DNA of 64,000 nucleotides, taken from assembly GCF_015558785.1 (NCBI RefSeq), contig NZ_JADMOP010000001.1:186001-250000 (forward strand). The letters run 5' to 3'. Below the pieces are notes generated by a model. That model was given only the letters and a program-made list of their open reading frames with translations, had not been told where the DNA came from and searched no databases. This document shows, piece by piece, positions 1 through 64,000 of the stretch. The DNA comes from Collinsella aerofaciens. GTDB lineage: Bacteria; Actinomycetota; Coriobacteriia; Coriobacteriales; Coriobacteriaceae. Each line of letters begins with the position of its first letter. The stretch's first letter is position 1. Made by a program: the position numbers and the translations under genes.

Positions 1-441
1 GTTGTGGGTTCCGAGCTCATCGGCCAGAACTTCGATGACGAAGCCCACATGTGGGGTCGTATCCAGAACGTGTCAATTGTCGAAGGCGAAGACGGCGAGC
101 TCATGGCGTATGGTGCCCCGTCCAACCTGTCCCCGGCGAGTGAGGAGTATCGGCAGCTTGTGGACGCGCGCGTGAAGAAGATCCGCGCCGCCAACCCCGA
201 TGCCGATATGGACGCTGTGCCCGTCGACCTGGTGACGTGTTCGGGGTCCGGCCTCGACCCGGAGATCTCTCCGGATGCCGCCGAGTACCAGGTCCCGCGC
301 CTTGCCAAAGCCACGGGCAAAAGTGAGGACGAGGTGCGCGACATCATCGCCGCGTGCACCAAGGGTCGTTTCCTCGGCGTGTTCGGCGAGCCCACGGTCA
401 ACGTGCTCAAGGTGAACCTTATGCTGGACGGCGCGCTGTAG
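1..441 (+). CDS. kdpC: Potassium-transporting ATPase KdpC subunit, C-terminal part (5' end outside window)
   Basis: This is the last 146 residues of KdpC, the single-span accessory subunit of the high-affinity KdpFABC potassium pump. The frame is open from base 1, so the start and the N-terminal membrane anchor lie upstream. Recognisable family segments in order are GSELIGQ near the left edge, WGR, SNLSPAS, VPVDLVTCSGSGLDPEISP, YQVPRLAK and GEPTVNVLKVNL, the usual C-terminal half of the roughly 190-residue family. kdpB would be expected just upstream. A 63-nt inverted repeat followed by T6 at 507-576 probably ends the transcript. Identification is secure; only the 5' truncation is uncertain. 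Confidence 0.93.
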   Translation, partial: VVGSELIGQNFDDEAHMWGRIQNVSIVEGEDGELMAYGAPSNLSPASEEYRQLVDARVKKIRAANPDADMDAVPVDLVTCSGSGLDPEISPDAAEYQVPRLAKATGKSEDEVRDIIAACTKGRFLGVFGEPTVNVLKVNLMLDGAL

Positions 442-506
442 GTGAGGGAGCGGCGGATGAGGGCATGACTGACTATCTGAGCTCTCAATTCCACCCCGCC
501 CATCAC

Positions 507-576
507 TTGCGGTGAAATACGGACTGTCTTGGCTGTCAAAAGTCTCGGCTGCCCCGTATTTCACCGCAACTTTTTT
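507..576 (+). terminator. Inverted repeat R1 copy a, acting as terminator-like hairpin
   Basis: The arm TTGCGGTGAAATACGG (507-522) has its exact reverse complement at 554-569, and a run of six T follows on the plus strand. It lies 65 nt after kdpC and looks like its terminator. It is also one of four copies of a 63-nt repeat (see 3425, 11260, 12107). Confidence 0.7.
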
Positions 577-626
577 GTGAGGGTCGGGATTGAAGGTGGG
601 GAGTGCGAGCGGGTACGGACGCGGCG

Positions 627-655
627 GTTGCTGATACGATATGTACGTTAGCAAC
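627..655. promoter_or_regulatory. Short inverted repeat before the OYE-family gene
   Basis: GTTGCT (627-632) and AGCAAC (650-655) flank an AT-rich core about 35 nt before the start codon at 690. It is a possible operator or promoter element. The arms are only 6 bp, so support is weak. Confidence 0.3.
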
Positions 656-689
656 TGCCGCCGAGCGGCTCAAACGAAAGGAACCCTGT

Positions 690-2639
690 ATGGAGTCTTC
701 CGCCTATCCGATGCTCTTTAGCCCGATCAAGGTCGGTACGACCGAGGTCAAGAACCGCGTCTTTATGCCGCCGGTATCTACCAACCTGGCCGATCAGGGC
801 TATGTGACCGATGACTTGGTCGATCATTACCGTGCCCGCGCCAAGGGCGGCGTGGGCCTCATCATTACCGAGGTCGTGACGGTCGAGCCCACCTATACCT
901 ATCTGCCGGGCGACATGTGCTGCTACGACGACACGTTTATCCCCGGCTGGGAAAAGCTCGCCGCGGCCGTCCACGAGTACGGCTGCAAGATCATGCCGCA
1001 GCTCTTCCACCCCGCCTACATGGCCTTTAACATTCCGGGCACGCCGCGCCTGATCGCTCCGTCTTTTGTGGGCCCGTCCTATGCCCGCGAGGCACCGCGC
1101 CCCATCACGGTCGACGAGATTCACGAGCTCACGCATCAGTTTGGCGACGCTGCCGTGCGTATGCAGAAGGCCGGTGTCGATGGCGTTGAGGTCCACGCAG
1201 CGCACGCCCACGGTATGCTCGGCGGTTTTTTGACCCCGCTCTACAACAAGCGTACCGATGAGTACGGCGGCTCGCTCGACGCCCGCATGCGCTTCTTACT
1301 CGAGGTCATCGCTGAGATTCGCGAGCGCTGCGGCAAGGACTTTATCATCGACGTCCGTATCTCGGGCGACGAGTACACCGATGGCGGCCTGACCCTCAAC
1401 GACATGATCTACGTCTCGCGTCGCCTGGAGAAGGCCGGCGTCGACATGATTCATGTGTCGGGCGGCACCACCATCAAGCGCGGCTCCGCGATTCCCGCCG
1501 CCGGTACCCAGCAGGCTTCGCATGCCGCCTGCTCGCGCGAGATCAAGAAGCACGTCAACATTCCCGTCGCCACCGTCGGACGTATCAACGAGGCCTGGAT
1601 CGCCGAGGAGCTGATCGAGGACGGCGCTGCCGACATCTGCATGATGGGCCGCGCCAATCTGTGCGATGCCGAGTTCTGCAATAAGGCCGCTGCCGGCAAC
1701 GCCGACGACATCCGCCCCTGCATCGGCTGCCTGCGCTGCCTGAACGGCATTATGTTTGGCAAGCGCATCTCCTGCACTGTCAATCCCGATGTTGAGCGCG
1801 ACGAGGCCGGCTACGAGCCTGCCGTCGAGGCTAAGAACGTGCTGGTTGTGGGCGCTGGTCCTGCGGGCATGGAGGCAGCCTACATTGCCGCCAAGCGCGG
1901 CCACAACGTGGTGCTCGTGGATAAGCAGGACGAGCCGGGCGGCGAGATGCGCATCGCAGCCGTTCCGCCGGCAAAGCAGGAACTCACCCGCGTGATCAAG
2001 TATCAGTATCGTCGCCTGGCCGAGGCCGGCGTGAAGTGCGCATTTGGCACCGAGCTTACTGCCGAGGACATTCAACGCGACTACGCGGGCTACGAGGTTG
2101 TCCTGGCTTATGGCGCCGAGCCCATCGCTCCGGCCTTCATGCAGGGCTTTAAGCAGGTTATGACGGCTGACGACCTGCTGGGTGGCAAGGCTTTCCCGGG
2201 CAAGAAGATCGTCATCGTGGGAGGCGGCACCGTCGGTTGCGAGACGGCAGATTACCTGGCCCCGCTGGTCAACGACCTGTCGCCGGCCAATCGCGATGTC
2301 ACCGTCATCGAGATGACCAAGACGCTCGCCGCCAACGAGGGCGGCGCCGGTCGCGCGGTGCTCATCACGCGCATGCTCTCCAAGGGCGTTCGCGTGCTGA
2401 CCGAGGCTAAGGTGACCGAGATTACCGAGGATGCCATCAGCTACGAGAAGGACGGCGAGGTCCACACCATCGCCGATGCCGATACGCTGGTACTTGCCAT
2501 GGGCTATCGTCCCAATACCAAGTTGGCCGACGACCTTGCTGCAGCCGGCGTTACCACCCACGTGTTGGGCGATGCCAACAAGTGCGGCAACATCCGCGAC
2601 GCCATCGGCGACGGCTACAAGATTGCCTGCGAGCTCTAG
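690..2639 (+). CDS. NADH:flavin oxidoreductase / 2,4-dienoyl-CoA reductase family protein (OYE-FeS-FAD)
   Basis: A 649-residue three-module oxidoreductase. Residues 1 to about 335 are an old-yellow-enzyme FMN TIM barrel (PMLFSPIKVG start, HAAHAHGMLGGFLTP substrate/FMN loop, a 'GRINEAW' strand). A CIGCLRCLNG cluster near 343-352 plus a downstream Cys (ISCTVNP) gives the four ligands of a 4Fe-4S cluster. The rest is a pyridine-nucleotide/FAD module with GAGPAGMEA near 388 and a second GxGxxG (GGGTVGCETA) near 511. The family passes electrons from NAD(P)H through FAD and 4Fe-4S to FMN to reduce enoates, dienoyl-CoAs or steroid/bile-acid-like enones; the substrate here is unknown. I chose ATG 690 because AAAGGAAC precedes it; the frame is open further upstream, but without family similarity. 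Confidence 0.9.
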   Translation: MESSAYPMLFSPIKVGTTEVKNRVFMPPVSTNLADQGYVTDDLVDHYRARAKGGVGLIITEVVTVEPTYTYLPGDMCCYDDTFIPGWEKLAAAVHEYGCKIMPQLFHPAYMAFNIPGTPRLIAPSFVGPSYAREAPRPITVDEIHELTHQFGDAAVRMQKAGVDGVEVHAAHAHGMLGGFLTPLYNKRTDEYGGSLDARMRFLLEVIAEIRERCGKDFIIDVRISGDEYTDGGLTLNDMIYVSRRLEKAGVDMIHVSGGTTIKRGSAIPAAGTQQASHAACSREIKKHVNIPVATVGRINEAWIAEELIEDGAADICMMGRANLCDAEFCNKAAAGNADDIRPCIGCLRCLNGIMFGKRISCTVNPDVERDEAGYEPAVEAKNVLVVGAGPAGMEAAYIAAKRGHNVVLVDKQDEPGGEMRIAAVPPAKQELTRVIKYQYRRLAEAGVKCAFGTELTAEDIQRDYAGYEVVLAYGAEPIAPAFMQGFKQVMTADDLLGGKAFPGKKIVIVGGGTVGCETADYLAPLVNDLSPANRDVTVIEMTKTLAANEGGAGRAVLITRMLSKGVRVLTEAKVTEITEDAISYEKDGEVHTIADADTLVLAMGYRPNTKLADDLAAAGVTTHVLGDANKCGNIRDAIGDGYKIACEL

Positions 2640-2694
2640 TTAATCCCTTGGTGCATGGGGCCTGTCCCCGCGGCGTCAGTCGGTAGATAGCAAA

Positions 2695-2732
2695 AAGCGG
2701 CGGTCGTCCCGTACGTGGGACGACCGCCGCTT
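2695..2732 (-). terminator. Strong terminator of the isomerase gene
   Basis: A perfect 16-bp stem (AAGCGGCGGTCGTCCC, 2695-2710, with its complement at 2717-2732) around the loop GTACGT. On the minus strand it is followed by TTTTT, which fits the end of the minus-strand gene at 2758. It could also stop the plus-strand gene ending at 2639. Confidence 0.8.
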
Positions 2733-2757
2733 GCGTTGGCTGCAATGAGTCGTGCGA

Positions 2758-3399
2758 TTAGAGGCCCAGGATCTCCTTGACCTTGGTGATGATGGCCTCG
2801 TCGGTTGCGTTGGCAAAGAAGTACTCCTGGAAGTGTTCGCCGGCAAGTGCGCCCTTCACCAGGTCCTGATCGATCTCGCCCAGAACGTCGACGAGCGGAC
2901 GCATGGTCACAGCGCGCACGCCGTCGAGGATCTTCTTGTTGCGCTGCTCGGGCTCAACGCGCTCGGCGGGGTAGCCGTTGCCCGAACCAAAGCCAAAGAG
3001 CTTCTCGAAGGTGTACTCAAGGTTGAGCTCCTGGCCCCAGCCGTTCTTGAGGGCGAAGGGCATGGCGACGGCGTTGCCATCGTTGACCTGGGCAAAGGTG
3101 TAGGCATCGAGCGGGTCGGCAACGTGGCCGCACAGCACGCCGGGGAAGGAGTTGCAGGCGAGCATGGCGCCCTCGCCGGTGCCGCAGCCGGTCACGACGT
3201 AGTCGGCAGCGCCGGAGTTGAGCAGCACGGCGGCCAGGATGCCGTTCTGCACATAGGTGAGGGGCTTGGAGTCGGCGTCGGCATACATGCCGTAGTTAAA
3301 GACGGTGTGGCCCATGGGCTCGACAACCTTCTTAAGGGCAGCCTCGATCATAGGGTTCTTGGAGTTCTGAGAGTTCTCATTGATCAGAGCGATTTTCAT
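2758..3399 (-). CDS. RpiB/LacA/LacB family sugar(-phosphate) isomerase, probable DhuI-like
   Basis: A 213-residue protein of the RpiB/LacAB fold: N-terminal MKIALINENSQ strand, then GCGTGEGAMLACN, the family's anion-binding loop, and FAQVNDGNAVAM. Classical RpiB is about 145-150 residues. The longer C-terminus ending VKEILGL matches the subgroup that in streptococci isomerises the unsaturated-uronate product 4-deoxy-L-threo-5-hexosulose uronate (DhuI). A gluconate-5-dehydrogenase-type reductase lies just upstream on the same strand and supports that role; ribose-5-phosphate isomerase remains possible. A Shine-Dalgarno (GGAAGGTAATTCGC) precedes the ATG. One copy of repeat R1 lies between the two genes. 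Confidence 0.8.
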   Translation of the reverse strand: MKIALINENSQNSKNPMIEAALKKVVEPMGHTVFNYGMYADADSKPLTYVQNGILAAVLLNSGAADYVVTGCGTGEGAMLACNSFPGVLCGHVADPLDAYTFAQVNDGNAVAMPFALKNGWGQELNLEYTFEKLFGFGSGNGYPAERVEPEQRNKKILDGVRAVTMRPLVDVLGEIDQDLVKGALAGEHFQEYFFANATDEAIITKVKEILGL

Positions 3400-3424
3400 T
3401 GCGAATTACCTTCCTATTTCTAAC

Positions 3425-3487
3425 TTGCGGTGGAATAGTTCCTATTTATCCTGATAGATGGCCTATACAGGAACTATTTCACCGCAA
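3425..3487. repeat. Inverted repeat R1 copy b
   Basis: A 63-nt imperfect palindrome with arms TTGCGGTGGAATAGTTCC (3425-3442) and GGAACTATTTCACCGCAA (3470-3487). It sits inside the reductase-isomerase transcript unit, so it may act as an intercistronic stem-loop or attenuator. Confidence 0.85.
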
Positions 3488-3630
3488 CTATTACATTGGC
3501 CTTAATGTGGGCGTGCGGTGAGCGAGCGGGCTTGAGGCGGAGCAGGTTGCCTTGAAAGAGGAGGGAAGCGTACTTGGGTACGCGACCGACGATTGAAAGG
3601 CAAGATGCCCGTCTCAAGCCCGCGCAGCGC

Positions 3631-4440
3631 CTAAGCAGGTTGCTTGCCGATGTAAGCCAGAATGCCGCCGTCGACGTAGAGGATGTGGCCGTTGACGAAG
3701 TTCGATGCATCGGAAGCCAAGAACACGGCGGGGCCCTTCAGGTCCTCGGGCGTGCCCCAACGGGCGGCCGGCGTCTTGGCAATGATGAACTGGTCAAACG
3801 GGTGACGGCTGCCGTCGGGCTGCGTCTCGCGCAGCGGCGCGGTCTGCGGCGTGGCGATGTAGCCGGGCCCAATGCCGTTGCACTGGATGTTGGCCTCGCC
3901 AAACTCGGAGCAGATGTTCTTGGTGAGCATCTTCAGGCCGCCCTTGGCCGCGGCATAGCCGGCGATGGTCTCGCGGCCCAGCTCACTCATCATCGAGCAG
4001 ATGTTGATGATCTTGCCGTGGCCCTTGGCGATCATGCCGGGCAGGCAGGCCTTGGACACGATAAACGGTGCGTTGAGGTCAATATCGACGACGCGGCGGA
4101 AGTCCTCGGCGCTCATGTCGAGCATCGGGGTACGCTGGATGACGCCGGCGTTGTTGACCAGGATGTCGGGTGTGGTGCCAAAGTCGGCCTCGATCTTGGC
4201 GATGAGCTCGGCAACGACGGCCTCGTCGGTGACGTCGGCAACATAGCCGTGAGCGTCAAAGCCCAGCTCACGGTAGTGCTTCTCGGCCTCGGCTACTTTG
4301 TCGGCGTGACGGGCGTTAAAGGCGATTTTGGCGCCGGCCTCTCCGAGCGCCTCGGCAATGGCCATGCCAATGCCGTAGGTGGCGCCGGTCACGAGCGCGA
4401 CCTTGCCATCCAGGCGGAAGCTGTCCATAAGATCAGACAT
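3631..4440 (-). CDS. SDR-family gluconate 5-dehydrogenase / KduD-DhuD-type reductase
   Basis: A 269-residue short-chain dehydrogenase. TGATYGIGMAIAEALG is the TGxxxGIG cofactor motif, NNAG follows, ICSMMSELG carries the catalytic Ser, and YAAAKGG is YxxxK. The central and C-terminal stretches (IINICSMMSELGRET, GPGYIATPQTAPLRE, LYVDGGILAYIGKQP) are those I know from gram-positive gluconate 5-dehydrogenase/DhuD proteins. It should interconvert a ketogluconate and gluconate, or reduce 3-deoxy-D-glycero-2,5-hexodiulosonate to 2-keto-3-deoxygluconate. The start at 4440 is chosen because GAAAGGATCGCT sits directly before it; an in-frame ATG at 4467 has no such site. Candidate GntR operators lie at 4544-4559 and about 4456-4471. 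Confidence 0.88.
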   Translation of the reverse strand: MSDLMDSFRLDGKVALVTGATYGIGMAIAEALGEAGAKIAFNARHADKVAEAEKHYRELGFDAHGYVADVTDEAVVAELIAKIEADFGTTPDILVNNAGVIQRTPMLDMSAEDFRRVVDIDLNAPFIVSKACLPGMIAKGHGKIINICSMMSELGRETIAGYAAAKGGLKMLTKNICSEFGEANIQCNGIGPGYIATPQTAPLRETQPDGSRHPFDQFIIAKTPAARWGTPEDLKGPAVFLASDASNFVNGHILYVDGGILAYIGKQPA

Positions 4441-4455
4441 AGCGATCCTTTCAAA

Positions 4456-4559
4456 AGAAACGTTCATCTATAAAAGTCATGCTTCTCATACAAGGTCAGT
4501 ATAGGTGAAGCGGCGTAATAGCCACCCCTTATTTCCTAAAATCAGGTGAACGTTCACTT
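4456..4559 (-). promoter_or_regulatory. Promoter region of reductase-isomerase operon with GntR-type operators
   Basis: AGGTGAACGTTCACTT at 4544-4559 is a near-perfect palindrome and recurs as AGGTGAACGTTCACCT at 11219-11234. A degenerate half-matching site (GAAACGTTCATC, about 4460-4471) lies closer to the gene. A possible minus-strand -10, TATACT, covers 4498-4503. One site upstream and one at the expected transcript start suits control by a GntR-FCD protein. Confidence 0.6.
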
Positions 4560-4600
4560 TTAAAAGGCGAACGGCAGTCTTGTCCTTGCCGCACGGACGT

Positions 4601-5293
4601 TTATTCGCCCTGTTCCTGCGTGCCCTCTGCGATCATGTTGCGGTTATACACCAGGTGCAGATACATCGCGTCGTGCGCGGCGGTGGGATTGCGCGAGGCG
4701 ATGGCGTCGGCCACATCGCGGTGCGTGCGGATAGTTTCCTCGACGAGCTTTTTGCCGGTCACGTCGATAAAGAGGGGGACGGATGCCTTGAGCACGCCCA
4801 TCAGGCGGGGAACGACGAGGTTTCCGGAGCTCTCGGCAATGGCATTGTGGAACGCGGTGTCGGCGGCGGAGTAATCCTCACCGGCCTCGGCCAGGCGCTC
4901 GGATTCGTCGCAGAGCTCTTTGATACAGACGACCTGGTCGTTGGTTGCGTGCTCGGCTGCCATGCGTGCAATCTGCGGCTCGATCATAAAGCGCACCTCG
5001 AGTAGGTCGCGCGCCAGACGCTGCTTGTCATCGATAAAGGTAAAGCCCAGCGGGTCGTCGGCAACGCCGGGGTTCGAGGCCACATAGGTGCCCGAGCCCT
5101 GCTTAATGCGCACGATGTTGCGCGACTGCAGCAGTTTCATGGCTTCGCGTACGGTGCTCCTGCCAGCACCCAGGCGCTCGACGAGCACAGCCTCCTTGGG
5201 CAGGCGGTCGCCTTGCTCAAGATGCTCATCCAGGATCAGTTGAATGATTTTATCTGCTATCTGCTCGGGGAGTCCCGAATCGGCTCGTGCCAC
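4601..5293 (-). CDS. GntR-family transcriptional regulator, FadR/FCD subfamily
   Basis: A 230-residue regulator with an N-terminal winged helix (residues about 8-75: LPKEAVLVERLGAGRSTVREAMKLLQ, then the wing QGSGTYVAS) and a C-terminal all-helical FCD ligand domain. The FCD metal/ligand residues D..FH (ADTAFHNAI), TH (IRTHRDVADAI) and HL (MYLHLVY) are visible. It starts with GTG at 5293 after GAGGTGAA. It is divergent from the gntP gene, with a 10-bp inverted repeat between them, so it probably controls the permease-dehydratase genes in response to a sugar acid. The effector cannot be read from the sequence. Confidence 0.9.
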   Translation of the reverse strand: MARADSGLPEQIADKIIQLILDEHLEQGDRLPKEAVLVERLGAGRSTVREAMKLLQSRNIVRIKQGSGTYVASNPGVADDPLGFTFIDDKQRLARDLLEVRFMIEPQIARMAAEHATNDQVVCIKELCDESERLAEAGEDYSAADTAFHNAIAESSGNLVVPRLMGVLKASVPLFIDVTGKKLVEETIRTHRDVADAIASRNPTAAHDAMYLHLVYNRNMIAEGTQEQGE

Positions 5294-5417
5294 GCTTCAC
5301 CTCATATCAAAAGAATTCATCAGAGCTATTCTAGCTCATTTACAGAAGCCGCGGTGGTTCGCTCCGACAATGGAGAGCTGTAAGTAGCCGTTTACCGTCA
5401 AAAACAGATCGTTCAGG

Positions 5418-5437
5418 AAATACATCAGATGTATTTT
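5418..5437. promoter_or_regulatory. AT-rich palindrome in the gntR-gntP intergenic region
   Basis: AAATACATCAGATGTATTTT is almost perfectly self-complementary and contains ATCAGA, also present in the operator pair at 5459/5504. It is probably a regulator-binding site serving one or both divergent genes. Confidence 0.5.
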
Positions 5438-5458
5438 GAAAAAAGTTTCCCTTTTAAA

Positions 5459-5513
5459 CATCAGACCTATTGAAAACACGCTATAGTCTAAGGCGAATTC
5501 AAAAGGTCTGATG
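5459..5513 (+). promoter_or_regulatory. gntP promoter with perfect 10-bp operator pair
   Basis: CATCAGACCT (5459-5468) and AGGTCTGATG (5504-5513) are exact reverse complements and flank a TATAGT (5482-5487) that can serve as -10. A clear Shine-Dalgarno (GGAGGAAAG) and the start at 5527 follow. Repressor bound at both arms would cover the promoter. The adjacent GntR protein at 4601-5293 is the obvious candidate. Confidence 0.6.
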
Positions 5514-5526
5514 AATTGGAGGAAAG

Positions 5527-6888
5527 ATGTCAGACCCAACGTTTATGGCTGATCCCACCAGGCTGGTCATCGCCGCCATCGTGGGCATCGCGCTGCTGCT
5601 TGCGCTCATCATCAAGTTCAAGCTGCATCCCGTGCTTTCGATGATGGTCTCGGCGCTCGTGATCGGTATCGGCGCCGGCATGCCGCTCGACATGGTGGCA
5701 GACACCGTCACCAAGGGCGTGGGCACCACGCTGCAAAACATCGCCCTGCTCATTGGCCTGGGCTCGATGTTTGGTCAGATTCTTGAAGAGAGCGGCGGCG
5801 CCAAGAAGATCGCCCAGACCTTCATCGATACCTTTGGGCAGGGTCACTCCAGCTGGGCACTGGGCATTACCGGTCTGGTCATCGGTACTACGGTGTTCTT
5901 TGAGGCCGGCGTGGTCGTTTTGATTCCGCTTGCGTTTAGCGTGGCATCGCAGACCAAAAAGTCGACGCTCTACTACGGCATCGCGCTACTCGCGGGACTT
6001 GCCGCTGGCTATGCGTTTGTGCCGCCATCGGCCGGGTCGGTTTTGGTCGCCGGCACGCTCGGTGTCGACCTGGGCACCATGATCCTCGTCGGTATCCCCA
6101 CCGCCTTCATCGCCATGGCGATTGCCGGCGTCATCTGGGGCCGCAACGTGGGCGGTCGCATTTTTACCGATGTTCCGGAGCACTTTACCTCTGCCGAGGG
6201 TGCGAGCGACGAAAAGGAGCTTCCCTCCTTTGGCATGGTGCTTGCCATCGTGCTCACGCCGCTTTGTCTGATTTTGCTGGGCACGTTGTCCTCTTATATC
6301 CCCATGCCCGCCGAGTTCGCCTCGATTCTCGCCTTCCTGGGCAAGCCGTTCGTCGCTTTGACGCTCGCCACGCTCGTCGCGATGTATCTGCTGGGCGCGC
6401 GCCGCGGCTACTCCGGCGCCGAGCTCAAGGCCTTGCTCGACCGCTCTCTTAAGCCCGTCGGCATGATCTTGCTGGTTATCGCTTGCGGCGGCGTCATTCG
6501 CTGGATGCTGCAGGACTGCGGCTTGGGCCAGGTTATTGGCCCTATGCTCGAGGCTTCACCGCTGCCTTTGGTGGTTGTTGCCTTTTTGATTGCCGTCATG
6601 GTGCGTGCCTCTGTCGGCAGCTCCATCGTCGCTATGACCATGGCATCGGGCATTATGGCCGCCATGCCCGCGGTTGCCGGTGCTTCGGTGCTCATGCGTG
6701 CCGCTATCTGTCTTGCCATCTGCGGCGGTGACACGGCCCTCTCGCACGTCAACGATGCCGGTTTTTGGATGTGCTCCTCGTTCCTGGAGATTGACGAGAA
6801 GACCACCCTCAAGTCCTGGACCGTTATGGAGACGCTCATCGGCCTTTCGGGTCTTGCCTGCGCCCTGGTGATTTCGTTCTTCGCCTAG
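5527..6888 (+). CDS. gntP: GntP-family gluconate/sugar-acid:H+ symporter
   Basis: A 453-residue polytopic membrane protein, the normal GntP length. About 12 hydrophobic segments are visible, starting at residues 11-30. Typical GntP stretches are FKLHPVLSMMVSALVIGIGAG, GSMFGQILEESGGAKKIAQT, FFEAGVVVLIPLAFS, VPPSAGSVLVAGTLGVDLG, the substrate-region RASVGSSIVAMTMASG, and CGGDTALSHVNDAGFW near the C-terminus. It should import gluconate or a related aldonate with protons. A strong ribosome site (TTGGAGGAAAG) precedes ATG 5527, and the dehydratase follows 108 nt downstream on the same strand. Confidence 0.92.
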   Translation: MSDPTFMADPTRLVIAAIVGIALLLALIIKFKLHPVLSMMVSALVIGIGAGMPLDMVADTVTKGVGTTLQNIALLIGLGSMFGQILEESGGAKKIAQTFIDTFGQGHSSWALGITGLVIGTTVFFEAGVVVLIPLAFSVASQTKKSTLYYGIALLAGLAAGYAFVPPSAGSVLVAGTLGVDLGTMILVGIPTAFIAMAIAGVIWGRNVGGRIFTDVPEHFTSAEGASDEKELPSFGMVLAIVLTPLCLILLGTLSSYIPMPAEFASILAFLGKPFVALTLATLVAMYLLGARRGYSGAELKALLDRSLKPVGMILLVIACGGVIRWMLQDCGLGQVIGPMLEASPLPLVVVAFLIAVMVRASVGSSIVAMTMASGIMAAMPAVAGASVLMRAAICLAICGGDTALSHVNDAGFWMCSSFLEIDEKTTLKSWTVMETLIGLSGLACALVISFFA

Positions 6889-6953
6889 TTCGCGTAGCTA
6901 AGCATCTTTCGCCGAGTGCATCGCCCGGTACCCATTTACACCTGATTCATTAA

Positions 6954-6967
6954 CCAACGATTGGTAC
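6954..6967. promoter_or_regulatory. Short palindrome before the dehydratase gene
   Basis: ACCAA-CGA-TTGGT lies about 30 nt before the dehydratase start. It may be an operator in the leader; evidence is limited to 5-bp arms. Confidence 0.3.
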
Positions 6968-6996
6968 AACCGTTTAAATCAAAAGAGGAGAGCATC

Positions 6997-8775
6997 ATGG
7001 ACGAGAAGACCAAGGCACAGATTCAGCAGGAGGTAGCCGACCTGGTTGCCAAGCTGCAGCCGCGTTCCGGCAAGTTCCGCACCATCAGCCCCGAGATGGA
7101 CCCGCTGCGCCTGGGCTCTGGCTGGAGCATCGAAGACCTGGACAAGCCGCAGGTCATCATCGAGTCGACCTTTGGCGATTCGCACCCGGGTTCTGCCGGC
7201 CTGTTCGAGCTGGTCGAGGAGGTCCGTGCTGGCGTTGCCGAGGCTGGCGGTCACAGTGCTCGTTACTTCTGCACCGATATCTGCGACGGTGAGGCCCAGG
7301 GTCACGATGGCATCAACTACTCGCTGCCCAGCCGCGACATGATCGCCAACATGATCGAGATCCATGCCAAGGCCACCCCGTTCGACGCCGGCGTCTTTGT
7401 CGCCAGCTGCGATAAGGGCCTGCCTGCGAACCTCATGGCCATGGGCCGCATCAACATCCCCTCCATCGTCGTTACCGGCGGTGTCATGGATGCCGGTCCC
7501 GATTTGTTGACCCTGGAGCAGCTCGGCGCGATTTCTGCCCGCTACGAGCGCGGCGAGATCTCCCGCGAGGAGCTTGAGTTTGCCAAGCACAACGCATGCC
7601 CCAGCTGCGGCGCCTGCTCTTTTATGGGCACCGCGTCGACCATGCAGGTTACCGCCGAGGCCCTGGGCCTTATGCTCCCCGGCACGGCCCTGCTGCCCGC
7701 AACCAGCTCCGATCTGCGTGAGTTTGCGCGCGAGGCCGGCCGTCAGTCCGTGTGGCTCTCCGAACACAACCTGTGCCCGCGCGACATCGTGACCAAGGAG
7801 TCCTTCGAGAACCTCATTATGGTCCACGGTGCCATTTCGGGCTCCACCAACTCGCTGCTGCATATCCCCGCGATTGCCCGCGAGTTTGGCATCGAGATGT
7901 CCGCCGACGACTTCGATCGCCTGCACCGTGGCGCCCACTACCTGCTCAACGTTCGCCCCGCAGGTGAGTGGCCGGCGCAGTTCTTCTACTATGCGGGCGG
8001 CGTGCCGCGCATCATGGAGGAGATCAAGTCGATGCTCCACCTCGACGTTATGACCGTCACCGGCAAGACTCTCGGCGAGAACCTCGAGAACCTCAAGAAC
8101 AACGGTTACTACGAGAAGTGCGGTCGTTACCTTGAGAAGTGGAATCTCAAGCGCGAGGACATCATCCGTCCGTTTGACCAGGCCTTCGGCACCGACGGTT
8201 CCATCGCCATCCTCCACGGCAATCTTGCTCCCGAGGGCGCGGTCGTCAAGCACACCGTCGTTCCGCGCGAGATGTTCCAGGCTACGCTCAAGGCCCGTCC
8301 GTTCGACTGCGAGGAGGACGCCATTCACGCCGTCCTGACGCATGAGGTCAAGCCCGGCGATGCCGTTATCATTCGCTATGAGGGCCCCAAGGGTTCCGGG
8401 ATGCCCGAGATGTTCTACACCACTGAGGCTATCGCCAGCGATCCCGAGCTGGGCGCGAGCATTGCCCTGATCACTGACGGCCGCTTCTCCGGCGCCTCCA
8501 AGGGCCCGGCTATCGGTCACGTTTCGCCCGAGGCCGCTGTGGGCGGTCCGATTGCCCTGATTGAGGAGGGCGACCTTATCCGAATCAACATCCCCGAGCG
8601 CTCGCTGTCCATCGTGGGCATCGCCGGCAAGGAGATGGAGCCGGCCGAGGTCGACGCCGTCCTGGCCGAGCGCCGAGCCGCTTGGAAGCCCAAGGCTAAT
8701 CGTTACACCTCCGGCACGCTCAAGTTCTTTACCGAGCATGCAGTTTCCGCCATTCAGGGTGGCTACATGGAGTAG
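6997..8775 (+). CDS. IlvD/Edd-family sugar-acid dehydratase (probable gluconate/aldonate dehydratase)
   Basis: A 592-residue Fe-S hydro-lyase of the IlvD/Edd family. Cluster and active-site segments are visible: CDGEAQGHDGINYSLPSRD near 95, SCDKGLPANLMAMGR near 138, CPSCGACSFMGTASTM near 201, and DGRFSGASKGPAIGHVSPEA near the C-terminus with the catalytic Ser region. The family dehydrates dihydroxy acids (IlvD), 6-phosphogluconate (Edd) or free aldonates. With GntP before it and KDG kinase and KDPG aldolase but no gluconokinase in the window, I infer dehydration of free gluconate (or another aldonate) to 2-keto-3-deoxygluconate. Dihydroxy-acid dehydratase for branched amino acids is less likely here. 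Start 6997 is set by AGAGGAG at 6984-6990. Confidence 0.85.
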   Translation: MDEKTKAQIQQEVADLVAKLQPRSGKFRTISPEMDPLRLGSGWSIEDLDKPQVIIESTFGDSHPGSAGLFELVEEVRAGVAEAGGHSARYFCTDICDGEAQGHDGINYSLPSRDMIANMIEIHAKATPFDAGVFVASCDKGLPANLMAMGRINIPSIVVTGGVMDAGPDLLTLEQLGAISARYERGEISREELEFAKHNACPSCGACSFMGTASTMQVTAEALGLMLPGTALLPATSSDLREFAREAGRQSVWLSEHNLCPRDIVTKESFENLIMVHGAISGSTNSLLHIPAIAREFGIEMSADDFDRLHRGAHYLLNVRPAGEWPAQFFYYAGGVPRIMEEIKSMLHLDVMTVTGKTLGENLENLKNNGYYEKCGRYLEKWNLKREDIIRPFDQAFGTDGSIAILHGNLAPEGAVVKHTVVPREMFQATLKARPFDCEEDAIHAVLTHEVKPGDAVIIRYEGPKGSGMPEMFYTTEAIASDPELGASIALITDGRFSGASKGPAIGHVSPEAAVGGPIALIEEGDLIRINIPERSLSIVGIAGKEMEPAEVDAVLAERRAAWKPKANRYTSGTLKFFTEHAVSAIQGGYME

Positions 8776-8820
8776 CGCACGTACGCATCGAATTTCTCCT
8801 CTCATAGATGTGCGGCACAA

Positions 8821-8855
8821 AGAGCCCCGAGTTCATACGAGCTCGGGGCTCTTTT
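8821..8855 (+). terminator. Terminator of the gntP-dehydratase unit
   Basis: AGAGCCCCGAG (8821-8831) pairs with CTCGGGGCTCT (8842-8852), followed by TTTT. A canonical rho-independent hairpin 45 nt after the stop codon. Confidence 0.9.
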
Positions 8856-8881
8856 CGTCTAGATTGGGGACGCATGGCCGG

Positions 8882-9003
8882 ACGAAAACAATTTGCGTCT
8901 GGTAATAAGCGTACGAAAGCGCAATTTACGTCTTAATTCCGTACGCAAATCAAGACGAAAATCGTTTACGTCTGCTTTAAATCCGTACGAAAACGGTTTT
9001 CGT
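8882..9003. repeat. Cluster of four ACGAAA...TTTnCGT palindromes
   Basis: Four quasi-palindromes of one design occur in 122 nt: ACGAAAACAATTTGCGT (8882-8898), ACGAAAGCGCAATTTACGT (8913-8931), ACGAAAATCGTTTACGT (8955-8971) and ACGAAAACGGTTTTCGT (8987-9003). Outer arms (ACGAAA/TTTnCGT) are kept while the centre changes. The block lies between two convergent genes, just past the 3' end of the ATPase gene. It is AT-rich and has no credible gene. It could be a multi-site binding region, folded RNA or decaying repeats. Confidence 0.7.
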
Positions 9004-9024
9004 CTTGCAGGGCAGTTGCCGTTT

Positions 9025-10116
9025 CTACAGTTCAACTTCCAGTTCGGCTTTGTGCTCGTAGAGGTAGTCGCGCATGTAGGGGATGGCAAATGAGACCTTG
9101 CCGTACGAGGGAGCCTCGATAATCGATTCTCTTAACAGGCGGCTGCGGACGGAACTCACCTGTTGAGGCGTTTTGTTTAGGGCATCGGCAACCATGCTGG
9201 TCGAGCTCGTCTGCCCCAAAGATGCCATGCTCAGCAGATAAGCGATGCACGTGGGCGGAATGCGCTGTAGCGCGGGCTCAATCACCATGCCGCAGAAGCG
9301 TTCGCGTGCCGTTGCAATGCCACGCTCGGCTTCTTCTTCTCCAATAATCGCTGTATGTGCGCGTCTTGCCAACTGCCATGCGTAGTATCCAACGAGTTGG
9401 ATCATGAAAGGATAGCCTTGCGTTGCCTCGGCAAGTTGGCCGGCAATACCTGGCTGCAACTCCATGCCAGACGCTTCAATGGTTTCCTCGAGGGAGTACG
9501 ACACTTCGGTTACTGCCACAGCCTTCAGGTCAAAGGGGAGGGCACGGCGCAAAAACGCAAGTGTCTTTCCGTTGATGATGCTTTCAATCATCGAAGGCAG
9601 CCCAGCAAAAACAAAGGCGATATCAAGGTCTTCGCCGATAACCTGCTGAATCGCAATGGAGAGCGTTCGGACCTCATCGAGCTCTGCGTCTTGAATCTCG
9701 TCGAGAGTGATGAGCAGGCCATTTCCATTCTTGGATATTGTCTGTCTCATGGCGTCGCGTAGCGATGGGCCGATTCGCTCAATATCTATGCTGCCGATGG
9801 ATATGCCAGCTACGGTGGGCTCAAATCTGGCATGTTTGGCCTGGAATTTGGGCTGCAGCTGTTCGAGAATGCGCTGGCAAAGTCCCTCGGTTGCGACCTC
9901 TTTTATGACCGTCCAGCCACGGCTTTGCGCCAAACGTGAGCACTCGTCAAGGAGGACCGTCTTGCCCGTTCCACGGACGCCGGCTATGCGCATTAGGCGC
10001 CCAGGGGCACCAGGCCCGTTGGTGAGGCCTTCACTGAATTCTTCAAGTACATCTTCGCGGCCGATAATCGTGGGAGGTGTTTTACCTGCTGTGGGCTTAA
10101 AAGGGTTTGTTTGCAT
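9025..10116 (-). CDS. ORC/Cdc6-like AAA ATPase with C-terminal winged helix
   Basis: A 363-residue P-loop ATPase. Walker A GVRGTGKT (about 46-53) and Walker B LLITLDEIQDA (about 133-143) are followed by sensor-like segments (IAFVFAGLP), a lid helix bundle, and a C-terminal DNA-binding-like winged helix (STSMVADALNKTPQQVSSVRS...). The layout resembles archaeal Orc1/Cdc6-like and related bacterial AAA proteins, whose functions are mostly unknown. ATG 10116 is preferred over GTG 10125 because AAAGG lies 8 nt before it. Seven 10-bp direct repeats lie just upstream (10135-10204), possibly its own binding array. No mobile-element genes adjoin it. Function is not assigned. Confidence 0.75.
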   Translation of the reverse strand: MQTNPFKPTAGKTPPTIIGREDVLEEFSEGLTNGPGAPGRLMRIAGVRGTGKTVLLDECSRLAQSRGWTVIKEVATEGLCQRILEQLQPKFQAKHARFEPTVAGISIGSIDIERIGPSLRDAMRQTISKNGNGLLITLDEIQDAELDEVRTLSIAIQQVIGEDLDIAFVFAGLPSMIESIINGKTLAFLRRALPFDLKAVAVTEVSYSLEETIEASGMELQPGIAGQLAEATQGYPFMIQLVGYYAWQLARRAHTAIIGEEEAERGIATARERFCGMVIEPALQRIPPTCIAYLLSMASLGQTSSTSMVADALNKTPQQVSSVRSRLLRESIIEAPSYGKVSFAIPYMRDYLYEHKAELEVEL

Positions 10117-10134
10117 GTGAGCCACCTTTGCTCA

Positions 10135-10204
10135 AGATATAGCAAGATATAGCAAAGTATAGCAAGATATTGCAAAGTATAGTGAGATATAGCAACGTAT
10201 AGCG
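10135..10204. repeat. Iteron-like array: seven 10-bp direct repeats
   Basis: Seven contiguous 10-bp units run without gap: AGATATAGCA, AGATATAGCA, AAGTATAGCA, AGATATTGCA, AAGTATAGTG, AGATATAGCA, ACGTATAGCG. The period equals one DNA helical turn, so every unit presents the same face. It lies directly upstream of the ORC/Cdc6-like ATPase gene. On the minus strand each unit contains a TATA(C/T)CT-like element, so the array also contains or overlaps the promoter. Confidence 0.85.
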
Positions 10205-10229
10205 CTGTTCTCGGGTTCTTACGGTGGTG

Positions 10230-10910
10230 CTATTTTCCGAATGCCGCGCGGATAAAGCGCTGGGCGAACAGCTTGTTGGCGACGTTGATGACATGGCCCA
10301 GGAACAGTGCCGAGATGGCGGTCGTGACGCCAAAGCCGCCCAGGTTGTACATAAGGATCAGCGACAACGCGAGCGAGGCGGCGACATGTGAGCAGTCAAA
10401 CACGACTTTTACGTCACCAAAGCGGCGTTTAAGCTTTTCGGCAATGACTTGCACCAAGCCGTCGGGCGCGTTGGGGACAACGCCCATGTTGACGACGAGA
10501 CTTACGCCAAATGCGGTGACAGCGAGGGAGAGCAGCATGGTCGCAATCTGTGTGGGGAGTGCCGTGGGATGCAGTGGGTTGACCGCCATGAAGAGGTCGG
10601 TCAAGCCGCCAATCAGCGTTGAGAAGAACAACTCGAGCAGGATGCGCGGCTGGAACTCGCTTCGCAAGATGGCTAATTGCGCCACGATGTAGGCGACGTA
10701 GGTTGCGGTGATCCAAAAGCCGAGCGTCTTGCCAGTGAGCATGGATAGGGTTGTGGCAAAGCACGTGAGCGCGGCGACGCCCAGGCCGGATGCCGTCTGG
10801 AGACTCATACCGAGTGCCAGTACTGCAACGCCCACAAGATACATCAGCATTCTAATGACGGTATGGCACCAGTCGATGTTCTCGCCATGCATGATGATGA
10901 GCGGTCGCAT
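10230..10910 (-). CDS. YczE/YitT-type multi-pass membrane protein
   Basis: A 226-residue integral membrane protein with five to six hydrophobic segments (LMYLVGVAVLALGMSLQT, AALTCFATTLSMLTG, FWITATYVAYIVAQLAIL, IATMLLSLAVTAFGVSLVV, AASLALSLILMYNLGGFG). The GVSLVVNMGVVPNAPDGLVQVIAEKL segment is typical of the YczE/YitT-like family, whose transport function is not established. It starts at ATG 10910 after AAAGGACGGG. Upstream in its transcript lie candidate RNA elements P (10951-11067) and H (11089-11146) and a LacI-type operator (11149-11166), the architecture also seen at the kdgK-kdgA operon. I infer that it belongs to the same sugar-acid regulon. Confidence 0.8.
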   Translation of the reverse strand: MRPLIIMHGENIDWCHTVIRMLMYLVGVAVLALGMSLQTASGLGVAALTCFATTLSMLTGKTLGFWITATYVAYIVAQLAILRSEFQPRILLELFFSTLIGGLTDLFMAVNPLHPTALPTQIATMLLSLAVTAFGVSLVVNMGVVPNAPDGLVQVIAEKLKRRFGDVKVVFDCSHVAASLALSLILMYNLGGFGVTTAISALFLGHVINVANKLFAQRFIRAAFGK

Positions 10911-10950
10911 GTTGCTACCCGTCCTTTCGGTTGTGTGAAAAAGCTGACCC

Positions 10951-11067
10951 GGGCCGGCAAAAGAGGGTTATCGGAGGCACTGCTGCAAAAGCAGAAAAGC
11001 CGGCCCACGGTCAGTCGTCTAGGAAGTGTCTCGCTGTGCCGGAATGGGACTAAAGGTCCAACGAGAC
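10951..11067 (-). ncRNA. Candidate cis-regulatory RNA element P, copy 1 (pseudoknot-capable)
   Basis: In plus-strand coordinates, GGGCCGGC (10951-10958) pairs with GCCGGCCC (10999-11006) around the conserved GGTTATCGGAGGCACTGCT. Then AGTC (11013-11016) pairs with GACT (11048-11051), and GTCTCG (11028-11033) pairs with CGAGAC (11062-11067); these last two helices interleave. Copy 2 at 13188-13302 keeps the unpaired words and changes the helices. On the minus strand it ends about 40 nt before the YczE-type start codon, where a riboswitch would sit. It does not match a riboswitch class I recognise. Confidence 0.6.
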
Positions 11068-11088
11068 GGGAAGAAAGCAAATGGCATT

Positions 11089-11146
11089 GCGTGGGCGATA
11101 AGATGCCAAGATGGTAGGGTGTGTCTTAACATCCTATTGCCCACGC
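11089..11146 (-). ncRNA. Candidate leader hairpin H, copy 1
   Basis: GCGTGGGC (11089-11096) pairs with GCCCACGC (11139-11146). Near the tip, AAGATGGTAGGGTGTGTCTT (11108-11127) differs from its homologue at 14472-14491 at only two positions, both C/T changes. Both copies span exactly 58 nt and begin 2 nt from a LacI-type operator, so each would lie at the very 5' end of the minus-strand transcript. Confidence 0.6.
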
Positions 11147-11148
11147 TC

Positions 11149-11180
11149 AACGAAATCGGTTTCGTTTGAGCCTAAGTATA
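11149..11180 (-). promoter_or_regulatory. LacI-type operator and promoter for the YczE-type gene
   Basis: AACGAAATCGGTTTCGTT (11149-11166) is an 18-bp palindrome with the central CG typical of LacI operators and matches the site before kdgK. A minus-strand TATACT (-10) covers 11175-11180, preceded 15 nt upstream by TCGCAA. The operator sits just downstream of the -10, where bound repressor would block transcription. Confidence 0.65.
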
Positions 11181-11218
11181 CGCACGGGATTTTATTTGCG
11201 AAGAGAAAAACAATAAAA

Positions 11219-11234
11219 AGGTGAACGTTCACCT
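11219..11234. promoter_or_regulatory. GntR-type operator AGGTGAACGTTCACCT
   Basis: A perfect 16-bp palindrome 164 nt before the GntR-family gene at 11398. A near-identical site lies before the reductase-isomerase operon (4544-4559), suggesting that one regulator controls both. Confidence 0.6.
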
Positions 11235-11259
11235 AATCGCAACAACTCGTTGGCTGTAG

Positions 11260-11322
11260 TTGCGGTGGAATAGTTCCTGTTTTTGCTGCTGAAGGCCTTG
11301 AACAGGAACTATTCCACCGCAA
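11260..11322. repeat. Inverted repeat R1 copy c
   Basis: A 63-nt palindrome with a near-perfect 22-bp stem starting TTGCGGTGGAATAGTTCC. It lies between the GntR operator and the GntR gene; copy d lies just after that gene. Confidence 0.85.
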
Positions 11323-11397
11323 CTTATGATGGGGCGGGGGATGCGATAGTATTGCATGGTGAAATTCGACAAACCGTGAGCTTCATCCGAGGGCTTT

Positions 11398-12090
11398 ATG
11401 GAACAGCACCAGCATTATCAGAGCCTGCAAGACCAGGCGTACAACGCATTGCGCTCCAAGATCATCTATGCCGAGCTCAGGCCCGGCACGCGTCTTTCGG
11501 CGATTGGTCTGGAAAAGGAGACGGGAATCGGGCGCACGCCCATTCGCGAATCCTTTGTGCGCTTGCGTGAGCAGGAGCTGGTGGAAACGCGTCCCAAAAG
11601 CGGCACCTACGTCTCTAAGATCAGCATGGAACGCGCCGAAAACGCCTGCTTTTTGCGCGAGAAGCTCGAGAGAAGCGTGCTAATTAAATGCTGTTCGGCC
11701 GCCTCGCCCGAGCAAAAGCAGCGGCTTGAGCAGATTCTTACCGAGTCCGAGTCGCTCGACCATGGCGAAACGCGCCGTTTCTTTGACCTGGATAACCTGT
11801 TCCATGAGACATGTTTTGAGATTGCCGGTCGTCACATGTTGTGGGATTGGATGAAGAGCATCAACACGCATTTTGAGCGATATAACTGGTTGCGTATGGT
11901 GTCGCAGGATTTGGATTGGGAGCCGATTCGTCGGCAGCATCGCCGGATTCTCGAGGCCATTAAGAGGGGCGATACCGACGCGGCGAGCTATCTGGCAGAG
12001 ACGCACCTGCACCTGATGCCCGAAGAGCAAGGTCCGGTTATCGCCTTGCATCCCGACTATTTTGAGCTGTCCAAAGACTCGTTCATCTAA
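11398..12090 (+). CDS. GntR-family transcriptional regulator, FCD subfamily (second)
   Basis: A 230-residue regulator with an N-terminal winged helix (residues about 8-75: YNALRSKIIYAELRPGTRLS, RTPIRESFVRLREQELVETR, KSGTYVS) and a C-terminal FCD-like helical domain (LDNLFHETCFEIAGRHMLWDW, RRQHRRILEAIKRGD, ETHLHLMPEE) with His residues at the usual metal/ligand positions. It is distinct from the GntR at 4601-5293. CGAGGG precedes ATG 11398. Operator AGGTGAACGTTCACCT occurs upstream of this gene and of the reductase-isomerase operon, so it may repress both. R1 copies lie on both sides of it. Confidence 0.88.
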   Translation: MEQHQHYQSLQDQAYNALRSKIIYAELRPGTRLSAIGLEKETGIGRTPIRESFVRLREQELVETRPKSGTYVSKISMERAENACFLREKLERSVLIKCCSAASPEQKQRLEQILTESESLDHGETRRFFDLDNLFHETCFEIAGRHMLWDWMKSINTHFERYNWLRMVSQDLDWEPIRRQHRRILEAIKRGDTDAASYLAETHLHLMPEEQGPVIALHPDYFELSKDSFI

Positions 12091-12106
12091 TCAATCCCCA
12101 TATAAG

Positions 12107-12169
12107 TTGCGGTGAAATAGGGACTGTTTTGTGACCTAGGTGGCGCAAACAGTCCCTATTTCACCGCAA
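12107..12169. repeat. Inverted repeat R1 copy d
   Basis: A 63-nt palindrome with a perfect 23-bp stem (12107-12129 with 12147-12169), beginning TTGCGGTGAAATAGGGAC. It lies 17 nt after the GntR gene and may act as its 3' hairpin. Confidence 0.85.
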
Positions 12170-12200
12170 CTGCGTTGGGGTGTGACCGGGGCACAAAGAT

Positions 12201-12426
12201 GCGGTGCCGCTTGGAGGAAAAGACCGGAAGCAAAGGTCCATTCCTCCAGACGGCGCCGCAGCTGTTTTGATGGCTCGGCTTTTACCGAAGTGGCTCAGTT
12301 GAGCGCGACTGCCAGCCGATTATACAAAGCGGCTCGGGGGCGTGTCGCTTCCGTCACGTTCTATCAGCATACAAGACGGTTTTGGTTCTTGTTCGTGACG
12401 GAAACGGCGCGCTTCCGAGCCGCTTT
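12201..12426. other. Two long hairpins between gntR and kdgA
   Basis: Hairpin 1 (12201-12259) has outer stem GCGGTGCCG/CGGCGCCGC, then TTGGAGGAA/TTCCTCCAG and GACC/GGTC. Hairpin 2 (12326-12426) pairs AAAGCGGCTCGG with CCGAGCCGCTTT, then TTCCGTCACG (12349-12358) with CGTGACGGAA (12394-12403), then CAAGA with TCTTG. No gene is evident in this 390-nt gap. Origin and role are unknown. Confidence 0.6.
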
Positions 12427-12430
12427 AAAA

Positions 12431-12464
12431 GAAAGGGGGCGAGGTCTAGGGCACGCCCCCTTTC
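12431..12464 (-). terminator. kdgA terminator
   Basis: GAAAGGGGGCG (12431-12441) pairs with CGCCCCCTTTC (12454-12464). On the minus strand it lies 17 nt after the kdgA stop and is followed by a short T-rich tract. Confidence 0.7.
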
Positions 12465-12480
12465 ACGATAGAGAGCTAAC

Positions 12481-13122
12481 CTAGCCGCGGACCTTCTTGA
12501 CGACGTCCATGGCCTCGCGGGCGATCTGCTCGACCTTGGAGAAGTCGCCGTCGGCAAACAGGGCCGGCTTGACCATCCAGGTGCCACCGCAGGCGATGAT
12601 GGCGGAGGAGCTCAGGTACTCCTCGACGTTGGCGGTGCTCACGCCGCCGGTGGGCATAAAGCGGTGACCGACAAACGGAGCGGCGAGGGCCTTGATGGTG
12701 TTCAGGCCGCCATACTGGGACGCGGGGAAGAACTTGGTGACCTTGAGGCCCAGGTTCTCGGCTGCGGTGACCTCGGAGGGGGTTACGGTGCCGGGAAGGA
12801 CAGGCAGGTCGATGTCGATGCAGTGCTTCACAACGTCCTCGTTGTAACCCGGGGAGACGATGAACTTGGCACCGGCTGCGCGGGCCTGCTCAACCTGCTC
12901 GACGGTCAGGACAGTGCCGGCGCCAACGCACATCTCGGGCTCGGCCTCGGCCATAGCGGCGATGCACTCGGCGGCGCAGGCGGTGCGGAAGGTGACCTCG
13001 GCGGACTTCATGCCAGCTGCCATAAGGGCGTGGGCGAGCGGAGCGGCGTCCTCGACCTTGTCGAGCACGACGACCGGCACGATGCCCAGGGACTCAAGCG
13101 TGGTGTAGAACTGATCGAACAT
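12481..13122 (-). CDS. kdgA: 2-keto-3-deoxy-6-phosphogluconate aldolase (KDPG/KHG aldolase)
   Basis: A 213-residue class I aldolase of the Eda family. Motifs in order: EVTFRT (family E-x-T-x-RT with the catalytic Glu), CVGAGTVLT, IVSPGYNEDVV, the Schiff-base lysine in VTKFFPAS (about 134), FMPTGGVS, and an ACGGTWMV C-terminal phosphate-binding region. It cleaves KDPG to pyruvate and glyceraldehyde-3-phosphate in the cytosol. The start at 13122 follows AAAGGAAC; the upstream in-frame extension to 13167 lacks family similarity. It lies 254 nt after kdgK on the same strand, with RNA element P in between, so its expression may be adjusted separately from the kinase. Confidence 0.93.
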   Translation of the reverse strand: MFDQFYTTLESLGIVPVVVLDKVEDAAPLAHALMAAGMKSAEVTFRTACAAECIAAMAEAEPEMCVGAGTVLTVEQVEQARAAGAKFIVSPGYNEDVVKHCIDIDLPVLPGTVTPSEVTAAENLGLKVTKFFPASQYGGLNTIKALAAPFVGHRFMPTGGVSTANVEEYLSSSAIIACGGTWMVKPALFADGDFSKVEQIAREAMDVVKKVRG

Positions 13123-13187
13123 AATGTTCCTTTCGATGTATGGCGCGCATGGGCGCGTGATTGCCAAATATGCTGGTCAGGAGCCGA

Positions 13188-13302
13188 TTTTGGATTGGTT
13201 ATCGGAGGCACTGCTTGGGGTTCAAGCAATTCCAAAACCAGCTGCTCGACCAGTCATGTAGGGAATGCCAGGCAAAACCGGAATGGGACTGGTGGTTTTG
13301 CC
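13188..13302 (-). ncRNA. Candidate cis-regulatory RNA element P, copy 2 (pseudoknot-capable)
   Basis: TTTTGGA (13188-13194) pairs with TCCAAAA (13231-13237) around GGTTATCGGAGGCACTGCT (13197-13215), which is identical to copy 1. ACCAGTC (13249-13255) pairs with GACTGGT (13287-13293), and GGCAAAACC (13271-13279) pairs with GGTTTTGCC (13294-13302), interleaved as an H-type pseudoknot. CCGGAATGGGACT is also shared with copy 1. On the minus strand it ends about 65 nt before kdgA. Confidence 0.6.
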
Positions 13303-13321
13303 CGACCGGAGGAATCGGGGA

Positions 13322-13361
13322 GCGGGCCGCAGGGGTATGGGATTGGAAAGCTGCGGCCCGC
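13322..13361 (-). terminator. Hairpin after kdgK
   Basis: GCGGGCCGCAG (13322-13332) pairs perfectly with CTGCGGCCCGC (13351-13361), 15 nt after the kdgK stop on the minus strand. No long T-run follows, so it may be a partial terminator or a 3'-end stabiliser between kdgK and kdgA. Confidence 0.5.
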
Positions 13362-13375
13362 GGAATGGAGACGGA

Positions 13376-14410
13376 TTAGCGCGCGACGCGGGTGCCACCG
13401 TCGGCGGCGGATGCCACGGCTGCGATCTCGTCTGCGGTCACCAAGTTGGAATCGCCCTTGATGGTGAGCTTGAGGATCGACGCTGCAATCGCGTAGTTGA
13501 CGGCGTCCTGCGGGTCAAAGTCGTTGATGAGGGCATGGACGAGGCCGGCGTTGAAAGCGTCGCCGGCGGCAACGCCCTCGAGCACGTGCACGTCGTGAGC
13601 AGGGGAGAACCAGTGCTCGCCACTCTCGGCGTCAAAGAGCATGCCCATCCAGATGGAGCGCTCGACGCAGGAGATGTTGCGGACGACCGAGGCGACCTTC
13701 TTGCAGCCGTACTCGGCGCAGATCTGGCGGGCCATCTCGACGTAGGTGTCGCGCTCCTCGATGCCGTGGGCAAGGGAACCGGAGACGCAGGTCATGCCGA
13801 GGCCGGCAGGCGCATCCTCGTCGTTGGCGATGCAGATGTCGACGAGCGGCAGGAGTTCCTTCATGGTGGCCTGCGATTTCTCGGGCGACCACATCTTGCC
13901 GCGATAGTTCACGTCGCACACGGTGGTGATGCCCTTGGCGCGGCAGACGGTGAGGGCATCCTTGCAGGCGGCAGCCATCTCATCGGAGACGGCGGGGGTC
14001 ACGCCGGAGAAATAGAAGACATCGATGCCCTTGAGGATCTCGTCCCAGTTAAAGACGTCGCGCTTGGCCATGTTGATGGCAGAGTACTTGCGGTCGTAGA
14101 CGCAACCGTTACCGCGCTGCGAGGCGCCGACCTCAAACACATAGGAGCCAAGACGGTCGCCCTGACGCACGACGCGCGTGGTGTCGACGCCGTAGGCCTT
14201 CAGCGAACGCAGGGCGCACTCGCCCAGACGGTTGGCCGGGACAACGGAGACGTAAGCGGCCTTGTCGCCCTGGTAGGCCAGGGAAAGCGCAGTGTTGGCC
14301 TCGGCGCCGCCGTAGCGGACGTCAAACTCGGTTGCCTGCTCAATACGCAGGTGGTCTTTGGGTGAGAGTCTCATCATGATCTCGCCGAAGGTAAGAACCG
14401 TTTTACCCAT
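13376..14410 (-). CDS. kdgK: 2-keto-3-deoxygluconate kinase (PfkB family)
   Basis: A 344-residue ribokinase/PfkB-fold sugar kinase: FGEIMMRLSPKDHLRIEQA start, GGAEANTALSLAYQG substrate loop, VCDVNYRGKMW, and the catalytic GDAFNAGLVHALI (family GAGDxF with catalytic Asp) near 255. Phosphorylation of KDG to KDPG is assigned from the family features, the adjacent KDPG aldolase and the divergent LacI regulator; other 2-keto-sugar kinases are possible. ATG 14410 follows AAGGAG. The upstream region carries hairpin H, tandem LacI-type operators and a TTGCAA-N15-TATACT promoter. Confidence 0.9.
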   Translation of the reverse strand: MGKTVLTFGEIMMRLSPKDHLRIEQATEFDVRYGGAEANTALSLAYQGDKAAYVSVVPANRLGECALRSLKAYGVDTTRVVRQGDRLGSYVFEVGASQRGNGCVYDRKYSAINMAKRDVFNWDEILKGIDVFYFSGVTPAVSDEMAAACKDALTVCRAKGITTVCDVNYRGKMWSPEKSQATMKELLPLVDICIANDEDAPAGLGMTCVSGSLAHGIEERDTYVEMARQICAEYGCKKVASVVRNISCVERSIWMGMLFDAESGEHWFSPAHDVHVLEGVAAGDAFNAGLVHALINDFDPQDAVNYAIAASILKLTIKGDSNLVTADEIAAVASAADGGTRVAR

Positions 14411-14452
14411 GGTCGCGCAGCTCCTTTTACTCGTGCGTACACCTTTGATATG

Positions 14453-14510
14453 GCGTTGGCACGCAGGTGCCAAGACGGTAGGGTGCGTCTTTGCACCTGC
14501 GTGCCAACGC
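14453..14510 (-). ncRNA. Candidate leader hairpin H, copy 2
   Basis: GCGTTGGC (14453-14460) extended by ACGCAGGTGC pairs with GCACCTGC plus GTGCCAACGC (ending 14510). The tip AAGACGGTAGGGTGCGTCTT (14472-14491) is nearly identical to copy 1 although the stem below differs. It lies between the operator and kdgK. Confidence 0.6.
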
Positions 14511-14512
14511 TC

Positions 14513-14579
14513 GCCGAAATCGGTTTACGAAATCGGTTTCGTTTCGAGTTGTAGTATACTCACCTACAGCGTTTTGCAA
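14513..14579 (-). promoter_or_regulatory. kdgK promoter with tandem LacI-type operators
   Basis: Two overlapping sites are visible: GCCGAAATCGGTTT (from 14512) and ACGAAATCGGTTTCGTT (14528-14544). The second matches the operator at 11149. The minus-strand -10 TATACT (14553-14558) and -35 TTGCAA (14574-14579) are 15 nt apart. The divergent LacI gene starts at 14645, so the sites probably control both directions. Confidence 0.65.
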
Positions 14580-14644
14580 CCGAGATTTTTAAAAAAATGC
14601 CTAAAATGGCTCAGATCGCCGACAATTGGGAAACGGGGTGCGTT

Positions 14645-15667
14645 ATGGCGCAGATGAGAATCAAGGACATTGCCGCCGAGGCGGGCGTGAGTCCGGCCAC
14701 GGTCTCGCGCTACCTCAACAACCGCCCCGGGCAAATGACCGAGGAGACCCGTGCTCGCATCGCGGCAGTTATCGAGCGCACCGGCTATCGCCCACGTGCC
14801 GCCGCGCGCAATCTGCGCAGCTCGCGTACGAACCTCATCGGTGTGATTCTGGCTGACATCGCCAACCCGTTCTCGAGCGCCATGCTCGAGGGCCTTTCCG
14901 CCAGCGCCGCGGCGCGCGGCTGCTCGCTCATGACGGCCATTAGCGGCAACGACCCCGCTAAGGAAGCGGAGTCGCTCACCAGACTTATCGATGCCGGCGT
15001 GGACGGCCTGGTCGTCAACACCTGCGGAGGCAATGACGAGGCGATCGCCGCGGCAGCGGGACGTCTGCCCGTTGTGCTGCTCGACCGCGACGTTGCCGAC
15101 GGCGGTGTTGACCTGGTGACATCTAACAACCGTGAGCTGGTCGCCGGCTTGGTAGATGCCTTGGCAGCTGCGGGCAGCGAGCGTCTGTGCCTGCTCACCG
15201 AGGCAAGTGACGATAGCCCCGTGCGTCGAGAGCGCGCCGAGGCCTTTGCCGACGAGCTTTCGCGCCGCGGCCTTGCGGGCGAGGTCGTCACCCTGGCCGA
15301 CGGTGGCGCCACGGGCGTCGGTCGCTTGGACGAGACCATCCGCGGCTATGCAGGCAAAAAGCTCGGCCTCATTGCCGTCAACGGCCTGGTTTTCCTGCGT
15401 CTGACCGAGGCACTGGCGCAGCTTGGTCCCTCGCTGCCGGCGGGTCTCAAGATCGCAACGTTTGACGATTACCCCTGGAATCACGTGCTCTTTGGCGGCG
15501 TGACCACGGCCGCGCAAGACACCCTTACCATCGCCGAGCGCGTGGTCGAGCGCCTGTCCGAGCGCATCGACGTTGTTACCACTACTGTGGGCGAGGCCGC
15601 AAAGCTGGCGCCCAAACGCATCGAGATCCCCGGCCACATCGAACACCGCGCATCGACCTCGCGCTAA
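14645..15667 (+). CDS. LacI-family transcriptional regulator (KdgR-like)
   Basis: A 340-residue regulator. The LacI helix-turn-helix is textbook (MRIKDIAAEAGVSPATVSRY, residues 4-23, then NNRPGQMTEETRARI and a hinge RNLRSSRTN). A periplasmic-binding-protein-like effector domain follows (IGVILADIANPFSSAMLEG; DGLVVNTCGG; TFDDYPW). I prefer ATG 14645 to the upstream in-frame starts because the HTH begins three residues later. It is divergent from kdgK with operators between, so KDG/KDPG-responsive repression of kdgK-kdgA, itself and the YczE-type gene is inferred from shared sites. Confidence 0.9.
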   Translation: MAQMRIKDIAAEAGVSPATVSRYLNNRPGQMTEETRARIAAVIERTGYRPRAAARNLRSSRTNLIGVILADIANPFSSAMLEGLSASAAARGCSLMTAISGNDPAKEAESLTRLIDAGVDGLVVNTCGGNDEAIAAAAGRLPVVLLDRDVADGGVDLVTSNNRELVAGLVDALAAAGSERLCLLTEASDDSPVRRERAEAFADELSRRGLAGEVVTLADGGATGVGRLDETIRGYAGKKLGLIAVNGLVFLRLTEALAQLGPSLPAGLKIATFDDYPWNHVLFGGVTTAAQDTLTIAERVVERLSERIDVVTTTVGEAAKLAPKRIEIPGHIEHRASTSR

Positions 15668-15801
15668 CCGCTCGTTCGCAACGGCCTGTTCGCGCACGTT
15701 TTTTGAGCGCTTGATACGCTTTAACCCTGCGGAAACATTTTTCTGCGATAGTATCTGCGATATAGACCAGTCGAAACCCGCCCGAAAGAAAGGGGAGCGA
15801 C

Positions 15802-17139
15802 ATGAACCAGCAGAACATCGATTACGTACTCCGCTCCGTAGAGCAGCGTGACATCCGCTTTGTTCGTCTGTGGTTTGTCGACATTCTCGGCCGCCTCAAG
15901 AACTTTGCCATTAGCCCCGAGGACCTCGAGGTCGCTTTTGAGGAGGGTATTGGCTTTGACGGCTCCGCCATCGAGGGCTTTGCCACGCCCGAGGAAGCCG
16001 ACATGCTGGCGTTTCCCGATGCTTCGACCTTCCAGATCCTGCCGTGGCGCCCGAGCCACAACGGCGTCGCCCGCGTGTTCTGCGACGTGTGCACTCCCGA
16101 TTGCAAGCCCTTTGCCGGCGATCCACGCGATGCCCTGCGCCGCATGTTCCGCAAGGCCGAGAAGGCTGGCTATCTGCTCAACGTGGGCGCCGAGCTGGAG
16201 TATTACTACTTCCCCGACGAGCACACGCCCGAGCCGCTCGACAACGTGGGCTACTTCGATCTTTCGGTGAGCGATGCCGCCCGCGACCTGCGCCGCAACA
16301 CGGTCCTTACGCTCGAGAAGATGTCCGTGCCCGTGGAGTACACCTTCCACGCCGCCGGTCGCTCGCAGCACGGCATGAGCCTGCGCCACGCCGAGGCCCT
16401 GAGCATGTCCGACGCCATCACCACGGCCAAACTCATCATTAAGCAGCAGGCTTACGAGAGCGGGTGCCACGCCTCCTTTATGCCCAAGCCGCTGGCGGGC
16501 GAGGACGGCAGCGCTATGTTCCTGTGCCAGTCGCTATTCGACCACGACGGCAACAACGTCTTTTGGGGCGAGGACGACGAGAAGTATCACCTCTCCGATA
16601 TCGCCAAGCACTACATGGCCGGCATTCTGGCACACGCGCGCGAGATCAGCGCTATCACTAACCCCACGGTCAACTCGTACAAGCGCATCACCACGGGCGG
16701 CGATTCCGTGCCGCAGTACGCCACGTGGGGCCTGCGCAACCGCGCGAGCATGGTCCGCATCCCGGTCTACAAGCCCGGCAAGCAGCTGTCCACGCGCATC
16801 GAGCTTCGTAGCCCCGACCCCATGGCCAACCCGTACCTGGTCAACGCCGTCACGCTGGCGGCTGGTCTGGACGGCATCGAGCGCAAGCTGGAACTCCCGC
16901 CCGAGGCAACGGCCGAGACGCTCAAGCTCACCGACCGTCAGATGGTCGAGGCCGGCTACACGCCGCTGCCGCGCTCGCTCAAAGAGGCGCTCGACGTGTT
17001 TGAGGACTCGCAGTTTATGAAGGATGCCCTCGGCGAGCACATCCACAGCTTCTTCCTCAAAAAGAAGCGCGACGAGTGGCATAAGTTTGAGTCTACGATC
17101 ACCGAGTGGGAGATCAAGCACTACCTGGCGAACTCCTAA
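15802..17139 (+). CDS. Glutamine synthetase family protein with altered metal-binding residues
   Basis: At 445 residues it matches type I (alpha) glutamine synthetase in length. The N-terminal beta-grasp (RFVRLWFVDILGRLKNFAI, GFDGSAIEGF) and catalytic fold (GAELEYYYF, CHASFMPKPL, NPTVNSYKR, RIELRSPDPMANPYL) are clear. Normally HHEVAPGQHEID supplies two metal-binding Glu; here the segment is FHAAGRSQHG (about 182-191), so both Glu positions are Ala184 and Gly191. The usual GSGMHxH is GSAMFLC (237-242): His to Phe240 and Cys242. The flap Glu also appears changed. Ammonia ligation is therefore doubtful; a non-canonical ligase or sensor role is possible. GAAAGGGGAG precedes the start. An orphan OmpR-type regulator follows 50 nt downstream. 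Confidence 0.85.
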   Translation: MNQQNIDYVLRSVEQRDIRFVRLWFVDILGRLKNFAISPEDLEVAFEEGIGFDGSAIEGFATPEEADMLAFPDASTFQILPWRPSHNGVARVFCDVCTPDCKPFAGDPRDALRRMFRKAEKAGYLLNVGAELEYYYFPDEHTPEPLDNVGYFDLSVSDAARDLRRNTVLTLEKMSVPVEYTFHAAGRSQHGMSLRHAEALSMSDAITTAKLIIKQQAYESGCHASFMPKPLAGEDGSAMFLCQSLFDHDGNNVFWGEDDEKYHLSDIAKHYMAGILAHAREISAITNPTVNSYKRITTGGDSVPQYATWGLRNRASMVRIPVYKPGKQLSTRIELRSPDPMANPYLVNAVTLAAGLDGIERKLELPPEATAETLKLTDRQMVEAGYTPLPRSLKEALDVFEDSQFMKDALGEHIHSFFLKKKRDEWHKFESTITEWEIKHYLANS

Positions 17140-17189
17140 TCGCGCTGGCTTGTTCCAGTACGATTGAGCTCATTTCTTTGGAGGCCGAT

Positions 17190-17852
17190 ATGTCCGAAAA
17201 GAGTGCCCTGTTCATGGCGCGCACGACGCGCTTCCACGAGTTTGCCCGCAGCTTGACGACCACCCTGGGTGTCGAGGTGAGCCTGGCAACCCCCGATTCG
17301 CCGACTGCGGCGCACGACTTTGACCTGCTGATCCTCGATTCCGACGGCATTCGCAGCGACCGCATCGATCAGATTGCCAAGTGGCTTGACGATCGCGGCG
17401 GCGTCCCCATGCTGGTGATCGTCGACGATGAGGCCCTTGGCACCCTGCGCCTGCCGAATCACGCGCATGCCGACTTTGTGTGCCCCACGGCGACGCCCAA
17501 CGAGCTCAAGGCTCGCGCGCAGCGCTTGATGGGCGAGGAGGAGACCGTTACCGCCGACGATGTGCTCAACATCGATAACCTCGAGATCAACCTGGCTACC
17601 TACCAGGTGACGCTCGATGGCGAGCCCATCGACCTGACGCTGATGGAGTACTCGCTGCTGAGCTTTTTGGCGACGCACCCCAACCGCGCCTACAGCCGCG
17701 AGGTGCTGCTGCACCGCGTATGGGGCTTTGAGTACTGCGGCGGCACGCGCACCGTCGACGTGCACATTCGACGCATCCGCTCCAAGGTGGGCCCGCAGAT
17801 CGCGGCGCACATCACCACCGTCCGCGGCGTGGGCTATCTGTTTAAGGACTAG
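17190..17852 (+). CDS. OmpR/PhoB-type winged-helix regulator with degenerate receiver (GlnR-like layout)
   Basis: A 220-residue regulator. The C-terminal half (about 125-220) is a clear OmpR/PhoB winged helix: LTLMEYSLLSFLATHPNRAYS, VWGFEYCGGTRTVDVHIRRIR, TVRGVGYLF. The N-terminal half resembles a receiver with a central Asp (LLILDSDG) but lacks the N-terminal acidic pair and the conserved C-terminal Lys (the region reads FVCPTATP). No histidine kinase is nearby. Orphan OmpR proteins with such receivers include actinobacterial GlnR, and this one follows a glutamine synthetase-like gene, so a nitrogen-related role is a reasonable inference only. TTTGGAGG precedes ATG 17190. Confidence 0.85.
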   Translation: MSEKSALFMARTTRFHEFARSLTTTLGVEVSLATPDSPTAAHDFDLLILDSDGIRSDRIDQIAKWLDDRGGVPMLVIVDDEALGTLRLPNHAHADFVCPTATPNELKARAQRLMGEEETVTADDVLNIDNLEINLATYQVTLDGEPIDLTLMEYSLLSFLATHPNRAYSREVLLHRVWGFEYCGGTRTVDVHIRRIRSKVGPQIAAHITTVRGVGYLFKD

Positions 17853-17856
17853 ATTT

Positions 17857-17889
17857 CCACCACAAAGGGGACAGGCACTTTTGTGGTGG
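17857..17889. repeat. Inverted repeat R3 copy a
   Basis: CCACCACAAA / TTTTGTGGTGG arms around GGGGACAGGCAC, 5 nt after a stop codon. One of five closely similar copies (31384, 31531, 32492, 41411). It could act as a 3' hairpin. Confidence 0.85.
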
Positions 17890-18007
17890 TTTTGACGCAG
17901 GTATGGATTCCTTTCGGGTCTGCGGCAGAACTTAAGCCTTCCTAAAAGATTGCGTTCTCATACACTTGCGCCCGCATATTGGGGTACAACTCAACGTGAA
18001 CAATGAT

Positions 18008-18034
18008 GGCCCGCCACATGTTTGGCGGGCCTTT
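18008..18034 (+). terminator. Terminator-like hairpin in htrA leader
   Basis: GGCCCGCC (18008-18015) pairs with GGCGGGCC (18024-18031), followed by TTTGG. It is only 27 nt before the htrA start codon, so it is either the end of upstream transcription or an attenuator for htrA. Confidence 0.5.
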
Positions 18035-18060
18035 GGTTATTTGACGAAAGGATCGCAGCC

Positions 18061-19521
18061 ATGAGCGAGTACGATTCCCAGCGTCCCCAGGATGCGGGCA
18101 ACGCCGGCGAGACCCAGCAGCAGCCGCGTGTGCAGGTGGAGTCGACGCCTGCCGGCAGTAACATTCCCTACGTGCAGGCCTACGACACGCAGACCGGCAA
18201 GCCGCTGGGTGGCCAGCAGGTCGTGAACAAGCACACGGTGGTCAAGACCAAGACCAAAAAGCTGCCGATCTTTATTACGGCGCTTGCCGGCTGTGCCTGC
18301 GGAGCCCTGCTGGTCATTGCGCTCATTATGAGCGGCACGCTCGATATCGGTGGCGGCAAGAATGCCGTGACGGCGGGTGCTTCGGGTTCGTCGACGCAAA
18401 AGATCACCATTGACTCCGAGGACACCACGTTGGCCGAGGCCGTTTCTGCCAAGGCATTGCCCTCCGTGGTTTCCATTACCGCCACTTCGAGCGGTAGCCA
18501 GAAAGGCTCGCTTTCGCAGTCTGCCGACGAGTCGGATAGTTCGGGCAGCGTCGGTTCGGGCGTGGTGCTCGATACCGAGGGCCACATCCTCACCAACAAC
18601 CACGTGGTCGATGGCTATGACCAGTACGTGGTGACCATGGACGACGGCACCACCTACGAGGCCGAGTTCGTGGGCAACGATGCTTCGAGCGACCTAGCCG
18701 TCATCAAACTCAAGGACGCCGACGCCTCCAAGCTCACGCCGATCGAGATCGGTGACTCCTCCAAGCTCAACGTGGGCGAGTGGGTCATGGCGATCGGCTC
18801 GCCGTTCGGCAACGAGCAGTCTGTCTCCACCGGTATCGTCTCGGCGCTCTACCGCTCCACGGCCATGAGCTCTACCAGCGGCAACACCATCTACGCCAAC
18901 ATGATCCAGACCGATGCCGCCATCAACCCGGGCAACTCCGGTGGCGCGCTCGTCAACGACAACGGCGAGCTCGTGGGTATCAACTCGCTCATCGAGAGCT
19001 ACTCGGGCTCCAGCTCGGGCGTTGGCTTTGCTATTCCCGTTAACTACGCCAAGAACATTGCCGACCAGATTATCGACGGCAAGACGCCGGTGCATCCGTA
19101 CATGGGCGCTACGCTTTCGAGCGTCAATGCGCTTAACGCCCGCACTAACAAGCTGAGCACCGATAGCGGCGCGTATGTGGCAAGTGTCGTCGAGGACGGT
19201 CCTGCTGCCAAGGCCGGCATTCAGGAGGGCGACGTCATCACCAAGCTGGGCGACGACGAGATCACGAGCGCCGATGGCCTGATCATCGCACTGCGCAGCC
19301 ACGAGGTGGGCGAGAAGGTCGAGATCACACTCATGCGTGGCAAGGAAGAGAAAAAGGTCACGGTTGAGCTGGGCTCCGATGAGGAGCTGCAGAACCAGCA
19401 GCAGGACGACAGTTCGACCGACACCGGCAACGGCGGTATTACCGACGAGCAGCTGCGCCAGTACCTGGAGGAGCTGTTAGGCCAGCAGGGCCAGGGTCAG
19501 GGCTACGGCCAGGGTTACTAA
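18061..19521 (+). CDS. HtrA/DegP-family serine protease with PDZ domain
   Basis: A 486-residue membrane-anchored protease. A disordered, Gln-rich cytoplasmic N-terminus of about 67 residues is followed by one transmembrane segment (about 68-92, LPIFITALAGCACGALLVIA). The trypsin-like domain has His181 (TNNHVVDG), Asp near 211 (SSDLAVIKL) and Ser293 (NPGNSGGALV). A PDZ domain follows (about 360-445: GAYVASVVEDGPAAKAGIQEGDVI), and the tail is rich in Gly, Gln and Tyr. It should degrade or refold damaged proteins on the outer face of the membrane. GAAAGGATCG precedes ATG 18061. Confidence 0.93.
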   Translation: MSEYDSQRPQDAGNAGETQQQPRVQVESTPAGSNIPYVQAYDTQTGKPLGGQQVVNKHTVVKTKTKKLPIFITALAGCACGALLVIALIMSGTLDIGGGKNAVTAGASGSSTQKITIDSEDTTLAEAVSAKALPSVVSITATSSGSQKGSLSQSADESDSSGSVGSGVVLDTEGHILTNNHVVDGYDQYVVTMDDGTTYEAEFVGNDASSDLAVIKLKDADASKLTPIEIGDSSKLNVGEWVMAIGSPFGNEQSVSTGIVSALYRSTAMSSTSGNTIYANMIQTDAAINPGNSGGALVNDNGELVGINSLIESYSGSSSGVGFAIPVNYAKNIADQIIDGKTPVHPYMGATLSSVNALNARTNKLSTDSGAYVASVVEDGPAAKAGIQEGDVITKLGDDEITSADGLIIALRSHEVGEKVEITLMRGKEEKKVTVELGSDEELQNQQQDDSSTDTGNGGITDEQLRQYLEELLGQQGQGQGYGQGY

Positions 19522-19549
19522 CGAGCCGTATCGCACATGCCGATGCCAG

Positions 19550-19588
19550 AGGGGGCTGTCCCGACAAGTGTGGGACAGCCCCTCTTTT
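19550..19588 (+). terminator. htrA terminator
   Basis: GAGGGGGCTGTCCC pairs with GGGACAGCCCCTC across a short loop, then TTTTCTT. It lies 28 nt after the htrA stop. Confidence 0.85.
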
Positions 19589-19596
19589 CTTATTGA

Positions 19597-21999
<2,403 letters not shown>

Positions 22000-22022
22000 T
22001 GCATCAATAGTCAAATTGAAGA

Positions 22023-22057
22023 ACCGCCCGGAAGCACGATGCCTTCCGGGCGGTTTT
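22023..22057 (+). terminator. ligA terminator
   Basis: ACCGCCCGGAAG (22023-22034) pairs with CTTCCGGGCGGT (22043-22054), followed by TTTT. Confidence 0.9.
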
Positions 22058-22170
22058 TACTTTGCTGGGGCAACCGGCACCGTGATCTGTGTCACGTAGG
22101 TTGTGGGGTCGTCGCTGATGATGTCGTCGATCAGGGCGATCTCGCGTTGCCCCGCTACGCTGCCAGCTTG
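22057..22170 (-). pseudogene. Possible 3' remnant of a lost gene
   Basis: On the minus strand a 37-codon frame without a start reads as a plausible protein C-terminus (GQREIALIDDIISDDPTTYV, then QITVPVAPAK and a stop). A stop codon closes it upstream and it overlaps the 3' end of the MATE gene. It has coding-like composition but no expression signals. It may be the tail of a gene deleted when the MATE gene arrived, or chance. Confidence 0.3.
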
Positions 22171-23501
22171 TCAAAAGCCCCGCGCCGGTTGAGTACGGTA
22201 AACGCGACAACGCAAATGACTGCCGACAAAATCGACCCGCACGGCGACGCGATGCCCATGGGAAAGAGCGTGTCGGAATAGGCGTTCGACAGCAGCCATG
22301 CACCGGGCACGCGAATGAGTGCCACGGCCAGCACGTTGTGCGCAAAGCCGATGTAGCTCTTGCCGTATGCAGCGAAAAAGCCGCTAAAGCAAATGTGGAT
22401 GCCGGCAAAGATTGCATCGAAAATATAACTGTGCATATAGCCGGTGCCGGCCGCGACCACCGCGGCGTCCTTGGCAAAAAAGCCGATAAACGTCGGTGCC
22501 ACCAGCCACATCAGCGTTGTGATCAGACAGCCGTACACTACCGAGATGGTCATGGCGTCTTTGAGTACCTGGCGCGCGCGGTCGCCCTTGCCCGCGCCGG
22601 CATTTTGCGCTGTGAGTGCGCTGACGGTGGCGCCCATGGAGCTCGGGACGATGAACAAAAAGCTGATCATCTTCTCGACCAGGCCCACGGCAGCGGCGTC
22701 AACGAGCCCTCGATGGTTGGCGATGACGGTGATAAACATAAACGCCACCTGGATGCAGCCGTCCTGCACGGCCACGGGCACGCCGATCTTAAGAATGCTG
22801 CCGAGCACCTCGGGCTGGGGGCGCAGGTCGCTGCGCTTAACGTGGATGTTCGTGCGGCGGCTCTTGAGCCAGACGAGCGCGAGGGCAACGCTTGCCGTCT
22901 GGGCGGTTACTGTGCCGAGTGCCGCACCCACGGGGCCGAGCCCCATGTGGCCGATAAACAGAAAGTCGAGCGCGATATTAATGATGCACGCCACGCCGAT
23001 CACGTACATAGGCGAGCGCGAATCGCCCAGCCCGCGAAAGATGGCCGAGAGGATGTTGTACGCGGCGATAAAGGGAATGCCGATAAAGCAGATACGCAGG
23101 TAGGCGGCGGTTCCTTCGACTGCCTCGGCCGGCGTGCCAATGAGTGCCACGATCTGCGGGCACAGTGCAAGCAGGACAACAGCCAGCACCACCGAGACAC
23201 CCATAAACAGCGTGATGGTGTTGCCGATGGTGGTCTCGGCGCGATCGAAGCGACGCGAACCCACGGCGTGGCCGACGATGACCGTCGTTCCCATGGCCAG
23301 ACCCACGAGCGTCACGGTAATGATATAGAGCGTCTGCGCGCCATTACCCACGGCGGTGATGCCGGTGGCGCCGCTAAACTGCCCCATCATGTACAGATCG
23401 GCCATGCCGTAGAGCATCTGCAAAAAGTACGAGAGCATATAGGGCAGGGCAAAGACCGCGATGGTCTTAAGGACATTGCCGCGTGTGAGGTCGTGTTCCA
23501 T
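22155..23501 (-). CDS. MATE-family multidrug/Na+ antiporter
   Basis: A 448-residue protein with 12 hydrophobic segments in two similar halves. The N-terminus MEHDLTRGNVLKTIAVFALP and segments ADLYMMGQF, VGNGAQTLYIITVTLVGLAMG, IFRGLGDSRSPM and TAQNAGAGKGDRARQVLKDAM (cytoplasmic loop of the second half) are typical of MATE exporters. The ribosome site is weak (GAAAG). Upstream, a 19-bp spacer promoter holds a CTACAA/TTGTAG palindrome, the arrangement used by MerR-family drug-sensing activators, although no merR gene is in the window. Confidence 0.92.
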   Translation of the reverse strand: MEHDLTRGNVLKTIAVFALPYMLSYFLQMLYGMADLYMMGQFSGATGITAVGNGAQTLYIITVTLVGLAMGTTVIVGHAVGSRRFDRAETTIGNTITLFMGVSVVLAVVLLALCPQIVALIGTPAEAVEGTAAYLRICFIGIPFIAAYNILSAIFRGLGDSRSPMYVIGVACIINIALDFLFIGHMGLGPVGAALGTVTAQTASVALALVWLKSRRTNIHVKRSDLRPQPEVLGSILKIGVPVAVQDGCIQVAFMFITVIANHRGLVDAAAVGLVEKMISFLFIVPSSMGATVSALTAQNAGAGKGDRARQVLKDAMTISVVYGCLITTLMWLVAPTFIGFFAKDAAVVAAGTGYMHSYIFDAIFAGIHICFSGFFAAYGKSYIGFAHNVLAVALIRVPGAWLLSNAYSDTLFPMGIASPCGSILSAVICVVAFTVLNRRGAFDKLAA

Positions 23502-23541
23502 GGGCGGGGCTTTCTGGCTGGGTTTGTTTACGTACCAGTGT

Positions 23542-23572
23542 AGTGAAAACCCTACAACGATTGTAGAGTCAA
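23542..23572 (-). promoter_or_regulatory. MerR-type promoter of the MATE gene
   Basis: On the minus strand TTGACT (23567-23572) and TTCACT (23542-23547) are separated by exactly 19 bp, which contain the palindrome CTACAATCGTTGTAG (23552-23566). A 19-bp spacer with a central dyad is the hallmark of MerR-regulated promoters. Confidence 0.65.
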
Positions 23573-23690
23573 GGTTTGTGTTGACGCCGAAGCGAAAAAG
23601 TCTCGCGCACCATTATTCCGAGTGAATATGGACACACGTCACGAGAACTCGCCGCCGTCGCTAACCTTGCAGAAAACGATTTCGGAATAC

Positions 23691-23720
23691 TTGACACCAT
23701 TATTCGGCGCGCAATAATAC
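23691..23720 (+). promoter_or_regulatory. Promoter of the ABC exporter operon
   Basis: TTGACA (23691-23696) then 17-18 nt and ATAATA/TAATAC (23714-23720), 40 nt before the GTG start. The word CACCATTATTC appears within the spacer (23695) and again at 23608, possibly as two regulator sites. Confidence 0.6.
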
Positions 23721-23759
23721 GTGCGTTTGCGAACAACGTTTGATGGGGGTTGAACCTGC

Positions 23760-25589
23760 GTGCGCAATCTCAAAATACTGTTTTCCTATCTAGGGGCATA
23801 CCGTCGCGATGCCATCCTCGGCGTGTTCTTTGTGTCGGTCGAGACGGTGCTCGAGCTGTTTATCCCGGTCATCATGGCCAACATCATCGATGTGGGCGTG
23901 CCTGCGGGTGATATCAACTACATGCTGCTGCAGGGCGCGTACATGTTGGTGTGCGCTGCGCTTTCGCTGGTACTGGGCTTGGGTTATGCCCGCACGTCCG
24001 CCCGCGTTGCCTCGGGCCTAGGCGCTAACCTGCGCGAGGCCGAGTACAAAAAGATTCAGACGCTCGCTTTTGGTAACCTGGACAACTACGACGCCAGCTC
24101 GCTCGTCACCCGCATGACCACGGACATCACCGTTATCCAAAATGCTGTGGGCAACGGCTTTCGCCCTATGGTGCGCGGCCCGGTGACGCTTATCGTCGGC
24201 CTTATCTACGCGCTGATGCTGTCGCGCCCGCTCGCCACCGTCTTTGCGATCATCTTGCCCGTGCTGGCAATCGTACTGGGCGTCATCACCTATCGCGTCA
24301 GTCCGCTCTACCGCCAACTCCAGACCTCGATGGACCACCTCAACGGCGTGGTACAGGAAGACCTCACCGCCGTGCGTGCCGTCAAGGCCTACGTTCGTAC
24401 CGAGCACGAGGAGGCCAAGTTCGACGCAGTCAATACCGAGCTTGCGCGCACTGCGACAAAGACCTTTGGCAGCGCGGTGCTCAACCTGCCGGTGTTTCAG
24501 CTGTCGATGTACGTGGCTGCGCTCTCCATCCTGTGGATTGGCGGCCGCATGATTCTCGCCGGCAAGCTGGGCGTGGGCTCGCTCACGGGCTTTATGAGCT
24601 ACGTGCTGCTGATCATGAATTCGCTCATGATGATTTCCAACGTGTTTTTGCTGCTCACGCGCGCTCTTACGAGTGTGGGCCGTATCGCAGAGGTGCTCGA
24701 TGAAGAGCCCTTTATCGCCAATCCTGCGGGGGACCTCGCGACTGCGGCGCCAACGGACGGCAGTATCGAGTTTCGCGACGTGTCGTTTAAATACCGCGCG
24801 GATGCTGCCGAGGATGTGCTCGAGCATATCGACCTTCGCATCGAGAGCGGCTCGACGGTGGGCATCCTCGGCGGCACGGGCTCGGGCAAGAGTTCGCTTG
24901 TACAGCTGATTGCGCGCCTGTACGACGCCACTGAGGGCACCGTGCTTGTGGGCGGACACGACGTGCGCGACTACGACCTCGCGACCTTACGCGATGCCGT
25001 GGGCATTGTGCTGCAAAAGAATGTGCTGTTCACGGGCACCGTGCGCGAGAACCTGCAGTGGGGTAATCCGCAGGCGTCGGACGATGAGCTCCTCGCGGCT
25101 TGCCGCGCGGCGTGCGTGGACGAGTTCCTTGATCGCATCGGCGGACTCGACGGCGAGTTGGGCCAAGGCGGCGCCGGTGTCTCGGGTGGCCAGAAGCAAC
25201 GCCTGTGCATCGCGCGCACGCTGCTCAAGCATCCGCGCGTGCTCATTTTTGATGACTCCACCAGCGCGGTCGATATGGCGACCGACGCTAAGATTCGCGA
25301 GCACATCGCCCGGATTTCCGATACGACCGTGCTCATCATCGCCCAGCGCATCGCGAGCGTCATGGATGCCGATCGCATTGTGGTATTGGACGACGGTCGT
25401 GTCCACGGCGTGGGCACGCACGAGGAACTGCTAGCGGGCGACAACATATACCAGGAGATTTATGCCTCGCAGATGGAGTTTGCGAGGAACGCGGACGCCG
25501 GCGACGGCAGCGACGATGGTTGCGCGAATGATCCGTTTTCCTCCGTCGCATGCGGATCGCCCTTGGAAGGGGGTGAGCGTCATGCCTAA
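23760..25589 (+). CDS. ABC exporter half-transporter 1 (degenerate ATP site)
   Basis: A 609-residue type IV (B-type) ABC exporter subunit with six transmembrane helices (about 1-310) and a nucleotide-binding domain: Walker A GGTGSGKSSL near 372, signature VSGGQKQRL, Walker B VLIFDDSTSAVD. The catalytic Glu after Walker B is Asp, and the H-loop His is Gln (IIAQRIAS), as in the degenerate site of heterodimeric exporters. The partner gene overlaps it by 8 nt. GTG start after GGGGG. Such pairs export drugs, lipids or peptides; the substrate is not predictable. Confidence 0.92.
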   Translation: MRNLKILFSYLGAYRRDAILGVFFVSVETVLELFIPVIMANIIDVGVPAGDINYMLLQGAYMLVCAALSLVLGLGYARTSARVASGLGANLREAEYKKIQTLAFGNLDNYDASSLVTRMTTDITVIQNAVGNGFRPMVRGPVTLIVGLIYALMLSRPLATVFAIILPVLAIVLGVITYRVSPLYRQLQTSMDHLNGVVQEDLTAVRAVKAYVRTEHEEAKFDAVNTELARTATKTFGSAVLNLPVFQLSMYVAALSILWIGGRMILAGKLGVGSLTGFMSYVLLIMNSLMMISNVFLLLTRALTSVGRIAEVLDEEPFIANPAGDLATAAPTDGSIEFRDVSFKYRADAAEDVLEHIDLRIESGSTVGILGGTGSGKSSLVQLIARLYDATEGTVLVGGHDVRDYDLATLRDAVGIVLQKNVLFTGTVRENLQWGNPQASDDELLAACRAACVDEFLDRIGGLDGELGQGGAGVSGGQKQRLCIARTLLKHPRVLIFDDSTSAVDMATDAKIREHIARISDTTVLIIAQRIASVMDADRIVVLDDGRVHGVGTHEELLAGDNIYQEIYASQMEFARNADAGDGSDDGCANDPFSSVACGSPLEGGERHA

Positions 25590-27480
25590 GACCGCAGCCC
25601 AAGCACGCCCGGCCGACCTCAAGCGCACTGTGCGCCGCTTGCTCTCCTACATGGGGCATGCCAAGTTCTCGTTGCTCGCGGTGGGCGTGCTCGCCTCCGT
25701 TGCCGCCATCGCGAGCCTCGCCGGCACCTACATGGTGCGCCCCATCGTTAACGGTTTGGCCACGGGCGGGGAGGAACTGCTCGCCAAGCAGGTCATCCTG
25801 ACGGCGATCATCTACGCCGTGGGCGTGCTCTCGGCCCTGGGCTACTCACAGATCATGGTGCGCGCGGCCCAACACGTGGTGTCCGATATTCGCCGCGACC
25901 TGTTCGCGCACATCCAGACGCTGCCGCTCAGTTATTTTGACAGCACGCGCTCGGGCGACATCATGAGTTTTTTCACCAACGACGTCGACACCGTCTCCGA
26001 GGCGCTCAACAACAGCTTTGCCAACGTGATTCAGGCCGCCATTCAGGTTGTGGGCACCACGGCTATGCTCATCATCCTTAACTGGCAGCTCACGATTATC
26101 ACACTCGTGTGCGATGCGGCCATTGTGCTGTATGCGCGCTACTCGGGCGCGCGCTCTAAGCGTTTCTTTGCTGCCCAGCAGGCATCGCTTGGCGACCTGG
26201 ACGGATATATCGAAGAGATGGTCTCGGGCCAAAAGGTCATCAAGGTCTTTAACCGTGAGGCAGCGAATGTCGCCGGCTTCACCTGCCGCAACGACGAGCT
26301 TTGCCGCACCGGTACCGCCGCCGTGAGCTATGCCAACTCCATGGTGCCCATGACCGTCGTGATTGGTTACGTCAACTATGCCATCGTCGCCGTGGCGGGC
26401 GGCATGCTCTGCATCAAGGGGCTCGCCGATGTGGGCGCACTTGCAAGCTACCTGGTCTTTGTGCGCCAGGCCGCCATGCCCATCAACCAGTTTACGCAGC
26501 TCGGCAACTTCTTGCTCAACGCGTTGGCCGGTGCCGAGCGCCTGTTTGCGGCTATGGACCTTGAGCCCGAGGTGGACGAGGGCTGCGTGGAGCTGGTGCA
26601 GACGGGCGACGCCGCGTGGGCGTGGAAGATTCCCGAGGGCCAGGGCGTGGGCGTCTATGGGCACCTGCATGACGTGGCAGCCGTTGATGAGTCGGGCCGC
26701 GCGGTGGCCGCCGACGGCACCGAGCTCACGTGCGGCTTGGTCCCGCTTGCCGGCGACGTGCGCTTCCATGCCGTGGACTTTTCCTACGTGCCGGGCGCCC
26801 GCGTGCTCACGGACCTCAACCTGTTTGCCAAGCCGGGGCAAAAGATTGCGTTTGTGGGCTCCACGGGCGCCGGCAAGACGACCATTACCAACCTCATCAA
26901 CCGCTTCTACGAGGTCGATGACGGCGAGATCACGTACGACGGCATCGACGTCAAGCACATTGCCAAGGCCAGCCTGCGCGGGTCGCTCGGCATTGTGCTG
27001 CAGGATACGCACCTGTTTAGCGGCACCATTGCGCAGAACATCCGCTTTGGCAAGCTCGACGCGACCGACGAGGAGGTGCGCGCCGCTGCCGAGGCCGCCT
27101 GCGCGGATTCGTTTATCCGCCGCCTGCCTAGAGGCTACGACACACCGGTCACGGCCGATGGCGCCAACCTGTCGCAGGGCCAGCGCCAGCTGCTCGCCAT
27201 CGCGCGCGTGGCCGTCGCCGATCCGCCGGTGCTCATCCTGGACGAGGCCACGAGCTCCATTGACACGCGTACCGAAAAGCTCATCGAGCGCGGTATGGAC
27301 CGCATCATGCGCGGTCGCACCACGTTTATGATCGCGCACCGCCTGTCCACTGTCCGCGACGCCGACGCCATCATGGTCCTCGAACACGGCCGCATCATCG
27401 AGCGCGGCACGCACGAAGAGCTGCTCGCCCAGCACGGCGAGTACTGGCAGCTGGCGCATGGCTTAAAAGAGCTGGATTAA
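25582..27480 (+). CDS. ABC exporter half-transporter 2 (canonical ATP site)
   Basis: A 632-residue partner of the preceding gene. Its NBD is fully canonical: Walker A GSTGAGKTTI, signature LSQGQRQLL, Walker B LILDEATSSID, H-loop MIAHRLST. About 65 extra residues lie between the membrane domain and the NBD (roughly 370-435: VQTGDAAWAWKIPEGQG..., DESGRAVAADGTELTCG). ATG 25582 follows GGAAGGGGGTGAGC, and the 8-nt overlap with the upstream gene implies translational coupling. The two proteins should form one exporter with one active and one degenerate ATP site. Confidence 0.92.
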   Translation: MPKTAAQARPADLKRTVRRLLSYMGHAKFSLLAVGVLASVAAIASLAGTYMVRPIVNGLATGGEELLAKQVILTAIIYAVGVLSALGYSQIMVRAAQHVVSDIRRDLFAHIQTLPLSYFDSTRSGDIMSFFTNDVDTVSEALNNSFANVIQAAIQVVGTTAMLIILNWQLTIITLVCDAAIVLYARYSGARSKRFFAAQQASLGDLDGYIEEMVSGQKVIKVFNREAANVAGFTCRNDELCRTGTAAVSYANSMVPMTVVIGYVNYAIVAVAGGMLCIKGLADVGALASYLVFVRQAAMPINQFTQLGNFLLNALAGAERLFAAMDLEPEVDEGCVELVQTGDAAWAWKIPEGQGVGVYGHLHDVAAVDESGRAVAADGTELTCGLVPLAGDVRFHAVDFSYVPGARVLTDLNLFAKPGQKIAFVGSTGAGKTTITNLINRFYEVDDGEITYDGIDVKHIAKASLRGSLGIVLQDTHLFSGTIAQNIRFGKLDATDEEVRAAAEAACADSFIRRLPRGYDTPVTADGANLSQGQRQLLAIARVAVADPPVLILDEATSSIDTRTEKLIERGMDRIMRGRTTFMIAHRLSTVRDADAIMVLEHGRIIERGTHEELLAQHGEYWQLAHGLKELD

Positions 27481-27529
27481 CCCGTTCGAGCACGATGCTT
27501 TGATCCCTCCGTGCCCCTCACTTCGCCTC

Positions 27530-27594
27530 AAACCATCACAACATTCGACGTTTTTTGCCAAAAACGGGAAAAGCATCGAATGTTGTGATGGTTT
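27530..27594. repeat. Inverted repeat R2 copy a
   Basis: AAACCATCACAACATTCGA (27530-27548) and TCGAATGTTGTGATGGTTT (27576-27594) enclose CGTTTTTTGCCAAAAACG. It lies between the ABC operon and the nuclease-like gene. Copy b, in the same orientation, lies just after that gene. Confidence 0.9.
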
Positions 27595-27695
27595 TTCTAC
27601 CACTCGACCGGGTGGAATCGCTTTCTTGCGCGCGAAGGTGTGCGGACCCGTGGGCCGGGGAATAAGGTTGGTTATCCGACTCCATTGGAGGGCTC

Positions 27696-28733
27696 ATGGA
27701 CCTGCCGATCGTCCTGTCCCATAAGACTGCCTGGCTGTACCACAACGTGGCGCGCCCGTCCGAGCCGCTCTCGCGAGCAAGCAGCCTATACGATGAGGAC
27801 TCGCTTGCTAACGAGGCGGAGCCGACCGCGAGCCTGCCCAAATTGGGACTCGATGCCAAGGGGCTGAGGGCTTCAACGGCTGTCGGGATTGTTACTGACT
27901 ATCTGGTTTCGCTCGGTATTCCACGAGAAGAGCTCGATCATGTCGACACGCTCGTCAACTTTGATTTTGAGCGCTCGACGCCGGCTGGATTTAGGTGCCA
28001 CGTGTTTGGAGCGCCGGTACCTCCAGGCCATCTTATCGAGGTGGCAGAGGGCCTTCTAGTGGTTGATGAGGCCATGTGCTTTGTTCAAGCGGGTTCGTGG
28101 ATGAGCGAGCCCGAGCAGCTGGAATATGGCTACGAAATCTGTGCCCGATACCATTTGAATCATCTGTCGACAGGCGATTATATCGAGATGGGGCAGAGGT
28201 ATACCGTTGCCGACTTGATTGCCTATTGCAATGAGAACCGATCTCGTCAGGGGGCCATACGCGCGGCCGCCGTGCTCAGGCACGTGCACGATGGCGCGCG
28301 GTCGCCCATGGAGACGGCCACCGCAATCATGGTCGTAGCAAAACGTTCCCAGGGCGGGCTGGGATACGCCAAGATCGAGCTCAACCATCGGGTCGATGTT
28401 CCCAACGAGTTCAAGTATCTCGCAAAGGCCGGGTATTTCGAGATCGACGTATATGCGCCTGCGAGCGGTACGGGGGTTGAATACAACGGCTCGGACCATC
28501 TTGATAAACAGCGCAGCGCGTCGGATGCGGAGCGTATGACCGTGCTGAGCGCGCTGGGCTTTAGGATGATCGTCCTCACCGGGACTCAGTTTGCCCATCA
28601 GCTGCAATTGCACCGGGCGATGAATGCCATCGCGCTCGCTATGGGTCTTAAGTGCGACCGAAGCGAAGCGTTCCAGAAACGTCAAAACGACCTGCGAGAA
28701 TTCGTGATTCGGCACTGGGACGGCGGCCTTTAG
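27696..28733 (+). CDS. Unknown protein with C-terminal PD-(D/E)XK (DUF559/Vsr-like) nuclease signature
   Basis: A 345-residue protein I cannot name. The C-terminal third reads YFEIDVYAP ... GVEYNGSDHL ... ASDAERMTVLSALGFRMIVLT. This is the D / E-x-x-G..H / D..R...L...G pattern of DUF559/Vsr-like members of the PD-(D/E)XK fold, with candidate catalytic Asp and Glu. The N-terminal part resembles the non-nuclease region of such proteins (some are annotated as AbiEi-like), but shows no clear HTH. No signal peptide or membrane segment is seen. GGAG precedes ATG 27696. It stands alone, with R2 repeats in direct orientation on both sides. Confidence 0.6.
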   Translation: MDLPIVLSHKTAWLYHNVARPSEPLSRASSLYDEDSLANEAEPTASLPKLGLDAKGLRASTAVGIVTDYLVSLGIPREELDHVDTLVNFDFERSTPAGFRCHVFGAPVPPGHLIEVAEGLLVVDEAMCFVQAGSWMSEPEQLEYGYEICARYHLNHLSTGDYIEMGQRYTVADLIAYCNENRSRQGAIRAAAVLRHVHDGARSPMETATAIMVVAKRSQGGLGYAKIELNHRVDVPNEFKYLAKAGYFEIDVYAPASGTGVEYNGSDHLDKQRSASDAERMTVLSALGFRMIVLTGTQFAHQLQLHRAMNAIALAMGLKCDRSEAFQKRQNDLREFVIRHWDGGL

Positions 28734-28774
28734 GGGCGTTCCGGCCCTTCTGCGGGGTGCTGTGGGCAGGCAAG

Positions 28775-28833
28775 CCATCACAACATTCGACGTTTTTTGC
28801 CAAAATCGGGAAAAGCATCGAATGTTGTGATGG
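28775..28833. repeat. Inverted repeat R2 copy b
   Basis: CCATCACAACATTCGA (28775-28790) with its complement at 28818-28833. The loop is nearly identical to copy a and in the same orientation. Confidence 0.9.
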
Positions 28834-28966
28834 TCTGTGCTGAGGATGGGCTTGGAAAGTCCGTTTTGCTCGAAGCGACCTGTCCTGTCGTACGGGTGTC
28901 GGCGTGATTCTCTCGTGGGGTATTATGTTTTCCGAAGAATAAAACGCCGCGTGAGGGGAGGGCTGC

Positions 28967-30022
28967 GTGGACGGGCGCGTGCAACATGACGGCTTTGGCC
29001 GCGATATCAACTACCTGCGCATTGCCGTTACCGACAAGTGCAATTTCCGCTGCATTTACTGCATGCCGGCCGATGGCGTGGCGCCCCGTGCACACGACGA
29101 GCTGCTCAGCGCCGAGGAAATCGCCCGCTTTGTGCGCTTGGTAGCAGGGGAGGGCATTCGCCGCGTGCGCCTGACGGGTGGCGAGCCGCTGGTCAGCCGC
29201 CGTATCATCCCGCTTATTCGCGACATCCGCGCGATTCCGCAGATCGAGGACGTCTCGCTCACCACCAACGGCGCCCTGCTGCCCAAGCTGGCACCGCAGC
29301 TCAAAGATGCCGGGCTTAACCGCGTCAACATCTCGCTCGATACGCTCGACCCTACGCTGTTTGGAAAGATCACGCGCCTGGGTCGACTCGAGCAGACAAT
29401 GGCCGGCATCGACGCGGCACTGGCTTGGGGCTTTGAGCCCGTTAAGGTCAACTGCGTTGTGGTGCGCCGGCTCAACCAGGATGTGGCGGCCCTTGCGCGG
29501 CTCACGCTTGATCGCCCCATCCACCTGCGCTTTATCGAATACATGCCCATCGGCGACGAGCACACGAGCTCGCATTGCGCTGTGGACCCGCATACGCCCG
29601 CGCTCAATCCCGAGCTGTGGGACGCGAGCGATACCGTGCCGAGCGACGAGCTGCGGGCGCGCATCAATGCCGGGGCCGCGGCGGCGGGACTGGGCGAGCT
29701 CGAGCCGCTCGACATCAACGACGCTCCTGCTGGCGCGGGCCCTGCGCGCTACTGGCACTTTCCGGGCGCGGCGGGAACGGTTGGCTTTATTAGCGCCATG
29801 TCCAACCATTTTTGCGCGAATTGCAACCGTCTGCGCCTGACGGCCGATGGCAACGTGCGTCCGTGCCTGTTCAGCGATGCCGAGTATTCGGTGCGTGAGG
29901 CGCTGCGCCGTGGTGATGATATGCAGGTACTTTCGATTTGGCGCGATGCCGTGGCCCACAAACCGCAGGAACACGCGATAATTGAGGGCACGCAACGATT
30001 CATGTCCCAAATCGGAGGATGA
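28967..30022 (+). CDS. moaA: GTP 3',8-cyclase MoaA (molybdopterin biosynthesis)
   Basis: A 351-residue radical SAM enzyme. CNFRCIYC near 24-31 binds the SAM-cleaving 4Fe-4S cluster; LTGGEPLV is the GGE motif. The C-terminal cluster ligands are CANCNRLRLTADGNVRPCL (C-x2-C-x13-C). It converts GTP to 3',8-cH2GTP, the first step of molybdenum cofactor synthesis, with MoaC next. GTG 28967 follows GGGGAGGG. The moaC-mobB fusion starts 5 nt after its stop, so the two are cotranscribed. Confidence 0.95.
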   Translation: MDGRVQHDGFGRDINYLRIAVTDKCNFRCIYCMPADGVAPRAHDELLSAEEIARFVRLVAGEGIRRVRLTGGEPLVSRRIIPLIRDIRAIPQIEDVSLTTNGALLPKLAPQLKDAGLNRVNISLDTLDPTLFGKITRLGRLEQTMAGIDAALAWGFEPVKVNCVVVRRLNQDVAALARLTLDRPIHLRFIEYMPIGDEHTSSHCAVDPHTPALNPELWDASDTVPSDELRARINAGAAAAGLGELEPLDINDAPAGAGPARYWHFPGAAGTVGFISAMSNHFCANCNRLRLTADGNVRPCLFSDAEYSVREALRRGDDMQVLSIWRDAVAHKPQEHAIIEGTQRFMSQIGG

Positions 30023-30026
30023 TCAT

Positions 30027-31325
30027 ATGGCCAAGAGCAGGTACGCCGATGCCACCAAGGCCGCTCGCAGGGCCGCGATGTCTGCCCACAAAGTCACGGC
30101 TACTGACAGCGACGCCGTCGCAGCCGCGCAGCCGACTGCCGGTGCTGCCACCGAGCCCGCCCGCGACGCCTGTCGCGACGAGCTGACGCACGTGGACGCC
30201 AAGGGCGAGGTGCGCATGGTCGACGTGTCTGACAAGGCCGAGACCCATCGCATCGCCATCGCCGAGGGCACCATCCTCATGCACCCCGAGACGCAGGCCA
30301 TGGTGCTGCAGGACCGCGCCAAAAAGGGCGACGTACTTGCCTGCGCGCGCGTGGCGGGCATTATGGCCATCAAGCGCACGAGCGACATCATTCCCATGTG
30401 CCATCCGTTGCTCATTACCAAGAGCAAGTGCGACATTGCGCCCATCGCTGCGGCGGGGACGCCGGCCGAGGACGTGCCCGAGGGCTGGGCGCCGGCGCGT
30501 ACAGACGGGCAGGTTGGCTTTCACGTACTGGTTACGGCCGGCGTGACGGGCAAGACGGGTATCGAGATGGAGGCCCTGACTGGAGCGAGTGCCGCGTGCC
30601 TGACCATCTACGACATGTGCAAGGCGGTCGATCGCGGCATGGAGATCGTCGACGTGCGCCTGCTGCACAAGGAAGGCGGCCGCTCGGGCGTGTGGGATCG
30701 TGCAGAGCGCCAGGCCGCTGCTGTTGAGGCCGTGGCCGCTGACGGTGCCGCGCCCGCGAGCGCACCTGCCGCCGTCGCACCCGCAGCTCCGACACCGGCC
30801 GTCCCCGCGATCGCGTTTATCGGCTACCAAAACTCGGGCAAGACCACGCTCGTCGAGAAGGTTATCGCCGAGCTCACTCGCCGCGGCCTGCGCGTGGGTT
30901 CGCTCAAGCATCATGGGCATCACGGCTTTGATATCGATGTACCCGCTAAGGATACGTGGCGCCATCACCAGGCCGGATCCAAGCACGTGGGCCTCATCTG
31001 CGCCACGCGCTGGGCGGAGTACGCCGACACGCGCGAGGAGGACGAGATGCCCGCGCGCGAGCTGCTGTCGCGCTACAACGATGTCGACGTGGTGATCATC
31101 GAGGGCTACAAGACCGAGGGCTTCGACAACATCGTGGTCGCGCGCTCCGGCGTCGATCGCCTGCGCGGCAAGAGCTCACTCGACCTGGTCGATGGCCACA
31201 CGCTGGCCCTTGCCTGCAACGAAGCCCTGGCGCGCCAGGCATTCGATGCCGGCTTTGCGACCCGAGCCATCAATATCAACGACGCCCGAGCCATCTGCGA
31301 CCTCATCCAAGACCATCTAGCCTAA
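30027..31325 (+). CDS. MoaC-MobB fusion: cyclic pyranopterin monophosphate synthase plus GTP-binding molybdopterin adaptor
   Basis: A 432-residue bifunctional protein. After a poorly conserved Ala-rich N-terminus (about 45 residues), MoaC runs to about 225 (HVDAKGEVRMVDVSDKAET, ARVAGIMAIKRTSDIIPMCH, GKTGIEMEALTGASAACLTIYDMCKA). An Ala/Pro linker (about 230-257) leads to MobB (IAFIGYQNSGKTTLVEKVI P-loop, SLKHHGHHGFDIDVPAKDTW, VIIEGYKTEGF). MoaC makes cPMP; MobB assists guanine-dinucleotide cofactor formation. The two are usually separate genes. Start 30027 follows CGGAGG. A perfect-stem terminator lies at 31324-31364. Confidence 0.93.
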   Translation: MAKSRYADATKAARRAAMSAHKVTATDSDAVAAAQPTAGAATEPARDACRDELTHVDAKGEVRMVDVSDKAETHRIAIAEGTILMHPETQAMVLQDRAKKGDVLACARVAGIMAIKRTSDIIPMCHPLLITKSKCDIAPIAAAGTPAEDVPEGWAPARTDGQVGFHVLVTAGVTGKTGIEMEALTGASAACLTIYDMCKAVDRGMEIVDVRLLHKEGGRSGVWDRAERQAAAVEAVAADGAAPASAPAAVAPAAPTPAVPAIAFIGYQNSGKTTLVEKVIAELTRRGLRVGSLKHHGHHGFDIDVPAKDTWRHHQAGSKHVGLICATRWAEYADTREEDEMPARELLSRYNDVDVVIIEGYKTEGFDNIVVARSGVDRLRGKSSLDLVDGHTLALACNEALARQAFDAGFATRAININDARAICDLIQDHLA

Positions 31326-31364
31326 AACCTGCCAAAAAGGGACAGGTTTGTTTTGGCAGGTTTT
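31324..31364 (+). terminator. Terminator of moaA-moaC/mobB
   Basis: AAAACCTGCCAAAA (31324-31337) pairs with TTTTGGCAGGTTTT (31351-31364) around a loop containing GGGACAGG, the same word as in the R3 loops. It may be an R3 relative with diverged arms. Confidence 0.85.
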
Positions 31365-31383
31365 ATCTGGGCAAACGTCATTT

Positions 31384-31416
31384 CCACCACAAAGGGGCCA
31401 GGCACCTTTGTGGTGG
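31384..31416. repeat. Inverted repeat R3 copy b
   Basis: CCACCACAAAGG / CCTTTGTGGTGG around GGCCAGGCA, 21 nt before R2 copy c. Confidence 0.85.
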
Positions 31417-31436
31417 TTTTTGCTTTGCAGTAAAAA

Positions 31437-31495
31437 CCATCACAACATTCGATGAAAATCGCGATTTTGCCGAAAAACGTCGAATGTTGTGATGC
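31437..31495. repeat. Inverted repeat R2 copy c
   Basis: A 59-nt element with arms CCATCACAACATTCGA and TCGAATGTTGTGATG(C). Its loop (TGAAAATCGCGATTTTGCCG...) is in reverse orientation relative to copies a and b. Confidence 0.88.
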
Positions 31496-31530
31496 TTTGC
31501 GTCTCGGGCCAGGCCACCCTTCGGGTTCGG

Positions 31531-31561
31531 CCACCACAAGGGGGCAGGCACCTTTGTGGTG
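31531..31561. repeat. Inverted repeat R3 copy c (decayed)
   Basis: CCACCACAAGGGGGCAGGCA then CCTTTGTGGTG. One arm is slightly eroded. It is the third repeat in a 324-nt gap without genes. Confidence 0.75.
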
Positions 31562-31649
31562 ATCGGGTCCCAACGGCCTGCGCCTTGGTATACCATGTAC
31601 GCCGTTCACGAATACACCCCACACCGCCGCACAACCCAGAAAGGCCCCC

Positions 31650-32471
31650 ATGGACACCACCTTCAGCCACATCAAAGCCGTGTTCTGCGATATCGACGGC
31701 ACGCTGCTCACGAGCCAGCACACGGTGTCCCCGCGCACCGTGGCGGCGATCCGCGCCCTGCGCGAGCGCGGCGTTCTCTTTGGCCTGTGCACCGGGCGCG
31801 ACGCCCATGCGACCGAGGCCATGTACGAGCTCTGGGGCATCGAAGGCCTGGTGGACGTGCTGGTGGGCTGCGGTGGCGCCGAGGTCATCGACCGCGCGCA
31901 CGACATCAACGAGCTGAGCTATCCGCTACCGGGCGAGACCATCGCGCGCATCTGCAAGCACATGGCGGACCTTCCGGCAACGCCCGTCTGCCCCCGAGAC
32001 GGCGTGTTCTACGTGCCCGAGAGCAACGCGTGCGTCGAGCACCTGTCGCGCGTCGACGGTGTGCCCTACCAGGTGGTCGATTTTGCCGAGTTGTTGCGCG
32101 AGCCGCAGCCCAAGGTGATGTTTACCATGGCGCCCGAGGTGATGCCGCGGGTGATTGAGCGGGCGTCGACGTTTGCCGATAACACTGTTAAGGCGGCGGC
32201 TCTGCAAACCACGCAGCGGCTCTACGAGTTCATGGATCCGCGTGTGTCCAAGACGCGCGGCCTTGTGCGCGTGGCGGAGCTCAACGACATGGAGCTCCAG
32301 GACATCTGCGTGTTTGGCGATGCGGACAACGACACCTGCATGGTGGCCGACGCCGGCGTGGGTGTGGCCATGGCAAACGGCAGCGATGCCACCCGCGCCG
32401 CCGCCGATTTTGTAACCGCGAGCAACGACGAAGACGGTGTCGCGATCTTTATCCAGGAGCACCTGCTGTAG
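31650..32471 (+). CDS. Cof-type HAD-IIB family phosphatase
   Basis: A 273-residue haloacid dehalogenase-superfamily hydrolase. Motif I is FCDIDGTLLTS (nucleophile Asp and acid/base Asp), motif II FGLCTGRD, and motif IV CVFGDADNDTCMVADAGVGVAMANGS with the GDxxND signature of the Cof/YidA branch. A C2-type cap lies between (about 85-195). Such enzymes dephosphorylate sugar phosphates, flavin or pyridoxal phosphate; the substrate is unassigned. It stands alone between repeat-rich gaps. Confidence 0.9.
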   Translation: MDTTFSHIKAVFCDIDGTLLTSQHTVSPRTVAAIRALRERGVLFGLCTGRDAHATEAMYELWGIEGLVDVLVGCGGAEVIDRAHDINELSYPLPGETIARICKHMADLPATPVCPRDGVFYVPESNACVEHLSRVDGVPYQVVDFAELLREPQPKVMFTMAPEVMPRVIERASTFADNTVKAAALQTTQRLYEFMDPRVSKTRGLVRVAELNDMELQDICVFGDADNDTCMVADAGVGVAMANGSDATRAAADFVTASNDEDGVAIFIQEHLL

Positions 32472-32491
32472 CACCGCGCGTTGGACAAAAT

Positions 32492-32524
32492 CCACCACGA
32501 AGGGGACAGGCACCTTTGTGGTGG
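32492..32524. repeat. Inverted repeat R3 copy d
   Basis: CCACCACGAAGGGGACAGGC then ACCTTTGTGGTGG, 20 nt after the HAD gene. Confidence 0.85.
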
Positions 32525-32533
32525 TTCGATCAG

Positions 32534-32567
32534 GCGTCCCGGCAACCGATTGTCGGGACGCTTTTTT
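32534..32567 (+). terminator. Terminator after HAD phosphatase gene
   Basis: GCGTCCCG (32534-32541) pairs with CGGGACGC (32554-32561), followed by six T. Confidence 0.85.
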
Positions 32568-32599
32568 GTCCCGAGGCGAATCGACGCGGGGACAAACCA

Positions 32600-32921
32600 C
32601 CACTCACAGCCAAATGTCGACCGTTCACAGATTGAGTGGGTTAAAACAAAATGTTGTACAAATAACAACAGAGTGTCATGTACCTCTATTTGCCAACAAA
32701 TCTACCTGTGGTTTTCCAAAGTTGAAAAATTGAATAACACTGCATAATATGAATAAATGTCAAGAAAAAAGACTCTGAAAAAGGAAATTGAAAGAATCGG
32801 GCTTTTCGTTGTTTAAACAATGAGTAATAATATGCATATCGTGAGTGAGCAATTATAGGTTGCGCGCTCAAGGTTAATTCGCGAAAGAGCAAGATCGCGG
32901 TCTCTTGGGGAGGAGACATCG
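32600..32921 (+). promoter_or_regulatory. AT-rich pilus-operon promoter region
   Basis: This gap is markedly AT-rich compared with the window. TTGAAA (32722-32727), 17 nt, then TAATAT (32745-32750) is a very good sigma-70-type promoter. Another AT-rich stretch with TAATAATATGCATAT lies near 32826-32840. A strong ribosome site (GGGGAGGAG) precedes the small ORF at 32922. The composition suggests acquisition of the locus or a regulated, silenced promoter. Confidence 0.6.
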
Positions 32922-33110
32922 ATGACAGCAAATTCAGATAAATCCAAGCAGAACAATAAAGCGGCACATCGTGTACTAGCAGGTGTTTTGTGCGGAGCTT
33001 CCGTTTTGAGCCTGGTGCTGTCGCTCGTTATGCCCCCGATCTCGCAGGCCATCGCCAACGACGCCCAGACAATTTCTACCGAGGAAACTGTAATGGGGTG
33101 TTCAAAGTGA
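32922..33110 (+). CDS. Small secreted/membrane peptide coupled to the first pilin
   Basis: A 62-residue ORF with a strong ribosome site. A basic N-terminus (KSKQNNKAAHR) is followed by a hydrophobic segment (VLAGVLCGASVLSLVLSLVM) and ISQAIANDAQ, which looks like a signal peptide with a possible cleavage site after AIA, leaving a peptide of about 20 residues. Its stop overlaps the GTG start of the pilin (GTGA), implying translational coupling. It could be the relic of a surface protein's N-terminus, a coupling leader or a true small pilus component. I do not recognise a family. Confidence 0.6.
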   Translation: MTANSDKSKQNNKAAHRVLAGVLCGASVLSLVLSLVMPPISQAIANDAQTISTEETVMGCSK

Positions 33111-36100
33111 AGAAGTTCGCCGCACGTAGCTTTATGGCAGCCATTCTCGTAGCGAGCATGCTGTTGTCGCCGTTTAGCGCGGTCTCCACCGCAAGCGCGG
33201 AAGACGTTGTACCCCTCGCTTCCACTCTCACTCCGGGCATCCATAAGCCAACTTCCATCGGCATCGGCACGAATATCGCTGTCTCCACCCCCGATCCCGG
33301 CGTGGCCACCTACGTCGGCCGCGACATGTATATCGGTGGTAAGCCGAGCGACCCGAGCACTCTTGATGAGATGAACGGTCCCGCTGGCTCATATGCCGCT
33401 GAGGCGGAGGGCCTTACCGTGGTCCGTGGCAAGCTTGCCATGAATCCTATCAAGGCGAGCTGGGGTGGCGATGGCTTCCGTTTCGGCACCGTTGGTTTTG
33501 GTTCTCAGTTTCGTCCTGTCGACAGAAGTACGGTGCTTGCGGTCGCCGGTATAAACAGCTCGATTCAGAACATGAACACCGGTCTGGGAACGACCTCAAA
33601 TACTGCGACGGTTGGTGCTTGGACCAGGGGTGCCTGGGTCGGCAAGTCGAATGAGGATACTGGCTATGACTACACCGCGCAGATCGCCGGTCCCATTACC
33701 TATTGGAATCCTGGCAACAATTGGAATGCTGGCAACAGGCGCCAGTCTGTGGTGACAAAACAGGGCAAATACTATGAAGGGGATAATGCGGACCAAAGTT
33801 CGCTGTTCAACCTACCTAAAGTCCTCTACATCAACGGTAAGGATTACACCAATTTCCTGGAGTCCGAAGTAAAGGCGAAGATCTCCGAGCCTCTCGCAAA
33901 GCTTCCTGCTACGGAAGGAGACGAGGTTGGGGTTGCGGTTGGTGTTGCCAATGATGATTCCGAATACTTCATTAAAAAGTACAACAACACGGAGCAGTAC
34001 AAACTCACGTTCAACGGCGATCCCAAGACCTTTACGCGCAAGACGAACTATACCGACGTTAACGGCAAAAACGTTTCCAGCGAGGTGACCCTTGTCAACA
34101 ACGAGAAGCTCATCACGTTTACCGGCGATGCGGATGTGAACGGCAAAGGTTCTCCGCTACAAGTCTTTTACCTCAATGCGTCGGATCTTACCAACTCCAT
34201 TGACGTCAAGACCTACCGTGGCGTTGACTTCAGCTTCAATAGAATACCCGAGGACGCTTCCGTGGTCGTCAACATCATCGGTGATGCTCCGGTCGAGTTC
34301 CAACACGGTTGGCGTTTCTGGTGGAACGGTGAGGAAATCTCCCGCGGGTACGAGGAGGGTGACACCCCTGAGGCTAAGCGCCTCAGGGCTCTGTACTCCA
34401 CTGCCGCCCAGAGCATCCTGTGGAACTTCACTACGGCCAAGCAGGTCACCATCCGAGGCGGTATGGCCCTTGAGGGCAATAAAGACCTCGGAGGTGCCGA
34501 TGATAAGTGGACCGACGATGACCCGGCAGCCGCCATGTTGGGTAGCATTATTGTTCCCAACGGCAGCTTCGAGGACCACGTGACCACTAACGGCCGTGTG
34601 TACGTGGGCGGCGACTTTGAGATGTACAACCCCACGGTCGCGTGGGATTTCACGAATCTTGATGGCAAATCGGCTTCCGTCATCGATATGGATCAAGAGC
34701 GTCACAATTTCCCGTGGTCCGGGTCGTATACACCGGACGGCTCTGCCATTGCGTGGAGCAAGGTCGACGCTGCGGACGGCAAGACGCCGCTTTCTGGTTC
34801 CTCGTGGGCTATCTATGGTTCTGTCAAGGATGCTGTCGCGGGCGAAAATGCTATTGTGACGGTGACTGACGATGGCGCAAATGATTACGCTTCGGGTGAT
34901 GGCAAGCTTCAGTTCAACTATTTGAATCAGAAAGCGGATTTAACTGCCGAAATTTCTGATATGAACCCTGCCTTTACCTACTACATCAAAGAGGTGACAG
35001 CGCCGGAGGGCTACCAGAAGTCGGACACCATCTACTACGCAACCATGAACAACACCGGCGAGCAGGTGAACTATGTTCAGGGTCATGTGGACACGGTGAA
35101 CGGAAATAAGCTCGTTTCATTCGATGATTCCAACACCACGGGCGCCATCTCCAACACCAAGATCACCGGTACGGTGTCTTGGACCAAGGTTGAGGAAGGA
35201 GACAAGGGATACACTCCTTTGGCTGGTTCCGAGTGGAAGCTTGCGAAACTGGGTGCCGATGGTACGACCGAGGCGCAGTCTTGGACCGTGAGCGACCAGT
35301 CGGCTTCGGGCGAGACCACGTGGGCCGATGCCGACGTCACGAATGGCAAGTTCAAGCTCGAGGGTCTGCTGCCGGGTACGTACACGCTTGTTGAGACCCA
35401 GGCTCCGTTTGGCTACAACTTGAACACCACGGTTTATGAGTTCACGGTGTCCAACGAGGACGGTTTCGTCACGTGGACCGAGGGAAAGAGCCCGACGATT
35501 GACGGGAACAACGTCTACATTTCCGACGCCCTTACCACTACGTCCGTGAAGATCCCGGTGACCAAATCTGTTCGCAATACGGACTGGCCGAAGGGCGATA
35601 AAGACAAATATGTGCCGTTCGAGTTCAGCATCGAGGCTACGGGGGCAAATAAGGATAGCGCACCTAAGCTTGATCCGACGACTATTTCCGTCGCTCCCGC
35701 AGCGGGCTCCACCAAGGTCAACGACACCGTGGCATCCTTTGGCGGTATCTCGTTCTCCAAAAAGCACCTCGCCAAGATCGACGATTCGAACCCGACTGGC
35801 GCCAAGACCTACACCTACACGGTGAAGGAGGTCGCGCCTACCACCGGTGCCATCGACAAGCTGCGCTACTCCAAGGCCGAGTACCAGGTGGCCGTCACGG
35901 TGAAGGCCGTCATGGATGAGACCACTGGCAAGTACTCCGGCCTCACCACCTCCACCACGGTCACGCAGGTGAAGGACGACATGGGCAACACCGTGAGTAA
36001 CACCATCGGCAAGGACGCCGCGCCCAACGCCATTCCCGCCTCCACCTTCACCAACACCTACTCCACCACTCTGCCTCTTTCCGGTATGTCGGGCGTCACT

Positions 36101-36199
36101 CTGACGTACCTTGCCGGCGCGGCGGTGCTTTGCGTCGCTGCAGCCTGGATGCACATTCGTCGCAAGGCGAATGCGAAGGGAGGTAAGCGTCGTGAATAA
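33107..36199 (+). CDS. Large LPxTG-type surface protein: choice-of-anchor A, Cna-B/SpaA and FctA-like domains (probable pilus tip or shaft protein)
   Basis: A 1030-residue secreted protein. Signal peptide about 1-34 (AAILVASMLLSPFSAVSTASA). The N-terminal half (to about 530) resembles choice-of-anchor A adhesin domains (AVAGINSSIQNMNTG, IIVPNGSFEDHVTTNGRVYVGGDF). Two Cna-B/SpaA-type folds follow, each with a YTYYIKEVTAPEGY- or YTLVETQAPFGY-like E-box able to form an isopeptide bond. An FctA-like pilin domain (TVKEVAPTTG) comes next, then the sorting signal LPLSG, hydrophobic YLAGAAVLCVAAAW and RRKANAKGGKRRE. GTG 33107 is chosen from the signal peptide and its overlap with the small ORF. It is the first pilin of the operon. 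Confidence 0.88.
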   Translation: MKKFAARSFMAAILVASMLLSPFSAVSTASAEDVVPLASTLTPGIHKPTSIGIGTNIAVSTPDPGVATYVGRDMYIGGKPSDPSTLDEMNGPAGSYAAEAEGLTVVRGKLAMNPIKASWGGDGFRFGTVGFGSQFRPVDRSTVLAVAGINSSIQNMNTGLGTTSNTATVGAWTRGAWVGKSNEDTGYDYTAQIAGPITYWNPGNNWNAGNRRQSVVTKQGKYYEGDNADQSSLFNLPKVLYINGKDYTNFLESEVKAKISEPLAKLPATEGDEVGVAVGVANDDSEYFIKKYNNTEQYKLTFNGDPKTFTRKTNYTDVNGKNVSSEVTLVNNEKLITFTGDADVNGKGSPLQVFYLNASDLTNSIDVKTYRGVDFSFNRIPEDASVVVNIIGDAPVEFQHGWRFWWNGEEISRGYEEGDTPEAKRLRALYSTAAQSILWNFTTAKQVTIRGGMALEGNKDLGGADDKWTDDDPAAAMLGSIIVPNGSFEDHVTTNGRVYVGGDFEMYNPTVAWDFTNLDGKSASVIDMDQERHNFPWSGSYTPDGSAIAWSKVDAADGKTPLSGSSWAIYGSVKDAVAGENAIVTVTDDGANDYASGDGKLQFNYLNQKADLTAEISDMNPAFTYYIKEVTAPEGYQKSDTIYYATMNNTGEQVNYVQGHVDTVNGNKLVSFDDSNTTGAISNTKITGTVSWTKVEEGDKGYTPLAGSEWKLAKLGADGTTEAQSWTVSDQSASGETTWADADVTNGKFKLEGLLPGTYTLVETQAPFGYNLNTTVYEFTVSNEDGFVTWTEGKSPTIDGNNVYISDALTTTSVKIPVTKSVRNTDWPKGDKDKYVPFEFSIEATGANKDSAPKLDPTTISVAPAAGSTKVNDTVASFGGISFSKKHLAKIDDSNPTGAKTYTYTVKEVAPTTGAIDKLRYSKAEYQVAVTVKAVMDETTGKYSGLTTSTTVTQVKDDMGNTVSNTIGKDAAPNAIPASTFTNTYSTTLPLSGMSGVTLTYLAGAAVLCVAAAWMHIRRKANAKGGKRRE

Positions 36200-37862
36200 G
36201 AAAGTTTGCTCCTTCCCGATCTTGTTTGCGCTGCTTGCCCTCCTGATCGGCACCTGCGCGGTTGTGTTCCCCGCTTCCGCGCAGGCCGTGCCGACCTCGA
36301 CCGGTTCCATCACGGTGAGCGGCACCGTGGCGCGCAGCTACGACGCCTACCAGATCTTTAGCGCCAACGTCGTCGACGGCGACAGCGACGCCAAGACCGC
36401 CACCGACCTCGCCTGGGCAAGCGACGCCGCGCGCGACGCTGTCCTACCCGTGCTGCACAGCGCCGGCATGCCCAAATCCCAGACCACCGCGCAGGAAGCT
36501 GCCGAGTGGTTCAACACCGATTCCCACCTTACGAGCGCGCTGAGCGCACAGCTCGCTCGTTCCCTCCAGAGCTCTGGCGCCGTGTCCGTGACCCTCAACG
36601 CGGGCACGACGGCCGAGCTGCCCTGCGGCTACTGGCTCATCGTCGCCGACGACGACGCCATCGCTCAGGGAGAAGCCGGCACCGCGCCGATCATGGCCCT
36701 GGTGGGCGGCAGCGCCGTCACCGTCAAGCCCAAGGCCGCGACCCCCAAGGTCGTCAAGCATGTGCTGGAGGACAGCACCGCCGCCTGGCAGAAGGCCGCC
36801 GACGCCACGGTCGCCGACGACCTGTACTGGCGCCTCTCGGCCACGGTCCCGGCGGGGCTCACGGCCTACGACACCTATACGGTGCGGTTCGTCGACACCA
36901 TGAGCGCGGGGCTCGACCCCTCCAGGGTGGCCGCGAGCATGCGCGTGTACGCGGCGGCGGGCGCGGACGGCGGCTTCGACGCCGTCTCGGCCGGTAAGGA
37001 CGGCCGCGCCGGCACCGAGCCCGCGAAGGGCTGGACCGACATCACGGCCCAGTGCGCCACCAAGGTGGCGGCCGACGGCAAGACCTTCACCGTGCGCACC
37101 GGCGACCTGATCGCCGCGCTCGGCGGGGTCGACGCCTTTACCGCGGGCGCCCGCGTTGTCGCCGTGTACAACGCGCCGCTCAACAGCGCATGCAATCACG
37201 GTATCGCGAAGGGCAACCCCAACGAGGTCTACCTGCGCTACCCGCGCTCTCCCTTTGCCGACCAGTCGGGCGACGCCGGCTTCACCTGCACGCCGAGCGA
37301 CGATGCGTGCGCCTACACCTGGGATCTCGCGCTCACCAAGCGCGGCAACGACGGTGACAAGCCGCTTGCTGGGGCGGTCCTGAGCATCGCCGACGACCGC
37401 GGCCGCACGCTAGCGGCCGACGGCACGTGGGATGCGGAGGGCAAGGCCACCGTCACCACGGGCGAGGACGGCCGCGTGACCGTCTCGGGCGTGGATTCGG
37501 GCAAGCTGGAGGTCCGCGAGCTCAAGGCGCCCAAGGGCTACACCGCCTTTGAGGGCACGCGCTCCGTGACGGTCAAGGCCGAGGGCCTGGACGTCGACCA
37601 GGTGGCCGCCGCCAAGCCCAAGCTCACCATCACGGCCGAGTCGCCCCTGCGCGCCGACAGCGCGGACGGGTCGACGGGCAGCCTGGAGGTGTCGCTCATC
37701 AACACACCCACCGGCACACCCCCTAGCATTACCACCGGAGGCTTTATGCCCTCGACTGGCGATATGGCAATGTACGCCGCGGCCGCCGCAGCGGTCGCCG
37801 GAGCCGCGCTCATCGTGGTCGCGCTCCTGGTCAAGCGGGGAGGTGGCAGCCATAAAGAGTAG
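36192..37862 (+). CDS. Isopeptide-forming fimbrial protein with sorting signal (minor or basal pilin)
   Basis: A 556-residue secreted pilin. A signal peptide covers about 1-32 (FPILFALLALLIGTCAVVFP...AQA). The N-terminal domain (YDAYQIFSANVVDG, LPCGYWLIVADDD, PIMALVGG) ends in VTVKPKAATPKVVKHV, the position of the pilin-motif lysine. A SpaH/EbpB D2-like domain and a C-terminal Cna-B domain with an E-box (LEVRELKAPKGY) follow. The sorting signal is MPSTG, then a hydrophobic span and KRGGGSHKE. GTG 36192 overlaps the previous gene by 8 nt. Its GC content is visibly higher than that of the pilin genes on either side, suggesting mosaic origin. Confidence 0.88.
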   Translation: MNKKVCSFPILFALLALLIGTCAVVFPASAQAVPTSTGSITVSGTVARSYDAYQIFSANVVDGDSDAKTATDLAWASDAARDAVLPVLHSAGMPKSQTTAQEAAEWFNTDSHLTSALSAQLARSLQSSGAVSVTLNAGTTAELPCGYWLIVADDDAIAQGEAGTAPIMALVGGSAVTVKPKAATPKVVKHVLEDSTAAWQKAADATVADDLYWRLSATVPAGLTAYDTYTVRFVDTMSAGLDPSRVAASMRVYAAAGADGGFDAVSAGKDGRAGTEPAKGWTDITAQCATKVAADGKTFTVRTGDLIAALGGVDAFTAGARVVAVYNAPLNSACNHGIAKGNPNEVYLRYPRSPFADQSGDAGFTCTPSDDACAYTWDLALTKRGNDGDKPLAGAVLSIADDRGRTLAADGTWDAEGKATVTTGEDGRVTVSGVDSGKLEVRELKAPKGYTAFEGTRSVTVKAEGLDVDQVAAAKPKLTITAESPLRADSADGSTGSLEVSLINTPTGTPPSITTGGFMPSTGDMAMYAAAAAAVAGAALIVVALLVKRGGGSHKE

Positions 37863-37970
37863 CTGGCAGCCCTGCAGAGAGCGGGGCGAGACATAACGAA
37901 GCAGATGCTAAGACACAGACAGACAGATTTAGATCAAATGGAATTCGAGCAGAAAGCAGAGGAAAAGAAG

Positions 37971-39737
37971 ATGAGCATGAGCAAGAACATCGCACGCCTG
38001 GCAGTAACCGCCGGCCTCACAGCAGCGCTGAGCTTTGGTGGTGTGATGGCCCCGGTCACGATGGCGTTTGCTGAGGGTACGCCGGTGGCTACGACGAGTG
38101 GCAACGTGACGATTAATGAGGAGACCTACAAGGATACGACCTTTAAGGGTATCCAGATTTTCAAGGCTAAGGTTACGCAGGACCAGAAGAGCGAGGGAGT
38201 CTGGGATTCCACTGGCGATAAGACCCTTTCCGATATTGATTGGGCAAATAATTCCGTGAAGGCTGCAGTGACTACGGCGTTTGATAATGTTGATAATGGC
38301 TCTAAACCTAGTGATTTGCCTAACGATAATTCCGCTCAGGCATGGGTCAACTTCATCAATAACCACAGTTCTGAAGTTGTGGGCAATAACGTCAATGCCG
38401 GAAGTGTGCTCGACATGATTGCTAAGTCGCTTGAAGGCCAGACGTGGACAGATGCGAAGAGTGGTACCCCGGGAACATTTGAGGGCATCGATGCCGGCTA
38501 CTGGCTCTTTGAAACGAAGTCGGTCGGTGCAACTACTGGAGCAGATCGCAATAAAGACGCTTACACCTCACCGATCTTCGCTGTCGTCGGTGGCGAAGAT
38601 GTAAAGGTGGAGCCCAAGAAGGATGTCCCCAGCGTTACCAAGGCAGTCAAGGACGATAACAACGGTAGTTTTGTGACAGATGGGAACAAGGACGTTTTCG
38701 AGGCGCCCAATAGGGTTGCGGACTCTGCATCCGACCAGCTGATTGAGTACCAGCTTGCAGGTACCGTGGCCAGCAATATCAATACTTACGAAAAGTACAG
38801 CTATACCTTTACTGATGATCTGCCTTCTACGATGGTTCCCAACCTCTCCGACGGTAAACCTGTTGTTGAGGTCAAGATTGACAATGCTAAGGTCAAGGAA
38901 GGCTACTACACTGCGAACTACGTCACTGATCAAGGAAAGAACGAGCTTGTTGTTTCTTTTGACAACCTTAAGGGAGAAATTAAATCTGACAAGGATAAGG
39001 ATATTACCGTTAGTGGTAGCTCCAAAATCTATGTGAACTATAAGGCAAAGCTCAACCCTACTAAGGTTAACGCCGATATACTCGGTAAAGGCCAGAAGAA
39101 TACCGTTACTCTGACCTATTCCAATAACCCCCACTCTAACGAAACAGGTACAACAGTCGTGCATCCCGCCTACGACTACACCTACGGCATTGACGTCACC
39201 AAGGTTGGTAATGAGGAAACCCCTAAGAAGCTCTCCGGTGTTGTGTTCAAGCTGCAGGAGAAGAACGACGAGGGCGAACTCGAGAATAAGTTCATCGATT
39301 GCACCGGTGTAAAACAGACGAACGCCGAGAAAGCCAAGCTTACCACGGATTCCAGCGGCAAGATTAACGTTGTCGGTCTCGATGAGGGCACTTATGTCCT
39401 CACAGAGGTCACGCCCGCACCTGGCTACGATAACTCTCACGGCGACAAAGGCATCACGTTCACCATTACAAGCGGTAAGCTTTCCGAGAACGACACCACC
39501 GTGGTTACCCCTACGGCTATGGTAACTGATGGAGACAATCAGACGCTCGTCAAAGTCGAAAACTCCACTGACGGCATGGTGCACCTCACCGTTACCGATA
39601 AGAAGGGCTCCAACCTCCCGCTGACCGGTCTCAACGGCGTGACCTTCACCTGGATCGCTGGTGGCGCGGTGCTGTGCATCGGCGTGGCGCACCTCATCCG
39701 CAGCCGTAAGCAGGCTGAGGAGTCCGAGCAGGAGTAA
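37971..39737 (+). CDS. SpaH/EbpB-family LPxTG major pilin
   Basis: A 588-residue secreted pilin. A signal peptide covers about 1-33 (RLAVTAGLTAALSFGGVMAPVTMAFA). The N-terminal domain (YKDTTFKGIQIFKAKV, GIDAGYWLFETKS, PIFAVVGGEDVKVEPKKDVPSV) places the likely polymerisation lysine in KVEPKKD. A D2-like domain (YQLAGTVASNINTYEKYSYTF) and a C-terminal Cna-B domain with E-box (GTYVLTEVTPAPGY) follow. The sorting signal LPLTG is followed by a hydrophobic span and RSRKQAEESEQE. ATG 37971 follows GAGGAAAAGAAG. LPLTG and domain order make it the likely shaft subunit polymerised by the downstream class C sortase. Confidence 0.9.
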   Translation: MSMSKNIARLAVTAGLTAALSFGGVMAPVTMAFAEGTPVATTSGNVTINEETYKDTTFKGIQIFKAKVTQDQKSEGVWDSTGDKTLSDIDWANNSVKAAVTTAFDNVDNGSKPSDLPNDNSAQAWVNFINNHSSEVVGNNVNAGSVLDMIAKSLEGQTWTDAKSGTPGTFEGIDAGYWLFETKSVGATTGADRNKDAYTSPIFAVVGGEDVKVEPKKDVPSVTKAVKDDNNGSFVTDGNKDVFEAPNRVADSASDQLIEYQLAGTVASNINTYEKYSYTFTDDLPSTMVPNLSDGKPVVEVKIDNAKVKEGYYTANYVTDQGKNELVVSFDNLKGEIKSDKDKDITVSGSSKIYVNYKAKLNPTKVNADILGKGQKNTVTLTYSNNPHSNETGTTVVHPAYDYTYGIDVTKVGNEETPKKLSGVVFKLQEKNDEGELENKFIDCTGVKQTNAEKAKLTTDSSGKINVVGLDEGTYVLTEVTPAPGYDNSHGDKGITFTITSGKLSENDTTVVTPTAMVTDGDNQTLVKVENSTDGMVHLTVTDKKGSNLPLTGLNGVTFTWIAGGAVLCIGVAHLIRSRKQAEESEQE

Positions 39738-39838
39738 CGCTCGCTCACCCATCCCTTTGGCAGGTGGGATGTGATGGCCATGAGACTTGCGGACACTCTT
39801 CTCGTCCATCCACGTTCTTGCTTTGCCATTCTCTTTTC

Positions 39839-39876
39839 GGGGCAGACTCCGCACTGGAGTCTGCCCCGTTCTTTTT
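39839..39876 (+). terminator. Terminator after the pilin genes
   Basis: GGGGCAGACTCC (39839-39850) pairs with GGAGTCTGCCCC (39856-39867), then GTTCTTTTT. It may separate the abundant pilin mRNA from the downstream small gene and sortase. The rest of the 306-nt gap shows no gene. Confidence 0.85.
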
Positions 39877-40043
39877 GGACATAGCAGCCGGAGTGCCGTT
39901 GCGCGTAGGATCGGGCGTATGGTTAGCGAACAGATGTTTGCTAATATTGCGTTTACCAGCTGTAAGTGCGAGTGCTCGCAGTAAAATACCCTTGCGACGC
40001 ATTCCGTGCGCGGGCGGCCGACGACTCGATCGGAGGTCCCCAA

Positions 40044-40196
40044 ATGCTGAAATTCCTTAACGCGCTCGCCGCCCTCGCGGCGGTAGGCTCGTTCGTCATC
40101 GCGTTTCTTGACTCGTATGAGGTTCGGTTTAAGGTCCGTAGGCGCACGCGCGGTGCGGACGGTAGAAGGCATTTGCGCCGCAACAAGCGCAAATAA
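40044..40196 (+). CDS. Small membrane protein between pilin and sortase genes
   Basis: A 50-residue ORF with a good ribosome site (CGGAGG, 40031-40036). It has a hydrophobic N-terminal helix (MLKFLNALAALAAVGSFVIA) and a strongly basic tail (VRRRTRGADGRR...RRNKRK), which predicts one membrane span with a cytoplasmic basic tail. A terminator follows immediately (40198-40227). No family recognised. Its place in the pilus locus is suggestive but not proof of a role. Confidence 0.55.
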   Translation: MLKFLNALAALAAVGSFVIAFLDSYEVRFKVRRRTRGADGRRHLRRNKRK

Positions 40197-40197
40197 G

Positions 40198-40227
40198 AAT
40201 GCCCGGGGTTCGGAGCCCGGGCATTTA
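40198..40227 (+). terminator. Terminator after the 50-residue ORF
   Basis: AATGCCCGGG (40198-40207) pairs with CCCGGGCATT (40216-40225) across a short loop. Confidence 0.75.
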
Positions 40228-40457
40228 ACAAAAGCTGAAAACTAGGCCGCCCGCGCTCTCGTACACTTACGCGGGGTGCGTCGTTTTCTATTGACATTGT
40301 ATCCCGAATCGCCCAGCCGATTCGGGACATTTTGAAAACTCAAATGCTGGCTTATCCTCGACTGGACGGTGCAGTCTAGCTGCGTTGTCTGGCGCGGAAG
40401 CTCGCTAATCGGCTATTATTTGTTTAGACAACCTGAGCTGTAGAGGAGTGACCGTCG

Positions 40458-41396
40458 ATGGTGCAGGGCGCCAAACATATGAAGAGCAATAACGCCGCGG
40501 ACAACGGTGGCTCAAGCCCTCAGCCCAAACCTCAACCAAAGCCCAAGCGCCGTCGCAAGCGGCTGCCGCGCTGGGCCGACCGGCTCATCACCATCGTCAT
40601 CATCCTTATTGGCGTGGGCCTTATGACCTGGCCGTGGATTTTGGACCGGCTCGAGGCCTCGGGCGTGTTCAACCAGATCAGCACGGTGTCCAGCACCGTG
40701 GACGCGCTGTCTGCCGAGGAGCGCGAGCGCATCCTGCTCCAGGCGCGCTCCTTTAATGAGCAGCTGGCGGGCGAGGCCACCGAGCTCCCCGCCGACCAGA
40801 TTGAGCCCTACGCTCAGCAGCTCATCTTTGACCGTGACCCCATGATGAGTTGGGTCGAGATCCCCTCCATCGACGTGAGCATGCCCATCTACCACGGCAC
40901 GAGCGAGGAAGTCCTTATGGCGGGCGTCGGCCACCTGGAGGGCACGAGCCTGCCGGTGGGCGGCACCTCGACGCATTGCGTGCTCACCGCGCACTCGGGC
41001 ATGCGCAACCTGAGTATGTTCGACGACATACACTCGCTGGAGCCCGGCGACCTGGTGCTACTGCACACCATGAACAAGACGCTCGCCTACAAGATGGTGG
41101 ACTCCGAGGTGGTGCTGCCCGAGGAGATGGAGTCGCTGACCATCGAGCCCGGCGCCGACAAGGTGACGCTCGTCACCTGCACGCCCTATGGCGTGAACGA
41201 CCATCGCCTGCTGGTGCATTGCGTGCGCACCAAGTACAACAAGAAGGACGTCGACAAGCAAAAGTCGCTGGCCGGTCGCCACTGGGGCAAGCGCGAGTTT
41301 GCCGTGCTCATTGTGGTCGTGGCCATTGTGCTGTTGCTTCTGGACATCGTGATCCACGCGGTCCGCAAGCGCCGCAAGGCCAAGGCCTCGGCATAA
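40458..41396 (+). CDS. Class C sortase (pilin polymerase)
   Basis: A 312-residue sortase with two membrane segments: an N-terminal one (about 38-58, LITIVIILIGVGLMTWPWIL) and a C-terminal one (FAVLIVVVAIVLLLLDIVIH), the class C layout. The beta-barrel carries His179 (LTAHSGM), Cys241 (LVTCTPYG) and Arg257 (LVHCVRT), and a lid-like segment precedes the barrel (DRDPMMSWVEIP). It should join LPxTG pilin monomers through pilin-motif lysines and passes the polymer for wall anchoring. A strong ribosome site (GAGGAG) precedes ATG 40458. It follows three pilin genes, which fixes its role. Confidence 0.92.
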   Translation: MVQGAKHMKSNNAADNGGSSPQPKPQPKPKRRRKRLPRWADRLITIVIILIGVGLMTWPWILDRLEASGVFNQISTVSSTVDALSAEERERILLQARSFNEQLAGEATELPADQIEPYAQQLIFDRDPMMSWVEIPSIDVSMPIYHGTSEEVLMAGVGHLEGTSLPVGGTSTHCVLTAHSGMRNLSMFDDIHSLEPGDLVLLHTMNKTLAYKMVDSEVVLPEEMESLTIEPGADKVTLVTCTPYGVNDHRLLVHCVRTKYNKKDVDKQKSLAGRHWGKREFAVLIVVVAIVLLLLDIVIHAVRKRRKAKASA

Positions 41397-41410
41397 GACA
41401 TCGTTCGGAA

Positions 41411-41443
41411 CCACCACAATGGGGACAGGCACCTTTGTGGTGG
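41411..41443. repeat. Inverted repeat R3 copy e
   Basis: CCACCACAATGGGGACAGGC then ACCTTTGTGGTGG, 15 nt before R2 copy d and 14 nt after the sortase stop. The pairing R3-then-R2 repeats the arrangement at 31384-31495. Confidence 0.85.
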
Positions 41444-41457
41444 TTGGGGCTTCCAAA

Positions 41458-41516
41458 CCATCACAACACTCGATGAAAATCTCGATTTTGGCGAAAAACG
41501 TCGAATGTTGTGATGG
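41458..41516. repeat. Inverted repeat R2 copy d
   Basis: CCATCACAACACTCGA with TCGAATGTTGTGATGG, 59-nt span. The loop is in the orientation of copy c. Confidence 0.88.
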
Positions 41517-41701
41517 TTTTCGTTGTGGGCGAGACGGTTTTCGCTATGGACGGTGCGATTTCGCTGCAGAACCGCCAGCCCGCCGCCTGCCAGCCCACCG
41601 CCCTCGTTACGTTTTCGCTGCATTTGGGTAAAGCGCCTGCTCCAAGCCGGCGTTGCCTTGTATACTAGAGCGGTTTATCTGTTATGCGGAAGGGAGCGCC
41701 T

Positions 41702-42013
41702 ATGGCACTCAGCGAGAAAGACGTGCGCGGCATCGCCAAGTACGCAAAGATCGCACTGACCGATGACGAGCTCACCCAGATGACGTCCTACATGAACGAC
41801 GCCGTCCAGATGCTCGAGCCCGTCTTGCAATATGACTTGCCCGACGTGGAGCCCACGTTCCATCCCATCGGAAGCCTGTCCAACGTGATGGGCGACGACC
41901 TGCGCGAGCCCGAGCGCGACCTGCCGCTCGACGTTGCGCTCGAAAACGCCGGCAGCGCGCGCGACCGCTACTTCCGCGTGCCGTCCATTTTGGGAGAGGG
42001 GGAGAGCGAGTAA
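41702..42013 (+). CDS. gatC: Aspartyl/glutamyl-tRNA amidotransferase subunit C
   Basis: A 103-residue GatC: DVRGIAKYAKIALTDDELTQMTSYMNDAVQMLEPV is the family N-terminus, followed by the linking segment LREPERDLPLDVALENAGSAR and YFRVPSIL that wraps GatA/GatB. It stabilises the amidotransferase that makes Gln-tRNA(Gln) or Asn-tRNA(Asn) by transamidation. ATG 41702 follows GGAAGGGAG. Its TAA overlaps the gatA ATG by one base. Confidence 0.95.
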   Translation: MALSEKDVRGIAKYAKIALTDDELTQMTSYMNDAVQMLEPVLQYDLPDVEPTFHPIGSLSNVMGDDLREPERDLPLDVALENAGSARDRYFRVPSILGEGESE

Positions 42014-43527
42014 TGGCGCTAAGCTTCGATTCCCTTACCGCCGCCCAGATTGCCGCGGGCGTTGCCGCCGGCGACTTTACCGCTACCGAGGTGGCCCAGG
42101 CCTCCCTTGCCGCCATCGAGGCGCGCGAGGGTGGGGTCCAGGCATTCCTGCAGGTGGCGCCCGAGCTCGCGCTCGAGGCCGCTGCGCGCGTGGATGCCGA
42201 CCATGCCGCAGGCAAGACATTGCCCCCGCTCGCGGGCGTGCCGCTGGCCATTAAGGACAACATGAACCTCGTGGGCACGCGCACTACCTGCGCTTCTCGC
42301 ATGCTCGAGGATTACCAGAGCATCTACACCGCTACCTGCGTCCAGCGCATGCTCGATGCCGGCTGCCTGCCCATGGGCAAGGCCAACATGGACGAGTTTG
42401 CCTTTGGCAGCTCCACCGAGAGCTCGGCGTTCCACCGTACCAACAACCCCTGGGATACCGAGCGCGTGCCCGGCGGCTCCTCGGGCGGCTCCGCTGCCGC
42501 CGTCGCCGCGGGCGAAGTCGCGCTTTCGTTGGGCTCGGACACCGGCGGCTCCATTCGCCAGCCGGCGTCGCTGTGCGGCGTGGTGGGCTTTAAGCCCACG
42601 TATGGCGCCGTGAGCCGTTACGGCGTGGTTGCCTTTGGCTCGTCGCTCGACCAGGTGGGCCCCTTTGGCCGCACGGTCGAGGATGTCGCGCTGGCCATGA
42701 ACGCGCTTACCGGTGCGGGCCACGATCCGTACGACTGCACCAGCCGGGATTGCGCCGTCGACTTTACCGAGCATCTCAACGACAGCATCGAGGGCAAGCA
42801 CGTGGGCATCATCCCTGCGTTTATGGAGGCCGAGGGCCTGACGCCCGAGGTCAAGGCCGCTGTTCAGCGCGCCGCCCAGGAGCTGCAGAACCAGGGCGCC
42901 GAGCTGGTCGAGGTCGACCTGCCGCACCTGGACGCCGCCATCGCCGCCTACTACGTCATCGGCCCGGCCGAGGCGTTCTCCAACCTGGCACGTTTCGACG
43001 GCATTCGCTACGGCTATCAGGAGGAGGGCTGCACTAACCTGTCCGACCAGAGCTCGCTTTCGCGCGCCCACGGCTTTGGTGCCGAGGCCAAGCGCCGCCA
43101 GATGCTCGGCGCCTACCTGCTGAGCTCGGGCGTGTACGACAAGTACTACTACGCTGCGCAAAAGGCCCGCACGCTCATCACGCAGGACTACGACGCCGCG
43201 TATGCCAAGGTGGACACCATCCTTATGCCCGCCTCGCCGCGTACGGCCTTTAAGTTTGGCGAGATCAGCGACCCCACGCAGATGTACCTCTCCGATCTGT
43301 ACACTATCTCGCTCAACATTTGCGGCAACGGCGGTATCTCGGTGCCGCTGGGCCTGGGCGAGGACACCAAGCTGCCCGTTTCTGCCCAGCTGGTTGGTCC
43401 GGCCTTTAAGGACCGTCAGCTGCTCACGTTTGCCCGCGCCCTGGAGCGCGGCTTTGCCGATGCCGCCACGGGTGCGCCCGCGCTTTCCGTCGCGCCCGAT
43501 TTTGCCGGGAAGGGAGGCGAGCTGTAA
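42013..43527 (+). CDS. gatA: Aspartyl/glutamyl-tRNA amidotransferase subunit A
   Basis: A 504-residue amidase-signature protein. The Ser-cisSer-Lys triad region is visible as PLAIKDNMN (Lys near 79) and PGGSSGGSAAAVAAGEVALSLGSDTGGSIRQPA (Ser residues near 156-180). It releases ammonia from glutamine or asparagine for the GatB kinase/transamidase site. It overlaps gatC and gatB by one base each (TAATG), so the three are made stoichiometrically. Confidence 0.97.
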   Translation: MALSFDSLTAAQIAAGVAAGDFTATEVAQASLAAIEAREGGVQAFLQVAPELALEAAARVDADHAAGKTLPPLAGVPLAIKDNMNLVGTRTTCASRMLEDYQSIYTATCVQRMLDAGCLPMGKANMDEFAFGSSTESSAFHRTNNPWDTERVPGGSSGGSAAAVAAGEVALSLGSDTGGSIRQPASLCGVVGFKPTYGAVSRYGVVAFGSSLDQVGPFGRTVEDVALAMNALTGAGHDPYDCTSRDCAVDFTEHLNDSIEGKHVGIIPAFMEAEGLTPEVKAAVQRAAQELQNQGAELVEVDLPHLDAAIAAYYVIGPAEAFSNLARFDGIRYGYQEEGCTNLSDQSSLSRAHGFGAEAKRRQMLGAYLLSSGVYDKYYYAAQKARTLITQDYDAAYAKVDTILMPASPRTAFKFGEISDPTQMYLSDLYTISLNICGNGGISVPLGLGEDTKLPVSAQLVGPAFKDRQLLTFARALERGFADAATGAPALSVAPDFAGKGGEL

Positions 43528-45203
43528 TGAAGGAGCTTTCCGAGGTCCTGCAGGATTGGGAGGCCGTGATTGGCCTGGAGATCCATACCGAGCTCACCGC
43601 ACTCGATACCAAGATGTTCTGCAACTGCAAGCTCAGCCACGATGACGAGCCCAACGCCAACGTGTGCCCGGTGTGCCTGGGCCTGCCCGGCGCCCTGCCG
43701 GTGCCCAACAAGCGCGCCATCGAGAGCATCGTCAAGGCAGGTCTCGCCACCAATTGCGAGATTCAGCGCCACTCGATGTTCTACCGCAAGCACTACTTCT
43801 ATCCCGATATGGCCAAGAACTTCCAGACCACGCAGGGTCCGGTCGCCTTTGCCATGTACGGTCACCTTGATCTGGACGTGACCGGTCGCGGTGCCGCCGA
43901 GCGCCCCGATTGCGCGTTTGGCGAGGCCGAGGCTCAGAGCCTGGCGAGCGCTTCGGCCAACGCCGAGGGCCTGTCTACGTCCATGACGTCGACCATGCGC
44001 GAGGGCAACCAACGCGCCGGCCACCTGGCCAGCTATGACGCGTCCAACCTGCAGATGCCCGAGCGTCGCGAGGACGGTTCCTACACGGTGCCTATCCGCA
44101 TCTTGCGTATCCATATGGAGGAGGATGCCGCCAAGATGGTTCACGTGGGCGGCGCCGAGGGCCGCATTACCGCCGCGGCCGAGTCGCTCGTCGACTACAA
44201 CCGCTGCGGTACGCCGCTAATTGAGCTCGTCACCGAGCCCGACCTGCGTACGCCCGAGGAGGCTCGCCTGTTTATGGAGAAGCTCCGTCGCATCTTTGTG
44301 ACGCTGGGCATTTCGGACTGCTCCATGGAGAAGGGTTCCATGCGCTGCGACGGCAACGTGTCGCTGCGCCGCCGCGGCGAGACCAAGCTGGGCACCAAGA
44401 CCGAGCTCAAGAACCTCAACTCGTTTAAGAGCCTGCACGACGGCCTTGCCTACGAGATCTGCCGCCAGGCCGAGGTGCTCGAGGAGGGCGGCATCATCTA
44501 TCAGGAGACCCGTCACTGGGAGCCCAGCCGCAAGCGCACCGTGGTCATGCGTGTGAAGGAGACGGCCGACGACTATCGCCTGTTCCCCGATCCCGACCTG
44601 GCGCCCTTCGATCTGGACGACGAGTTCATCGACCGTTGCCGTGGCGAGATCCCCGAGCTGCCCGATGCCAAGCGCGCCCGTTTTGAGGCAGACTTTGGCA
44701 TTAAGGCGGCCGATGCCGAGCAGATTGCCGGCGACCCGGAGTTTGCCGACTTCTTTGAGGCCGCCGCTGCCGGTATGGCCGGCAAGGAGGCCCAGACGGT
44801 CGCAAACTTGCTGGTGAACGAGATGATCGCTTACCTTAAGGGCGCAGGCGTGTCGCTCACCGAGTCCGGCATCGCGCCGGCTCAGGTGGCAGCGCTGGCT
44901 AAGCTGCTGGCGACCGATGCCATCAGCTCCAATCAGGCGCACGAGGTCTTTGAGGCCATGGCCCAGACCGGTGACGATCCCAACAAGATCGTCGACGAGC
45001 GCGGTATGCGTCAGGTGAGCGATGCCGGCGCGCTGCAGCCGATCGTGGACGAGGTGCTGGCAAACTGTGCCGAGCAGGCGCAGCAGTATCGTGACGGCAA
45101 CCAGAAGGTCATCGGCTTTTTGGTGGGCCAGTGCATGAAGGCGAGCCGCGGCAAGGGCAATCCGAAGCTCTTCAACGAGTTGCTGAGAACGTCGCTCTCG
45201 TAG
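43527..45203 (+). CDS. gatB: Aspartyl/glutamyl-tRNA amidotransferase subunit B
   Basis: A 558-residue GatB. The cradle domain starts WEAVIGLEIHTEL and contains CNCKLSHDDEPNANVCPVCLGLPG with zinc-binding cysteines, plus HYFYPDMAKNFQ and a typical RSxR-like RCDGNVSLR region. A helical domain and a C-terminal YqeY-like tail (KVIGFLVGQCMKASRGKGNP) follow. It phosphorylates the misacylated Glu or Asp on tRNA and amidates it. Length is somewhat above the common 475-500 residues. A 143-bp nested inverted repeat follows the stop codon. Confidence 0.97.
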   Translation: MKELSEVLQDWEAVIGLEIHTELTALDTKMFCNCKLSHDDEPNANVCPVCLGLPGALPVPNKRAIESIVKAGLATNCEIQRHSMFYRKHYFYPDMAKNFQTTQGPVAFAMYGHLDLDVTGRGAAERPDCAFGEAEAQSLASASANAEGLSTSMTSTMREGNQRAGHLASYDASNLQMPERREDGSYTVPIRILRIHMEEDAAKMVHVGGAEGRITAAAESLVDYNRCGTPLIELVTEPDLRTPEEARLFMEKLRRIFVTLGISDCSMEKGSMRCDGNVSLRRRGETKLGTKTELKNLNSFKSLHDGLAYEICRQAEVLEEGGIIYQETRHWEPSRKRTVVMRVKETADDYRLFPDPDLAPFDLDDEFIDRCRGEIPELPDAKRARFEADFGIKAADAEQIAGDPEFADFFEAAAAGMAGKEAQTVANLLVNEMIAYLKGAGVSLTESGIAPAQVAALAKLLATDAISSNQAHEVFEAMAQTGDDPNKIVDERGMRQVSDAGALQPIVDEVLANCAEQAQQYRDGNQKVIGFLVGQCMKASRGKGNPKLFNELLRTSLS

Positions 45204-45209
45204 CTGCGA

Positions 45210-45352
45210 GGCCGGGGAAGCCCCGAGTCGCCGGGGTATTTCCTCCAAATTTCAAACAGTCCTATGCAAGACGAAGGCCACATTTAGTGGCCTTCTTTGC
45301 ATGCGGAACTCATTTGGAGCAAACACCCCGGCGACTCGGGGCTTCCCCGGCC
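45210..45352. repeat. 143-bp nested inverted repeat after gatB
   Basis: A perfect 28-bp outer arm at 45210-45237 (contains GGGGAAGCCCCGAGTCGCC) matches 45325-45352. Inside it, CTCCAAAT (45243-45250) pairs with ATTTGGAG (45312-45319), and at the tip GAAGGCCAC pairs with GTGGCCTTC. No protein is encoded. It could end the gatCAB transcript or be a MITE-like insertion. Confidence 0.85.
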
Positions 45353-45455
45353 AGACGACTCGGCCGTTCGGGTCAGGTGGGCTGAATGGAATAGAGTGAA
45401 TGAGGGCGCCGTTGGCGCCCTCATTCTTTATGGATGTTGAAAACGAAGGTGAATA

Positions 45456-45613
45456 CTTTTCCGCGAAGTGAACGACCTATTTTGGGCCCCTGAAACATCA
45501 ACACTTTTCTGGCTCTGTTTCCTGCGGTTTTGTCGAGTTTTTCCTACGGTTTTGCTGGTGAAAAATGCAGATGTTTCGGGGGTCCGATTTCACTCGTTCA
45601 CTTCGCGGAAAAG
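45456..45613. repeat. 158-bp inverted repeat before the DUF6110-like gene
   Basis: CTTTTCCGCGAAGTGAACGA (45456-45475) and its exact complement (45594-45613) form the outer stem. GGGCCCCTGAAACATC pairs with GATGTTTCGGGGGTCC with two changes. The centre holds a direct repeat of TTCCTnCGGTTTTG. No gene is evident in the 650-nt gap 45204-45854 apart from these two structures. Confidence 0.8.
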
Positions 45614-45854
45614 AATTAGACCTCGATTTGTTGGGTCGGGGGAGAGCCTTTCTTGGATGCCGGAGATGTACGTTGCGGCAGGCGGATCGCCAGAAGTCGG
45701 CTGTTCCGCGCCTCAAGATTTCCAAAAAGTTAACCTTTGTTGAACTTAATAGTTAGATAAACTAAACTATTTTCCAAAAGTGTGCTCGAGCAAACTTGTT
45801 TACTCGGGTGCTAAGGCACCGTGCCGCAGTTGTTGCGGAAAAGGGAGAGACATC

Positions 45855-46100
45855 ATGAAGAAGTCCACGTTTAACACCCTGCTTGTTGGTGGCGGTTTTC
45901 TGCTTGGTACGGCCGGCATCAAGCTGCTCACCAGCGCTCCGGTAAAGAACGCCTGTGTGCAGGGCATCGCGTGCGGCATGCGCGTCAAGAACTGCTACCA
46001 GGACATGGTCGAGCAGGCCAAGGCCAATGTCGATGACATGGTTGCCGAGGCTGCCTACATCACCCAGAGCGAGGCCGCTGCTGACGAGGCAGTCGAGTGA
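45855..46100 (+). CDS. DUF6110-like small membrane-associated protein
   Basis: An 81-residue protein. The start MKKSTFNTLLVGGGFLLGTAGIKLLTS has a Gly-rich hydrophobic segment, followed by VKNACVQGIACGMRVKNCYQDMVEQAKANVDDMVAEA with three cysteines and an acidic helical tail. I associate this pattern with DUF6110 proteins encoded just before P1B-type ATPases; the function is unknown. AAGGGAGAG precedes ATG 45855, and the ATPase starts 18 nt after its stop. A role in metal delivery or pump regulation is inferred from position only. Confidence 0.7.
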   Translation: MKKSTFNTLLVGGGFLLGTAGIKLLTSAPVKNACVQGIACGMRVKNCYQDMVEQAKANVDDMVAEAAYITQSEAAADEAVE

Positions 46101-46118
46101 CGCTCCCAGGCACAAACT

Positions 46119-48194
46119 ATGAGATTCTCGATTATTAGCGAGATCCCCGGCAGGACCCGTCTTCAATTGGCGGGTCCTGTGCCAGAGAGCGATCTCGATG
46201 CACTTCTTAAGCTTGGCGGCGAAATCGACGGCGTGCGCAAAGTGCGCGTATATGGCCGTATTGGCCAGATGGCGCTCGAATATGACGAGCAGTGTCGTGC
46301 GAGCGTGCTCGACGCCTTGGGCGCACTCGATGCCCAGGCCATTGCCGACGCAAAGACGGGTTACGTGATGCAGCTTGAGCCACGCAAGCACAAGCTCGTC
46401 ATGGATCTTGCCACACTTATCGGCGCCCACTACGCGCGCCGTTGGTTCTTGCCGACGCCTCTGCGTGCGGTGTTTGTCGTGGCCGGTTACATGGCATTTT
46501 TGCGCGCTGCTCTTCATGAGCTGGCGCAGCCACGCCTGACCGTTCCTGTGCTCGACGCTTCGGCCATCGGCATTTCGTTCGTCAAACGTGATGTCGACAC
46601 CGCGGGCCAGACAATGTTTCTGCTCAACGTGGGCGAGCTGCTCGAGGACTACACCCGCGCCATGAGCGAAAACGAGCTCATCAACTCGCTGCTCGATGTG
46701 CCCGACAAGGCGCAAAAGGTCGTTGGCGACACCGAGGTAAGCGTTGCCGCGACCGAGCTTGAGCCCGGCGATCTGGTCGCCGTGCGCACTGGCATGTCCA
46801 TTTGCATCGACGGTGTTGTCGAGCAGGGGAGCGCTATGGTCAACCAGGCGACCCTGACCGGCGAGCCGCTTGCCGTCGAGCGCAGCGCAGGCGACGACGT
46901 GTTCGCCGGAACTGTCGTGGAAGACGGCAGCATCTTGGTGCGCGTGCGCGCCAATACGGCGCAAACCAAACTGCGCTCAATCGTCTCGCTCGTGCAGACG
47001 GCTGACTCGCTCAAGTCCGAGGGCCAGTCGCATATGGAGGACCTTGCCAACAAGATCGTCCCGTGGAACTTCCTGCTTGCGGGCCTTGTCGCGCTCACCA
47101 CACGTAGCCTCATCAAGACCTCGGCGGCGCTGATGGTCGACTATTCGTGTGCGCTCAAGCTCACGGGTTCCGTTGCCGTCATGACTGCCATGAGCGACGC
47201 CGCCAAGATGGGCGTGATGGTCAAGGGCGCGAAGTACTTTGAGTCGTTTGCCAAGGCCGACACCATTGTGTTTGATAAGACCGGCACGCTCACCGAGGCG
47301 CAGCCGCGTCTTGCCTGCGTACTCACCACCGATGGCTGGAGTGAGGACGAGATCCTGCGCCTTTCCGCTTGCTTGGAGGAGCATTTCCCGCATCCGGTGG
47401 CGCGTGCCGTGGTCAACGCCGCCCGCGAGCGCGGGCTCGAGCACCGCGAGCGTCACGCTGCGGTCGAGTATATTGTGGCGCATGGTATCGCTTCGTCCAT
47501 CGAAGGGCGTCGCGCGATTATCGGCTCGGCACACTTTGTGTTTGAGGATGAGGGCGCGCAGCTCGAGTCCGACATTAAGGAGCAAATCGAGTCCCAGATG
47601 CAGGGCCTGTCGCCGCTGTATTTGGCGGTCGATGGCACCGTTGTGGGCGTGCTCGGTATCGAGGACCCGCTCAAGGCCGGGGTCCGCGAGGCCATCGCCG
47701 ACTTGCACGCGTTGGGCGTTAAGCACGTGGTCATGCTCACGGGCGACTCGGAGCGCACAGCCGAGCGCATTGCTCGCGAGGCAGGTGTCGACGAGTTTAA
47801 GGCCGAGCTGCTGCCCGAGGACAAGTACGCGTATGTGGAGCGCATTAAGGGCGAGGGGCGCCACGTTGCCATGGTGGGCGACGGCGTCAACGATTCGCCG
47901 GCGCTCGGTTTGGCCGACGTGGGGCTGGCCATGGGCGGCGGAAGCGACATCGCCAAGGAGGTCGCCGATATCATCCTGACCGATACGGATCTGGCCGCGA
48001 TCGTGCGCCTGCGCCGCATGAGTCAGGGGCTTATCGACCGTCTGACGAGTTCGTATTCCAAGGTGATGCTCACCAACTCGGCGCTGTTGGCATTGGGCAT
48101 TACCGGCATGATCACTCCGCAGACGTCGTCACTGCTGCACAACGGCTCGACGATCGCCTACAGCCTGGGCAACGCGAAGGCTTACCTGCGCTAG
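46119..48194 (+). CDS. P1B-type heavy-metal-translocating ATPase (DYSCALKL type)
   Basis: A 691-residue P-type ATPase. The N-terminal about 75 residues are HMA-like (SIISEIPGRTRLQLAG) but lack the CxxC pair. The actuator has TLTGEPLAVE, the membrane motif is DYSCALKL (near 341) in place of CPC, and the phosphorylation site is DKTGTLTE (near 386). HP is in EEHFPHPVARAV, the hinge in MVGDGVNDSPALG. Lack of CPC and CxxC argues against classical Cu(I) export; manganese, iron or zinc are possible by analogy with CtpC-like pumps. It follows the DUF6110-like gene closely and is followed by a terminator. Confidence 0.9.
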   Translation: MRFSIISEIPGRTRLQLAGPVPESDLDALLKLGGEIDGVRKVRVYGRIGQMALEYDEQCRASVLDALGALDAQAIADAKTGYVMQLEPRKHKLVMDLATLIGAHYARRWFLPTPLRAVFVVAGYMAFLRAALHELAQPRLTVPVLDASAIGISFVKRDVDTAGQTMFLLNVGELLEDYTRAMSENELINSLLDVPDKAQKVVGDTEVSVAATELEPGDLVAVRTGMSICIDGVVEQGSAMVNQATLTGEPLAVERSAGDDVFAGTVVEDGSILVRVRANTAQTKLRSIVSLVQTADSLKSEGQSHMEDLANKIVPWNFLLAGLVALTTRSLIKTSAALMVDYSCALKLTGSVAVMTAMSDAAKMGVMVKGAKYFESFAKADTIVFDKTGTLTEAQPRLACVLTTDGWSEDEILRLSACLEEHFPHPVARAVVNAARERGLEHRERHAAVEYIVAHGIASSIEGRRAIIGSAHFVFEDEGAQLESDIKEQIESQMQGLSPLYLAVDGTVVGVLGIEDPLKAGVREAIADLHALGVKHVVMLTGDSERTAERIAREAGVDEFKAELLPEDKYAYVERIKGEGRHVAMVGDGVNDSPALGLADVGLAMGGGSDIAKEVADIILTDTDLAAIVRLRRMSQGLIDRLTSSYSKVMLTNSALLALGITGMITPQTSSLLHNGSTIAYSLGNAKAYLR

Positions 48195-48218
48195 CAGACG
48201 TGTTCGCGCACGTTATCT

Positions 48219-48264
48219 GGCCTGCGCCCAGACGGCATCGGTGTCGTCCGGGCGCAGGCCTTTT
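48219..48264 (+). terminator. Terminator after the metal ATPase
   Basis: GGCCTGCGCCC (48219-48229) pairs with GGGCGCAGGCC (48250-48260), followed by TTTT. Confidence 0.85.
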
Positions 48265-48268
48265 GCAT

Positions 48269-48315
48269 TTGACCATTTGCTAGCTTCTTTATATATTGTT
48301 GCTAGCAAGGCTAGC
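48269..48315 (+). promoter_or_regulatory. Promoter and operators of the toxin-antitoxin pair
   Basis: TTGACC (48269-48274), 17 nt, TATATT (48292-48297) is a near-consensus promoter. GCTAGC occurs three times: 48279-48284 between -35 and -10, then 48301-48306 and 48310-48315 just downstream, the last two within TTGCTAGCAAGGCTAGCAA. This fits autorepression by the antitoxin complex. Confidence 0.75.
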
Positions 48316-48336
48316 AATTGAAGAGAGGGGTTCGGC

Positions 48337-48690
48337 GTGGGTGCTGTTAGTAGCATGGCGCAGGTGAACGTTCGCGTGGATCGCCAGGTCAAGAACCGTG
48401 CCGAGGAGGCACTGCGGCTTTCGGGCGCCTCGCTGCCCGAGCTCATCAAAAAGGTCGTGGCCAAAGTCGCACAGGGTGGCGGGCGGTGTGAAGAAGTGCT
48501 GTCTGCCGTTGATGGCCGGCAACGGACCGTCGCGCACGATACTCCGTTCGCCGCATCATGGGCGGCGGCGGATCAGCTTTACGCGGACCTGGGCATCGCT
48601 ACGTCGTCCGTGTCCGACGATCGCGATTGGGACACAATCTATTCCGAAGCCATGGATGAGCATTATCGCCAAAAGGGGATGATCCAGTGA
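48337..48690 (+). CDS. RelB/DinJ-family antitoxin
   Basis: A 117-residue protein. The N-terminus (MAQVNVRVDRQVKNRAEEALRLSGASLPELIKKV) is a ribbon-helix-helix of RelB/DinJ type, and the rest is the toxin-neutralising tail. GTG 48337 is preferred because GAGAGGGG precedes it; ATG 48355 (MAQVNV) is an alternative. Its TGA overlaps the GTG of the toxin gene, the usual coupling. Triple GCTAGC sites in the promoter are its likely operators. Confidence 0.82.
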   Translation: MGAVSSMAQVNVRVDRQVKNRAEEALRLSGASLPELIKKVVAKVAQGGGRCEEVLSAVDGRQRTVAHDTPFAASWAAADQLYADLGIATSSVSDDRDWDTIYSEAMDEHYRQKGMIQ

Positions 48691-49202
48691 GTGGGGCGCC
48701 TCTCAAGATCATGGTGGACGCCAACGTATGGGTCGATTCGTTTTGCGTTGACCATGCCGAGTCGCTTGCCGCGCGTGCGTTTATTGGGCAGGCGACGGAG
48801 ACGGGGGCGTTGCTGTTCTTTCCGGTTCATATCGCCAAGGACGTGCTGTACGTTGTCCAACACGAGCTGAAGCGTAGCGTTCTTGCCAGCGGGGGAGCGC
48901 TCGACGAGGCGTCTGCCCGCGCGATTGGCGATGCGGCGCTGGCGTTTGTTCGGAATATGACCGAAAACGCTACGGCCGTGGGTGCAGATGCGTCGGACCT
49001 TTGGCTGGCCGACAAATACTTAGCGCTCCATCGCGATTACGAGGACAACTTGGTGCTCGCCGCGTGCAAGCGCGCACAGGTCGATTACTTGGTGACTAAC
49101 GATCTCAAGCTGCTCGAACATGCCGATCTTGCAGCGAAGACCCCGCGCCAACTGATGCCGATTCTTGCTTTGGCCGAACGCGGCGGCGCGGCTATCGGTT
49201 GA
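48687..49202 (+). CDS. PIN-domain ribonuclease toxin
   Basis: A 171-residue PIN-domain protein. The first acidic motif is KIMVDANVWVDSF (Asp near 10), a middle helix follows, then YEDNLVLAACKRAQVDYLVTNDLKLLEHA with the second and third acidic residues. PIN toxins cleave RNA with Mg2+. It overlaps the RelB-type antitoxin by 4 nt (GTGA) and shares its promoter. A RelB-type antitoxin with a PIN toxin is less common than RelB with RelE. Confidence 0.85.
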   Translation: MSGAPLKIMVDANVWVDSFCVDHAESLAARAFIGQATETGALLFFPVHIAKDVLYVVQHELKRSVLASGGALDEASARAIGDAALAFVRNMTENATAVGADASDLWLADKYLALHRDYEDNLVLAACKRAQVDYLVTNDLKLLEHADLAAKTPRQLMPILALAERGGAAIG

Positions 49203-49260
49203 CGCGAACTGTTTGCGGGCCTCTTGGACGACGATGCGCCAAGGGACCCGCGTCTGCTAT

Positions 49261-49695
49261 TTACAAAAGCTCGGCCTTAATGGTGGGACTTTCTGCGAGC
49301 TGCTCGGCTGCCTTTTCGTCGGAATCGTTTAGCGCTGCCAGGCTGCGGTAGACCCACTCGTTGACCTGGGTGTTTTTGACGCCTGCGGTCTGCATAAGGG
49401 CGCCTACCTCGCGGATTACTGCGAACAGATCGGCTTTGGGACCCGCGAGCTCGACCTCGATGCCGTGGTAGGCGGCCACGCCGCGGTTCTCGCTCACGTG
49501 GTCGATAAAGCCCTCGACGGTCTCAAGCTGCTGGGCGAGAGCTACATTATCGTCGGCGTCCAGCGCAACAAGGGCGTTCGATACCGTGAGGGCGGGATGT
49601 CCGCAGGGAACAAAGCCCTCGATGACATCCATAGCTTCGGTAATGGTTGAGCCCAGGCCTGCGAGGGCATTGACGAGTTGCTGCTTGGTATCCAT
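49261..49695 (-). CDS. Conserved-looking hypothetical protein
   Basis: A 144-residue cytosolic protein with no signal peptide or membrane segment. It is rich in Ala, Val and acidic residues and appears mostly helical (QQLVNALAGLGSTITEAMDVIEG, ALAQQLETVEGFIDHV). A good ribosome site (AAAGGACC) precedes ATG 49695. I do not recognise a family or motif. It stands alone between the toxin-antitoxin pair and tmRNA. Confidence 0.7.
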   Translation of the reverse strand: MDTKQQLVNALAGLGSTITEAMDVIEGFVPCGHPALTVSNALVALDADDNVALAQQLETVEGFIDHVSENRGVAAYHGIEVELAGPKADLFAVIREVGALMQTAGVKNTQVNEWVYRSLAALNDSDEKAAEQLAESPTIKAELL

Positions 49696-49932
49696 AACGG
49701 TCCTTTCGACGGGTCAATTTTGCTTGGCGAAAATATACGTGACGAGATCGGTAGCAAAAGTGCGAAGTACGGCGCACATTGGGGTCTTCACAGCTCGTGC
49801 ATAGAACAGCTGTCCGCTTTCAGAACGTGGTAAGATAACACTTCGCAAGCGGGGCTTGCCCCGCATGTTCCTTGAAAAGTCGACGGGTGTTGGGTGCTCG
49901 TGCCCAATGCCATCCAGACTTTCCCGACATTC

Positions 49933-50296
49933 GGGGGCGACTGGTTTCGACACGATAGCTCTGAGAGAGGAAGCAAGCCGAGGTCTCCTCGCCTCGTTAA
50001 ACAGGGGTACCGTCAAATTGAATTGACAACAACTCTTCTTTTGAGCCTATGGCTCTCGCTGCTTAGTTTATAGCGGCGCGTCAACCCGGTGATTTCCCCG
50101 ACACCGGCGCGACGTCATTTTAGGGGAATGCTCCTGCGCACGTAATCGGTATGGTGCAGGCTAAGACCGAACCGGTTAGGACGCCGCGAGCGTGTCGCTG
50201 CGCGCAAAGCGTCCGAGACTAAACCAGCGACTGAGCTTGGAGATGCCAATCAGGGAGCTTTCGTGGACCGGAGTTCGATTCTCCGCGCCTCCACCA
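49933..50296 (+). ncRNA. ssrA: Transfer-messenger RNA (tmRNA)
   Basis: The 5' end GGGGGCGACTGGTTTCGAC and the 3' end (T arm GGAGTTCGATTCTCC, acceptor CGCCTCC, then A and CCA at 50294-50296) form the tRNA-like domain; 49933-49939 pairs with 50286-50292. The tag frame runs from 50025 to TAG at 50064: DNNSSFEPMALAA, ending in the protease-recognised LAA. The resume codon could be GAC 50025 or the preceding ATT. The pseudoknot region follows. It rescues stalled ribosomes with SmpB. A terminator follows at 50305-50337. Confidence 0.95.
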
Positions 50297-50304
50297 ATAG
50301 TTAC

Positions 50305-50337
50305 AAGCAGGTAGGTAAACGCACCTACCTGCTTTTT
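50305..50337 (+). terminator. tmRNA terminator
   Basis: AAGCAGGTAGGT (50305-50316) pairs with ACCTACCTGCTT (50323-50334), then a T-run. Confidence 0.9.
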
Positions 50338-50353
50338 TATTATTTATAGATAC

Positions 50354-50486
50354 CGCGGAGAATCGAACTCTATGCAGGGCGCGAGCGTTAAGCAAACGCG
50401 AAGCGTTTGTAGCGAGCGGGCGAGGACGCCGGCAGGCGGCCGAAGCCGGTGCGTATTTGCGAAGCAAATACGCGGATTCTCCGCGC
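50354..50486. repeat. Partial inverted and direct copies of the tmRNA 3' end
   Basis: CGCGGAGAATCGAACTC (50354-50370) is the exact inverse complement of tmRNA 50271-50287. GATTCTCCGCGC (50475-50486) is a direct copy of tmRNA 50277-50288. Between them are two tight hairpins (CAAACGC/GCGTTTG at 50393-50409; CGTATTTG/CAAATACG at 50452-50472). tmRNA 3' ends are classic integrase targets, so this may be the scar of an excised element; no integrase is present. Confidence 0.6.
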
Positions 50487-50691
50487 AAAGCCTCAACCCT
50501 ATATAGATGCGATGTTATCGAATCTCGGCCTGCCATGCGCCGCATCAACGCAGACCGGGATGCACTTTCCCGGCGGCAACTCATACTCTGGGGTTGGCTT
50601 GACCGCCCCGCCCCCTCAACTCCAAAACCTGTGCGCTCTCCTCCGTAAAACTGGGTAGAAGAAGGCCAAAACGAAACAGCAGGAGGTCAAC

Positions 50692-51570
50692 ATGACTGCA
50701 GAAGATAAGGCAAAGAACGCCGGCAAAGTCGCGCTCGTTTTGGAGGGCGGCAGCTTCCGCGGGCAATTTACCGCAGGCGTGCTCGACGTTCTCATGGAGG
50801 CCGGCGTCGAGATCCCGGCGGTATATGGCGTATCGGCAGGTGCCCTCAACGGCGTGAACTACAAGTCGCACCAGATCGGCCGTGCCAACCGCATCAACCT
50901 GGCTTTCTGCAACGACAATCGCTTCATGGGCGCCGCATCGTTTGCGTCCACGGGCTCCATCGTGGGTTACGACTTTATCTTCAACGATGTCCAGGACCGC
51001 CTGGATCCCTTTGACAACGAGACGTTCGACGCGAGCCCCATCGAGATGTATGCCGTCGCGACGGACATGCTCTTTGGAACCGCCACGTACCTGCCGGTCA
51101 AAAGCGCCGTGCTCGACCTCGATGCCGTGCGCGCCTCGACGTCGCTACCGCTGGTGACGCCGCCGGTCGAGATTGACGGGCATAAATACGTCGATGGCGG
51201 CGTAGCCGATTCGGTCCCTATCGAGCACGTGCTGGAGGAGGCGGGCTTCGATCGCGCGGTCGTCATTGTCACGCAGGACCGCTCGTACGAGAAAAAGCCC
51301 TACGAGTTTATGCCCGCCGCGCGCGCCCGCTATGCCGACTACCCCTACCTGCTCGAGGCTATCGAGACGCGCCACGACCGCTATAACATCCAGCGCATGC
51401 ATCTGTGGAAGTATGAGCGCGAGGGACGCGCGCTGGTCGTTGCTCCGCAAAAGCCGGTCGAGGTCGGCCACGTTGAGCACGATCCGGCAAAGCTCCTAGA
51501 CTTGTATATTCAGGGCCGCCAGGAGGCAAAGCGCTTGCTGGGAGATATCGAGGCGTTTGTCGAGCGTTAG
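50692..51570 (+). CDS. Patatin-like phospholipase family protein
   Basis: A 292-residue serine lipid hydrolase of the patatin/YjjU type: oxyanion loop LVLEGGSFRGQFTAGVLD, nucleophile GVSAG near residue 46, and dyad Asp in KYVDGGVADSVPI. A C-terminal helical region (EAIETRHDRYNIQRMHLWKYE) is typical of the YjjU-like bacterial group. No signal peptide, so it probably acts on the inner membrane or storage lipid. The ribosome site is AGGAGG. Confidence 0.9.
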   Translation: MTAEDKAKNAGKVALVLEGGSFRGQFTAGVLDVLMEAGVEIPAVYGVSAGALNGVNYKSHQIGRANRINLAFCNDNRFMGAASFASTGSIVGYDFIFNDVQDRLDPFDNETFDASPIEMYAVATDMLFGTATYLPVKSAVLDLDAVRASTSLPLVTPPVEIDGHKYVDGGVADSVPIEHVLEEAGFDRAVVIVTQDRSYEKKPYEFMPAARARYADYPYLLEAIETRHDRYNIQRMHLWKYEREGRALVVAPQKPVEVGHVEHDPAKLLDLYIQGRQEAKRLLGDIEAFVER

Positions 51571-51633
51571 CGTCGCGACGTCATGACCCATGGACGACAT
51601 GTGCAGAAAGTCTGGTCAGATCCAAAATACCTG

Positions 51634-51661
51634 TTGACTCGGGCGACGAGCGGGGTAATAT
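51634..51661 (+). promoter_or_regulatory. rplM-rpsI promoter and leader
   Basis: TTGACT (51634-51639), 16 nt, TAATAT (51656-51661). The leader contains CAGAG...CTCTG (about 51676-51695), a small hairpin that could be the target of ribosomal-protein autoregulation. Confidence 0.65.
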
Positions 51662-51727
51662 GGACGGGTTACTTGCAGAGCCCCGTGAATCTCTGTAACA
51701 ACACGTACTGTACATGGAGGAGTCTAA

Positions 51728-52171
51728 GTGATTTCGAAATCGACTCACTACGCCAAGCAGGGCGAGGTCCAGCGCAACTGGGTTCTCGTCGACGCCGATG
51801 GTGCTGTCCTGGGCCGTCTTGCCACCCAGATCGCAATGATCCTGCGCGGTAAGAACAAGCCCCAGTTCACGCCCAACAGCGACTGCGGCGACTTCGTTGT
51901 CGTCATCAACGCCGATAAGGTCCAGCTTACCGGTAACAAGGCCGACACGAAGACCTATTATCGCCACAGCGGCTACAACGGCGGCCTCAAGGCTGAGAGC
52001 TTCCGCCAGGCTATGGAGAAGCACCCGGAGAAGGTCATCGAGCGCGCCGTTCGCGGCATGCTGCCCAAGACCACCCTCGGCCGTGCCCAGATGACCAAGC
52101 TTAAGGTCTACGCTGGTGCCGAGCATCCGCATGCTGCCCAGAACCCCACGAAGATTGAGCTGGAGGCTTAA
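51728..52171 (+). CDS. rplM: 50S ribosomal protein L13
   Basis: A 147-residue L13: [29 protein letters not shown] and [32 protein letters not shown] are diagnostic, then [26 protein letters not shown] 51728 follows GGAGGAG. rpsI starts 2 nt after its stop, the standard L13-S9 operon. Confidence 0.97.
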
Positions 52172-52173
52172 AG

Positions 52174-52569
<396 letters not shown>

Positions 52570-52599
52570 GGTTTTATCTCCTTTCGAGATACAATGTAC

Positions 52600-52643
52600 A
52601 AGCGGGGCCTGCCGATTCCTCGGCGGGTCCCGCTTTTCTTTTT
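52600..52643 (+). terminator. rpsI terminator
   Basis: AAGCGGGGCCTGCCG (52600-52614) pairs with CGGCGGGTCCCGCTT (52621-52635), then TTCTTTTT. Confidence 0.88.
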
Positions 52644-52692
52644 CGACTAGGGTGGGCGGTTGCATATCGCCTGCTAGGGAAGGAGCGATCCT

Positions 52693-54030
52693 ATGCCCCA
52701 GAACATCTTCGGTACCGATGGCGTCCGTGGCGTCGCCAATGCCGACCTCTCGTGCGACCTCGCGTTTCGCTTGGGCCGTGCGGCGACCAAGTTTCTTGGT
52801 CCGGATATCTGCATCGGCCGCGACACGCGCCTTTCGGGCACCATGCTCGAGAGCGCTCTGACCGCCGGCATTATGGCCGAGGGCGGCCGTCCTCATTGCT
52901 GCGGCGTTATCCCCACGCCCGCCGTGGCGCTGCTCACTGTTCAAAACGAGCTCGATGGCGGCATTGTCATCTCCGCTTCGCACAATCCGCCGGAGTTCAA
53001 CGGCATCAAGTTCTTTAGCCGCAAGGGTATGAAGCTTCCCGATGCTGTCGAGGAAGAGATCAGCGCCTGGGTCATGTCCGAGGAAGCCATGGCTGCCGAC
53101 ACGCTGCCGACCGGCGCCGGTGTGGGCCACATCATCAAGATGAAGGACGCTCGCAAGGCATACGTCGACCACGCCATCGATACGCTCGATGGCCTGAGGC
53201 TCGACGGCCTAGTCGTTGCCGTCGACTGCGGTCACGGTGCTTCCTGCCAGACTACGCCCGCCGCGCTGCAGCGCCTGGGTGCCACGGTCCATGCCATCAA
53301 CACCGATTACTGCGGCACCGACATTAACGTTGAGTGCGGCTCTACGCACCTCGAGCCCCTGCGCGAGCTCGTGCTGCGCACCCATGCTGACATCGGTCTG
53401 GCCCACGACGGCGACGCCGACCGCGTGCTGTTCGTGGACAGCGAGGGCAATGAGATCGACGGTGACTACATCCTGGCTATCTGCGGTTCTGACCTCGCCG
53501 CTCGCGGCAAGCTCGCCAACTCCGAGATCGTCTCGACCGTCATGTGCAACCTGGGCTTCTCCATCGCTATGAAGGAGCAGGGCTTCGAGATGGTTCAGAC
53601 CGCCGTGGGCGACCGCTACGTTTTGGAGCGCATGCTCGCGGACGGCGCCGTCATCGGCGGCGAACAGTCCGGCCACATCATCTTCCTGGAGCACAACACC
53701 ACCGGTGACGGCTTGGTGACGGCTCTGCAGCTGCTGGCCGTGCTCAAGCGCACCGGTCGTACCCTCACCGATCTTGCCGGCATCATGAAGAAGTACCCGC
53801 AGGTACTCGTCAACGTGCATTCCGACAACAAGGCTGGTCTGGACGATTGCCAGCCCATCTGGGATGCCGTTGCTGCTGCCGAGAAGGAGCTTGACGGCCG
53901 CGGCCGCATTCTGGTGCGCCCGAGCGGCACCGAGCCGCTGGTCCGCGTGATGGCCGAGGCCGAGACGCACGAGCTGACCCAGCGCGTTGTCGACGACATC
54001 GTCGAGGTTGTCAAGCGCGAACTTCCCTAA
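52693..54030 (+). CDS. glmM: Phosphoglucosamine mutase
   Basis: A 445-residue phosphohexomutase of GlmM type: FGTDGVRGVAN start, phosphoserine loop SASHNPPEFNG (Ser near 96), metal loop HDGDADRVLFVD, sugar loop GGEQSGHIIF, and C-terminal phosphate loop RPSGTEPLVRVM. It converts glucosamine-6-phosphate to glucosamine-1-phosphate for peptidoglycan precursors. GGAAGGAG precedes ATG 52693. The amino-sugar gene nagB lies 840 nt downstream. Confidence 0.96.
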   Translation: MPQNIFGTDGVRGVANADLSCDLAFRLGRAATKFLGPDICIGRDTRLSGTMLESALTAGIMAEGGRPHCCGVIPTPAVALLTVQNELDGGIVISASHNPPEFNGIKFFSRKGMKLPDAVEEEISAWVMSEEAMAADTLPTGAGVGHIIKMKDARKAYVDHAIDTLDGLRLDGLVVAVDCGHGASCQTTPAALQRLGATVHAINTDYCGTDINVECGSTHLEPLRELVLRTHADIGLAHDGDADRVLFVDSEGNEIDGDYILAICGSDLAARGKLANSEIVSTVMCNLGFSIAMKEQGFEMVQTAVGDRYVLERMLADGAVIGGEQSGHIIFLEHNTTGDGLVTALQLLAVLKRTGRTLTDLAGIMKKYPQVLVNVHSDNKAGLDDCQPIWDAVAAAEKELDGRGRILVRPSGTEPLVRVMAEAETHELTQRVVDDIVEVVKRELP

Positions 54031-54101
54031 TGGTCAAAAACCGTTGCCAAGTGGTAAACTGTTAAGGTTATTTTGATTGATTGGTATGTCCGAGGGGGAG
54101 C

Positions 54102-54599
54102 ATGTTCACTAAAGTCCTAAGGTCTTTTGGTATGCGTGGTCGAGTCCTTACGCTGGATGCTCCCATCTCGGGCGATGTCATTCCGCTTTCCGAGGTAAAC
54201 GATCAGACGTTTGCCACCGGCCTTTTGGGCCAGGGCGTTGCCATTCAGCCTACGGGTACGCGCGTGATCGCGCCGGCTGATGCCAAGGTCGAGGCTATTT
54301 TTCCCACGGGACACGCCGTTGCGCTTAACACGGTCGATGGCTTGGACGTGCTCATCCACGTTGGTTTGGACACTGTTCAGCTCGAGGGCAAGCACTTTAC
54401 CGTACATGCGCAAGTGGGTGACATCGTCCATAAGGGCGATGTACTCATTGAGTTCGATCGCGAGGCAATTGCTGCCGAGGGCTACGATGTGACGGTTCCC
54501 ATCTTGGTATGCAACTCCGTTGAGTTCTCGAGTATCAAGGGCTCCGTTGGTGTGCATGTCGAAGAGATGGACCAGCTCATCGTTGCTCGCGAGCGCTAG
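54102..54599 (+). CDS. PTS glucose-type EIIA component
   Basis: A 165-residue EIIA(Glc)-fold protein. TFATGLLGQGVAIQPTG and VIAPADAKVEAIFPTGHAVAL (His near 71) lead to the phosphorylated His86 in VLIHVGLDTVQLEGKHF. It accepts phosphate from HPr and passes it to a glucose- or N-acetylglucosamine-type EIIB. It stands as a separate gene between glmM and nagB, so it may serve amino-sugar uptake. ATG 54102 follows GAGGGGGAG. Confidence 0.92.
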   Translation: MFTKVLRSFGMRGRVLTLDAPISGDVIPLSEVNDQTFATGLLGQGVAIQPTGTRVIAPADAKVEAIFPTGHAVALNTVDGLDVLIHVGLDTVQLEGKHFTVHAQVGDIVHKGDVLIEFDREAIAAEGYDVTVPILVCNSVEFSSIKGSVGVHVEEMDQLIVARER

Positions 54600-54621
54600 C
54601 AAGTGCACGTGGCCATTAGCC

Positions 54622-54870
54622 TACAATTCAAACACGTTTACGGAGGGCGCCCTTGAAAGAGGACGCCCTCCGTGGCAAGATGGGATTTGTCCGAAGCCAA
54701 ACAGCTTCGGGTCACCGTGGACGGGCAGGGGCCTCGACGCGGCTAGACACGAGACACATACATTACGCGACCTCGCCCTGGTGGCCGCACACGTTGGTTG
54801 CGGCCGACGCGGGCCGCGGGCAAGTGCTTGTAAGGGAGCCTTGCCTCTCTTGTACGAGAAAGGACGCGTA
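54622..54870 (+). promoter_or_regulatory. Long structured leader of nagB
   Basis: TACAAT (54622-54627) can serve as -10, giving a leader of about 235 nt. A stem ACGGAGGGCG/CGCCCTCCGT (54640-54673) comes first and may also end the PTS gene. CCGAAGC/GCTTCGG and GC-rich helices near 54795-54835 follow. No peptide ORF with a good start is seen. A cis-regulatory role is possible but unproved. Confidence 0.45.
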
Positions 54871-55599
54871 ATGAAGATCATTAAAGCTAAAGACTACGAG
54901 GATATGAGCCGCAAGGCCGCTAATATCATCTCGGCCCAGGTTATCCTCAAGCCCGACTGTGTGCTGGGCCTTGCCACCGGCTCCACCCCGATCGGTGCCT
55001 ACAAGCAGCTCGCTGCTTGGTACAAGAAGGGCGACGTCGACTTTGCCGAGGTCAGCACCTACAACCTGGACGAGTATCGCGGCCTTTCGCACGACGATCC
55101 CCAGAGCTATCACTACTTCATGCGTGAGAACTTCTTCGATCACATCAACATCGACCTTAACAACACGCATGTGCCCGATGGCTCCAACCCCGACGCCGCC
55201 GCTGCCTGCTCTGAGTACGACAAGATCGTCGCCGAGGCCGGTTACCCGGATCTGCAGCTGCTCGGCATTGGCAACAACGGCCACATCGGCTTCAACGAGC
55301 CCGATGACCACTTCTCCAAGGGTACGCACTGCGTCGACCTCACCGAGAGCACCATTCAGGCCAACAGCCGCCTGTTCGACAGCATCGACGATGTTCCCCG
55401 TCAGGCCTACACCATGGGTACCCAGACCATCATGTATGCCCGCATGATCCTGGTCGTCGCCAACGGCGAGGCCAAGGCTCAGGCCGTGCATGACATGTGC
55501 TATGGTCCGGTTACGCCCGAGTGCCCGGCTTCGATCCTGCAACTGCACACCAACTGCGTTGTCGTTGCCGACGAGGCCGCCCTTTCGCTCTGCGAGTAG
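54871..55599 (+). CDS. nagB: Glucosamine-6-phosphate deaminase
   Basis: A 242-residue NagB: LGLATGSTPIGAYKQL phosphate loop, YNLDEYRGL with the catalytic Asp, GIGNNGHIGFNEP, and a C-terminal segment TNCVVVADEAALSLC. It converts glucosamine-6-phosphate to fructose-6-phosphate and ammonia, opposite in direction to the GlmS-GlmM route. ATG 54871 follows GAAAGGAC. A terminator follows at 55633-55659. Confidence 0.96.
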   Translation: MKIIKAKDYEDMSRKAANIISAQVILKPDCVLGLATGSTPIGAYKQLAAWYKKGDVDFAEVSTYNLDEYRGLSHDDPQSYHYFMRENFFDHINIDLNNTHVPDGSNPDAAAACSEYDKIVAEAGYPDLQLLGIGNNGHIGFNEPDDHFSKGTHCVDLTESTIQANSRLFDSIDDVPRQAYTMGTQTIMYARMILVVANGEAKAQAVHDMCYGPVTPECPASILQLHTNCVVVADEAALSLCE

Positions 55600-55632
55600 C
55601 GCGAATCCTGCAGCTCGACATAGCCTTGCCTA

Positions 55633-55659
55633 AGGCCTCCGCTTTGCGGGGGCCTTTTT
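55633..55659 (+). terminator. nagB terminator
   Basis: AGGCCTCCGC (55633-55642) pairs with GCGGGGGCCT (55646-55655), then TTTT. Confidence 0.85.
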
Positions 55660-56047
55660 GCTATCCCTTTTTGCCCACTTGACCAAAATCTTGCCGCAAG
55701 CTTGACGAATGCCGGATGTCCAACAGCTTGATTCATTCTATACCAGATTCTATGCAAAAATGCCACTAGAAGGTCGTAGACGGTAGCGGGTGCTAGGCGA
55801 GTTGAATGACATGGCTGAACCTTGTTCATCTGCGTTACACTGCCGCTTAGATGGGACAAGCTGACAAGCTCATTTACCTGCTTAAAGACCGATTAGTCGG
55901 GGGATTAATAACAATCGGCCCTCGCTGTACAAAAACTTGCCGCTTGCGTACCAAAAGACAACCTAAAACACAAGGGCGCTCTATTCATAGCGCGGCTTGT
56001 ATGGTCTTGCGGCTACAGTGTCCATACGGTCGAGTGGAGGAGCGGGC
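55660..56047 (+). other. 388-nt leader/intergenic region before the large regulator
   Basis: No gene is supported here. CCGATT (55889-55894) and AATCGG (55913-55918) form a short dyad, and the words CTTGCCGC and TTGCCGCTTGCG recur. A weak TTGATT-N17-TATGCA (55728-55756) could be a promoter. A strong ribosome site GTGGAGGAG lies at the end. Confidence 0.35.
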
Positions 56048-59047
56048 ATGGTAAACGATTTGAGCGGTATAGACGAGCTCGAGCTGATGCCGTTGGGCGG
56101 AGGCTATATGGTGCGACGCGAACGCTTGATGAATGAGCTTATCGCCAAGGGCCGAAAGGCCGGCATCGTGGTTCTTTATGCGCCCGACGGGTTTGGGAAG
56201 ACCTCGGTGCTGCTGCAGTACACCCATGAGGTTAAATGCGACCCGACGCGAGGCCCCGTGCGGATTATCGAGGCCGATCGTGCCATTGGGCGCGAGGTGT
56301 TTATGCAGCTCGAGGTGGTTACCGAAGAACTAAAAGACAAACCGCACTCCCTTATCGCGATTGATAATGTGCCAAACCTCGATCAGCACGATACCGAAGA
56401 CCTCATCGACAGGATTCGCGGTCTGCGCGCTATGGGGGTAGGGGTCTTTATCTCCTGCCGTCCTTCAAATCGTCAGCTGATTCATGGGCTGGGCGATTCG
56501 GTTAAGATCAATGCGCAGATGCTCAAGGTGCATGCCTATGAGTATTCGGCGTGGGCATCGGCGTTTTCGATCAGCACATCGCTCGACTTTTATCAGCTCA
56601 CGCAGGGCGTGCCCGAGCTCGTTTCGGCATTGCAGACAGGTCTGTATGGCCAAGGCGACGTAGCCGGCCTGCTCGAAAACGAGATTGTCAACGTATATGG
56701 CGCGGCACTTGTCGATCTGGCTTCGCTCGACAATAATGCGCTGTTTTGCGTGGCATGTCTCATGGTTTTGATGGGCGAGGGCAATATCTCAGAACTCGAG
56801 GCCTGCGGGGTGAGGCTGTCGATGGTCGACCAGTCCTACTTTGTACGCGACTACCCGATCTTTGGCTTGGATCCCGCCGAGCGGAGTTTTACGTGTCTGG
56901 GCACGGAGGATAACGGACGCTTGCGCTTGCGTAAGTTGGTGGCCGAGGTTCGCCCCGAACTTGTTCCGAGGGCGGCCCGGATTTTGCTTAAGGCGGGCCG
57001 ATGCGATGCGGCGATGGGCCTGGCGGACGCCTTTTTGGACCGTGAGGCGGTCCTTGAACTTGCTGGGCAGTATGGGGTCGATCTTGCTCTGACGGGCCAC
57101 GGGGCCGATATCTGCCGAGCAGCGCTGGGCACGATCGATGCCGACGATCCGGCTCCAGAGCCAACGCCTGCCGAGGCGCTTGGCGTATATCTGGCAGCGG
57201 TCAGCGTGTCCAATACAAAGCTCGCTCGCTATATGGCATCGGTCATCGAGCGCGGGGGCGAACGGGCGGCCTGCGAAATAGACCCTGTTTCATGGAGAGT
57301 GGCCCAGACACTGACGGCTGTCTGCTATGGGGACAACGGGCTTGGGCTCCCTACGAACCTGGCCGTGCCAGAAATCGAGACATCCCATACCGCACTCGAT
57401 ATGTTGTCTGCGCATATCGAGGTCAAGCGATGCCTGACCGAACGGGGAGATGACGGCGGCGTTCTACAGCAGCTCAAAACGAGCAAGGCCTACGATTGCG
57501 AGCTCGACATCGCGGGGATTGTTATACGGGCCGATAGCATGCTGGTGGAGCTCTTTGACGGGTCGTTTGCGGGAACCGACGAGCGCGACGACGAGATGAC
57601 GGTGGTGCGGGAGGCGCTCGACGTACGTGGGCTTAAGGCGATGGCTATCTGGGTGCGCATGGTGTTGGCGGCACGCCGGCTTCTTTCCGGCTTGCCGGTA
57701 GCCGACGACGCGGCGTTCAACGAGCTCGATCGTTTTGCCGTGCGCATGCGCGACAACCAGATTCAGCTGTTTGGCCTGTTGCTAGAAGGTTGGCAGTCGC
57801 TGGCAGAGGGACGGCCGGTTAATGCAAAGTTCCGTGCGGTCCAAGTGCTCAAACTTGCCGAGGAGTCGATTGCGTACATGCGCGATAACGCATTGCTGCT
57901 GGAGCGCGTGGCATATCTGCGTAACACTTCGATGGTTTCGGTGCGCGAGGAAGCGGAGCTACTCGATATAAGCCAGACGCAGGTTGGTGGCGCAGAAGCC
58001 TGGACGGTGGCGCTGCATTTGGCCTGTGCGGGCCGAGACAGCGACCTTGCGGCCTGGATGTCCATGAATCGTACGGGGATTCTAGAGCCATCGTATCGGC
58101 TCTTTGCGCGCCTTGCCATGCATTGTCTGGGCGAGCCGGCGGCCAGGATACGCAAGAAGCTTCCCGTGCGCGAGCTGTCGCGGTACTCGCTGCGCGACGA
58201 TTTGGAAGGGGAGGGCGAGCGCCTATTCCAGGCCGGCGAGGTTGAAGCCGTTGATACCATCGACCATATCGAGATTCGCATGTTTGGTGCGTTTCGCGCC
58301 GAGCGCGACGGGTTTCCCATCACGGACAAAATGTGGCGCCGCAAGAAGGCGGCGACGCTTGCCGAGCGGCTTGCGCTGGGCATGGATGCGCTCGTCGATC
58401 GTGAGACGCTGGCCATGGAGCTGTGGCCCCATGCCGAGTTCAATAGCGCCCGCAACAACCTGTACTCGACGATATCGCGCTTGCGGTCGGCTTTGGGGCC
58501 GACGCCGGATGGCAAGTCATGCGTGCTCATCCAAAATGAATGCATTGGGCTCAACGGCGACTACGTCAAGACCGATGTACGGCTGTTTGACCAGATAAGC
58601 CGCGAGGTTTTGGGAAATCGCACGGGTGCGCGCGGGCCCCATCTGGTCGAGTTGTGCCTTAAGATTGAGCAGCTTTATGCCGGACCGTTGTATGTTCCCA
58701 ATGGCTGTAATCCCACCTACTTTTTGCGCATGCGGCGCATTATGCAGTCAAAGTACATCGATTGCATGATTAAGGGAGCAAATGCCGCTCTAGAAGAAAA
58801 CGATCTGCAGTCGGCGATTTGGCTGGCGGAGTCGGGGCTTCGGCAGGAAACGGCGCGTGAGGATATGGTGCGCTGCGCCATGCGCGTCTACAGTGCGGCG
58901 GGGCGACGGCGCGATATCGTCGAGCTGTACAGCGGGCATATGCACCATCTGAGGGAGCAGGTCAATGGCGTGCCCGAGCCCGAGACGCGGCGTCTATACG
59001 AGCGCTTGGTGGAGGGGCGGCTCAATCGCGTGCTGGTCGAGCGATAA
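56048..59047 (+). CDS. Large STAND-type ATPase transcription regulator with C-terminal SARP/BTAD domain
   Basis: A 999-residue regulator. The N-terminal P-loop is VVLYAPDGFGKTSVLLQYT (Walker A near 48-55), followed by LIAIDNVPNLDQHD (Walker B) and ISCRPSNR. A long helical middle (about 230-735) has MalT/TPR-like spacing. The C-terminus carries an OmpR-type winged helix (IEIRMFGAFRAERDGFPITD, WRRKKAATLAERLAL, NNLYSTISRLRSALG) and a BTAD helical domain (EQLYAGPLYVPNG, RLVEGRLNRVLVER). The SARP unit normally sits at the N-terminus in streptomycete AfsR, so the order is reversed, MalT-like. No target is evident; it stands alone. Confidence 0.85.
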   Translation: MVNDLSGIDELELMPLGGGYMVRRERLMNELIAKGRKAGIVVLYAPDGFGKTSVLLQYTHEVKCDPTRGPVRIIEADRAIGREVFMQLEVVTEELKDKPHSLIAIDNVPNLDQHDTEDLIDRIRGLRAMGVGVFISCRPSNRQLIHGLGDSVKINAQMLKVHAYEYSAWASAFSISTSLDFYQLTQGVPELVSALQTGLYGQGDVAGLLENEIVNVYGAALVDLASLDNNALFCVACLMVLMGEGNISELEACGVRLSMVDQSYFVRDYPIFGLDPAERSFTCLGTEDNGRLRLRKLVAEVRPELVPRAARILLKAGRCDAAMGLADAFLDREAVLELAGQYGVDLALTGHGADICRAALGTIDADDPAPEPTPAEALGVYLAAVSVSNTKLARYMASVIERGGERAACEIDPVSWRVAQTLTAVCYGDNGLGLPTNLAVPEIETSHTALDMLSAHIEVKRCLTERGDDGGVLQQLKTSKAYDCELDIAGIVIRADSMLVELFDGSFAGTDERDDEMTVVREALDVRGLKAMAIWVRMVLAARRLLSGLPVADDAAFNELDRFAVRMRDNQIQLFGLLLEGWQSLAEGRPVNAKFRAVQVLKLAEESIAYMRDNALLLERVAYLRNTSMVSVREEAELLDISQTQVGGAEAWTVALHLACAGRDSDLAAWMSMNRTGILEPSYRLFARLAMHCLGEPAARIRKKLPVRELSRYSLRDDLEGEGERLFQAGEVEAVDTIDHIEIRMFGAFRAERDGFPITDKMWRRKKAATLAERLALGMDALVDRETLAMELWPHAEFNSARNNLYSTISRLRSALGPTPDGKSCVLIQNECIGLNGDYVKTDVRLFDQISREVLGNRTGARGPHLVELCLKIEQLYAGPLYVPNGCNPTYFLRMRRIMQSKYIDCMIKGANAALEENDLQSAIWLAESGLRQETAREDMVRCAMRVYSAAGRRRDIVELYSGHMHHLREQVNGVPEPETRRLYERLVEGRLNRVLVER

Positions 59048-59050
59048 AAA

Positions 59051-59079
59051 ACGGGCGCCCGAAGTACTTGGGCACCCGT
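59051..59079 (-). terminator. Convergent terminator for yhbY and the large regulator
   Basis: ACGGGCGCCC (59051-59060) pairs with GGGCACCCGT (59070-59079, one G-U). On the minus strand it is followed by T6. Confidence 0.75.
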
Positions 59080-59115
59080 AAGCTTGCTATGTGTTGGCTC
59101 GCCGATCACTGGCTC

Positions 59116-59415
59116 TTAGACGAGCTTGATCTTCTCGATGTCCTTGCGCGAGGACTCGCGATACAGCGAGAACTTGCGGCCGATAACCTGGACGACATCG
59201 GCGTGGCAACGCTCGGCGAGCTCCTCGGCGGCCTCGCGGGCGGAAAGGCTGGAGCCATCGAGCACGGAGCACTTAACGAGCTCGTGCTTCTCTAGGTAGG
59301 CGACCGTCTGCTCGACGGTGCCCTCGTTGACGTCGGACTTGCCGATGATGATGGCGGGGTTGAGGTGATGGGCCATGCTGCGAAGCTGCTTGACCTGTGC
59401 TCCTGTCAGTGCCAT
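59116..59415 (-). CDS. yhbY: Ribosome assembly RNA-binding protein YhbY (CRM domain)
   Basis: A 99-residue CRM-domain protein: LTGAQVKQLRSMAHHLNPAIIIGKSDVNEG contains the GxxG-like RNA loop, followed by AREAAEELAERCHADVVQVIGRKFSLYRES. It associates with pre-50S particles. A GAAAGCGAGAA ribosome site precedes ATG 59415. Confidence 0.93.
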   Translation of the reverse strand: MALTGAQVKQLRSMAHHLNPAIIIGKSDVNEGTVEQTVAYLEKHELVKCSVLDGSSLSAREAAEELAERCHADVVQVIGRKFSLYRESSRKDIEKIKLV

Positions 59416-59573
59416 GGGTTCTCGCTTTCTATGTATGGGGCGCCCCGCGACGGGGCCTTAATCTACGTGAGCTGTCCCACGATAGCGCAGGAACGGCGTG
59501 GTGTGGAGCGCGTTTGCCCAGTTCAAAAAGAATGCGGATGCCGAGTGAGTGGGCGGTGCGGGCTGCGAACAGG

Positions 59574-60461
59574 CTATGAGCTGGGCGCAGAGACCGGCTC
59601 CCATGCAATAAACGCCCAACGAACCTTGCGGACATGATCGAGCATATAGCGCCCCTGCGGCACGCCCTTGGAGCCCGGCTCACCGGCATGGGGATTCTCG
59701 ATCATGTGCTGGGCGATGTAGTCGCGCAGACGGTCGACCTTATCCTCGTTGCCATGCTCAAGCATGCGGGAGAAGTCTGCCACACCTGCCTCAAGGCTAT
59801 CGAAGGTATCGCGACGAGGCGATTCAAAGTACGTAACCTGCGGCAGGGCGCCCATTTGAATGAGGATGTTGAAGGCGTACACAAAGCCATTACTGCAGGT
59901 AACCGAGGCGCCGATGGCGTTCATCACGTGCAGGTCGTAGCGCGGGCTGGAGTTGGCGACCATCGTGACAGCACAACGCCGGCGAGCCGTGCGGTCGAGC
60001 TTGGCAAGCGCGCCTTTTAGGTTGGTCGTGGTGACAGAGCGACTGGCAAAGGCAACATCCACCGCTTTCGCGACCGGTCCAACCAAATCCCAATCATCAT
60101 CCCAAGCAAGCTCAAGCGGCGTAATAAGATCTTCGAGCCCGTAATACTCAATTCCGGCATCAAGCGTGCCCAACATGGCAGGAGAGAAGTCGGCAGCAAT
60201 CACGGAATGCCCAGCCTGAGCAAGCGGAATAGCAATCGACCCAGCCCCACACCCCATATCAAGCACCGACTCACCAGGCTCAAGCGCCAACAGCTTTATA
60301 AAATCCCGAGCATAAGGGGCAGTCTCCAACGGCCGAAAATGCCGAGCCCGCTTATCCCATTCAAAAGAATCATCAGCCCGTCGCCGACCAGCTTGCAGGC
60401 GCATCCATTCGCCATTCCAATCCGCAGAAAGCAGCTCAGAACGAGTATCCCCATCAACCAC
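59574..60461 (-). CDS. Class I SAM-dependent methyltransferase
   Basis: A 295-residue methyltransferase with Rossmann motif I VLDMGCGAGSIAIPLA near 78-93, motif II VIAADFSPAML, and post-motif residues VDVAFASRSVTT. An N-terminal helical part (WNGEWMRLQAGRRRADDSFEWDKRA) resembles cobalt-precorrin- or heme-type methyltransferase neighbours but does not fix the substrate. GTG 60461 is chosen because TAGGAGG sits 7 nt before it; the open frame continues upstream as a hydrophobic stretch that is probably non-coding. Confidence 0.85.
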   Translation of the reverse strand: MVDGDTRSELLSADWNGEWMRLQAGRRRADDSFEWDKRARHFRPLETAPYARDFIKLLALEPGESVLDMGCGAGSIAIPLAQAGHSVIAADFSPAMLGTLDAGIEYYGLEDLITPLELAWDDDWDLVGPVAKAVDVAFASRSVTTTNLKGALAKLDRTARRRCAVTMVANSSPRYDLHVMNAIGASVTCSNGFVYAFNILIQMGALPQVTYFESPRRDTFDSLEAGVADFSRMLEHGNEDKVDRLRDYIAQHMIENPHAGEPGSKGVPQGRYMLDHVRKVRWAFIAWEPVSAPSS

Positions 60462-60628
60462 GGGCCAACCTCCTAGCAACAAAAAAGCGACTCCCCCCAA
60501 AAGAAGAGCCGCAACCAGCATATACCAGAAAAGAACCGTTCCAATGCCAAACCGCCGCACCAGCCAAGTGGTGCAGGAGCGAAGCAACTGCAACCGGGAT
60601 AGACCCCAACTGAGGTCCCGTTGTGCGG

Positions 60629-60761
60629 GAGCCCCGGGGAGGGCAAATATATAAGGTCGATCGCGAGTTCCGCACGAGCCGGAGAGCACTTAATGTGCTC
60701 TCCGTGCGAGTCAGGACTGTCCGAGCAGGCGACCTTATATATTTGCCCTCCCCGGGGCTCC
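60629..60761. repeat. 133-bp long inverted repeat (32-bp perfect arms)
   Basis: The arm at 60629-60660 (begins GGAGCCCCGGGGAGGG, ends ATATAAGGTCG) is exactly complementary to 60730-60761. A second hairpin, GGAGAGCAC/GTGCTCTCC (about 60681-60703), lies inside. It fills the gap between two minus-strand genes and probably ends the DUF711 transcript, but the size and perfection are unusual for a terminator. Confidence 0.88.
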
Positions 60762-60778
60762 TCGCCAGTCCCCCTCAG

Positions 60779-62143
60779 CTAGTTCTTGAGCGAGTTCAGC
60801 GGAGCCGGGAAGCGTCCACCGCGGTGGGCAAGCACGGTGCCGGCGTTGGGGTTTACCGGCATGATGGGCGCACGGCCAAACAGGCCGCCGTACTCGACGC
60901 AGTCGCCCACGCCCTTGCCGATGGCGGGAATCACGCGCACGGCCGTGGTCTTGTTGTTGATGACGCCGATGGCCATCTCGTCGGCGATGATGCCGGCGAT
61001 GGTCTCGACCGGGGTGTCGCCGGGGATGGCGATCATGTCCAGGCCAACGGAGCACACACAGGTCATGGCCTCGAGCTTCTCGAGCGAAAGCGCGCCGGCT
61101 TCGACGGCGGCGATCATGCCGGCGTCCTCGGACACGGGGATAAAGGCGCCGGAGAGACCGCCCACGCTGGAGCTGGCCATGACGCCGCCCTTCTTGACGG
61201 CATCGTTGAGCATGGCGAGCGCACAGGTCGTGCCCGGGCCACCGCAGGTGCCCACGCCGATGATCTCGAGGATACGGGCAACGGAGTCGCCGATGGCAGG
61301 CGTGGGAGCCAGCGACAGGTCGACAATGCCCTTCTCGACACCCAGACGATGGGCGGCCTCGCGGCTCATGAGCTCGCCGGCGCGGGTGATCTTAAAGGCG
61401 GTCTGCTTAATCTTTTCGGCGACTTCCATCATCGATGCGGAATCGGGCAGCGTCTCCAGGGCTGCGGCCATAACGCCGGGGCCCGAGACGCCTACGTTGA
61501 TGACGGCGTCGGCCTCGCCACCGCCGTGGACGGCGCCCGCCATAAACGGGGAGTCCTCGACCATGTTGGCAAAGCAGACAAACTTGGAGGCGCCAACGGA
61601 ATCCTGGTCGGCCGTGAGCTTGGCGGCGTCGATGATGGTCTGGGCGGCCATGAGCACAGCGTCCATGTTGATGCCGGCGCGCAGGCTGGCGACGTTGACG
61701 CTGGAGCAGACGCGGCTCGTGGTGGCGAGCGCCTGGGGGATGGACTGGATGACGCGGCGGTCGGCGTCGCCGATGCCCTTCTGGACGAGTGCGGAGAAGC
61801 CGCCCAGGTAGTCGATGCCGAGCGTCTCGGCCGCGCGGTCGAGGGCATGCGCGATGGGGGTGAGGTCCTCATCCTTGCAGCATGCGGCGATCTGCGCCAC
61901 CGGGGTGACGGAAACGCGCTTGTTGACGATGGGGATACCGTACTCGCGCTCGAGGTTCTCGGCGGTCTCGACCAGATGCTCAGCCGTGTGCGTCACGTGG
62001 TCGTAGATCTTCGTGCACATGCGGTCGAGGTTCTCGTCACCGCAACCCATGAGCGAAACACCCATGGTGATGGTCCTGATGTCGAGGTTCTGTTCCTCAA
62101 CCATGCCGCGGGTTTCCGCGATTTCTGCGGGCGTGATCGCCAT
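60779..62143 (-). CDS. DUF711/UPF0210 family protein (PFL family)
   Basis: A 454-residue protein of the DUF711 (UPF0210) family, which has a pyruvate-formate-lyase-like fold: [31 protein letters not shown] start, [81 protein letters not shown]. No established activity. In other genomes it often follows a small ACT-domain (UPF0237) gene; none is next to it here. AGGAG precedes ATG 62143. Confidence 0.9.
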
Positions 62144-62190
62144 CCTTGCGCTCCTATCTGCCAAAACGAGCATAATCTTATCTATTCTAA

Positions 62191-62225
62191 CGTGCCGCAC
62201 GTGCCAAGTGGCGCATGCGGCACGT
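62191..62225 (-). terminator. Hairpin between DUF711 and methionine synthase genes
   Basis: CGTGCCGCA (62191-62199) pairs with TGCGGCACG (62217-62225), with an inner GCC/GGC. The T tract on the minus strand is weak. Confidence 0.55.
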
Positions 62226-62251
62226 TTTGGTGCTCGGTTGTTTCCGTTGTG

Positions 62252-64000
62252 TTACTGCCCAAAGACCTCTTCGGCGATGCGCGCGCTCTCGGCGGCGTCC
62301 TTGGCGTAGTAGTCCGCGCCGATCTGCTTGGCGTATTCGGGGGTGAGTACGGCGCCGCCCACGATGATCTTGACGCCCGGCACCTCGGAATGAAGCAGCT
62401 TGATGGTCTCCTCCATGGCGACGACCGTGGTAGTCATAAGCGCCGAGAGGCCGACGAGTTTGATATCGCGCTCCTTGACGGTCTTGAGTACCTCCTGCGG
62501 ATCGACGTCGCGGCCCAGGTCAAAGACGGTGTAGCCGTAGTTGTCGAGCAGCATTTTGACGATGTTCTTGCCAATATCGTGGATGTCGCCCTTGACGGTG
62601 GCCACGCAGATCTTGCCCTTGTCGGCAATCTCGCCGGCGGGCATCAGGCGCTTGATGGTGTCAAAACCAACACGTGCTGCCTCGGCCGAGGCCATAAGCT
62701 GCGGCAAGAAGAACTTGCCCTGGTCAAAGAGGACGCCAACCTCATCGAGGGCGGGGATAAAGTGATTGTTGATGAGGTCCATGGCGTCGTGATCTGCCAG
62801 CAGACGCTCGGTCTCGGCAGCGATCTCGCCTTTGCGGCCCGAGACGACCATGCGACGAATCGGGTCGTCGTTGCCGTCGGTGCCGGCGGTGCCAGCAGCG
62901 GGCACAGCGTCGGTCGATACTGCCTGAGCAGCTGCCGGGTTGGCGGCGATCTTATACGGATCGGTCCAGCCGCCGTAGCGCTCGATGTATCCGGTCGAGC
63001 CCTCGTCCTCAACGCTCAGGACGCGATAGCTGTAGACGGTATCCATAAAGCGCTTGGAGCCCGGGTTCATGATGGGGGCATCAAGACCTGCGCCAAAAGC
63101 GGCGGCCAAAAAGACCGAGCCCAGCAGCGGGCGGGCAGGCAGGCCAAAGCTGATGTTCGACACGCCGAGCGCGCATTTGACGCCCAGACGCTCCTTGCAC
63201 AGGGACATGGCGCGCAGGATCTGCTCGGCCTGGCGTTGATTGGTCGAGGCGGTCATGACCAGACAGTCGATGAGGATGCGGTCCGGTCCGATGCCGTAGC
63301 GGGCAGCCTCGGCCACGATGCGTTCGGCGATGGCGAAGCGGGCCTCGGCGGTATCGGGGATGCCGCCTTCGTCGAGCGTAAGTCCGACAACGTTGGTGCC
63401 GTAGTGGGCGACCAGCGGAAAGATCTCATCCATGATCTGCTGCTTGCCATTGACCGAGTTGATGATGGGCTTGCCGGCGTAGCGGCGCACGGCGGCCTCG
63501 ACGGCTGCGGGGTCGGTGGAGTCGATCTGCAGCGGCAGCAGCGTGGAGCCCTGGAGCTGCTCGGTGGCCTGTTGGATGATCTTGACCTCGTCGATCTCGG
63601 GCAGGCCCACGTTAACGTCCAGGATGTCGGCGCCCTGTTCCTGCTGGCTGATACCCTGGCTCACGACGTAGTCCAGGTCGCCGTCGCGCAGGGCCTGCTG
63701 CAGGCGCTTTTTGCCGGTGGGGTTGATGCGCTCGCCGATGACGGCGATCTTGTGGCCGTCGCAGGGAAGGTCCACGACCGTTTGGGCGCTCGTGACCGAC
63801 ATGCTGGGCTTGCGGCGGCGTGGGCTGGGCGTGTGGTTATCGATAAGCGTGCGTAGCGCTGCCATGTGCGCCGGCGTGGTGCCGCAGCAGCCGCCCACGA
63901 CGCTCACGCCGTCGGCGATCATGCCGGCGACGGCCTCGGCGTATTCGGGGGCCTGGATATCAAAGACGGTGTTGCCGTCGTCGTCCACATGGGGGAGTCC
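62252..64000 (-). CDS. metH: B12-dependent methionine synthase (homocysteine methyltransferase), N-terminus outside window
   Basis: The window holds 582 residues from the right edge to the stop. The end of the homocysteine domain has zinc-ligand GGCCGTTPAHM. Then a pterin-binding (methyltetrahydrofolate) TIM barrel (VIGERINPTGKKRLQQAL, DILDVNVGLPEID, PLQIDSTDP, IINSVNG, CALGVSNISFGLP), a helical cap and a cobalamin domain with DIHDIGKN (His axial ligand). It ends at KDAAESARIAEEVFGQ after the B12 domain, so the C-terminal reactivation domain of E. coli MetH is missing, as in many anaerobes. A 30-residue Ala/Thr-rich linker (AVSTDAVPAAGTAGTDGND) sits before the cap. Confidence 0.93.
   Translation of the reverse strand, partial: GLPHVDDDGNTVFDIQAPEYAEAVAGMIADGVSVVGGCCGTTPAHMAALRTLIDNHTPSPRRRKPSMSVTSAQTVVDLPCDGHKIAVIGERINPTGKKRLQQALRDGDLDYVVSQGISQQEQGADILDVNVGLPEIDEVKIIQQATEQLQGSTLLPLQIDSTDPAAVEAAVRRYAGKPIINSVNGKQQIMDEIFPLVAHYGTNVVGLTLDEGGIPDTAEARFAIAERIVAEAARYGIGPDRILIDCLVMTASTNQRQAEQILRAMSLCKERLGVKCALGVSNISFGLPARPLLGSVFLAAAFGAGLDAPIMNPGSKRFMDTVYSYRVLSVEDEGSTGYIERYGGWTDPYKIAANPAAAQAVSTDAVPAAGTAGTDGNDDPIRRMVVSGRKGEIAAETERLLADHDAMDLINNHFIPALDEVGVLFDQGKFFLPQLMASAEAARVGFDTIKRLMPAGEIADKGKICVATVKGDIHDIGKNIVKMLLDNYGYTVFDLGRDVDPQEVLKTVKERDIKLVGLSALMTTTVVAMEETIKLLHSEVPGVKIIVGGAVLTPEYAKQIGADYYAKDAAESARIAEEVFGQ

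Follow-up and report, generated by a model that had tools for sequence, protein, structure and literature searches.

A putative Coriobacteriia family of dispersed foldback elements with a constant core and locus-private arms

Repeats such as ERIC, YPAL, EFAR, and similar families are intergenic palindromes of 100-200 bp in 3' regions, and their arms are common to the copies. The attC sites of integrons, which are recombined by an integrase, also lie behind stop codons; in these sites, the structure is kept while the sequence of the stem varies, and the unpaired bases are asymmetric. MITEs have terminal inverted repeats that are common to the copies and a target-site duplication, to be seen at a clean empty site, and intrinsic terminators consist of a G+C hairpin and a subsequent T-run. 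The REP/BIME repeats with RAYT (Y1) transposases are dispersed intergenic palindromes at gene ends, which occur many times per genome and may be recognised as DNA hairpins. REPs are described as a GT(A/G)G head with a conserved short palindrome (PMC2817692).

Here we describe two palindromes, E1 and E2, which lie one behind the other in Collinsella aerofaciens, and compare them with these systems. E1 resembles REP/BIME in its dispersal among gene ends, its many copies per genome, and its possible recognition as a DNA hairpin, but it differs from the REPs in its size of ~140-200 bp, its private arms, and the absence of a shared GT(A/G)G head or stem: across 36 loci, a position profile of E1 reveals no conserved outer sequence. 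E1 is not a MITE in the classic sense, as its terminal arms differ from copy to copy (mean identity across different loci 0.496, sd 0.098); the earlier note had proposed that the arms of both palindromes be searched for MITE families, and only E2, the arms of which can be aligned, has the shared terminal repeats of such a family. The comparison with attC is a reversed one, because attC sites have conserved ends and a variable middle, whereas E1 has a conserved middle and variable ends. The R boxes at the outer ends of attC have no counterpart in E1: the same profile contains no conserved sequence in the flanks outside the arms, and its information beyond position -36 is at most 0.25 bit per position. 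E2 resembles the ERIC, YPAL, and EFAR repeats, from which E1 differs in its unshared arms. In other words, E1 shares the habit of the REP/ERIC-like repeats, but fails to show their defining shared arms, and is like an attC turned inside out.

The window, by which we mean the whole stretch of 64,000 nucleotides analysed here, contains two copies of E1 and one of E2 (Table 1). The earlier note had described two unrelated palindromes, far larger than terminators, and its account of their coordinates, sizes, arms, and spacing is confirmed here, as is their assignment to separate families. The 28-bp perfect outer arms of the first E1 copy lie within a 41-bp arm that is 95% complementary, and they enclose a nested inner hairpin. 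Delimited by its 20-bp perfect arms, E2 covers 45456-45613 (158 bp) and has a duplicated centre, TTTCCTGCGGTTTTG; 103 nt separate the end of E1 (45352) from its start (45456). When the two were folded as DNA, none of 200 shuffles of either was as good as the real sequence (z = -12.6 for E1 and -7.0 for E2). Fourteen perfect inverted repeats (arm >=14, loop <=150) were found in the window, against one in total in 20 first-order Markov versions of it, which indicates that long palindromes are frequent in this genome. The shuffles and the Markov versions together rule out a chance origin of E1 and E2. The second E1 copy starts 17 nt past the stop codon of a minus-strand gene at 60779-62200; this copy and the terminator-like hairpin between E1 and E2 are additions to the earlier note.

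Table 1. Positions in the window of the two palindromes, their neighbours, and the second E1 copy.
Feature	Position	Strand	Basis or remark
gatB, 5' neighbour of E1	43527..45203	+	NF004012, 581 bits (cut-off 338)
E1 copy no. 1, entire palindrome, 143 bp	45210..45352	+	covariance-model match G000:C11:231244-231321
E1 left arm	45210..45250	+	outer 28 nt fully paired; begins 6 nt past the gatB stop codon
E1 conserved core, ACAGTCC...GGAACT	45256..45310	+	includes the apical hairpin
E1 right arm	45312..45352	+	
Terminator-like hairpin between E1 and E2	45398..45426	+	13-bp stem, 3-nt loop, then TCTTT
E2 palindrome	45445..45624	.	includes weakly paired tips GAAGGTGAATAC / GAATTAGACCTC
Heavy-metal P-type ATPase, 3' neighbour	46119..48194	+	TIGR01525, 466 bits (cut-off 346)
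E1 copy no. 2 (core 60666-60719)	60628..60761	-	32-bp perfect arms

We give an even chance to the reading that E1 belongs to a family of foldback (hairpin) elements that are dispersed over Coriobacteriia genomes at gene boundaries, most often in the 3' untranslated region just past a stop codon. On this reading, a constant core is enclosed by arms that each locus has for itself, and the arms stay paired through the copying of one from the other. The left arm of E1 is followed by a short internal loop and then by ACAGTCC; next come the apical hairpin, CGGAACT, and the matching right arm, with arms of ~25-45 bp. The left arm is G-rich on the outside and A+T-rich towards the core, and the right arm is C-rich. 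The core (ACAGTCC-hairpin-CGGAACT) is asymmetric and nearly invariant. Its apical hairpin exists in several interchangeable paired versions, and 8 of the 16 predicted pairs show double changes; such a core would be preserved either by selection or by exchange between loci. Among 119 copies, grouped into 36 locus clusters, no near-identical arms occur at different loci. With no arm set present at two loci, transposition that carries the arms from one locus to another was discarded. This set and some of those used below were limited to copies whose arms aligned with a score of 12 to 14 or more, a filter biased towards paired arms; in a recount without any arm filter, 331 of the 338 copies have paired arms.

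With the centre of E1 as the query, BLAST located six more places in the same genome, which share the core but have arms of their own, self-complementary at each place. A covariance model of the core, built from 21 sequences, found 27 confident copies in this genome (G000) at E <= 1.7e-9. In the genus, 38 of 42 genomes contain at least one copy at E <= 0.01, and the copies per genome vary from 0 to 36. In the class Coriobacteriia, the search at E <= 1e-5 was positive for 86 of the 246 genomes, spread over 28 of the 110 genera; the copy numbers per genome from this search are lower bounds. Among the 116 matches of the core pattern in named records, the first 80 are all from Coriobacteriia by title; the matches are mostly from C. 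aerofaciens and other Collinsella, and the rest include Adlercreutzia, Slackia, Parvibacter, Gordonibacter, and relatives. In the Eggerthellaceae, the core is unchanged and the arms are private again. The core pattern had no match in viral contigs, and a phage origin was discarded on this ground. Neither E1 nor E2 matched any Rfam family at the gathering score, so a known RNA family was discarded as well; the matches under permissive settings were to microRNA models (31.2 and 30.3 bits, against gathering scores of 70 and 64), and these scores, below half of the gathering scores, are those of generic long hairpins. No description of the family was found in the open-access journal literature that we searched. 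E1 adds to the common gut bacteria a class-wide repeat family for which no Rfam family was found. It should be noted that both palindromes are multicopy, contrary to the single-copy, simple-terminator status that the earlier note had named as the outcome that would count against it.

Many copies of E1 are found at the ends of genes. In the 19 locus clusters with a co-directional upstream gene, predicted by a codon-usage script and not taken from annotation, the distance from the stop codon to the left arm is 45 nt at most, and in 16 of these it does not exceed 19 nt; two of the distances are slightly negative, because the arm alignment extended into the gene. By a hand tally of a larger set, 36 of 114 arm types have the end of a long reading frame at 4-20 nt ahead of their left arm, and the corresponding number at the right end is 9 of 111. 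About half of the copies have no recognisable stop codon just before them. The neighbouring genes include gyrA, valS, an IMP dehydrogenase gene, and nrdD, and some copies are antisense; examples are a copy ahead of a tRNA promoter region and the copy in the guaB-leuS interval. From this placement, E1 might perhaps act as a gene-end hairpin, in 3'-end protection, in insulation, or in the absorption of supercoils as in REP/BIME; alternatively, it may be a REP-like selfish repeat.

Among 309 pairs of copies at orthologous sites, 142 have left arms with an identity of less than 70% (mean 0.635), with a flank identity of 0.876 and 0.821 and an internal arm complementarity of 0.952. In the 69 pairs that could be aligned, 177 positions had changed in both arms with the pairing kept, 80 changes affected a single arm, and 72 coincidences were expected. 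At four sites in seven genomes, the arms, and often the core type too, had been exchanged exactly inside the palindrome, between flanks that are alike. The site 3' of gatB is filled in all 21 close genomes in which it was read, with four arm types among them (in G010, the contig stops within this E1), and the copy between guaB and leuS is also present in a second genus (L222, assigned by eye from its flanks). No clean empty site was found. The earlier note had argued that perfect arms imply either recent origin or active correction. For E1, the filled site in the 21 close genomes and the guaB-leuS copy in a second genus lend no support to the former; the latter is supported by orthologous arms that diverge widely yet stay complementary, and by mismatches that are symmetric between the strands, as described below.

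Irregular copies were seen 3' of gatB. In two genomes (L080 in G002 and L091 in G030), a right half-copy that starts exactly at GGAACT lies behind an intact E1 of another arm type. In a third (L129 in G023), the right arm is split by ~2.6 kb of foreign DNA, which resembles, by eye, an insertion sequence accompanied by the gene of an ATP-binding helper.

One alternative, which we hold to be rather unlikely, would class E1 with the non-autonomous mobile elements, as a REP-, MITE- or attC-like unit that is recognised as a DNA hairpin and receives new or replacement arms whenever it inserts. Such an element would fit the recurrence of the same core types at many loci, the replacement of whole units between intact flanks, the precise cut of the two half-copies at GGAACT, and the wide range of copy numbers, but it is at odds with arm sets that never occur at two loci, with the failure to find a clean empty site, and with a guaB-leuS site that is common to two genera. 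The core pattern is, moreover, missing from viral contigs, and no transposase candidate emerged. The Y1 transposases (Y1_Tnp, PF01797) are present in 36 of the 42 genus genomes, but are missing from G016 and G014, which carry 23 and 12 copies of E1, respectively; they were discarded as a requirement for E1.

The mismatches in the arms offer a way to distinguish DNA from RNA. In an RNA stem under selection, G-U pairs should be tolerated and A-C pairs should not. In 110 arm types of E1, we counted 47 GT to 44 AC mismatches. Another count, without the inner loop, gave 25 GT to 34 AC, and 18 GT to 20 AC when reduced to one per arm type (85 arm types). The intrinsic terminators at the same loci, detected with strand-neutral scoring, gave 48 GT to 9 AC (67 terminators), a significant difference from E1 (Fisher's test, p = 2e-4 for the 18:20 count and 5e-5 for the 47:44 count). 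The counts for E1 depend on the region that is scored: the sum of three groups was 45 GT to 57 AC, another choice of region gave 33 GT to 36 AC, and a count that took in the inner loop region came to 43 GT to 88 AC, which points to some strand asymmetry near the core. The near equality of GT and AC in the arms, set against the terminators, suggests that the complementarity of E1 is probably maintained in the DNA, most likely via arm-to-arm copying by replication template switching, rather than through selection for a stem in one strand of RNA.

The same counts bear on the possibility that E1 is a 3' UTR RNA element or a small RNA, the arms of which are selected to form a long stem in the RNA, with an internal loop that binds a protein in its midst. 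We judge this unlikely. The invariant internal-loop sequences next to stems that covary, the sense position right behind stop codons, and the single polarity of the arm composition are all features expected of such an RNA, but G-U is not favoured over A-C even in the 56 copies that follow a gene in the sense direction (24 GT to 37 AC), the apical/core stem has 4 GT to 4 AC, many copies are antisense or upstream of promoters, and Rfam has no match. It is possible that a strict requirement for Watson-Crick pairs in the RNA would fit the balance of GT and AC too.

Under the copying of one arm from the other, which is the reading that we prefer, the following steps can be proposed: (i) single-stranded DNA would fold at the E1 core during replication; (ii) the nascent strand would copy one arm from the other, by template switching within the palindrome, and a strong apical hairpin such as that of the core would aid its fold-back; and (iii) a change in one arm would soon be written into its partner, so that the arms would stay complementary. 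Monttinen and Loytynoja reported that template switching in replication creates and repairs perfect stems and yields multi-base compensatory changes (PMC8794818). The hairpins that they treated are like E1 in their perfect stems and in multi-base compensatory changes at the DNA level, but their setting is that of RNA genes, whereas E1 is a dispersed repeat with a constant core and locus-private arms. E1 can serve as a natural test of a debated point, namely, whether selection is necessary for perfect stems in genomes or replication can maintain them by copying arm from arm: dozens of close genomes repeat the same arrangement, each at ~30 sites, and the adjacent terminators are a built-in control. 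E1 is also a warning that covariation by itself, from which a functional RNA is usually deduced, can come about with no selection on an RNA strand.

A host that tolerates long hairpins could be part of this picture. The nuclease SbcD (TIGR00619) was found in none of the 42 genus genomes (controls positive in 13 of 14) and above the cut-off in 44 of the 246 class genomes, so the genus may lack an important hairpin nuclease, which would make long hairpins tolerable. A cross-reading of the two class searches, however, places SbcD in 10 of the 86 E1-bearing genomes, and its absence is thus permissive at best.

Arm copying leaves two things unexplained, namely, the source of new arm sequence and the joint change of the arms and the core type. 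The joint change looks like the replacement of whole elements, unlike point-by-point correction. Both things would be accounted for by the exchange of whole units between strains or by a hairpin-specific enzyme. The G-rich left arms and C-rich right arms are also an asymmetry beyond pure copying. More speculatively, and with a probability that we put low, the constant core would direct the repeated rewriting of its own arms, and each site would gain a new private palindrome; a host enzyme would recognise the core, and the arms would be products and not inherited parts. If true, this would make E1 a DNA-hairpin element of a kind without earlier description.

That E1 is merely a very long intrinsic terminator is very improbable. 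Its strong hairpin and its place behind stop codons fit such a terminator, but the copies that were read lack a T-run past the right arm, separate terminators follow E1 at some loci (e.g., 45398-45426), half of the copies lie away from 3' ends, and the mismatch profile is unlike that of terminators. A strict terminator scan after the sense copies was positive at 5 of 19 loci, one of them weak, but it missed the hairpin at 45398-45426 behind gatB and was therefore too strict to use.

We take E2 for an ordinary long dispersed palindrome, unrelated to E1, from a weaker family with arms that can be aligned. It has one other place in this genome (E < 1e-20) and is present in 23 of 43 genus genomes, where the copies lie between ordinary genes and align over their full length at ~70-80%. 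Alleles that lack it are imprecise deletions or rearrangements, in which no target duplication was seen. The arm mismatches of E2 amount to 127 AC and 84 GT, an excess of AC, in copies that are not independent of one another. The tips of E2 are of two kinds, GGTCTAATAC and GGTGAATAC/GGTGAATGG, and the E2 of the window (45445-45624), with one tip of each kind, looks like a hybrid.

Other palindromes were seen in the window. One further family, at 507-569, 11258-11324, and 12105-12171, has an outer part, AGTTGCGGTG(A/G)AATA, that is common to its copies, and an inner stem that differs from copy to copy yet stays complementary; in other words, the ends stay the same and the middle changes. Within 14 kb, four near-identical copies of another palindrome, CCATCACAACATTCGA...TCGAATGTTGTGATGG, were seen (27530-27594, 28775-28833, 31438-31494, and 41455-41519). 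Finally, the last part of the tmRNA (49933-50296), GAGTTCGATTCTCCGCG at 50271-50287, has a 17-bp perfect inverted copy at 50354-50370, which lies 66 nt downstream, just behind the tmRNA.
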